A program made the translations under genes and the position numbers. The notes under the pieces were generated by a model, which did no database searches, was not told the DNA's origin, and worked only from the letters and a program-made list of their open reading frames with translations. DNA of 33,387 nucleotides, taken from NCBI GenBank assembly GCA_015065425.1, contig SVQH01000031.1, forward strand, positions 2,517-35,903. The letters are read 5' to 3'. The DNA comes from Oscillospiraceae bacterium. GTDB lineage: Bacteria; Bacillota; Clostridia; Oscillospirales; Acutalibacteraceae. Below, piece by piece: positions 1-33,387 of this stretch (position 1 is the first letter of the stretch; each line of letters starts with the position of its first letter).

Positions 1-506
1 AGAAGTGCTTTTTATGGTTGTACTTCATTAACGAGTTTGACAATACCAAATACCGTTACCACTATTGATAATTCAGCCTTTTATGGCTGTTCGAGTATTA
101 CAAGTTTAACAATCGGAAGTAAAGTCACTTCTATTGGTTTCGAGGCATTCCGAAATTGCACAGGATTGAAAAGTGTAAGTATACCTAATAGTGTAACAAG
201 TATTAGTACAAATGCTTTTAGAGATTGCACAAGAATTACTTCTGTCACAATGGGAACGGGTTTAAGCGAAATCCCGGAGCGTTGCTTTGCCGGATGTAAG
301 AGTTTGGAAACTGTGAGTATTGGAGCGAATGTTATCAATATAGGTATATCTGCATTTGATGATTGTCCCGCATTGAGTACAATCAACTGGGGTTCACAAT
401 TAAAGAGTATTTCAAGAAGTGCTTTTTATGGTTGTACTTCATTAACGAGTTTGACAATACCAAATACCGTTACCACTATTGATAATTCAGCTTTTTATGG
501 CTGTTC
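1..506 (+). repeat. Near-identical 92-bp direct repeat inside the LRR region
   Basis: Bases 1-92 recur at 415-506 with one difference, C78 versus T492. The offset is 414 bp, exactly six 23-codon LRR units, so the reading frame is kept. Near-identity at silent positions points to recent duplication or gene conversion, because the other LRR units have diverged in DNA sequence. Confidence 0.9.
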
Positions 507-2175
507 AGGTATAAGGGAATTGACAATTGGTGATAAGGTTACATCAATAGGATATGAAGCGTTTAAATATTGTACAGGATTAAAAGAGGTTGTGATCCCT
601 GAAAAAGTAACTGGTATTGGTGGACATGCCTTTGGTTATTGTGACAATATTGCAGAAGTGTATTTTCCGGCAAGTTTGCAGACCGTTGGTAGTTATGCTT
701 TTAACGGCTGTGAAGGTATAACCGATGTTTATTACGAGAGCAGTGAAAGCGATTGGGGATATGTAACTATTGAAAAAGGAAATGAGCCTATTACAAATGC
801 AATATTCCATGATAATTATACAGAAAAACCCACTGTTTCAATTATTTCCACTAATAATTTGGCGGTAAATCAAACTGTGACATTAAAGATGTCAGATAAT
901 GTAGGTGTCGTAAGTTATTATTGGGGAATAAGCAGTTCACCGTCAAGCGGTAGTTTTACAAGCATAACAAGTGCAACGAGCAAGAGTATAACAAAGACTG
1001 TATCTGATGCAGGTACATATTATTTGTTTGCAAAAGATGCGGTAGGAAATGTATCAACAACAGCAAGTGTAACTTTCTACAAAACAACATTCAATGGAAA
1101 TAAAGGAAGTGTTTCTCCGTCTTATGTAATTACAAAGAGCGGAAATTCCTTTAATTTACCCATGGCTTCAAGAGAAGGTTATACCTTCCTCGGATGGTCT
1201 TCAAGCAGCAATGCAACAAGTGCAGACTACTCAGCAAACAGCAGCTATAAACCGACGGGAACAAAAACACTATATGCAGTATGGGAAAAAGTTCCTGAAC
1301 CTATAGTTCTGAAATCTATTGAGGTATATACTAATCCTACAAAAACAATCTATTACATAGGTGATTCACTTAATACAAGTGGACTGACAATTAAATTAAT
1401 TTACAGTGATGATTCAACAGAAACTCTTACAAGCGGCTTTGCTGTGAGCGGGTTCAACTCTTCAACAGCGGGAACGAAGACTGTTACGGTAACTTACAAA
1501 GGAAAAACAACTACTTTTAATGTAACAGTTACAGAGCCGGTTATTGAAAGTGATGCGGTGATATCTGTAACTTCCGCTACCGGCAGAGCAGGTAATCAGG
1601 TAAGCGTGAATATTGTTTTATCGGAAAATCCCGGTGTCACATCAATGCTTTTATCTGTTGATTTTGATGAGGATGTACTCAGACTTGTTAATGTAACAGA
1701 TGCCGGACTTCTTGGTAGTGCTTTCCACAGTAATAATTATTCGTCACCCTATTCATTAAGTTGGGCAAATGATACTGCCACAAGCAACTTCACTGTGAAT
1801 GGCAGTATTGTAACATTGACATTTGAGATTCTTGACAGTGCCGAAGCCGGCGAAACGGCTATTTCTGTAAATTATGATTACAATAACTATGATATTATTG
1901 ACAAGGATCTTAACAGAATCAGCTTCGCAACAAAAGCCGGTAAAATAAATGTTACGGATGTTATTATAGGCGATGTAAACGGAGATGGAACCGTGAATAC
2001 TCTTGACAGAGTTATCCTTACAAGATACATAGCAAACTGGACAGAGTATATTGCAGATGATATTAGTCTTGATGCCGCAGATGTTAATGCTGATGGTGTC
2101 GTCAATACTCTTGACAGAGTGATCCTTACCCGTCATATTGCAAACTGGAGCGGATATGAATCCCTGCCATACTAA
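1..2175 (+). CDS. Secreted LRR / Ig-like / cohesin / dockerin protein, 5' partial
   Basis: The reading frame is already open at base 1, so the N-terminus and any signal peptide lie outside the window; the ATG at 37 is inside a repeat and is not the start. Codons 1 to about 270 are BspA-type leucine-rich repeats (LRR_5) of 23 residues with the pattern C-x2-L-x2-L-x-IP-x2-V-x2-I-x3-AF. After them come an Ig-like segment (about nt 820-1080), an InlB/Listeria-Bacteroides-type repeat ending YAVWE (about 1087-1290), a group 3 bacterial Ig domain (about 1309-1530), a cohesin-like domain (about 1555-1955) and a C-terminal dockerin (1966-2172) with two calcium loops, DVNGDGTVNTLD and DVNADGVVNTLD. Such proteins are usually extracellular and bind other proteins or carbohydrate surfaces. 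The cohesin closely resembles the one in the next gene. Ligands are unknown. Confidence 0.9.
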   Translation, partial: RSAFYGCTSLTSLTIPNTVTTIDNSAFYGCSSITSLTIGSKVTSIGFEAFRNCTGLKSVSIPNSVTSISTNAFRDCTRITSVTMGTGLSEIPERCFAGCKSLETVSIGANVINIGISAFDDCPALSTINWGSQLKSISRSAFYGCTSLTSLTIPNTVTTIDNSAFYGCSGIRELTIGDKVTSIGYEAFKYCTGLKEVVIPEKVTGIGGHAFGYCDNIAEVYFPASLQTVGSYAFNGCEGITDVYYESSESDWGYVTIEKGNEPITNAIFHDNYTEKPTVSIISTNNLAVNQTVTLKMSDNVGVVSYYWGISSSPSSGSFTSITSATSKSITKTVSDAGTYYLFAKDAVGNVSTTASVTFYKTTFNGNKGSVSPSYVITKSGNSFNLPMASREGYTFLGWSSSSNATSADYSANSSYKPTGTKTLYAVWEKVPEPIVLKSIEVYTNPTKTIYYIGDSLNTSGLTIKLIYSDDSTETLTSGFAVSGFNSSTAGTKTVTVTYKGKTTTFNVTVTEPVIESDAVISVTSATGRAGNQVSVNIVLSENPGVTSMLLSVDFDEDVLRLVNVTDAGLLGSAFHSNNYSSPYSLSWANDTATSNFTVNGSIVTLTFEILDSAEAGETAISVNYDYNNYDIIDKDLNRISFATKAGKINVTDVIIGDVNGDGTVNTLDRVILTRYIANWTEYIADDISLDAADVNADGVVNTLDRVILTRHIANWSGYESLPY

Positions 2176-2196
2176 ATATAAAAAGGGAGAATTGAT

Positions 2197-4068
2197 ATGA
2201 AACGAGTTTTAAGAAAATTCGCAGTACTATTGATGACTGTAGTGTTTTTGTTTGGTGTAGTATCTGCACAACCGTCTGTATTTGCCGCTACACCTTCAAT
2301 CAGTGTTGAAGAGACACAAGGGTATGCGGGGGAGAATGTTGATGTTAAAATATCACTCAAAAACAATCCCGGCGTTACATCGGTTTTGCTGAAGATTACT
2401 TTTGACAGCAGTAAGCTTGAACTCATCGGTGTTACTGACGCAGGAATCTTAGGCAGTCAATTCCACAGCAATAACTACAACAGCCCGTATACATTGTCAT
2501 GGGCAAATGACACAGCAACAACAAACTATACCGGAAATGGCACAATTGCTACATTAAGATTTCGTATTTCTTCATCATTGGAATCAAACCGAACGATTCC
2601 GATTTCTGTAAGCTATGATTATTACAATTATGATATCATTGATAAGGATTTGAACAAAATCAGTTGTGCTACTACAAACGGATCGGTAAAAGTAGTAAAT
2701 AAAAATGTGGCTGTGCAAGACGTTGGCTTACAAAAACTTTCGGCAACACTGGTAGTTGGTGAAAGTATTGTTCTTAATCCTATAATATATCCTTCAGATG
2801 CGACAGACAAAAGAGTGACCTGGAGCAGTGATAATTCAAATATTGCGACAGTTGATGAATACGGCAATGTGAGAGCTGTTGCTCCGGGTAGTACGTATAT
2901 TACCGTTACTACGGTTTCGGGTGGATATCAGGAGACGTGTTTCGTCAAGGTTCTGCCTTCTGAAAATCCCGAATGTTACGGTATGTATATATCAAGTGAA
3001 GGAAAAACTCGTTACTATATAGGTGATGAATTGGATACAAGTTCAATGATACTTTATATTGATAAAGACGGAAGGGGACTTTATAACACAAAAGTTACCG
3101 AAGGTTTTACCGTCAGCGGTTTTGATTCTTCAACTCCCGGAAAAAAGACATTGACGGTAACATATAAAGGTTTTACGGATACTTACGAGATAGAGGTACA
3201 TAAGCTTCTCGGTATCGAAATATCACGTAATCCTTATACGACAACTTACTTTGTAAATGAAGATTTTGACCGTGACGGACTTGAAATTACTGCTTACTAT
3301 ACCGGGGGCTATTCATATAAGACCGAACAGAACTTAACTCTGTCAGGTTTTGATTCTTCGACACCCGGTATAAAAAAGATTACTGTCGAGTATAAAGGAA
3401 AAACTGCTTCATTTACGGTAGATATAAAAGAGGCTTTACCTTTGTATATGAAACAGACAATAAGCGGAGATGAACTTATTGTTTCCTTGAATATCAAAAA
3501 TGCTAAAGGCATAGGCTCAGGAGATCTCGATTTGTATTATGACGATGAAATATTTACCTTTATGACACTTGAGACTTCATCACGCGGCAAACTTGATGCA
3601 TCTGAAGATGTGGAATCTGACGGCTCGGGAATTTATGGCGTTGACGGTGATTCGTATGCTGTTGCAGTAGGTTCGTACAGGAATGGTAAGCGTTCAGTTG
3701 CGTTTGTGTTTATGAGCTGGTCGAGTATTAATTCCGATGATTTTGAAATATGCAGTATCAGATTCAAAATTAACGAACTGAATGCCGGTAAGCAGCAAAT
3801 TAGAGTTATTTCAAAAAATACGTATATTGCAGATGCATCGGTAAGTGTTAATCTTAATTTTGAACCCGAATATATTCTCGGAGATTTAGATTTTGACGAC
3901 AGCATCACTTCGGCAGATGCCCGTCTTGCTCTCAGAGCTTCGGTGAATCTTGAAAAGCTCAGTGAGTTGCAGTTTCTTGCAGCTGATGCAGACGGTGACA
4001 GTGCAATTACTTCCGCAGATGCAAGATTGATACTTCGTGCATCGGTAGGTCTTGAATCATTTTCATAA
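2197..4068 (+). CDS. Secreted cohesin / Ig-like / dockerin protein
   Basis: The 623-residue protein starts at ATG 2197, with GGGAGA seven bases upstream. It opens with a Sec signal peptide (basic MKRVLRK, hydrophobic core, probable cut after VFA near residue 30). Domains in order: a cohesin-like domain (about 33-165), a group 2 bacterial Ig domain (about 172-250, containing VTWSSDNSNIATVD), two group 3 Ig domains (about 258-335 and 336-412, both with SGFDSSTPG), a second divergent cohesin-like region (about 413-550), and a C-terminal dockerin (about 553-623) with paired SADARL motifs. It begins 21 bp after the previous gene and shares its cohesin (HSNNY, SWANDTAT), so the two look like a tandem paralogous pair. 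Having cohesin and dockerin on one chain suggests a scaffold or adaptor role; this is inference. Confidence 0.88.
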   Translation: MKRVLRKFAVLLMTVVFLFGVVSAQPSVFAATPSISVEETQGYAGENVDVKISLKNNPGVTSVLLKITFDSSKLELIGVTDAGILGSQFHSNNYNSPYTLSWANDTATTNYTGNGTIATLRFRISSSLESNRTIPISVSYDYYNYDIIDKDLNKISCATTNGSVKVVNKNVAVQDVGLQKLSATLVVGESIVLNPIIYPSDATDKRVTWSSDNSNIATVDEYGNVRAVAPGSTYITVTTVSGGYQETCFVKVLPSENPECYGMYISSEGKTRYYIGDELDTSSMILYIDKDGRGLYNTKVTEGFTVSGFDSSTPGKKTLTVTYKGFTDTYEIEVHKLLGIEISRNPYTTTYFVNEDFDRDGLEITAYYTGGYSYKTEQNLTLSGFDSSTPGIKKITVEYKGKTASFTVDIKEALPLYMKQTISGDELIVSLNIKNAKGIGSGDLDLYYDDEIFTFMTLETSSRGKLDASEDVESDGSGIYGVDGDSYAVAVGSYRNGKRSVAFVFMSWSSINSDDFEICSIRFKINELNAGKQQIRVISKNTYIADASVSVNLNFEPEYILGDLDFDDSITSADARLALRASVNLEKLSELQFLAADADGDSAITSADARLILRASVGLESFS

Positions 4069-4097
4069 ATCCGTTAATAATCTGTTATCAGCAAAAA

Positions 4098-4138
4098 TTA
4101 ACTCCCGCGGAATATTTTTCTCGCGGGAGCTAATTGTT
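4098..4138. terminator. Bidirectional terminator between convergent genes
   Basis: TTAACTCCCGCG (4098-4109) pairs with CGCGGGAGCTAA (4122-4133) with one mismatch. T-rich sequence follows on both strands, and the hairpin lies between the stop codons of two convergent genes. Confidence 0.85.
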
Positions 4139-4718
4139 ATTTTATCGATTCTATTATTCCTTCAAGTGTATCTGCGGTTATCATACCGGGACGGAGGTAT
4201 TTTATGTTGCCCTCTGCGTCTATGGCGGCGGTGGTGGGGTAGCTTCTTATTGAAAATGCATAAGCGGCGAGGGTGTCGAGGTCATAATATGTGGGGATGT
4301 CGAATCCTTTTTCCTTTATGAAGCTTTCGCCTGTTTTTATGTCTTCGTCGGGGTTTATGAAAACAAACTGAACCTCATCGCCGTATTTTTTATAGGCTGC
4401 TTCAAAATCGGGCATTTCCATTATACAATATCCGCACCAGGTTGCCCAGAAATTGATGATAATCGGTTTTCCGAGCATGTCTGTGAGAACTACCTCTTTT
4501 CCGTCTTGGTCATAAAACTTAATTCCTTCAAATTGTTTATATTCTTCGCTGTCGGGGGAGAGAGAAGTTTTTTCAGAGTCCTTGTCTTCGGATTGTGAGG
4601 TGGTATCGGACTTCATGTTTTCCTCTGCTTTTTTTGAGAGTGAAGGGTATGCAACGGCAGCAACGGCAATAACTGCAACAAGAACCGCAATAATGATTAT
4701 GAGTGACTTATTTTTCAT
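4137..4718 (-). CDS. Membrane-anchored thioredoxin-like protein (TlpA/ResA family)
   Basis: The 193-residue protein begins with an N-terminal membrane anchor (about residues 4-27), then a charged, Ser/Glu-rich linker, then a thioredoxin fold. The redox motif is WCGYC inside NFWATWCGYCIMEMPDF, and the cis-proline loop appears as SYPTTAAID. The family works outside the membrane and reduces disulfides, for example in apocytochrome c or other exported proteins, with electrons supplied by CcdA. The start ATG at 4718 has AAGGAGG upstream. It lies 11 bp after ccdA on the same strand, so the two are probably co-transcribed. No cytochrome c gene is visible here, so the client protein is unknown. Confidence 0.9.
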   Translation of the reverse strand: MKNKSLIIIIAVLVAVIAVAAVAYPSLSKKAEENMKSDTTSQSEDKDSEKTSLSPDSEEYKQFEGIKFYDQDGKEVVLTDMLGKPIIINFWATWCGYCIMEMPDFEAAYKKYGDEVQFVFINPDEDIKTGESFIKEKGFDIPTYYDLDTLAAYAFSIRSYPTTAAIDAEGNIKYLRPGMITADTLEGIIESIK

Positions 4719-4729
4719 ACTGAGCCTCC

Positions 4730-5392
4730 TTAGTTTAATAATGAAATGAATTTATTCATAAGTCCCGTTGCCATCAGAATTCCGATGACAATGAGGAAAA
4801 TTCCGCAGATGATATTTATTGTTTTATAATTCTTTTTTATGAAATTAAATGCTCCCTTAAGCTTATCTATAAGTACGGCACTGAGTAAGAAAGGTACTCC
4901 GAGACCGAGGGAATATAAAAGAAGCATTATTATTCCCGAAATAACATCTCCCTGCCCCGAAGCCATGGCAAGTGCAGAGCCTAAAAATGCACCGACACAG
5001 GGTGTCCAGCCTACGGAGAATACGACACCGAAAAGGAAAGCCGGAAAAAAGCCCATTTCTGTATTTTTTACGGTTCTGTTGCCGCCTGAGAATATTTTCA
5101 GCTTGAATACACCTAAATAATTCAGTCCGAAAACAATAACGATAAGACCGAGAATAATGTTGACAACGGTTTCATATTTTATGAGAAAACTTCCCAGTGT
5201 TCCCGCAAGTGCACCGAGAGCCGTGAAAACTACTGTAAAGCCGAGAACAAAGCCCGTAGCTCCGATAAGTGTTTTCTTGGTGCTTCTCTCACCGCCGCCT
5301 GCAAAGTACGACAGATATATGGGCAGCATGGGAAGAAGGCAGGGGGAAATAAAAGTAATGATACCTTCAACAAAAGATACAAAGTACTGCAT
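4730..5392 (-). CDS. ccdA: Cytochrome c biogenesis-type thiol-disulfide transporter CcdA
   Basis: This is a 220-residue protein with about six membrane helices and no periplasmic DsbD domains, the size expected for CcdA. Both redox cysteines are present in their family contexts: FISPCLLPML near the N-terminus and VGWTPCVGAF in the middle. The family carries electrons from cytoplasmic thioredoxin across the membrane to extracytoplasmic thiol partners, and the thioredoxin-like gene just downstream is the obvious partner. The start chosen is ATG at 5392, five bases after an AGGAGG; a GTG at 5398 falls inside that ribosome site and is unlikely. A good promoter overlapped by PerR-like boxes lies directly upstream. 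Confidence 0.92.
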   Translation of the reverse strand: MQYFVSFVEGIITFISPCLLPMLPIYLSYFAGGGERSTKKTLIGATGFVLGFTVVFTALGALAGTLGSFLIKYETVVNIILGLIVIVFGLNYLGVFKLKIFSGGNRTVKNTEMGFFPAFLFGVVFSVGWTPCVGAFLGSALAMASGQGDVISGIIMLLLYSLGLGVPFLLSAVLIDKLKGAFNFIKKNYKTINIICGIFLIVIGILMATGLMNKFISLLN

Positions 5393-5407
5393 AGGCACCT
5401 CCTGAAT

Positions 5408-5438
5408 TTAGAATCATTTTAATTTAGAATCATTATAA
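5408..5438. promoter_or_regulatory. Two tandem PerR-like operator boxes upstream of ccdA
   Basis: TTAGAATCATTTTAA (5408-5422) and TTAGAATCATTATAA (5424-5438) match the Per box TTATAATnATTATAA at 12 and 13 of the 14 defined bases. They are spaced 16 bp apart. The second box covers the -10 element of the ccdA promoter and the first lies near the transcription start, the usual place for repression. Fur boxes are related, so another Fur-family protein is possible. Confidence 0.55.
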
Positions 5439-5460
5439 AATATTTTTTCAGAAAAATCAA
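5432..5460 (-). promoter_or_regulatory. Sigma-A-type promoter for ccdA-thioredoxin operon
   Basis: On the minus strand, TTGATT (5455-5460) is followed by a 17-bp spacer and TATAAT (5432-5437). The -10 lies inside the second PerR-like box. Confidence 0.65.
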
Positions 5461-5513
5461 TACATTTTTCTCATCTTTATTTTATGTAAAGTGTATAAAT
5501 TTCTATTTATGTA

Positions 5514-5542
5514 TTGATAAATTTTTAAGTTTTATATATAAT
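5514..5542 (+). promoter_or_regulatory. Promoter for the HEYGH membrane protein gene
   Basis: TTGATA (5514-5519), a 17-bp spacer, and TATAAT (5537-5542). The predicted start near 5549 leaves a short leader with GGAG at 5551-5554. Confidence 0.6.
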
Positions 5543-5564
5543 ATGATAACGGAGTGTGATAAAA

Positions 5565-6044
5565 ATGGTTCGTGCAAGGAATAAAAAAGTGAAAGATAAG
5601 TCCATTGCAACGAAAGGTTTTGCAAAGTTCTTGTTTTATTTTGTACAGTTTACATGGGGGCTTCCCGTAAATCTCATAAGCGGTATAATTTATCTTGTAT
5701 TAAGAAAAAAATACCGTACCGAACGATTTAAGAATGCTTTTATCACATATATTCCCGGCAACTGGGGCGGACTTTCTCTCGGGCTTTTCATATTTATGGC
5801 TGAAGGAAAAGCCGAAGGCTGGACCAATAACACGAAAATACATGAATACGGTCACACGATTCAGTGTCTTCTTTTAGGTCCGCTTTATTGGATTGTAGTT
5901 GCACTTCCTTCCGCAATATGGTGTAATTTATTTGATAATTACAGGAAGAAAAACAATGTTTCATATTATAAACTTTACTGCGAAAGCTGGGCAAACTCCT
6001 GGGGAGTCAAGTGGTCGGGACTTAAGCAGTATGGAATAAAATAA
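5565..6044 (+). CDS. Small membrane protein with HExxH (HEYGH) motif, putative zinc metallopeptidase
   Basis: This 159-residue protein has no function I can name. It has hydrophobic stretches at about 22-46, 67-79 and 98-120. Residues 93-97 read HEYGH, a zinc-metallopeptidase signature, directly before a hydrophobic segment (TIQCLLLGPLYW). A glutamate at about residue 140, in CESWAN, could be a third zinc ligand as in gluzincin-type enzymes. I remember similar uncharacterised bacterial proteins with HExGHTIQ followed by GPLY and a later E-x-WA, so this may be a family, but that needs a search. The start ATG 5565 sits ten bases after GGAG; a GTG at 5556 is too close. The phosphoesterase gene follows after 19 bp, so the two may be co-transcribed. 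Confidence 0.7.
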   Translation: MVRARNKKVKDKSIATKGFAKFLFYFVQFTWGLPVNLISGIIYLVLRKKYRTERFKNAFITYIPGNWGGLSLGLFIFMAEGKAEGWTNNTKIHEYGHTIQCLLLGPLYWIVVALPSAIWCNLFDNYRKKNNVSYYKLYCESWANSWGVKWSGLKQYGIK

Positions 6045-6063
6045 TTTACGGAGGTAAATGATT

Positions 6064-7215
6064 ATGAAAAAAGTTTTATGTGTTCTTCTCTCTGTCGTAA
6101 TGGTACTTTCTTGTGCTGTTATCGGTATTGCTGCTGAAGAAGAAAAGGTACTGAAGTTCAATGAAGACGGAACTTTCAAAATTATGCAGATAAATGATTC
6201 ACAGGATATCGGTAAGGGTGTTAACGGCAGAATGGTAGAATTTATAGAAGCTGCTCTTGATAAGGAACAGCCCGACCTTGTTGTTTTTGTCGGCGACCAG
6301 CTTTCCGATTTCTATCCCTTCGGAACAAAAGAGGATATGATAAAGTCCATTGATAATATTATCTCTCCTCTTGCTGAAAGAAACATTCCTTTCCTTGTAA
6401 CACTCGGAAATCATGACCACGATCATTTTGATAAATTCAGCAAGGCAGAGCAGTTTGCTGCTTATTCTTCTTATGATAACTGCTATATGCCCACTGACGG
6501 TTGGGATGAATTTACCGTAAATGCTCCCATTCTTACCTCTGACGGCGAAAGCGTTGCAATGAGCATATTCATGATGAATACTCACAATAAGGCTGAATCA
6601 GGCGGTTATTCAGGTGTCGTTGCTGAACAGAATACATGGTATGAAGAAGTAAGTGCAGAACTTAAGGCAGCCAACGGCGGCAAAAATGTTCCCTCTATGG
6701 TATTCCAGCACATCCCTCCCAAAGAAATTTATTCTCTTCTTGAAGTATGTTCATGGAATGACGACGGTGCTGTTTATTCACAGCTTGACGGAAACTGGTA
6801 TAAGATTGATGAAACCAAGGCAGAAGGTTATCTCGGTGAAGCTCCCTGCAGTGAAGATTTTGACAATATCACAGGTCAGTATCAGTCATGGGTTGCTACC
6901 GGTAACATTATGGGTGCTTTCTTCGGACACGACCATGTAAATAACTTTGTAGGCACAACGGATGATGGCATCGTCATGGGCTACAACGGCGGTACAGGCT
7001 TCCGTGCTTATGGTGTCGGTGACGGAAGAAGTGTAAGAGTGTTTGAATTCAACGAAAACGACGTTGAAAACTATGCTACAAGAAGTCTTACATATAAAGA
7101 AATAGTAGGCAAAGATGTTAATATCATAATAAGCGACGTCTTTTCTCCCACCCTTCTTACAGACATCATGAAGATAATTTACTTTTTCTTCGGATGGCTT
7201 ATTGACATGTTTTAA
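6064..7215 (+). CDS. Secreted calcineurin-like metallophosphoesterase
   Basis: This 383-residue protein starts with a signal peptide (MKKVLCVLLS onward, probable cut near GIAA at residue 24). The metallophosphoesterase motifs appear in order: D45-S-Q47 in MQINDSQD, GDQLSD at about 77, GNHDHD at about 115, a histidine in VFQHIPP, and FFGHDHVN near the C-terminal part. These residues bind two metal ions and hydrolyse phosphoesters; the overall look is of the purple acid phosphatase/Dcr2-like group. The first motif is DxQ where most relatives have DxH or DxG. The C-terminus ends in a hydrophobic stretch (IIYFFFGWLIDMF) that could hold it at the membrane. ATG 6064 is preferred over ATG 6058 because GGAGG at 6050-6054 is only three bases from the latter. 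The substrate is unknown. Confidence 0.85.
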   Translation: MKKVLCVLLSVVMVLSCAVIGIAAEEEKVLKFNEDGTFKIMQINDSQDIGKGVNGRMVEFIEAALDKEQPDLVVFVGDQLSDFYPFGTKEDMIKSIDNIISPLAERNIPFLVTLGNHDHDHFDKFSKAEQFAAYSSYDNCYMPTDGWDEFTVNAPILTSDGESVAMSIFMMNTHNKAESGGYSGVVAEQNTWYEEVSAELKAANGGKNVPSMVFQHIPPKEIYSLLEVCSWNDDGAVYSQLDGNWYKIDETKAEGYLGEAPCSEDFDNITGQYQSWVATGNIMGAFFGHDHVNNFVGTTDDGIVMGYNGGTGFRAYGVGDGRSVRVFEFNENDVENYATRSLTYKEIVGKDVNIIISDVFSPTLLTDIMKIIYFFFGWLIDMF

Positions 7216-7234
7216 TTAAATAAGTAAAATAAAG

Positions 7235-7278
7235 AAAACGGTGTCAGACATTTTTCCGATGTCTGCTACCGTTTTTTA
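7235..7278 (+). terminator. Rho-independent terminator after the phosphoesterase gene
   Basis: AAAACGGTGTCAGACAT pairs with ATGTCTGCTACCGTTTT, with a two-base internal mismatch, and is followed by a T run. Confidence 0.88.
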
Positions 7279-7369
7279 ATTATATAGGAAATTACTTGCA
7301 TCGTGAGTAATTTGCTTATAATTCGCTTTCAGCTCATTGAATGACGCAAGCTTATTGAACAAGAAACAC

Positions 7370-7408
7370 CGATTCCCCCAAGACCCGGGGCAGGGGGGTG
7401 AGCAATCG
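7370..7408. other. GC-rich imperfect hairpin downstream of spmB
   Basis: CGATT (7370-7374) pairs with AATCG (7404-7408), and CCCCC (7375-7379) with the G run at 7393-7398, leaving a CCCGGGG core. It is far richer in G and C than the flanks. It might end spmB transcription on the minus strand, but no clear T run follows, or it might be the remnant of a dispersed palindromic element. The rest of 7279-7426 shows nothing I can identify. Confidence 0.35.
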
Positions 7409-7426
7409 TAAGATTTTTTCTTATAT

Positions 7427-7942
7427 TTACATTATTCTGCAGAAGAATGCGGCGGCTATGTAGGAGGTTATGTCTGCTGTCAGGGCAGCGGGGATGGTGT
7501 GACCTGTTTTTGTTATGCCGACACTTCCGTAATATACTGCTACGGCATAAAATGTGGTTTCCGAAGCACCTGCTATGACACTTGCAGTTTTTCCTATGTA
7601 TGAATCGGGGGAGTAAACAGTGAGTATTTCTTCAAGGGCAGCAAGGCTTCCGCTTCCTGAAAAGGGAGCAATTATGCAAAGAGGAAGTACTTCTTCGGGA
7701 ATTCCGAGAAAACTCAGAAGAGGAGAGAGCAGCTTACAAAGAATGTCTGTCGCACCTGATGAACTCAGCATAGTTACCGCAACGGTAAGAGCAGTAAGGG
7801 CAGGGAGAAGCTCTGCTGTCTGTTTCAGGGCTTTTTCAGCACCCTGAAGGAAAATGGAAAAAACGGGAAGTCTTTTTATAAGCCCCGAAAAAATAATTAT
7901 TATAACAGTAAGAGGTAAAATAATATTCTGAAAAATTTCCAT
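7427..7942 (-). CDS. spmB: Spore maturation protein SpmB
   Basis: This 171-residue membrane protein has the nucleoside-recognition (Gate) domain typical of SpmB, including APFSGSGSLAALEEIL and GASETTFYAVAVYYGSVG. SpmA and SpmB are needed for proper dehydration of the spore core and heat resistance in Bacillus; the molecular activity is not settled. The start ATG 7942 has GGAGGGTGA just upstream. Unlike the usual adjacent spmA-spmB arrangement, spmA here is about 7.2 kb away on the other strand. The gene appears to stand alone, divergent from gltA. Confidence 0.92.
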   Translation of the reverse strand: MEIFQNIILPLTVIIIIFSGLIKRLPVFSIFLQGAEKALKQTAELLPALTALTVAVTMLSSSGATDILCKLLSPLLSFLGIPEEVLPLCIIAPFSGSGSLAALEEILTVYSPDSYIGKTASVIAGASETTFYAVAVYYGSVGITKTGHTIPAALTADITSYIAAAFFCRIM

Positions 7943-7961
7943 TTCACCCTCCGAAATACAT

Positions 7962-7986
7962 GGGAATTTATTGACTTATAATTCCC
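7962..7986. promoter_or_regulatory. Inverted repeat over the gltA -35 region, candidate operator
   Basis: GGGAATT (7962-7968) and AATTCCC (7980-7986) form a 7-bp dyad separated by 11 bp, centred on the gltA -35. The position suits a repressor site. No known consensus is assigned. Confidence 0.4.
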
Positions 7987-7999
7987 GTTATATTATAAT
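7971..7999 (+). promoter_or_regulatory. Promoter for gltA and probably the genes after it
   Basis: TTGACT (7971-7976), a 17-bp spacer, and TATAAT (7994-7999). The predicted leader is about 43 nt, ending in a strong AAAGGGGG ribosome site. Confidence 0.7.
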
Positions 8000-8048
8000 A
8001 ATTATTTACTGAAGATATTATTTATTACAGGCGAAAGGGGGTATTTAC

Positions 8049-9464
8049 ATGGATAAATCACTTTTTTATGATGATGCTCATGTATTTTCCCGTTTATCAG
8101 ATAAATTTGCGGAAAACAATATTATTCCTCAGAATGATTTCAGCCGTTTCCCTGTCAAAAGAGGACTCAGAAATTCCGACGGAACAGGTGTTATGGTCGG
8201 ACTTACAAAGATATGTAATGTTGAAGGCTATTACATTGACGACGGCGAAAGAGTTCCCAAGCCCGGTCGTCTTATATACAGAGGTATAGACCTTTACGAT
8301 TTCGTGGGCGGATGTAAAAAAGATGACAGATTTGGCTTTGAAGAGCTGATATTCCTTCTTATTTTCGGCTCACTTCCCACAAAAGAAGAGCTTGACGGCT
8401 TCTGCACACTTTTGTCTGCAAACAGAGAGCTTCCCTTTGATTTCGTTGAGGATGTTATAATGCGTGCACCCTCTCCCAATATCATGAACAAAATGGCATC
8501 ATCAGTTACGGCTTTATATGCTTATGACGATGACCCTGATGATATTTCCGTTGAAAATGTGCTGCGTCAGTCCATACAGCTTATAGCACAGCTTCCTGCC
8601 ATAATGTCTTATGCATATCAGGTAAAACGCAGATTCTTCTATAAAAAGAGTATGTATATCCATCAGGTAAAGCCCGAGCAGAAGACGGCTGAGGTGGTGC
8701 TTCGTTCCATCCGTTCCGATAAGACCTTTACGGACAAGGAAGCAAAGCTTCTTGATTTATGCCTTATGATACATGCAGACCACGGCGGCGGTAATAACTC
8801 AACTTTTACCACCCGTTGTATCTCATCTACAGGTACTGATACATATTCTGCAATAGGTGCAGGTATAGGTTCTCTTAAGGGCTTCCGTCACGGCGGTGCA
8901 AATATAAAAGTAACAGAAATGGTAGAGGATATATTTGCAAACGTAAATGATGTTGCTGATGAGGATGAAGTAAAGGATTATCTCAGAAAAATAGTCAGAA
9001 AAGAAGTCAATGACCACTCAGGTCTTATTTACGGTATGGGTCATGCCATATATACTCTGTCCGACCCCAGAGCCGTACTTCTGAAGCAGAATGCAAAAGA
9101 ACTTGCCGAAGAAAACGGACTTCTCAAGGAATGGAACCTTCTTGACTGCATAGAAAGATTGGCTCCCGCGGTATTTGCTGAAGAAAAAGGCATTTCAAAG
9201 CAGATATGTGCAAATGTCGACCTTTATTCGGGCCTTGTATACAGAACCCTCGGAATTCCTGAGGATTTATATACTCCCATGTTTGCAGTTGCAAGAGTTG
9301 CAGGCTGGTGTGCTCACAGACTTGAGGAGGTTGCAACCTGTTCAAGAATAATGCGTCCCGCATATAAGAGCATTGCCCGTCCTCAGACATATAAAGAGCT
9401 TGATACAAGAACAGCCACTGACTCAGATCAGGCAAAAGCATATATACCCAAAGAAGAAAGGTGA
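8049..9464 (+). CDS. gltA: Citrate synthase
   Basis: This 471-residue enzyme condenses acetyl-CoA and oxaloacetate to citrate, the first step toward 2-oxoglutarate and glutamate. The catalytic pattern is visible: HADHGGGNNSTF, the second histidine in GMGHAIYTLSDPRA, and the aspartate in NVDLYSGLVY, followed by the arginine in RIMRPAY. It is somewhat longer than the common bacterial enzymes of about 370-430 residues because of an N-terminal extension of about 40 residues, and is of a type I associate with Clostridia. A 2-methylcitrate activity cannot be excluded by eye. The start ATG 8049 follows AAAGGGGG. The stop codon overlaps the ribosome site of the next gene. Confidence 0.93.
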   Translation: MDKSLFYDDAHVFSRLSDKFAENNIIPQNDFSRFPVKRGLRNSDGTGVMVGLTKICNVEGYYIDDGERVPKPGRLIYRGIDLYDFVGGCKKDDRFGFEELIFLLIFGSLPTKEELDGFCTLLSANRELPFDFVEDVIMRAPSPNIMNKMASSVTALYAYDDDPDDISVENVLRQSIQLIAQLPAIMSYAYQVKRRFFYKKSMYIHQVKPEQKTAEVVLRSIRSDKTFTDKEAKLLDLCLMIHADHGGGNNSTFTTRCISSTGTDTYSAIGAGIGSLKGFRHGGANIKVTEMVEDIFANVNDVADEDEVKDYLRKIVRKEVNDHSGLIYGMGHAIYTLSDPRAVLLKQNAKELAEENGLLKEWNLLDCIERLAPAVFAEEKGISKQICANVDLYSGLVYRTLGIPEDLYTPMFAVARVAGWCAHRLEEVATCSRIMRPAYKSIARPQTYKELDTRTATDSDQAKAYIPKEER

Positions 9465-9469
9465 ATGAA

Positions 9470-10369
9470 ATGAAAATAAAAGGAAGCAGCGGAATTTCCT
9501 TTAAGCTTATCTCCCTCATCGGATTTGCCGTATTTGCAGTAATTACTGCACTCAGGTTTTATCATACCTTTGCACTTACAGACGGCACTACGGGATATTT
9601 TACCGAAAATAATATTACCGTAATACTTATGTATGTTCTTCTTGCAATAGGCATCATAGGTACAGGCTGCCTCTGTTTCATCTGCGGAGACCTTCCCACG
9701 GGAAGAATAAGAAAAAAGGTTTCTTATGTGTCTGCCGCCGCAGGTTTTCTCTTCGGTGCCGTACTGATTTATACGGGGCTTAAGAGTGTTTTCGCTGCAG
9801 GTGTCTTCGGACTTTCAAATTATTCCTTCCCGCTTATAAAAGAGGCATTCGGCGGTGTGTTGGGACTTCTTAATGCAATTTTTGCCATTTCAGGCGGTGT
9901 TGTTATAATTGTTGAAACCCTTTATGCCGCAGGCGGTAAAGAGATTCCCTCTTTCATGAAGCTTTTTATGCTCATCCCCGTTTTATGGGCATTCTGCGAG
10001 ACTCTCGGTTTTTTCTCCGTAACGGTAAGCTATGTAAAGGTTTCTCAGCTTTTCTTTGCCATTTTCTCTGTAGCTTTTCTTATGCTTTTCCTTTTCGAGA
10101 ATGCAAGAATGACATCGGATATCGGAAGAAAAGAAGCAGTGTGGTGCTTTTATGCCACAGGAATCATAGCAGCTGGCATTTCCTTTGCAGCAGGCCTTCC
10201 TTACCTTGTCGCCGCATTTGCTGCCCCCGAAAAGGTAGTCAGCTACTGCCCCTTTGAGCTTTATAATATTGCAGGCGGTATTTATTGCGTTGCCGCCATG
10301 CTCAGAAGAGTCGGGGTCAGAGAAAATGAGGATGATTCAGATATAAATACGGTAACGGAGACTTTATAA
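9470..10369 (+). CDS. Polytopic membrane protein of unknown function
   Basis: I do not recognise this 299-residue protein. It has seven or eight hydrophobic segments (about residues 10-26, 44-66, 82-102, 126-148, 164-186, 194-212, 226-250, and a weaker one near 265-280), a short basic N-terminus and an acidic C-terminal tail with NEDDSD. No transport or catalytic motif stands out. ATG 9470 is chosen because AAAGGTGA lies just upstream across the gltA stop; a GTG at 9461 would put that site inside the gene. It lies between gltA and an AEC transporter with almost no spacing, so it is probably part of the same transcript. Confidence 0.75.
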   Translation: MKIKGSSGISFKLISLIGFAVFAVITALRFYHTFALTDGTTGYFTENNITVILMYVLLAIGIIGTGCLCFICGDLPTGRIRKKVSYVSAAAGFLFGAVLIYTGLKSVFAAGVFGLSNYSFPLIKEAFGGVLGLLNAIFAISGGVVIIVETLYAAGGKEIPSFMKLFMLIPVLWAFCETLGFFSVTVSYVKVSQLFFAIFSVAFLMLFLFENARMTSDIGRKEAVWCFYATGIIAAGISFAAGLPYLVAAFAAPEKVVSYCPFELYNIAGGIYCVAAMLRRVGVRENEDDSDINTVTETL

Positions 10370-10370
10370 A

Positions 10371-11321
10371 GTGGATTTTTCGTTGTTTTTTCAGAATTGT
10401 TTAATTGCCGCACAGCAGGTAATAATACTTTATATCATTGTTGCCGTTGGTTTTGTTGCCGATAAAAAAGGTGTTTTTACGGAAAAGACTGCCAGGGCAG
10501 CCAATGACTTGCTGTTTTATATAATAACTCCATGTGTTATAATAAACTCCTTCCTTACGACAGAATTTAATCCCGAAACTTCAAAGGGTTTTGCTCTTGC
10601 CGCACTCGGAGGGGCTTTGACCCATGTTATCGGGATAGTGCTTTCCATTCCGTTTTTCAGAAACAATGATAATAAAAACAATGCCGTTTTTAAGTTTGCC
10701 TGTATTTACGGTAATATGGGATATATGGCACTTCCCCTTGCCGAGGCTGTTCTCGGAAGCGAAGGTGTGTTCTATTGCTCGGCAGGTATAATCGTTTTTC
10801 AGGTCTTTACCTTTACCCACGGAGTATGGCAGATGAACAGAGGTAACAGGGAAGGCGGAAAATTTGACCCGAAAAAGCTGTTTTTCAATCCGGGTGTAAT
10901 TGCCGTGTGTATAGGACTTCCGTTTTTCCTTATGAAGGTCAATATGCCCGAAATTGTTATGAAGCCCATATCTTTTATAGGCTCCATGAATACACCTCTT
11001 GCAATGCTTATGCTTGGTACTTATATGTCCAATGCCGGACTTAAGACCATATTTAAAAATAAAGAACAGTATCTTGTGGCACTTGTAAAAATTATTGCAG
11101 TTCCTGTGGTGTTCTATGTTATAATGAAGGCGACTGGACTTCTCTCAGGTGCACTTTTCACTGCATGTATGATACAGTCTTCTGCTCCCAGTGCAAACAA
11201 TACCGTAATGTTTGCGGCAAAGTACGGCCGTGATACGGGTATTGCTTCAAAAACCGTGGCATTTGTAAGTTTTGCTTCAATTCTCACAATGCCTGTTATG
11301 ATAGCTCTTACTCAGGTGTGA
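10371..11321 (+). CDS. AEC (auxin efflux carrier) family transporter
   Basis: This 316-residue integral membrane protein has about ten hydrophobic helices in two halves, with the family hallmarks VGFVADKKGVF and FYIITPCVIINSF near the N-terminus and SAPSANNTVMFAAKYG in the second half. AEC family members move organic anions such as malate or citrate-like acids, or amino acids. The location after citrate synthase would fit an organic acid, but this is inference. The start is GTG 10371, one base after the previous stop, with GGAG at 10357-10360. The downstream gene begins two bases after its stop. Confidence 0.88.
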   Translation: MDFSLFFQNCLIAAQQVIILYIIVAVGFVADKKGVFTEKTARAANDLLFYIITPCVIINSFLTTEFNPETSKGFALAALGGALTHVIGIVLSIPFFRNNDNKNNAVFKFACIYGNMGYMALPLAEAVLGSEGVFYCSAGIIVFQVFTFTHGVWQMNRGNREGGKFDPKKLFFNPGVIAVCIGLPFFLMKVNMPEIVMKPISFIGSMNTPLAMLMLGTYMSNAGLKTIFKNKEQYLVALVKIIAVPVVFYVIMKATGLLSGALFTACMIQSSAPSANNTVMFAAKYGRDTGIASKTVAFVSFASILTMPVMIALTQV

Positions 11322-11323
11322 AT

Positions 11324-12100
11324 ATGGAACGATTATTTATGGGACTGCCCTTCGGGTTCAGTTCATTCGATAAAGTCAGGGATATGCTTATTCCCTGCAG
11401 GGCAATAAGCCGTATCCCGGAAAATGCAAAAACCGTCATATCTGTCCTTTTCCCTTATTATCTCGGAGAAGAATATTATAAAAAGGCAAATGTTTCAAGA
11501 TATGCCGTAAGTGAGGATTATCATATAATAACGGGTGATATAATAAACTGTATTACCGAATCTCTCAGACAGAAATACCCCGAAAATGTGTTTGAAGCAT
11601 TTATAGACAATTCACCTCTGCCTGAGGTACGTTGTGCCGTAAATGCAGGGCTGGGTGTTATGGGTGTAAACAATCTCTTTATAAATAAGGATTACGGTTC
11701 ATGGGTGTTTCTCGGAGAAATAGTCACCGACAGAGTTTTTCCGTTTTATGAAGGTGAATATTCTCTTTGTGACGGCTGTAATATGTGTAAAACATCCTGT
11801 CCCGCAGGTGCAATTACGGGTAAAGGGATAATAAAAGAAAAATGTCTTTCCTTTCTTTCACAGAAAAAAGGAGAGTTGAGTGAAGATACAAAAGAAAAAA
11901 TAGCCGCAACGGGCTGTGCATGGGGCTGTGATATTTGTCAGAAGGTGTGTCCTCTCAATAAAAATGCAAAAATCACACCAATTAAAGAGTTTTTTGAAAC
12001 AGCCGCCCCTTATGTGACAAAGGATACGGATATTGAAAACCGTGCCTTTTCATGGAGAGGAAAAGCCGTTATAGACCGTAATCTTGATATTATCGGTTAA
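11324..12100 (+). CDS. Short QueG-like (epoxyqueuosine reductase family) 4Fe-4S protein
   Basis: The 258-residue protein shows the QueG pattern: SRYAVSEDYH, the putative catalytic aspartate in FIDNSPLPE, AGLGVMGVNNLFIN and GSWVFLGEI, then ferredoxin-like cysteines CDGCNMCKTSCPAGA, a separate cysteine in EKCLSF, and CDICQKVCP. The family reduces epoxyqueuosine to queuosine in tRNA using two 4Fe-4S clusters and cobalamin. It is shorter than the usual 310-390 residues because the C-terminal helical-repeat part is missing, so it may be a paralog with another substrate. No other queuosine gene is in the window. ATG 11324 with AGG upstream is chosen over GTG 11318, which overlaps the preceding stop. 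Confidence 0.8.
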   Translation: MERLFMGLPFGFSSFDKVRDMLIPCRAISRIPENAKTVISVLFPYYLGEEYYKKANVSRYAVSEDYHIITGDIINCITESLRQKYPENVFEAFIDNSPLPEVRCAVNAGLGVMGVNNLFINKDYGSWVFLGEIVTDRVFPFYEGEYSLCDGCNMCKTSCPAGAITGKGIIKEKCLSFLSQKKGELSEDTKEKIAATGCAWGCDICQKVCPLNKNAKITPIKEFFETAAPYVTKDTDIENRAFSWRGKAVIDRNLDIIG

Positions 12101-12124
12101 AATATTATAAAAGGAGAGAGAACT

Positions 12125-12451
12125 ATGAAACTTATCGTTGCCGTTGTCAACAAGGATGATTCTTCAGAACTTACCGTCAGACTCAACAAGGCGGGATTTA
12201 TGTCAACAAAGCTTTCCACCACAGGCGGATTCTTAAAAGCAGGAAATGTGACACTTCTCATAGGTGTTGAAGATGAAAATGTTGACCCCTGCCTTAAAAT
12301 CATGGAAGAATGCTGTTCCAAGCGTTCTCAGGTGGTATCCACCACTGCAGGAAATTATGCAGAGCAGTTTTTTACCGCTCTCCCCGTAGAGATAACCGTC
12401 GGCGGAGCGACAGTGTTTATTGTGGATGTTGAAAGATTTATTAAGATGTGA
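12125..12451 (+). CDS. darA: Cyclic di-AMP receptor DarA (PstA, PII-like)
   Basis: This 108-residue protein matches the DarA/PstA (YaaQ) family along its whole length: MKLIVAVVNKDD at the start, LNKAGFMSTKLSTTGGFLKAGN, LLIGVEDE, and a C-terminal GATVFIVDVERF. The family has a PII-like trimeric fold and binds the second messenger c-di-AMP; its downstream partners are mostly unknown. The start ATG 12125 follows AAAAGGAGAGAG. Its stop overlaps the start region of holB, and ricT follows, reproducing the yaaQ-holB-yaaT order of Bacillus without yaaR. Confidence 0.95.
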   Translation: MKLIVAVVNKDDSSELTVRLNKAGFMSTKLSTTGGFLKAGNVTLLIGVEDENVDPCLKIMEECCSKRSQVVSTTAGNYAEQFFTALPVEITVGGATVFIVDVERFIKM

Positions 12452-13350
12452 TAAATATGCTTTTTGCTGATAATGAAATACTTAAAAGCACGCGGGAAGC
12501 CGTTAATTCAGCAGTGAAGGCGGGAAGGCTTCCATGCAGCATACTTCTTTCCGGGGCAAGTGCCGCACTCAGGGAAAAGTGTGCTTATGAACTGGCTGCG
12601 GCAGTGCTTTGTACTGAAAATAAAAATTCGGCACCGTGCATGAAATGCAGTGCCTGTCTTCGTGCTCTTTCGGGTGTTCATCCCGATATCATGAAAATGG
12701 TTCCAGAGGACGGAAAAAAGCTTCTGTCTGTAAAATCAGTCAGGGAGAACTGTCTTTCAAGACTTTATACCGCTCCCGCAGAAGGGGATAATAAGGTATT
12801 TATTTTTCCTTCTTGTGACGATATGAGTACCGTTATACAGAATGCTCTTCTGAAATCCATTGAAGAACCCCCTGAAGATACACTTTTTATTCTCTGTGCA
12901 GATGCAAGAGAAAGCCTTCTTACAACAGTTATATCAAGGCTTACGGAATATCCCTTAGGCGATCCTCTTTCATCAAAAAGCAGAAAGAGTGATGAGGAGG
13001 TTATTTCCTGTGCCGAAAAACTTGCACTGGCAATGGCAAATGAAGACGAGTTTTCTCTTATGATTGCGGCGGGAGCTATGCACAAGAACAGGAAAATGAT
13101 GTCCGCTGTCGCTTCAAGGCTTATACTTATTATAAGAGATGCCATGACAGAGGGAAGCCGTGCAGAGCATCTTTCAGGCTGTGAAATGGCTTCTTATGCA
13201 CTTTCCAGAAGTTTTCGTACATCTTCCCTATTGCAAATTAAAGAAATAATGGATAAAATAATATCTGAGGCAGCATCCAATGCAAATGAGAATCTTCTGA
13301 TTTCAAGGTTTTCTTCGGAAATTGCAGTAATCATGAAGGACAGAATATAA
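12448..13350 (+). CDS. holB: DNA polymerase III delta prime subunit
   Basis: The protein has 300 residues from GTG 12448, which overlaps the darA stop; ATG 12457 is an alternative and neither has a strong ribosome site. It is an AAA+ clamp-loader subunit that helps place the sliding clamp on DNA. The zinc module is visible at about residues 55-73 (CTENKNSAPCMKCSACLRAL), followed by VHPDIMKM, NALLKSIEEPP and TTVISRLTEY. The Walker A loop is degenerate (LLSGASAALREKC), as expected for delta prime, which does not hydrolyse ATP. The SRC motif of ATP-hydrolysing relatives reads SRL. The darA-holB-ricT synteny strongly supports the call. Confidence 0.93.
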   Translation: MINMLFADNEILKSTREAVNSAVKAGRLPCSILLSGASAALREKCAYELAAAVLCTENKNSAPCMKCSACLRALSGVHPDIMKMVPEDGKKLLSVKSVRENCLSRLYTAPAEGDNKVFIFPSCDDMSTVIQNALLKSIEEPPEDTLFILCADARESLLTTVISRLTEYPLGDPLSSKSRKSDEEVISCAEKLALAMANEDEFSLMIAAGAMHKNRKMMSAVASRLILIIRDAMTEGSRAEHLSGCEMASYALSRSFRTSSLLQIKEIMDKIISEAASNANENLLISRFSSEIAVIMKDRI

Positions 13351-13386
13351 AGAAAGGGCGGAGAATATATTCTTCGCATCAGTAAT

Positions 13387-14250
13387 ATGGCAGAGATTAT
13401 CGGTGTAAAATTTAAAGAGGTCGGAAAAGTATATTATTTTGACCCTGCAGGACTTAGTGTTCAGAAGGGGCAGCATGTCATCGTTGAGACCGTAAGAGGT
13501 GTGGAATGCGGTGAATGTGCCGTCGCAAACAAAGAGGTCGAGGATGAGGTACTTGTAAAACCTCTTAAAAGCATAATAAGAGTAGCCACTGAAGAAGATT
13601 TGAAAAATGTTGAAAAGAACAAGGAAAAGGAAAAGAAGGCATTTTCAATCTGTCAAGAAAAAATTGCACAGTTCGGACTCGACATGGATCTTGTGGATGT
13701 TGAATATACTTTTGACGGAGCAAAGGTTCTCTTTTTCTATACAGCTCCCGAAAGAGTCGATTTCAGAGAGCTTGTAAAATGTCTTGCATCAATTTTTAAG
13801 GTAAGGATAGAACTTCGTCAGATAGGTGTAAGAGATGAAGCAAAAATGCTGGGCGGATTGGGTATCTGCGGCAGAGGTTTCTGCTGTAAGGAATTTTTAC
13901 ATGATTTTCAGCCCGTTTCCATAAAAATGGCAAAAGAACAGGGACTTTCTCTGAATCCCGTAAAGATAAGCGGAACCTGCGGAAGACTTATGTGCTGTCT
14001 TAAATATGAGCAGTCAGCTTATGAGCATCTTCTGAAAATTACTCCCAAGGTCGGTGCTATCGTTGAGACGGCGGACGGCAGAGGAGAAGTGGTCGACAAC
14101 AATCTTCTCACGGGAATGCTCAAGGTCAGACTTGACCGTCATCCCGAAGCTGCCCCCGGAAAATATAACCGTCGTGATGTAAAACTTATCAAGGATGCTC
14201 AGATAAGACTTAACCGTGATGAGATAGCAGCACTGAAGGATATAGAATAA
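13387..14250 (+). CDS. ricT: PSP1 domain protein RicT (YaaT)
   Basis: The 287-residue protein begins MAEIIGVKFKEVGKVYYFDP, as RicT does, and has the cysteine-rich core LGICGRGFCCKEFL followed by SGTCGRLMCCLKYEQ. In Bacillus, RicT forms an Fe-S complex with RicA and RicF that promotes RNase Y-dependent mRNA processing and affects sporulation and competence; no ricA or ricF is in the window. ATG 13387 gives the family N-terminus, although the nearest good ribosome-like sequence, GGGCGGAG, lies about 23 bases upstream. The acidic C-terminal end (DEIAALKDIE) is normal. Confidence 0.92.
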   Translation: MAEIIGVKFKEVGKVYYFDPAGLSVQKGQHVIVETVRGVECGECAVANKEVEDEVLVKPLKSIIRVATEEDLKNVEKNKEKEKKAFSICQEKIAQFGLDMDLVDVEYTFDGAKVLFFYTAPERVDFRELVKCLASIFKVRIELRQIGVRDEAKMLGGLGICGRGFCCKEFLHDFQPVSIKMAKEQGLSLNPVKISGTCGRLMCCLKYEQSAYEHLLKITPKVGAIVETADGRGEVVDNNLLTGMLKVRLDRHPEAAPGKYNRRDVKLIKDAQIRLNRDEIAALKDIE

Positions 14251-14284
14251 TTTATACAACACCCGAAAAATTTTTTAAAAACTA

Positions 14285-14312
14285 TTGAATTTTTCGTATT
14301 ATGTGTTACAAT
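14285..14312 (+). promoter_or_regulatory. Promoter for the small ferredoxin gene
   Basis: TTGAAT (14285-14290), a 16-bp spacer, and TACAAT (14307-14312). AAGGAGG follows at 14327-14333. Confidence 0.65.
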
Positions 14313-14341
14313 GAAAAAAAACTCAGAAGGAGGAAATATTT

Positions 14342-14509
14342 ATGTCATACAAAATTACAGATGCTTGTATCGCTTGTGGTGCTTGTGCAGCAGAATGCCC
14401 CGTTGAGGCAATCTCCGAAGGCGATATCTATGTAATCGACGAGGACGTTTGCATCGAATGCGGTGCTTGTGCAGATGCTTGCCCCGTAGAGGCTCCTGTT
14501 CAGGACTGA
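14342..14509 (+). CDS. Small 2[4Fe-4S] ferredoxin
   Basis: This 55-residue protein is a clostridial-type ferredoxin. It has two cluster-binding motifs, CIACGACAAECPVEA and CIECGACADACPVEA, each C-x2-C-x2-C-x3-C-P, giving eight cluster cysteines and an internal two-fold repeat. It carries low-potential electrons between enzymes such as pyruvate:ferredoxin oxidoreductase and hydrogenase in the cytoplasm. The start ATG 14342 has an excellent AAGGAGG eight bases upstream. It has its own promoter and terminator, so it is a single-gene unit. The acidic composition and short length are typical of the family. Confidence 0.97.
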   Translation: MSYKITDACIACGACAAECPVEAISEGDIYVIDEDVCIECGACADACPVEAPVQD

Positions 14510-14534
14510 TTCTGTACAAAAACATAAATAAAGT

Positions 14535-14574
14535 AGGAACCGTTGTCTTACCCGACAGCGGTTCCTGTGTTTTT
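14535..14574 (+). terminator. Terminator after the ferredoxin gene
   Basis: AGGAACCGTTGTC (14535-14547) pairs with GACAGCGGTTCCT (14554-14566), one G-T pair, followed by GTGTTTTT. Confidence 0.9.
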
Positions 14575-14583
14575 AATATGTAA

Positions 14584-14626
14584 ATTTCTGCCGGGGACGA
14601 CGCCCACGGCGTTCCAGACAGAAAAT
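14584..14626. repeat. GC-rich palindromic intergenic element
   Basis: An imperfect hairpin: ATTTCTG (14584-14590) against CAGAAAAT (14619-14626), GGA against TCC, and ACGCC-CAC-GGCGT (14600-14612) at the tip. The GC content is unlike the AT-rich flanks. I associate GGGGACGACGCC-like sequences with dispersed intergenic repeats in Oscillospiraceae, from memory only. No second copy is in the window. Confidence 0.4.
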
Positions 14627-14733
14627 CGAGGCAAATTTGCATATAAGTTATGGTTTATGGAATCTCTAAACTTTTCAAAAACTATATGTCAATCCGGATG
14701 CTCAACTATGCTTCGGGCTGTTTTTCCGGACAT

Positions 14734-14985
14734 TTATTCAAACAGGACATTGATTTTTTCAGAACATTTTCTGCATACTTTTTTGTCCTTGTATCCTATG
14801 AGGTCTTCCATTCCCTGACAGAAAATGCAGGCAGGTTCGTATTTTCTTAAAATTATCATGTCGTCTTCTACAAAAATTTCAATAGCATCTTCCTGTGAAG
14901 TAAGATGAAGTTTTTTTCTGAGTTCCATCGGAAGCACAAATCTGCCGTTTTCGTCAAATTTTCTTACAAAACCTGTTGCATTCAT
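14734..14985 (-). CDS. AbrB/SpoVT-type regulator with C-terminal zinc ribbon
   Basis: This 83-residue protein begins MNATGFVRKFDENGRFVLP, the swapped-hairpin AbrB DNA-binding domain that resembles AbrB, Abh and the N-terminal part of SpoVT. The C-terminal half carries a probable zinc ribbon, CIFC near residue 53 and CRKC near 72. Such proteins act as dimeric or tetrameric transition-state or sporulation regulators. The start ATG 14985 is fixed by AAGGAGAA just upstream and by the family N-terminus; the frame runs open further upstream but those extra residues are not conserved in kind. It is transcribed alone, away from spmA. The target genes are unknown. Confidence 0.9.
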   Translation of the reverse strand: MNATGFVRKFDENGRFVLPMELRKKLHLTSQEDAIEIFVEDDMIILRKYEPACIFCQGMEDLIGYKDKKVCRKCSEKINVLFE

Positions 14986-15019
14986 GCCTATTCTCCTTAG
15001 TTTATGTTTTTTCATGTAA

Positions 15020-15048
15020 AAAATAACATATTTTACCATATTTGTCAA
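15020..15048 (-). promoter_or_regulatory. Promoter for the AbrB-type regulator
   Basis: On the minus strand, TTGACA (15043-15048), a 17-bp spacer, and TATTTT (15020-15025). Confidence 0.6.
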
Positions 15049-15132
15049 TAGTTGATTTAAAATCGTTTTTTCTGTTCCAAATCGCTTTTATCTGCTTATC
15101 ATAATTTTTCAGCTTATTGAATATATTCTACC

Positions 15133-15708
15133 ATGATGAATTATGTGTGGGCTTTAATGATAGCCTTTTCTTTTGTATGCTCAATATTTACGGGGAATAC
15201 GGGCGGTCTGTCCAAAGGTATTCTTGATGGGGCTGTAAATGCGGTAAATATTGCCCTGAGACTTCTCGGAACTATGTGTCTGTGGAACGGCCTTATGGAA
15301 ATAGCCGTAAGCTCAGGTCTTACAAGGTTGACTGACAGAATACTTTTTCCCTTTGTCAAGCTTATTTTTCCTAAATATGCAAAAACCGATGCCATAACGG
15401 CTGTTAGTGCTAATATCACAGCTAATCTTCTGGGGCTGGGTAATGCCGCAACACCTCTGGGAATTGAAGCCATGCGGCGGATGAAAAATGCATCGGGAAG
15501 TACTTATGCGGACAGTGAGATGATTCGTTTTGTAATAGTTAATTCAGCCGCACTGACCCTTATCCCCACAAGTGTAAGTGCAATGAGAGCTACTGCCGGC
15601 AGTGAAGCTCCCTTTGCAGTTCTTATTCCCGTATGGTGTACGGGGATAACGGCTCTTATTGCGGGGCTTATTATGGAAAAACTGTTGTCAAAAAGGTGGA
15701 AAAAATGA
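15133..15708 (+). CDS. spmA: Spore maturation protein SpmA
   Basis: This 191-residue membrane protein has the SpmA hallmarks: MNYVWALMIAFSFVCSIFTG, LLGLGNAATPLGIEAMRRM, and VNSAALTLIPTSVSAMRA. It acts with SpmB in spore core dehydration and coat or cortex maturation. Two adjacent ATGs (15133, 15136) are possible starts and neither has a clear ribosome site. Its stop overlaps the spoIID start (ATGA), so translation is probably coupled. Its usual partner spmB is not next to it; in its place stand spoIID and a D-Ala-D-Ala carboxypeptidase, both also sporulation-related. Confidence 0.93.
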   Translation: MMNYVWALMIAFSFVCSIFTGNTGGLSKGILDGAVNAVNIALRLLGTMCLWNGLMEIAVSSGLTRLTDRILFPFVKLIFPKYAKTDAITAVSANITANLLGLGNAATPLGIEAMRRMKNASGSTYADSEMIRFVIVNSAALTLIPTSVSAMRATAGSEAPFAVLIPVWCTGITALIAGLIMEKLLSKRWKK

Positions 15709-16703
15709 AAAAATATCTGATTTTGTCAATTATAAGTGCACTTTGTGTAATAATAACCCCTGTGGGTATGTACGGGACAGGTAAGAACAGAAGAGAAACG
15801 ATGTCTTATTCTGTCAGCGATGACGGTAACATACAGAATATGGGAAATGCTGTTATGGAAGATATTGTAAGAGTCTTTAATTCAGAAACAGATACGGTGA
15901 TGGAGCTGAATTTCAGAGACTATATCATAGGTGTCGTTGCAGGGGAGATGCCTGTGGAATTTCACAGTGAGGCTTTAAGTGCAGGTGCTGTTGCCGCCGC
16001 AACACTTACAAGAAAAAAAATGAGTACCCTCAGTGACGGAGCACTTTCCGAAACAGTAATATCCACAGATCCTGCAAAGCATCAGGCATATATGGCAACT
16101 GATGAGATGAAGGAACGCTGGGGTGAGAATTTTGAGGAATATTACAAAAAGCTCTGTGATGCCGTAGATGCTTCAATAGGATATAATATTGTATATGATG
16201 GTGAAATCATAACAGCGGTATATCACTCGGTAAGTACGGGGCTTACAGAGAATGCACAAAATGTCTGGGCGGGAGCTGCCCCCTATCTTGTGAGTGTAGA
16301 AAGTGAGGGGGATGTGTATTCTCCGAAATATGCCTCTTCATTGGAGGTTTCCTTTGACGAATTCAGACGCTGTCTTACCGAAAACGGTGCCAAGCCTTCA
16401 GAAGATAACTCTGTGCTTATAAGTTCTGCCGAATATACCGAAGCAGGAAGAATTAAGACAATAACTGCAGGAGGAAAAGAGTTTACCGGTGAGCAGTTTC
16501 GTCAGATGTTTTCTCTTCGTTCGGCTGCCGTGACTTATGAAATTACCGACAGCGGCATTATTCTTGATGTAAAAGGATACGGGCACGGTGTCGGTCTGTC
16601 TCAATACGGGGCAGATTATTATGCAAGACAGGGAATGACCTGGCAGGAAATAATAAAGCACTATTATACAGGCGTGGACATAGTTCCCGTAACAATGGGA
16701 TAA
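15705..16703 (+). CDS. spoIID: Stage II sporulation protein D (SpoIID/LytB domain)
   Basis: This 332-residue protein starts at ATG 15705, overlapping the spmA stop, with AGGTGGA just upstream. A single N-terminal membrane segment (about residues 3-22) is followed by the SpoIID domain: FRDYIIGVVAGEMPVEFHSE and, at the C-terminus, GYGHGVGLSQYGADYYARQG and IIKHYYTGVDI. SpoIID is a lytic transglycosylase that cuts denuded glycan strands during engulfment of the forespore, with SpoIIP and SpoIIM. A SpoIID paralog with a different hydrolase role is possible, because Clostridia often encode several. Confidence 0.9.
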   Translation: MKKYLILSIISALCVIITPVGMYGTGKNRRETMSYSVSDDGNIQNMGNAVMEDIVRVFNSETDTVMELNFRDYIIGVVAGEMPVEFHSEALSAGAVAAATLTRKKMSTLSDGALSETVISTDPAKHQAYMATDEMKERWGENFEEYYKKLCDAVDASIGYNIVYDGEIITAVYHSVSTGLTENAQNVWAGAAPYLVSVESEGDVYSPKYASSLEVSFDEFRRCLTENGAKPSEDNSVLISSAEYTEAGRIKTITAGGKEFTGEQFRQMFSLRSAAVTYEITDSGIILDVKGYGHGVGLSQYGADYYARQGMTWQEIIKHYYTGVDIVPVTMG

Positions 16704-16742
16704 AAGTTAATATTTTCTTAAACTTAAATACCTGTATCGGTG

Positions 16743-16771
16743 TTGATTTTATTCTTTTTCTATGATAAACT
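16743..16771 (+). promoter_or_regulatory. Possible promoter for the dockerin-bearing carboxypeptidase
   Basis: TTGATT (16743-16748), a 17-bp spacer, and TAAACT (16766-16771). A sporulation sigma factor may use this region instead; I could not assign one. Confidence 0.35.
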
Positions 16772-16803
16772 GAATTCCGACATTTTATTTAACGGTGAAG
16801 AAA

Positions 16804-17916
16804 ATGAAAAGTTTAAGAAAGTCATTTTTTGTTTTTGTTGCGGTTCTGGTTCTTTTTATATCGGCGGTAATTCCTGTTTCTGCAATTACAGGTTATGAGC
16901 AGAAGCTTCAGAATTTTACGGCAGATATGAAAGCCGCCATGATAATCGATGTGACAAATGAGAATGTAATATACAGTAAAAATGCCGATTCCAAAATAGC
17001 TGTTGCAAGTACTGCGAAGCTTGTGACCTCTCTTGTGGCTCTTAAGTATATCGATCCGGAGCAGGTATTTACGGTAGGAAAAGAACTTGAGCTTGTAAAA
17101 CCCGGTTCAAGTCTCTGTCTTATAAAAGAGAGGCATCAGCTTAAGCTTAAAACCCTCATAGCAGGTATGCTCGTTCCTTCCGGAAATGATGCTGCCTATA
17201 CCGTAGCCGTAAATGTTGCACGGACAGTCGCAAAAAATCCGAAAATGACAGATACAGAGGCAGTAAATTATTTTTCTGCTCTCATGAATACATATTGCAG
17301 AGATATTGGCTGTAAGAATACAAATTTTGTTTCTCCTGAGGGCTGGGATGACCCTAAAAACTATTCCACCGCTCATGATATGAGCCTTGTTGCCCGTGAA
17401 GCACTTAAAAATTCGGTAATTACCACGATAACATCCACGTACAGCAGAAGATATTATTTTGCTTCAGGTGAAAATATTGTCTGGTCAAATACAAATGAGC
17501 TTCTTTCTCCCGGCGGCGAGTATTATTATCCTTTTGCAATGGGACTTAAGACAGGCACTACGGATGCTGCGGGCAGATGCCTTATTTCCGCTGCTATTAA
17601 GGGTGGAAGACAGATCTTGATACTTGCTTACGGTTGTCCGTATGAAACGGGAGATAAGGAAAAGGAAAAAGCTGTCATTTTCGGCAATACAAGAGATATA
17701 TTCAACTTTATATTCAATGCACCCACAAACGGAGATGTGGACCTCAGCGGAGATATATCCTCTGCCGATGCAAGAATAGTGCTCAGAGCCTCTGTAGGAC
17801 TTGAAGAAATAACTGATGTTCTTCTTAAAAGAGGCGATGTTGACAATGATAAGACAATTTCTTCCGCTGATGCACGTATTATTCTGCGTGTTTCGGTAGG
17901 ACTTGAATCTCTGTAA
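16804..17916 (+). CDS. D-alanyl-D-alanine carboxypeptidase with C-terminal dockerin-like domain
   Basis: The 370-residue protein has a signal peptide (cut near PVSA, residue 27) and an S11 peptidase domain: SxxK as S69-T-A-K72, SGN in VPSGNDAAY, and KTG in GLKTGTTDAAG. The enzyme removes the terminal D-alanine from peptidoglycan stem peptides; relatives such as DacB and DacF act on spore cortex. The usual C-terminal beta domain of PBP5-type enzymes is missing. From about residue 310 there is instead a dockerin-like pair of calcium loops, DVDLSGDISSADA and DVDNDKTISSADA, with ILRVSVGLESL at the very end. ATG 16804 or GTG 16795 could be the start; GGTGAAG lies at 16794-16800. It follows spoIID at a distance of about 100 bp. 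Confidence 0.9.
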   Translation: MKSLRKSFFVFVAVLVLFISAVIPVSAITGYEQKLQNFTADMKAAMIIDVTNENVIYSKNADSKIAVASTAKLVTSLVALKYIDPEQVFTVGKELELVKPGSSLCLIKERHQLKLKTLIAGMLVPSGNDAAYTVAVNVARTVAKNPKMTDTEAVNYFSALMNTYCRDIGCKNTNFVSPEGWDDPKNYSTAHDMSLVAREALKNSVITTITSTYSRRYYFASGENIVWSNTNELLSPGGEYYYPFAMGLKTGTTDAAGRCLISAAIKGGRQILILAYGCPYETGDKEKEKAVIFGNTRDIFNFIFNAPTNGDVDLSGDISSADARIVLRASVGLEEITDVLLKRGDVDNDKTISSADARIILRVSVGLESL

Positions 17917-17921
17917 ATCAG

Positions 17922-17956
17922 ACGCACCGTGAATGCATTCGCACGGTGCGTTTTTT
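17922..17956 (+). terminator. Terminator after the carboxypeptidase gene
   Basis: ACGCACCGTG (17922-17931) pairs perfectly with CACGGTGCGT (17942-17951) and is followed by T6. It ends 14 bp before the next start codon. Confidence 0.92.
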
Positions 17957-17969
17957 GAAAGGATATTAT

Positions 17970-18521
17970 ATGACAAAAAAAGAAATGAGAGCCTTGTTTC
18001 GTGAAAAAGCGGCGGCACTTTCAGGTGAATATAAAAAAGAAGCGTCTATGAAGATTCAGGAGATTTTTTTGAACTCTGAAGAGTTTTTGTCTGCAGAGTC
18101 CGTCTTTGTGTATATTTCGTCTGACAATGAACCTTCAACCGTTGAGATAATAAAAGAAGCACTCGCTTTAGGAAAGCGGGTATATGTCCCGAAATGCATA
18201 AAAAAAGGCATAATGGAAGCCGTAAGACTTACCAATGAAACTGTGCTGGTTGAGGGCTATATGGGGCTGAAAGAGCCTGAATTTTCAAAAGAAACGGTAC
18301 GGGGTAATATAGATGTTTCCGTAATACCTTGTATGAGCTGTTCTGCTGACGGAAAAAGGCTCGGTCACGGCGGCGGCTTTTATGACAGATTTCTTTTTTT
18401 TAATGAAACAAAAAAAATATGTCTGTGTTTCGGTAAAATGCTGTCTTTAGATATTGAGGTCGAGGAGCATGACATACCAATGGATACAGTTATTACGGAA
18501 GACGGATTTATCTGCAATTAA
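17970..18521 (+). CDS. 5-formyltetrahydrofolate cyclo-ligase
   Basis: The 183-residue protein is of family length. The basic N-terminal MTKKEMRALFREKAAAL, VFVYISSDNEPST, VYVPKC and the C-terminal signature LGHGGGFYDRF are characteristic. The enzyme uses ATP to turn 5-formyl-THF into 5,10-methenyl-THF, recycling a storage folate; spores and stationary cells can hold 5-formyl-THF. The start ATG 17970 has GAAAGGAT upstream. An in-frame GTG at 17946 lies within the preceding terminator and is not the start. Because the terminator directly precedes it, expression depends on read-through or on a promoter I did not identify. Confidence 0.93.
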   Translation: MTKKEMRALFREKAAALSGEYKKEASMKIQEIFLNSEEFLSAESVFVYISSDNEPSTVEIIKEALALGKRVYVPKCIKKGIMEAVRLTNETVLVEGYMGLKEPEFSKETVRGNIDVSVIPCMSCSADGKRLGHGGGFYDRFLFFNETKKICLCFGKMLSLDIEVEEHDIPMDTVITEDGFICN

Positions 18522-18564
18522 AAGTAACATTCAGGTAAAGAAAAAAAGCCCGGAAAAAAGTCAA

Positions 18565-18608
18565 GGTCCCAATCCTGCTGAAAAGTAAGATTGAGACCGT
18601 TATTTTTA
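18565..18608. terminator. Terminator between cyclo-ligase and mgtC-like genes
   Basis: GGTCCCAATC (18565-18574) pairs with GATTGAGACC (18589-18598) with one mismatch, followed by GTTATTTTTATT. It lies between convergent genes. Confidence 0.65.
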
Positions 18609-18646
18609 TTAATTATGGTTTTATATAGGAGACAATATTCAGCAGT

Positions 18647-19354
18647 TTATATTGAAAACGCCTGATAAACTCCGTCTTTCTGAAGATATCTTTCAAAAAC
18701 ATCGTCGATATCGACATCCTTTTCGTACTGGACATTGAGATGTATTGTAAGCTTTTCATTGCTCTGTGACGTTTCTATGGATGAGTCAAATACCTGTACG
18801 CCGTTTGCCTTCAGAAATGCTTTCAGTTCTTTTACTGCAACGGGTGTGTTTTCTATCTGCACAAAGCAGGGAACAAGATTATCGTTTGCAAGAACCTTGT
18901 CAAAGCCTATGAGGAATTTGTGGAAAACTATCTGAACGAGAAGCAGCAGGAAGACAGAAATAAGAGCTACTATGTAAAGTCCTGCACCCATTGCCATGCC
19001 TACTGCAGCAGTTACCCATATACCTGCAGCCGTTGTAAGTCCCTTTATTGAGATGCCTTTTACAAATATCATACCTGCACCGAGGAAGGATATGCCCGTT
19101 ATTATGTTTGAGGCAACTCTTGAAACATCGACCTGAACTGAATCAAGGAATACGATGTCAAGAAAACCGTATTTTGAAATGATGACCATAAGAGCCGCAC
19201 CCATAGCAACTATGATGTGTGTTCTGAAGCCCGCATCCTTTTGTCGGAGTGTTCTTTCCACACCTATTATACCGCCGCAGATACCGGCAAGGATAATTCT
19301 TATTACAAGAACAGCATCCGAATAACCGTTAAAAAATTCTATTATTTCTGTCAA
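18647..19354 (-). CDS. MgtC/SapB family membrane protein
   Basis: The 235-residue protein has the MgtC N-terminal domain with four to five helices and the signature GGIIGVERTLRQKDAGFRTH, then VSFLGAGMI-type sequence (GISFLGAGMIFVKG), TTAAGIWVTAAVGMAMGAG, and a soluble ACT-like C-terminal domain. MgtC of pathogens inhibits the F-type ATPase and helps survival in low magnesium; the role in gut or environmental Clostridia is unclear. The start is TTG 19354, supported by GGAGGG seven bases upstream. A good promoter lies at 19388-19416. It appears to be a single-gene unit. Confidence 0.9.
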   Translation of the reverse strand: MTEIIEFFNGYSDAVLVIRIILAGICGGIIGVERTLRQKDAGFRTHIIVAMGAALMVIISKYGFLDIVFLDSVQVDVSRVASNIITGISFLGAGMIFVKGISIKGLTTAAGIWVTAAVGMAMGAGLYIVALISVFLLLLVQIVFHKFLIGFDKVLANDNLVPCFVQIENTPVAVKELKAFLKANGVQVFDSSIETSQSNEKLTIHLNVQYEKDVDIDDVFERYLQKDGVYQAFSI

Positions 19355-19387
19355 TTATTATCCCTCCGAAATAATCAATAATACAAC

Positions 19388-19416
19388 ATTATATGTATAA
19401 AGTACGATAAAATCAA
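19388..19416 (-). promoter_or_regulatory. Promoter for the mgtC-like gene
   Basis: On the minus strand, TTGATT (19411-19416), a 17-bp spacer, and TATAAT (19388-19393). Confidence 0.65.
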
Positions 19417-19494
19417 GTAAAAGCAGAAAATTCGGCATAGTGCTGAAAGAAAGATAAGTCATTTGGTTAAACTGTCAATGTTTTTTGGAAAATG

Positions 19495-19523
19495 AAAAAC
19501 AGGGCTGTTTGTGCCCTGTTTTT
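19495..19523. terminator. Terminator after the VanY-like gene
   Basis: AAAAACAGGGC (19495-19505) pairs perfectly with GCCCTGTTTTT (19513-19523). It is symmetrical and serves the minus-strand gene ending at 19531. Confidence 0.92.
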
Positions 19524-19530
19524 ACTGAAT

Positions 19531-20469
19531 TTATCCTACTGTGATTACTGTTGTTATTTCTTCAGGCTCCGTTATAACCGTCGGTTCGGGTGCTTCGGTT
19601 GAAGGTGTTTCCTGAACTGCGGGAACGGAAGCATCTTCGTAAACAGAGGTTATGCCGTAATATTCCTCAAGGCAAAGACCGCTGTTGTAGATTTTTTCTG
19701 CAACTTCAACACCCACATATCTTATGTGCCAGGGTTCGTACATATATCCCGTCTGAGCTTCCTTATCCTTGGGATAACGGAGAATGAAGCCGTAACGCCA
19801 ACAGTTTTCCTCTACCCATTTTCCTTCTGCGGTGTTTGCGAAGGAAGACGTTATCTCATTGAGGTCAATGGCAAGACCTGTCTGATGCTCGGAATGTCCG
19901 GGACGGGCTGAATATCTGTCTGCGGCTTCTTTGCCGTCACGGTTAGAATATCTTGTGTAAAGACTGCTCTGAAGCTCATAAGAACGGAAACCCGATGCAT
20001 TCCAGATGGAAAGACCGTTTGAGGATGCGGCATCTCTCATCTGAGAGAAAGCCGATGCACATTCACTGAGAAGGTCTCCCGGGTTATAACTTGCAGGAAG
20101 TGCATAAGTTTTGTTTGCTACAAGAATACCGTCAACATAGGTTATTCCGTTTTTAACTGTAATGGGATAGCCTTTGGATGTATATCCCACCAGTTCACCG
20201 TCAATGGAGGGAACAGAATTTCCGCTTTGATTTGTTGTTTCTTCAATATCTGAAGATGGGGAATTTGGGTCTACGGGTTCTCCGGGAAGCAGAGGTTCAC
20301 CCTGATACAGGTTATTGTTCTGATTTTCCTGTGATGCCACGGAAGTTATCTCCTCTGAAGTATTTTCGGCTGTGGTTATCTCATCAAAGGAAGGGATGGT
20401 GTGGCAGGAGGTAAGAAAAAGTCCTGCACTGATAAGTGAAAGAAAAAGTGCTATGCGGTATTTTTTCAT
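19531..20469 (-). CDS. VanY-type D-alanyl-D-alanine carboxypeptidase, lipoprotein
   Basis: The 312-residue protein starts at ATG 20469 and has a lipoprotein signal ending in the lipobox LTSC (Cys22). A Ser/Thr/Asn-rich linker of about 100 residues separates it from the M15B peptidase domain with NASGFRSYELQ, the zinc site GHSEHQTGLAIDL and EPWHIRYVG. These are the metal ligands and catalytic residues of VanY/DacB-type zinc carboxypeptidases, which trim the terminal D-alanine of peptidoglycan. No other vancomycin-resistance gene is nearby, so a cell wall maintenance role is likelier than resistance. The C-terminus adds a Thr/Glu/Pro-rich tail. The ribosome site is AAAGGAAA. Confidence 0.92.
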   Translation of the reverse strand: MKKYRIALFLSLISAGLFLTSCHTIPSFDEITTAENTSEEITSVASQENQNNNLYQGEPLLPGEPVDPNSPSSDIEETTNQSGNSVPSIDGELVGYTSKGYPITVKNGITYVDGILVANKTYALPASYNPGDLLSECASAFSQMRDAASSNGLSIWNASGFRSYELQSSLYTRYSNRDGKEAADRYSARPGHSEHQTGLAIDLNEITSSFANTAEGKWVEENCWRYGFILRYPKDKEAQTGYMYEPWHIRYVGVEVAEKIYNSGLCLEEYYGITSVYEDASVPAVQETPSTEAPEPTVITEPEEITTVITVG

Positions 20470-20503
20470 GATGTGATTTCCTTTATTAAAATAATACAGC
20501 CCT

Positions 20504-20532
20504 ATTATAGTCCCTAAAAAATATGATGTCAA
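20504..20532 (-). promoter_or_regulatory. Promoter for the VanY-like gene
   Basis: On the minus strand, TTGACA (20527-20532), a 17-bp spacer, and TATAAT (20504-20509). Confidence 0.75.
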
Positions 20533-20546
20533 TTAAATAAATAGTC

Positions 20547-20575
20547 TTTAAATCAGGTTTTTTTTGTGCTATAAT
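20547..20575 (+). promoter_or_regulatory. Promoter for the secreted propeller-like protein
   Basis: TATAAT (20570-20575), a 17-bp spacer and a weak TTTAAA (20547-20552). Confidence 0.45.
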
Positions 20576-20635
20576 GAAAAAAATTCGTGCTCTGAAAAGA
20601 GTCTGGGTAAATTTATTATATTCGGGGTGTTTAAA

Positions 20636-21484
20636 ATGGTTACTTTTGCAAACACATTCAACAAGATATTCGCATTACTTTTTTCAATGCTTCTTATGCT
20701 TACGGGAACTGTTAACGGTTTCTTCAACGGGGATGTGAAAGAATGCATTTCCGAACACGGTGTTGTAGGGCTTGAGACTCTTACACGTTCTCAGGATATC
20801 ACAACGGACGGAGAATATTTTTATTTCAGCGGAAAGCACTCTCTTGAAAAGACAGACCTTGACTGTAAAGAGATAATTGCACTCAATCACAAAGCTCTTG
20901 AAGGAGAACTTGAAGATAAGTACAATTCTCAGCATATCGGCGGAATAAGCTATTATGACGGAATCATATATGCCGCTGTTGAAGACAGCAAGCAGTGGGA
21001 GCATCCCGTTATCGCCCTTTACGATGCAGAAACTCTTTCATACACTGGTGTATGTTATGAGCTTCCCGTAGCTTTACAGACAAGAGGTGTACCCTGGGTT
21101 GCAGTAGACGGTGAAAACGGTGTTGCCTATACGGGAGATTCAAGAAATTATACGGAGATATTCAAGTTTTCCCTTGTCGATTTTTCTTATCTCGGCACTG
21201 TAGCTTTCTCAGAAGAGGTACAGAAAATACAGGGCGGTGAAATTTCCGACGGCAAGCTTTATGCAGGTACAAATGATATGACCCGTTCAGTGTACATGAT
21301 AGACCTTGAAACAGGTGAAGTCCGGAAGCTTTTTGACCGAATAGCTTATGAATATAAGCTTATAGACAATTTCGGCGGCGAGGGAGAAGGACTTACCCTT
21401 CTCAGAATGGAAGACGGTTCATACATACACACTCTCCAGTTGGGAGCACTGTTCATAGATGCCACATTGAGGCATTACGAATAA
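20636..21484 (+). CDS. Secreted or anchored protein of unknown function, propeller-like
   Basis: I do not recognise this 282-residue protein. It starts at ATG 20636, with GGGGTG seven bases upstream. Residues 8-28 form a signal peptide or anchor (IFALLFSMLLMLTGTV). The remainder is rich in aromatic and glycine residues in short repeats such as DGEYFYFSGK, GISYYDGIIYAAVED and GEISDGKLYAGTND, which look like successive beta-propeller blades. This suggests an extracytoplasmic sensor or binding protein rather than an enzyme; no catalytic motif is visible. It lies alone between the vanY-like and nadE genes and ends at a strong hairpin. Confidence 0.7.
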   Translation: MVTFANTFNKIFALLFSMLLMLTGTVNGFFNGDVKECISEHGVVGLETLTRSQDITTDGEYFYFSGKHSLEKTDLDCKEIIALNHKALEGELEDKYNSQHIGGISYYDGIIYAAVEDSKQWEHPVIALYDAETLSYTGVCYELPVALQTRGVPWVAVDGENGVAYTGDSRNYTEIFKFSLVDFSYLGTVAFSEEVQKIQGGEISDGKLYAGTNDMTRSVYMIDLETGEVRKLFDRIAYEYKLIDNFGGEGEGLTLLRMEDGSYIHTLQLGALFIDATLRHYE

Positions 21485-21501
21485 AATATAACACAAAAAT
21501 C

Positions 21502-21545
21502 AAGGCTTAGGTTTATTTAAAAATAAACTTAAGCCTTAAATTATA
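21502..21545. terminator. Bidirectional terminator between propeller-like gene and nadE
   Basis: AAGGCTTAGGTTTATT (21502-21517) pairs with AATAAACTTAAGCCTT (21522-21537), with one mismatch. A/T-rich sequence flanks both sides, and the genes converge here. Confidence 0.85.
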
Positions 21546-21554
21546 ATTTATTTA

Positions 21555-22280
21555 TTATGGTTTGAAAGTGGGCATGAGTTGGAGTTTAAAGAGATTTGCT
21601 TTGTGTTTTCTGTCAATGAGTTCTTTGATTTCAGGGTCGTCTATCTTGCCTGTTCTTATATATACATCAAGCTGTGCATAAGTAAATCCGAGGTTTTCTT
21701 CGTCTGTCTTTCCGCAAAGTCCGTCTATGGGTGTTTTGTCCACAAGTTCTTTTGGCAGTCCGAGAACATAGCCTATTTCCTTGACCTCTGTTACCGTAAG
21801 ATTTGACATGGGGGAGAAATCTCCTGCCGCATCACCGTAACGAGTGGAATAGCCTACCCAGTCTTCGGACAGGTTACAGGTATTAACAACTCTGCCGTTA
21901 AGGGATTGGCTGACAGCATAAAGAGTTGACATTCTTATTCTCGGAGGAAGATTTATTTTTGCCTGCTGTGAAAGTTCAAGTTCCGCGGGGAATGCACCCA
22001 GTATGCTTTCCACTGTGTCTTTTATGTTTATTTCATAGTGCTTTATGTCCAGATGATTTACAAGCATATACGCCATATCTATATCGTGCTGTTCACCCTG
22101 AGGCATAAGTACACCGATAACTCTGTCTTTGCCCAGTGCTTCAACACACAGTGCCGCCGCAACAGAGCTGTCTTTTCCACCTGAAATACCGACAACTGCA
22201 TTGCAGCCCTTGCCGTTTTCTTCAAAAAAATCTTTTATCCACTGTACGCAATCATTCTTTGTCTTAAGAGCATCAAACAT
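21555..22280 (-). CDS. nadE: NAD+ synthetase, ammonia-dependent
   Basis: The 241-residue protein carries the ATP-pyrophosphatase P-loop GISGGKDSSVAAALC near residue 30, the NLSEDWVGYSTRYGDAAGDF motif and LPKELVDKTPIDGLCGKTDE. It adenylates nicotinate adenine dinucleotide with ATP and amidates it to NAD+. No glutaminase domain is present, so it should use free ammonia. The length is close to short clostridial NadE proteins. The start ATG 22280 has a GGGGG run about 11 bases upstream. It has its own strong promoter. Confidence 0.95.
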   Translation of the reverse strand: MFDALKTKNDCVQWIKDFFEENGKGCNAVVGISGGKDSSVAAALCVEALGKDRVIGVLMPQGEQHDIDMAYMLVNHLDIKHYEINIKDTVESILGAFPAELELSQQAKINLPPRIRMSTLYAVSQSLNGRVVNTCNLSEDWVGYSTRYGDAAGDFSPMSNLTVTEVKEIGYVLGLPKELVDKTPIDGLCGKTDEENLGFTYAQLDVYIRTGKIDDPEIKELIDRKHKANLFKLQLMPTFKP

Positions 22281-22344
22281 CTGATTATACCCCCGTTAAG
22301 TTTTTATCTGCTTTATCATATGAAAATGAGAATTTATACAATCT

Positions 22345-22372
22345 ATTATATTCCGCAGAAAAACGCTGTCAA
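22345..22372 (-). promoter_or_regulatory. Promoter for nadE
   Basis: On the minus strand, TTGACA (22367-22372), a 16-bp spacer, and TATAAT (22345-22350). Confidence 0.75.
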
Positions 22373-22425
22373 GTGCACAATAAAATTTTATGCCGTAAAT
22401 AATAATTCCCTATATAATTGAAAAG

Positions 22426-22454
22426 AGAGGTAAATGTTTTTGGCATTTACCTCT
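22426..22454 (-). terminator. Terminator after the lysine-rich protein gene
   Basis: AGAGGTAAATG (22426-22436) and CATTTACCTCT (22444-22454) form an 11-bp perfect stem. On the minus strand CTTTTC follows. Confidence 0.8.
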
Positions 22455-22463
22455 TAAAATATT

Positions 22464-23393
22464 TTATCTTATAGCACCTTTTGTTAGAAGAATTGTAACT
22501 ACAATTATGTTGAACTGTTCCTTCTTTTTATCTTTCTTGGCCTTTTTCTTGTTTTTCTTTGCTGCCTTTTTATCCTTCTTTGCCTGCTTCTTAGCTTTTT
22601 TCTTTTCCTTACCCTTAAGCTTTGCAGGTGCAGCGGGAGCTTCTTCGGAAACGGGAGCTTCTTCTGTTACGGGAGCTTCTTCTGTTACGGGAGCATCCTC
22701 TGCGGATACATCCTCTGCGGATACATCCTCTGCGGGTACATTTTCTGCAGGTACATTTTCTGCAGGAGCTTCTGATGTTTCCTCTGCGGGAGCGATGATT
22801 TCCTTGGTTTTTGTGGTAAGAGTCCAGTAGGGAGCGAAAACATCGTACTTTGCATCTGTTTCAAGCGAAGCTGTACCGATTACATCGTACTTTTCAGCAG
22901 TTGTCTCGTCAGCGGTAACAGTCTTTGTTCCGTCTCTGAGAATTCCTGCCTTTTTAAGGAAGGAAAGAAGCTTCTTTGCTGCCTTTTTGCACTTTTTAGC
23001 CTTTTTCTTGTCTATCTTTTTAGCTTTTCTTGCACTTCTCTTCTTTGTTTCTTCTTTTGAAGCGAGAGAGCCGAACTTCTTGGCAAAAACAGCCTTGAAA
23101 GCATCCTGACCTTCAAGAGCATTTACGGTATTTATCCATGAATCGAAAACCCATTCTTTTCTGCCGGTGTTACCTTTTGCAAGTATGTAAAGAGGTTCGT
23201 AAAGCTCGGAAAAAGCTTCCGCATTGTCACGAAGACCTATAAGCATATCTTTCTTTGGTGAGTCTTTGAGGTCTTCAAGTACACCGTTTGCGGCTTTCTT
23301 TTTTCGGTATATTACCGAAAATACAATAATTGCAACGACAGCAATGGCGAGAAGGGTAAGTATAAGATTTCTGTTGAAGATGAAAAACAGCAT
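22464..23393 (-). CDS. Membrane-anchored Lys-rich protein with Ala/Glu/Pro pentapeptide repeats
   Basis: I do not recognise this 309-residue protein. It starts at ATG 23393 with AAGGAG upstream. One membrane segment at about residues 7-28 is followed by a region of about 80 residues of ordinary composition (LIGLRDNAEAFSELYEPLYI), then two lysine-rich stretches flanking a middle part. Near residues 205-255 there are AENVP/AEDVS pentapeptides and VTEEAP hexapeptides. The lysine-rich stretch KKAKKQAKKDKKAAKKNKKK precedes a hydrophobic end, FNIIVVTILL. It could bind acidic polymers such as nucleic acid or wall polymers, but that is a guess. Its promoter (23450-23478) is strong and sits directly after the U32 peptidase gene. 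Confidence 0.75.
   Translation of the reverse strand: MLFFIFNRNLILTLLAIAVVAIIVFSVIYRKKKAANGVLEDLKDSPKKDMLIGLRDNAEAFSELYEPLYILAKGNTGRKEWVFDSWINTVNALEGQDAFKAVFAKKFGSLASKEETKKRSARKAKKIDKKKAKKCKKAAKKLLSFLKKAGILRDGTKTVTADETTAEKYDVIGTASLETDAKYDVFAPYWTLTTKTKEIIAPAEETSEAPAENVPAENVPAEDVSAEDVSAEDAPVTEEAPVTEEAPVSEEAPAAPAKLKGKEKKKAKKQAKKDKKAAKKNKKKAKKDKKKEQFNIIVVTILLTKGAIR
22648..22767. repeat. Tandem 18-bp and 15-bp coding repeats
   Basis: Within the Lys-rich gene, an 18-bp unit (GTTACGGGAGCTTCTTCT type) at 22648-22695 is followed by about five 15-bp units, the first two identical (TCCTCTGCGGATACA at 22696 and 22711). They encode VTEEAP-type and AEDVS/AENVP-type repeats. Identical DNA copies imply that the repeat number can change by slippage while keeping the frame. 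Confidence 0.85.
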
Positions 23394-23449
23394 AGAAATA
23401 TCTCCTTCTTTTATGCATAAAAACACATTTTATGATGATAACTATTTTT

Positions 23450-23478
23450 ATTATAAATAAACAGAGTTCATTTGTCAA
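23450..23478 (-). promoter_or_regulatory. Promoter for the Lys-rich protein gene
   Basis: On the minus strand, TTGACA (23473-23478), a 17-bp spacer, and TATAAT (23450-23455). It gives a leader of about 50 nt. Confidence 0.78.
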
Positions 23479-23484
23479 TAAGAA

Positions 23485-24675
23485 TTAAAGCCGTTTACGG
23501 AGAATATCTCCTTCATGAAGGGGATGAGGACAGTATATATCCACAATTTCCTGAACGAGATGGGCACTTTCACGGTCTTTTCCGTCAGCACCTTTTATTG
23601 AGGTCACTTCAAATGACATTCCTATTTTTGAAGGGGAGAGTATTTCAAGGGTATCGCCCACATCAAAACGGTTTCTTTGTTCAACTGCATATCTGCCGTC
23701 GCCCTTATTTTCAAGTACAATGCCGATAAAAGAGCAGGTCTGATGATAAAGTCCGTCATTGTTGGGGTCTGCCTTCGCTTCTCCGAAATAAAAGCCCGAT
23801 GCAAAGGGACGGTGCGAGGCACACTCAAGTTCGTTTTCACATTCTTCGAGTGTGGCTTTTTTGTCCATAAAATGACGGTAGGCATTTACGACGGTTGCAA
23901 CATAATAAGGGGATTTCATTCTTCCTTCAATCTTAAATGATTTTACTCCTGCGTTTTCAAGGCGGTCAAGAAATTCTATGGCTTTCAGGTCAGTGGAACT
24001 GAGTACAGCCGTTGCTCCGTCTTCTTCAATTACGGGAAGGAACATATTCTGTCTTTTTTCTTCCATGAGATAATAATTCCATCGGCAGGGCTGGGAGCAT
24101 TCGCCGCGGTTTCCCGAACGGTTTGAAAGAAAGGAGCTCAGAAGACAGCGTCCCGAATATGCCATACACATTGCACCGTGAACAAATACCTCAATTTCCA
24201 TATCCTCGGGAATTCTGTTCTTAAGGTCTTCAATCTGCTCCATGGTCATTTCTCTTCCGAGAACTACGCGGGTTGCACCCATTTTATGATATACTTCAAT
24301 GGTTTTGAAGTTTTGTGTATTTGCCTGAGTTGATATATGTACCGGGAGAGCAGGACATTTTTCCCTTATTTCACTTATAACTCCCAAATCTGATACGATA
24401 ACTGCATCCACTCCGAGATTATAAAGAGTGTTTGCATATTCTCCGAGCATTTCTATCTCTTCATTTTCGGCAAAGCAGTTTACCGTTACATATATCTTTT
24501 TCCCTCTTTCGTGGGTATATTCTACTGCGAGTTTAAGTTCATCAAAGCTGAAGCCTGCCCCCGAGGCTCTCAGCTGTAAAAGAGGTCCTCCGCAGTAAAC
24601 GGCATCTGCTCCGAAATATAAAGCGGTCTTAAGACTCTCAAAGGAGCCTGCAGGTGCTAAAAGTTCAACATTCAT
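23485..24675 (-). CDS. U32 family peptidase (TrhP/YrrO type)
   Basis: The 396-residue protein matches peptidase family U32: MNVELLAPAGSFESLKTAL at the start, ADAVYCGG, EVFVHGAMCMAYSGRC, and the cysteine pair in RGECSQPCRWNYYL. Members such as TrhP are required for 5-hydroxyuridine in tRNA, and others act in 23S rRNA hydroxylation; protease activity is old and uncertain. The cysteines probably hold an Fe-S cluster. ATG 24675 is chosen over an upstream TTG at 24690 that touches the preceding stop; GGATG lies just before it. It is the last gene of the four-gene minus-strand operon. Confidence 0.9.
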   Translation of the reverse strand: MNVELLAPAGSFESLKTALYFGADAVYCGGPLLQLRASGAGFSFDELKLAVEYTHERGKKIYVTVNCFAENEEIEMLGEYANTLYNLGVDAVIVSDLGVISEIREKCPALPVHISTQANTQNFKTIEVYHKMGATRVVLGREMTMEQIEDLKNRIPEDMEIEVFVHGAMCMAYSGRCLLSSFLSNRSGNRGECSQPCRWNYYLMEEKRQNMFLPVIEEDGATAVLSSTDLKAIEFLDRLENAGVKSFKIEGRMKSPYYVATVVNAYRHFMDKKATLEECENELECASHRPFASGFYFGEAKADPNNDGLYHQTCSFIGIVLENKGDGRYAVEQRNRFDVGDTLEILSPSKIGMSFEVTSIKGADGKDRESAHLVQEIVDIYCPHPLHEGDILRKRL

Positions 24676-24690
24676 AATTCTATCATCCAA

Positions 24691-26085
24691 TCAATAACAA
24701 AGTTCATATATTATCGCAGTGTACATTTTTGCTGTAAGCATAAGCTCATCAATAACTGCAAATTCATCGGCACCGTGGATTTTATAATCCGTGCCGTGGA
24801 ATTCTATTCCGAAGGCAACGCCGCCTTCAATGTCATGCACATAAGTGCCGCCGCCGATGGAAAGGCATTCACCCTTGAGCCCCGTATATTCTTCATATAC
24901 CTTAAGTGCAGTTTTTATTATGGGGGCATCCTCGGGAACAAAGTGAACGGGTATCATTTCAGGGTCATCCGTAAAGGAAAAGTCTTCATCGGAAAGTACC
25001 TTTTTTATGATGAGCTTTACGTTTTCTTCGGAAGAACCGAGAGGACAGCGAAGGTCAAGTGCACCGCTGAAAAGCCCGTTTTCAAAATGAAGTACACCGA
25101 AATTGAGAGTAAGTGCCCCTGATTTGTCATCACTCATTTTTACCCCGGCACTCTTGCCGTCTGTTTCGCCGTGAGGGAAAAGCTTTCCGAGAGCTTTGAA
25201 GGAAAGTGATGTGTCATTACTTGTAAGAGGAAGACGGTTTATAAGCGATATGAGAGCTGTCTGTGCATTATTTCCGCCTTCGGGATGTGCCGCATGGGAG
25301 GATACGCCCAGAGAGGATATTGTGAGAAGTCCGTCTGTTTGCGATATGTCAAATTTTACTCCCGTTTCTTCTGAGACATCTTTTATTATGCCTGAAATCT
25401 CTTCCGCATTTATTCCCGATATTACGGTACTTGCTTTACAGGGGACGATATTCTTTGTGCCTCCGCCTTCAAAAGAAATTACTGTTTTTTCTCCTTCATT
25501 TTTTGTTTCTTTTGTGAAATCGGGAGCAAATCTGCCTTTTTCAAGATTAATAAGGGGATAGTCGGCATCGGGAGAGAGGGTAAAGGGAAGCTTTTCTCTT
25601 TTGCTGAAATAATAGTCCATGTCCTCGCTGCCTGTTTCTTCGCCGCAGCCCATGACAAGACGGACACCTCTTTTCGGCTCTCCGAAAAGCTCTCTTGCCG
25701 CTTTCATTGCATATAAGCAGCAAAGCATTGCACCCTTGTCGTCGGTGGTGCCTCTTCCATAAGCTTTCCCGTCTTCAATTATCATGTTGTAAGGCTCATA
25801 AGTCCAGAAATCGCCCTCATGTACAACATCAAGGTGGGCAAGAAGCATCAGAACAGGGTCTTTACCGTAGGTTATTTCACCTGCGTAGTTATCAAAGTTT
25901 ATTGTGTCAAAACCGTGGGATGCCGATATTTTTATTGCTTCCTCGAGAGCCTTTGCAGGTCCTTTTCCGAAGGGCATATCCTTTTGAGGCTCTTCACGGA
26001 CACTTCTTATATCTACGAGTTTTTTAAGGTCGCAGAGAAAAGATTCTCTCTGAGATTCAATGTAGGAGCTTATTTTTTCTTTCAT
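24691..26085 (-). CDS. PepV-like M20 family dipeptidase
   Basis: The 464-residue protein is a zinc-dependent metallopeptidase of family M20, subgroup PepV. Metal and catalytic residues appear in order: LLAHLDVVH, YGRGTTDDKGAM, GCGEETGSEDM, the aspartate in TLSPDADYPLI, and the last histidine in EFHGTDYKIHGADEF. It hydrolyses dipeptides and related substrates in the cytoplasm. ATG 26085 is preferred over GTG 26094 because AGGTG forms the ribosome site. It begins 12 bp after the ligA stop and directly abuts the U32 gene. Confidence 0.9.
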   Translation of the reverse strand: MKEKISSYIESQRESFLCDLKKLVDIRSVREEPQKDMPFGKGPAKALEEAIKISASHGFDTINFDNYAGEITYGKDPVLMLLAHLDVVHEGDFWTYEPYNMIIEDGKAYGRGTTDDKGAMLCCLYAMKAARELFGEPKRGVRLVMGCGEETGSEDMDYYFSKREKLPFTLSPDADYPLINLEKGRFAPDFTKETKNEGEKTVISFEGGGTKNIVPCKASTVISGINAEEISGIIKDVSEETGVKFDISQTDGLLTISSLGVSSHAAHPEGGNNAQTALISLINRLPLTSNDTSLSFKALGKLFPHGETDGKSAGVKMSDDKSGALTLNFGVLHFENGLFSGALDLRCPLGSSEENVKLIIKKVLSDEDFSFTDDPEMIPVHFVPEDAPIIKTALKVYEEYTGLKGECLSIGGGTYVHDIEGGVAFGIEFHGTDYKIHGADEFAVIDELMLTAKMYTAIIYELCY

Positions 26086-26097
26086 TTTTTTCACCTG

Positions 26098-28765
<2,668 letters not shown>

Positions 28766-28816
28766 AATAAGTCTCCGCTCTTGAAAAAATTATTTATATG
28801 ATGTAAACTAAAGGAT

Positions 28817-29782
28817 ATGAAAGAATTTATTATTGCAAAAAATGATGCTGATCAGCGTTTTGACAAGTTTATCACAAAGACAGTTCCCCTCTTGCCTAAA
28901 TCCCTTTTGTATAAATACCTGAGAACCAAAAGAATAAAGCTCAACGGTAAAAAAGCGGAAATCTCTACAAGGCTCAGAGAGGGCGACAAGGTCGAGATGT
29001 ATATAAATGACGAGTTTTTTGCTCCCAAGGAAGAAAAATATTCATTTCTCGGTGCAGGAAAACAGCTTGATATCATTTACGAAGATGAAAATATATTACT
29101 TCTTGATAAGAAGGCAGGACTTCTCTCTCATCCCGATGAGGGAGAATATACCGACACACTTATTACAAGGGTACAAAGGTATCTTTATGAAAAAGGTGAA
29201 TATGACCCGAAAAACGAGGCCTCCTTTGCCCCTGCTCTTGCAAACCGTATTGACCGCAATACGGGAGGTATCGTAATTGCTGCAAAAAATGCCGAAACCC
29301 TCAGAATATTAAACGAAAAGATAAAGCTCCGTGAGATAGAAAAAAGATATCTGTGTATAACCATAGGCCATCCTCCGAAAAAGAAGGGCATAGCAGAAGG
29401 ATATCTTCTTAAGGATGAGAAGAAAAATACGGTAACGGTTCATCACAAGCCTCTTCCCGGAGGAAAGAGCATAAAAACGGGATATACCGTAATTGAATCA
29501 AGAGGAGATCTCTCTCTTGTGGAGGTAGAGCTTTTCACGGGAAGAACCCATCAGATAAGAGCACAGATGGCGTCAATGGGTTGTCCTCTTTTAGGTGACG
29601 GAAAATACGGAACCAACGCACTCAATAAAAAATACGGCGGTTATAAAAAACAGTGCCTTTATTCCTACAAAACAGGTTTTACCTGGAAAACCGATGCAGG
29701 GATACTCAATTATCTCAAAGACCGCTTCTTTGAAGCCGAAGATGTATGGTTCAGAACCGCATTTTTTGAAAACAAACTGTAA
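28817..29782 (+). CDS. RluA-family 23S rRNA/tRNA pseudouridine synthase
   Basis: The 321-residue protein has an N-terminal S4 RNA-binding domain (QRFDKFITKTVPLLPKSLLY and RIKLNGKKA) and the RluA catalytic core with the aspartate in NRIDRNTGGIVIAAKN, then RTHQIRAQMASMGCPLLGD. The family turns specific uridines in rRNA or tRNA into pseudouridine. It is of typical length; the RluC/RluD-type target cannot be told by eye. The start ATG 28817 follows AAAGG closely. It diverges from the endonuclease-ligA operon and ends at an AT-rich palindrome. Confidence 0.93.
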   Translation: MKEFIIAKNDADQRFDKFITKTVPLLPKSLLYKYLRTKRIKLNGKKAEISTRLREGDKVEMYINDEFFAPKEEKYSFLGAGKQLDIIYEDENILLLDKKAGLLSHPDEGEYTDTLITRVQRYLYEKGEYDPKNEASFAPALANRIDRNTGGIVIAAKNAETLRILNEKIKLREIEKRYLCITIGHPPKKKGIAEGYLLKDEKKNTVTVHHKPLPGGKSIKTGYTVIESRGDLSLVEVELFTGRTHQIRAQMASMGCPLLGDGKYGTNALNKKYGGYKKQCLYSYKTGFTWKTDAGILNYLKDRFFEAEDVWFRTAFFENKL

Positions 29783-29786
29783 AACG

Positions 29787-29809
29787 TAATTTATCGAAAC
29801 GATAAATTA
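29787..29809. terminator. AT-rich palindrome between convergent genes
   Basis: TAATTTATCG (29787-29796), loop AAA, CGATAAATTA (29800-29809): a perfect 10-bp stem overlapping the stop codon of the phosphatase gene. It may terminate both genes, though T runs are short. Confidence 0.5.
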
Positions 29810-30268
29810 TGCATTTAACTCATGAAACAGTTTTTCGCAGCCTTTATATATGCACTCATAAGCTTCCTTGAATTTTCCTGTGTACCAGGGGTCGTCTACA
29901 TCGCCTCCGCCGCAGTAATCGAGGAGCTTTTTTATTTTGTTATCTTTATCCTCTCCCAGCATTCTTTCTATGTTTCTCATGTTCATGCTGTCCATGCCGA
30001 TGATGAGGTCATATTTATCGTAGTCTTCTTTTGTAAGCCTTACGGCTGTTTTTCCTGCAGGGTCAATGCCGTGTAAAAGAAGCTGCTCTCTTGCGGGAGG
30101 ATAGACGGGATTTCCTTTTCCGTTATATATTTCATCGGTGCTTGTTGCGGCTGAGGCAATGAAATACCCGTTTTCTTTACCGGCTTTTTTTACCATATCC
30201 TTAAAGATGAATTCTGCCATGGGACTGCGGCAGATATTACCGTGACATACAAACAGTATTTTTGTCAT
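29807..30268 (-). CDS. Low molecular weight protein tyrosine phosphatase
   Basis: The 153-residue protein begins with the CX5R catalytic P-loop, VCHGNICRSPMAEF, and carries the general acid in DDPWYTGKF near the C-terminus, followed by a typical helix. It removes phosphate from phosphotyrosine, or in Firmicutes also phosphoarginine (as YwlE does). The residue after the catalytic cysteine is H-G-N-I-C-R; YwlE-like enzymes have a threonine at the position of Ile (CTGNTCRS), so tyrosine is the better guess. It lies 13 bp after aroK and is probably in the same transcript. Confidence 0.93.
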   Translation of the reverse strand: MTKILFVCHGNICRSPMAEFIFKDMVKKAGKENGYFIASAATSTDEIYNGKGNPVYPPAREQLLLHGIDPAGKTAVRLTKEDYDKYDLIIGMDSMNMRNIERMLGEDKDNKIKKLLDYCGGGDVDDPWYTGKFKEAYECIYKGCEKLFHELNA

Positions 30269-30281
30269 ATTCCTTTATCCT

Positions 30282-30782
30282 TTATCTGTTTATGATTTTG
30301 CTTACTATTATGTCGACACATTCTTCGGGTGTTTTGCCCGTACATTCCACTGTGATATCGGCATATTTTTCGTAAAGAGGACTTCTTTCGGTAAAAAGTC
30401 CTGAGATATCCGTATTCTTATCCATGGCGATACCTCTTGTTGTAATGTCTCCCAGCCGTTTTATTAACTCCGTAAGCTCCGTTTTAAGATATACGCAGAT
30501 ACCGTTTTCCCTAAGCTTTGACATTGCATTTTTTCCGTATACGGCACTGCCTCCCGTGGCAACTACCGTATTTGAGAAATTTTCGGAAGAAATTATTTCT
30601 TCTTCAAGCTTTATAAAATAAGCAGTGGAATTTTCATTTATAATATCGCAAAGAGCTTTTTTTGTTTTTCTTTGTATTATAAGGTCGGTGTCGGTGAAAT
30701 CCATTAATAGGGATTTTGCAAGAAGAACTCCGACTGTGCTCTTGCCTGCTCCCGGCATACCGATAAGAATTATGTTTTTCAT
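30282..30782 (-). CDS. aroK: Shikimate kinase
   Basis: The 166-residue protein has the Walker A loop GMPGAGKSTVG, the shikimate-binding DTDLIIQR, a VVATGGSAVY loop, and a C-terminal RSPLYEKYAD motif. It phosphorylates shikimate with ATP in aromatic amino acid synthesis. The GGG of the substrate loop reads GGS here, a mild variant. No other aro gene is nearby. ATG 30782 is chosen, with GGTGA upstream. Length agrees with AroK proteins. Confidence 0.93.
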   Translation of the reverse strand: MKNIILIGMPGAGKSTVGVLLAKSLLMDFTDTDLIIQRKTKKALCDIINENSTAYFIKLEEEIISSENFSNTVVATGGSAVYGKNAMSKLRENGICVYLKTELTELIKRLGDITTRGIAMDKNTDISGLFTERSPLYEKYADITVECTGKTPEECVDIIVSKIINR

Positions 30783-30800
30783 AAATATCACCAACATAAA

Positions 30801-30829
30801 ATTATATCACACATCCGTTTTCCGGGCAA
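30801..30829 (-). promoter_or_regulatory. Promoter for aroK and the phosphatase gene
   Basis: On the minus strand, TTGCCC (30824-30829), a 17-bp spacer, and TATAAT (30801-30806). Confidence 0.6.
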
Positions 30830-30902
30830 TGCAAAAAAGTAAAAAAATGCTTTCAGATATTGTAAAAATTATAAAATAATATATAATAATGTAAAATCGG
30901 TA

Positions 30903-30932
30903 TTACAAAAAAATGATTTAATGTGGTATAGT
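30903..30932 (+). promoter_or_regulatory. Promoter for the receptor-like kinase gene
   Basis: TTACAA (30903-30908), an 18-bp spacer, and TATAGT (30927-30932). A second candidate, TTGTAA-16-TATAAT, lies at 30860-30887. The region is AT-rich, so choice between them is uncertain. Confidence 0.45.
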
Positions 30933-30963
30933 ATGATAAGAGACGATACAAGGAGAATTGTTT

Positions 30964-33198
30964 ATGAAATGTAATAAATGCGGCTGCATGTTGCAGCAGG
31001 GTGATGTGTTTTGTCCCCGTTGCGGGAACAGGATGGATGTTGCAGAGAAAAAGGCAGAGCCATCTTCTCCCGATATTTATGATATAGGCCATGTATGGCC
31101 CGAATGGAAGATAACGGGTGTTCTCGGAAAGGGTTCCTTCGGAACTGTATATGAAGCAGTAAGACGGGACAGCATAATTGAAAGCCGTGCGGCAATTAAG
31201 GTAGTAAGCATCCCCGTGGATTCTCAGGAAGCGGAAAATCTCCGTCTTGAAGGGTATACCATTGAGGATACACGTGCTTTTTTCAAAGGTGTTGCCGACA
31301 GTTTTGCAGAAGAGATAAGGATAATGGAATCCTTCAAGGGAATGCAGAACATTGTGAGTGTTGAGGATTATAAGCTTATTGAAAAAGCCGACGGTATGGG
31401 TTGGGATATATTTATAAGAATGGAGCTTCTTACCCCCTTCAATGTTTTTGCCTGTGATAAAAAATTTACTGAATCTGATGTAATTTCCATAGGTGTTGAT
31501 ATCTGTAATGCACTTGAAATATGCAACAAAAGAAAAATAATACACCGTGATGTAAAGCCTGAGAATATTTTTGTAAATGAATTCGGTTATTACAAACTCG
31601 GAGATTTCGGTATTGCAAGAAGTCTTGAAAGCAAAACAGGTTCCCTCTCTCAGAAGGGTACATATAATTATATGGCTCCCGAGGTATATTTCGGAAAGAC
31701 CTATGACGAAAGAGCCGATATATATTCACTGGGTATAGTTTTATATAAGCTTCTCAATAATAATATGCTGCCTTTTCTTGATCCGGGAAAACAGCTTCTC
31801 AGTTACGGAGAGAGAAAGGAAGCGGCAGAACGCCGTTTCAGAGGAGAAAAGCTTCCCCCACCCTGTAATGCTTCGCCTGCCCTTGCAAGTGTTATTCTTA
31901 AAGCCTGTGATTACAATGTGTTCAACAGGTTTTCTTCTGCTTCTCAGATGAAAAATGCACTGATGGCTGTTTCAAAGGGGGAATACAGGGAGAATGCATT
32001 TGTGCCTTCAAACAGTGAAAATATGCACAGAGACGAAAACAGTACGGTAATGACCCGTCATCCCCCCGAACAGAGAAGAGGTGCGGATGTGAATTTTCCG
32101 AATCGGGGCGGTTTTTCACCTGATATGGTGCAAAAAAACTTCCGGAATGATATGCCGCCCGCAAGACCTCAGAAGGTTACAACCTTCAATCAGCCCGAAA
32201 AGAAAAAAAGCGGAAAAATTATTGCACTTATCGCAGCCGCTCTTGTACTTCTTCTTATAGTTACGGGAAGTATTGCAGGCGGAGTGGCTTTATATATGGG
32301 AACGAAGGATAAGAACGAAGAACCTTCCGGAGGTGTCAGCGAAACGGAATTCAGCGGTAATGAAGCTGAACTCAGCGGTGATGAAGCGGAGTTCGACGGA
32401 CATAAGTATTTACTTATAAATGACCCCGCTGTTGATACTTATGAAAAGGCAAAGCAGTATTGCGAGGACAGAGGCGGATATCTTGCGGCTGTGACTTCAA
32501 AGGAAGAAAACGATTTTCTGTTTGACTATTTTTATGAAAACTGCGAATATCCCGCCGCTTTTATCGGAAGAGAGCTGAAGGAAAACAGTTGGGTAAACGG
32601 TGAAGAGGTTTCTTATAATAACATCAATGAGCAGTGCCGTGAAACACAGGCTTTTATGGTTCAACAGTTGGCTTTCGCCCGTCAGTTTAAGGACGGAACA
32701 TGGATTGCCGGTGATTTTGAAAATTTCGGATATGTAAATGAAGCTGTGATTTCCTCAGCTTCAGCATCTTCAGTACTCAGTGAAGAAAATATTGTTCACA
32801 ATGCAGGTAAAATTTTTGACGGAAAGCACGATACTGCATGGGTCGAAGGTGATGAGGGCTTTGGTATCGGTGAATCGGTGACAGTAAATTTTGATAAAGA
32901 ATATACAATAAATGAAATTCAGATAGCTGTCGGCTATCAGCGTACAAGTGAGCTTTATGATAAAAATGCAAGACCGTGCGATTTGAAGCTTACCTTTTCC
33001 GACGGAAGAACTGAGATGATAGTATGTGAAGATAAAATGGGAACTCAGAGTATATGCTTTGATGCCGTAACAACCGACAGCGTAACAATAACCATAATCT
33101 CGGCATATAAAGGCTCAAAATTCGAGGATACAGCGATATGCGAAGCAGCATTTTTCTGTGCAAATCCTACCCCGTCGTTTATTTGTGAGTGGGAATAG
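30964..33198 (+). CDS. Receptor-like Ser/Thr protein kinase with lectin-like and discoidin-like outer domains
   Basis: The 744-residue protein starts at ATG 30964 with AAGGAG eight bases upstream. It opens with a zinc ribbon (C3-x2-C6, C17-x2-C20). The Hanks-type kinase domain (about 48-330) has the glycine loop GKGSFG at 55-60, lysine K79 in AAIK, HRDVKPEN (D196, N201), D214 in DFG and YMAPEVY, so it should be active. A Pro/Arg-rich linker leads to one membrane helix at about 419-446. Outside are a C-type-lectin-like domain (about 478-600, with YEKAKQYCEDRGGYLAAVTS) and a discoidin or NADase-type glycan-binding-like domain to the C-terminus (IFDGKHDTAWVEGDEGFGIG). Inference: it senses a glycan and phosphorylates cytoplasmic targets. 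Most clostridial PrkC homologs have PASTA repeats instead. Confidence 0.9.
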   Translation: MKCNKCGCMLQQGDVFCPRCGNRMDVAEKKAEPSSPDIYDIGHVWPEWKITGVLGKGSFGTVYEAVRRDSIIESRAAIKVVSIPVDSQEAENLRLEGYTIEDTRAFFKGVADSFAEEIRIMESFKGMQNIVSVEDYKLIEKADGMGWDIFIRMELLTPFNVFACDKKFTESDVISIGVDICNALEICNKRKIIHRDVKPENIFVNEFGYYKLGDFGIARSLESKTGSLSQKGTYNYMAPEVYFGKTYDERADIYSLGIVLYKLLNNNMLPFLDPGKQLLSYGERKEAAERRFRGEKLPPPCNASPALASVILKACDYNVFNRFSSASQMKNALMAVSKGEYRENAFVPSNSENMHRDENSTVMTRHPPEQRRGADVNFPNRGGFSPDMVQKNFRNDMPPARPQKVTTFNQPEKKKSGKIIALIAAALVLLLIVTGSIAGGVALYMGTKDKNEEPSGGVSETEFSGNEAELSGDEAEFDGHKYLLINDPAVDTYEKAKQYCEDRGGYLAAVTSKEENDFLFDYFYENCEYPAAFIGRELKENSWVNGEEVSYNNINEQCRETQAFMVQQLAFARQFKDGTWIAGDFENFGYVNEAVISSASASSVLSEENIVHNAGKIFDGKHDTAWVEGDEGFGIGESVTVNFDKEYTINEIQIAVGYQRTSELYDKNARPCDLKLTFSDGRTEMIVCEDKMGTQSICFDAVTTDSVTITIISAYKGSKFEDTAICEAAFFCANPTPSFICEWE

Positions 33199-33202
33199 AT
33201 AT

Positions 33203-33244
33203 ATCATAATTTAACAGTCAAAAACAGCTGAATTATGATTTTTG
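33203..33244 (+). terminator. Terminator after the receptor-like kinase gene
   Basis: ATCATAATT (33203-33211) pairs with AATTATGAT (33231-33239), followed by TTTTTG. Confidence 0.75.
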
Positions 33245-33250
33245 AGCAAC

Positions 33251-33280
33251 AAAAAAAAGAACCCCGTTTTTTGGGGTTCT
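33251..33280 (-). terminator. Terminator for a minus-strand gene beyond the right edge
   Basis: AGAACCCC (33258-33265) pairs with GGGGTTCT (33273-33280). The eight A bases at 33251-33258 form a T run on the minus strand, so it ends transcription coming from the right; no T run follows on the plus strand. Confidence 0.8.
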
Positions 33281-33303
33281 TCCGGTATGAACGATAACAA
33301 CGG

Positions 33304-33387
33304 ATTTGCTTGAAGTGATATTCCGACTTCGTCGGAGTGATATTTTATTCGCCGTAAAACTTGCGAAGCAAATAAAACTATGTGAAG
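33304..33387. repeat. Modular palindromic intergenic repeat at the window edge
   Basis: AGTGATATT occurs twice (33314-33322, 33336-33344), 22 bp apart, around the hairpin CCGAC-TTC-GTCGG (33323-33335). Outer arms ATTTGCTT (33304-33311) and AAGCAAAT (33366-33373) are complementary. The element probably continues past the edge. It resembles, from memory, noncoding repeats scattered in Clostridiales genomes. Confidence 0.6.

Follow-up and report, generated by a model that had tools for sequence, protein, structure and literature searches.

A dockerin-bearing S11 carboxypeptidase encoded beside SpoIID and its candidate lipoprotein cohesin receptor encoded downstream of rpoD in Oscillospiraceae

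The stretch of DNA analysed in our study, called the window here, is 33,387 nt long (Oscillospiraceae bacterium GCA_015065425.1, contig SVQH01000031.1, positions 2,517-35,903 of the forward strand; its genome is designated G000). It encodes P0001, a putative secreted D-Ala-D-Ala carboxypeptidase of the S11 family whose C-terminus is, on the evidence of its structural model, a genuine two-loop dockerin. The 'plug and socket' of plant-fibre degradation has probably been reused here to keep wall enzymes of the bacterium itself at its surface. The explanation that we moderately favour is that a non-cellulosomal dockerin system tethers wall enzymes, P0001 included, to the membrane via a lipoprotein cohesin linked to rpoD. 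Its extension to the whole genus is quite possible but advanced only tentatively: the lipid-anchored cohesin of the rpoD operon would provide a housekeeping attachment that takes up 9-63 dockerin proteins per genome, replaces lipidation in two D,D-carboxypeptidase families and possibly operates in the spore cortex.

The carboxypeptidase and its C-terminal module

Going by its sequence, P0001 would be a secreted D,D-carboxypeptidase. Its reading frame starts with the ATG at 16804 (an in-frame GTG lies at 16795), and its signal peptide was assigned by reading the sequence rather than with a prediction tool. The STAK, SGN and KTG motifs, which an earlier note made from the DNA alone had described as intact, were found at residues 69, 126 and 249 in a transpeptidase-like fold, within a Peptidase_S11 (PF00768) match over residues 39-271 with an E-value of 1.9e-40. 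The chain is kept at full length in four congeners with 51-59% identity and is hence not a chance frame. Its nearest solved relative by sequence is Bacillus subtilis DacB (3mfd), which is third among the Foldseek matches. No PBP5 C-terminal domain was found in P0001 by Pfam at E 0.01, in agreement with the missing beta domain noticed earlier; however, this is not a peculiarity of P0001, since the domain is missing from the rest of the short S11 subfamily as well.

For the dockerin the Pfam evidence was borderline, in contrast to the clear peptidase match: Dockerin_1 (PF00404), covering residues 310-360, reached 20.0 bits in the protein scan and 23.6 bits in the genome scan against a cut-off of 22.9. 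The module is nevertheless accepted because its predicted fold matches dockerins. Both AlphaFold models, that of the whole chain (mean pLDDT 92.6) and that of the dockerin alone (92.7), display a helix-loop-helix-loop-helix arrangement, in which two calcium loops of 12 residues each (311-322 and 345-356) are followed by helices at 320-330 and 354-364, the two F-hand loops of a type I dockerin. When the dockerin alone was submitted to Foldseek, the 31 top-ranked PDB matches were dockerins, with TM-scores of about 0.7-0.9 and E-values that are modest given the shortness of the domain (best 8.3e-4). The top structure was 8ajy, in which the ScaH dockerin of R. flavefaciens was solved together with a cohesin; the cohesin chain carries the name 'Cell-wall anchoring protein'. 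A ten-row dockerin profile matched 43 PDB sequences; eight are named as EF-hand proteins, and we take the remainder to be cellulosomal or dockerin-bearing. The two repeats of the P0001 module agree at 18 of 26 positions, making it symmetrical. The paired calcium loops that had been suspected from the sequence are thus borne out by the model.

Table 1. Positions of the features discussed; coordinates are those of the window unless a genome, contig or locus is given.
Feature	Position	Strand	Basis or remark
LRR protein, 3' part; one cohesin (~1561-1953), different dockerin type (NTLDRVILTRYI)	1..2175	+	
Secreted protein with two cohesins (~2299-2694, ~3463-3840) and a SADAR dockerin	2197..4068	+	earlier partner candidate
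AbrB/SpoVT-like regulator (presumed), divergent neighbour	14734..15048	-	presumptive name
SpmA-like membrane protein (presumed), upstream of SpoIID	15133..15708	+	presumptive name; conserved
SpoIID (stage II sporulation protein D), upstream neighbour	15633..16703	+	TIGR02870, E 5.3e-91
P0001, putative secreted S11 D-Ala-D-Ala carboxypeptidase with C-terminal dockerin, 370 aa	16804..17916	+	ORF, translation, Pfam, AlphaFold model
P0001 signal peptide, about residues 1-28, without lipobox	16804..16887	+	read from sequence; lipobox pattern
P0001 Peptidase_S11 catalytic domain, residues 39-271	16918..17616	+	Pfam; STAK 17008, SGN 17179, KTG 17548
P0001 dockerin, SADAR type, residues 310-366	17731..17901	+	Pfam, AlphaFold, profile search, Foldseek; Ca loops 17734-17769, 17836-17871
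VanY D,D-carboxypeptidase with lipobox (LTSC)	19531..20532	-	
CHAP-SH3-GH25 peptidoglycan hydrolase, C-terminal SADAR dockerin	L112:3938-5860	-	G000:C15
CotH-kinase protein (spore coat family), N-terminal SADAR dockerin	L104:6976-8541	-	G000:C43
Single-cohesin lipoprotein encoded next to rpoD, on its downstream side	G000:C49:89081-89635 (L122:6067-6639)		lipobox, Pfam Cohesin

Cohesin proteins and dockerin clients

The genome has 13 Pfam cohesin matches in 10 proteins, in none of which an LPXTG motif was found. The sole clear lipid anchor among the 10 belongs to the lipoprotein on contig C49, whose start codon overlaps the stop codon of rpoD by one base. This protein combines a single cohesin with a surface anchor, as the ScaE type does, but the anchor is a lipobox and not the LPXTG of that type. 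Another cohesin protein, of 584 residues on C1, has an ambiguous cysteine (VSSC) and its own SADAR dockerin. On contig C55 lie genes for one protein with three cohesins and for two more with a single cohesin each; a single-cohesin protein of 182 residues encoded there has a hydrophobic tail and might also reach the membrane. The LRR protein at the beginning of the window is the 3' part of G000:C37:1866-4691 and has a dockerin of another type after its cohesin; undetermined residues (XXX) in the translated LRR region of that gene indicate an assembly gap. In three unrelated secreted proteins (window 6058-7215, L097:4557-7202 and L079:12233-14221) a similar hydrophobic amphipathic end was seen (for example FFFGWLIDMF or FLGFLWKIVNFFCKLFK), which is perhaps another surface-attachment signal.

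A cohesin protein with the same SADAR type of dockerin had been placed by the earlier note about 13 kb upstream of P0001, and it was confirmed at 2197-4068. As the partner of P0001, however, this protein has lost ground: it is secreted, has neither lipobox nor LPXTG, and carries its own SADAR dockerin, so that it looks like another client. The general idea of a cohesin tether for an S11 enzyme with a real dockerin is supported as probable, with the C49 lipoprotein as what appears, from sequence comparison, to be the better partner candidate.

A gene of the C49 family directly follows rpoD in all 26 genomes of the genus that were analysed, with gaps of -14 to 76 bases, and the family profile, which was built from most of the same sequences, gave a match of at least 98 bits in each of them. 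A lipobox-like cysteine was recognised in 25 of the 26 N-termini, by eye and in some cases in an atypical form; that of G018 needs an upstream TTG start. Pfam Cohesin matched nine of ten orthologues tested at E 0.1 or better (seven over the cut-off, two below it) and was absent from the tenth. Against the PDB, the profile retrieved 33 sequences, of which 29 are by name cohesins, scaffoldins or the NagJ cohesin region and four are not. Second lipoproteins matching the profile occur at L131 (G004:C32), L153 (G020:C94), L141/L243 (G014:C21), L134/L244 (G016:C88) and L143/L245 (G021:C35), with no rpoD near them within the stretches examined, and a tandem rpoD pair lies upstream of the lipoprotein cohesin in L240 (G001:C168) and L242 (G016:C90). 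Beyond the genus, E 1e-8 was reached in only two of 33 genomes, with weak scores of 39.7 and 35.4 bits; both proteins are single cohesins with a C-terminal membrane segment (G038:C32, L236; G053:C5, L235). These two genomes bear dockerins, and the two proteins are possible equivalents of the lipoprotein receptor. All 26 genomes of the genus are rich in dockerins, with 9 to 63 matches each. Dockerin-rich genomes were also found outside the genus (for example G038 with 64 matches, G054 with 39 and G033 with 33), all of them without a C49-type receptor, so other partners must exist there.

In the genome of P0001, dockerins occupy 36 places (37 matches, one overlapping another), and 30 of these are of the SADAR type, located at the C-terminus in 15, at the N-terminus in 13 and internally in two. 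The earlier note had held that its reading would fall if the tail proved to be a common module of many unrelated secreted proteins that does not bind cohesin; the tail is indeed common, which is one half of this objection. Among the 59 SADAR repeats, position 10, which we take to be a cohesin contact of the dockerin loop, is S or A in all 59, position 21 is V in 57 and position 23 is L in 53. Position 14 is R in all 59, but it is not fully free, the class being named after DAR, and the conservation of positions 12, 13, 17 and 18 carries no weight as the search pattern fixes them.

Apart from P0001, the SADAR clients include VanY, CHAP-SH3-GH25, CotH and M28 peptidase proteins as well as a metallo-beta-lactamase fold, a phosphoesterase, and LRR and lectin proteins. 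A cellulosome, with plant-polysaccharide enzymes as clients and an anchored multi-cohesin scaffoldin, was considered and set aside. No plant-fibre glycoside hydrolase was found among the 28 of 30 SADAR proteins scanned (26 at E 1e-5 and two at E 0.01), although many SADAR proteins have no Pfam domain beyond the dockerin and may belong to unknown families. With LPXTG and the lipobox as the anchors tested, no anchored multi-cohesin scaffoldin appeared either; the C1 protein is ambiguous, and the clear lipobox is on a single-cohesin protein.

Dockerin, lipobox and gene neighbourhood

The S11-dockerin fusions in related genomes were counted, a check that had been proposed. PF00768 gave 82 match rows in the 26 genomes, corresponding to 81 genes or fragments (two rows are one gene), the frames of which were all read, and 16 dockerin-S11 proteins were found in 14 of the genomes, nine with C-terminal and seven with N-terminal dockerins. 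All 16 fall in the short subfamily without the beta domain, and none of the 52 S11 proteins of the genus with a C-terminal extension of at least 122 residues has a dockerin. Among the 25 short S11 proteins (fragments, such as G012:C60 of this subfamily and three further short S11 rows, are excluded), 16 carry a dockerin, eight a lipobox and one, G007:C125, neither; none clearly has both. Two of the eight lipoboxes (G016:C44 and G001:C15) were called by eye where the pattern had missed them, a cysteine flagged by the pattern in G010:C162 was attributed, on visual inspection, to an ordinary signal peptide, and the dockerin-S11 frames of G002:C34 and G010:C162 start at a contig edge, where a lipobox is possible.

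A similar alternation was observed in VanY, a D,D-carboxypeptidase family unrelated to S11. From 62 match rows, 32 proteins in 30 loci, the best matches to the query, were read, and 21 of them have a dockerin, nine a lipobox and two an N-terminal membrane segment, the dockerin share being inflated because the query was itself a dockerin-VanY. One lipobox (in L328) was called by eye after the pattern had missed it; in the dockerin-VanY proteins of L312 and L323 the flagged cysteine was likewise assigned on inspection to an ordinary signal peptide, and L320 starts at a contig edge. The VanY protein of the window has a lipobox, and its paralogue in the same genome, at G000:C28, bears a dockerin instead. 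Where relatives carry a lipid, these proteins carry a dockerin, which would most simply mean that lipid and dockerin bring a protein to one and the same place. When lipobox was set against dockerin, Fisher tests gave p-values of 8e-6 and 2e-6, to which no weight is given because kinship was ignored and the classes were defined once the data had been seen. For dockerin clients at large the alternation is not proven: a lipobox-like cysteine occurs in four of the 36 dockerin proteins of the P0001 genome (three of the 30 SADAR proteins), followed in each by a seemingly ordinary cleavage site.

The history of the exchange was explored with a quick S11 tree of 107 rows, in which dockerin presence needs five changes; the dockerin-S11 proteins G003:C8 and G004:C36 are not in this tree, and one row (L160, a partial sequence) was dropped. 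Constraining the two C-terminal dockerin groups to stay together improved the likelihood by 20.8 over the free search (p-AU 0.758), and a single origin was not rejected when the 14 dockerin-S11 rows of the genus were constrained likewise (p-AU 0.49). Several independent gains within the genus are weakened by these results, which is the reason why a relocation of the module is claimed and not many gains. The exchange may go back to a single old event together with a shift of the dockerin module, and the shift between the N- and the C-terminus is the one change that is certain. Loci of the R. flavefaciens group likewise encode S11 proteins whose N-terminal dockerins are of other types; the rows L165, L168, L179 and L181 were relabelled accordingly on reading, as the profile had missed their dockerins.

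The wall or spore link suggested by the earlier note has gained support from the neighbourhood of the gene. SpoIID and SpmA-like genes lie upstream of the dockerin-S11 gene in all five orthologous loci, namely that of P0001 and four in the genus (G006, G013, G017 and G019). In these four the SpmA-like protein has 61-68% identity and the AbrB/SpoVT-like gene is present as well. The names of the SpmA-like and AbrB/SpoVT-like neighbours are presumptive; for the SpmA-like product, Pfam Gate stayed below its cut-off and an NCBIfam search found nothing. In G017 and G006, the two loci with ORFs listed, a zinc-ribbon membrane protein is encoded between SpoIID and the S11 gene. The genome of P0001 encodes SpoIVA (E 7.4e-204) and is therefore likely that of a spore former, so that the gene stands beside sporulation genes, in relatives also, in a probable spore former. 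Together, the conserved SpoIID and SpmA-like neighbours and SpoIVA make a role of P0001 in the spore cortex plausible. Scans for promoters (12 found against 8.8 expected by shuffling) and terminators (5 against 2.9) were uninformative.

Proposed mechanism, alternatives and known systems

In the mechanism that we propose, P0001 would trim the stem peptides of peptidoglycan while being fixed on the outer side of the cytoplasmic membrane, or on that of the forespore's outer membrane, next to new wall or cortex. Its dockerin would replace a lipid or an amphipathic tail as the attachment, and would plug into the single-cohesin lipoprotein encoded directly downstream of rpoD. The symmetrical SADAR dockerin may attach VanY, the CHAP-GH25 lysozyme, CotH, the M28 peptidase and LRR proteins to a receptor of this kind as well. 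The domains and motifs, the predicted fold, the conserved neighbours, the alternation of lipobox and dockerin and the receptor gene in all 26 genomes are observed, whereas the enzymatic activity of P0001, its binding to a cohesin, C49 as the partner, and when and where it acts are what we infer.

The dockerin of P0001 could instead join a secreted cohesin protein, either that at 2197-4068 or one of the C55 cluster, in an extracellular complex away from the membrane. The window does encode three cohesins some 13-15 kb from P0001, and the C55 cluster adds its three-cohesin and single-cohesin proteins; yet the cohesin proteins of both places are without lipobox or LPXTG, and the swap with the lipobox argues for a membrane address. 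Moreover, the C55 query reached only 7 of the 26 genomes at E 1e-8, its own genome counted, whereas the lipoprotein cohesin as a single-protein query reached 15 at the same threshold (23 at E 1e-3; the matches are not all linked to rpoD). We regard this complex as unlikely.

It is, in our view, distinctly unlikely that SADAR serves secreted proteins as a terminal module stabilised by calcium and binds another ligand or no cohesin at all. The low Pfam scores of the module, and its presence at either end of many unrelated secreted proteins, would suit such a role, but they have to be set against the dockerin fold with its internal symmetry, the S or A at loop position 10 of every repeat and the cohesin lipoprotein present in all 26 genomes. 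The least likely of the alternatives weighed is that P0001 acts on peptidoglycan fragments outside the cell, for nutrient scavenging or against neighbours, in the manner of cellulosomal lysozymes borne on dockerins. The CHAP-GH25 protein of the same genome bears the same dockerin, and lysozyme activity is reported for the R. champanellensis cellulosome in a review (PMC6403190); the SpmA-like, SpoIID and AbrB/SpoVT-like neighbours in all five loci, however, suggest that the target is the wall or cortex of the cell itself. Tethering to the membrane through the rpoD-linked lipoprotein is hence the reading that we retain.

Dockerin-rich genomes are usually read as those of fibre degraders. If membrane tethering is true, the number of dockerins alone says little about cellulosomes, many gut Clostridia would position their own peptidoglycan enzymes by plug and socket, and a new way of keeping a carboxypeptidase at the membrane would be added. 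Further, our study gives a candidate receptor for dockerin proteins that are otherwise without one.

In B. subtilis the spore operon is dacB-spmA-spmB, and its DacB is PBP5*. P0001 is comparable to DacB in its S11 fold and its SpmA-like neighbour, whereas it has a dockerin in place of the C-terminal beta domain and amphipathic tail, and SpoIID is placed between the genes. In Clostridium perfringens the NagJ cohesin pairs with a FIVAR-dockerin, which is a non-cellulosomal use of the pair like the one proposed here, and NagJ chains are among the PDB matches of the C49-family profile. The clients of C. perfringens are secreted glycosidases, in contrast to those described above, and we know of no lipid-anchored receptor in the NagJ system.

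The closest parallels are found in R. flavefaciens, where the tethering principle is already known. Among the proteins listed for strain FD-1 (PMC2930009), one 'carboxypeptidase', whose family is not stated, and one VanY protease bear dockerins, the groups of which (6a and 6b) were deduced from column position; in that species the ScaC adaptor is the binding partner of dockerins of groups 3 and 6. The module of P0001 differs from the dockerins of these peptidases in being C-terminal, of another type and encoded beside SpoIID. Dockerin-bearing wall hydrolases are also noted in the review (PMC6403190). Neither a lipid-anchored cohesin receptor nor a SpoIID-linked dockerin carboxypeptidase was found in the titles and abstract openings listed by searches of an open-access corpus. 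According to PMC5301203, symmetrical group-4 dockerins of R. flavefaciens, including that of a peptidase, attach to ScaE, an anchor with one cohesin. ScaE is attached through LPXTG and sortase and serves a cellulosome, whereas the candidate receptor described here is a lipoprotein encoded beside rpoD, with no plant-fibre hydrolase among the scanned clients. Both systems would nevertheless have in common a single-cohesin surface protein that holds proteins with symmetrical dockerins, a peptidase among them, and a dual binding mode.
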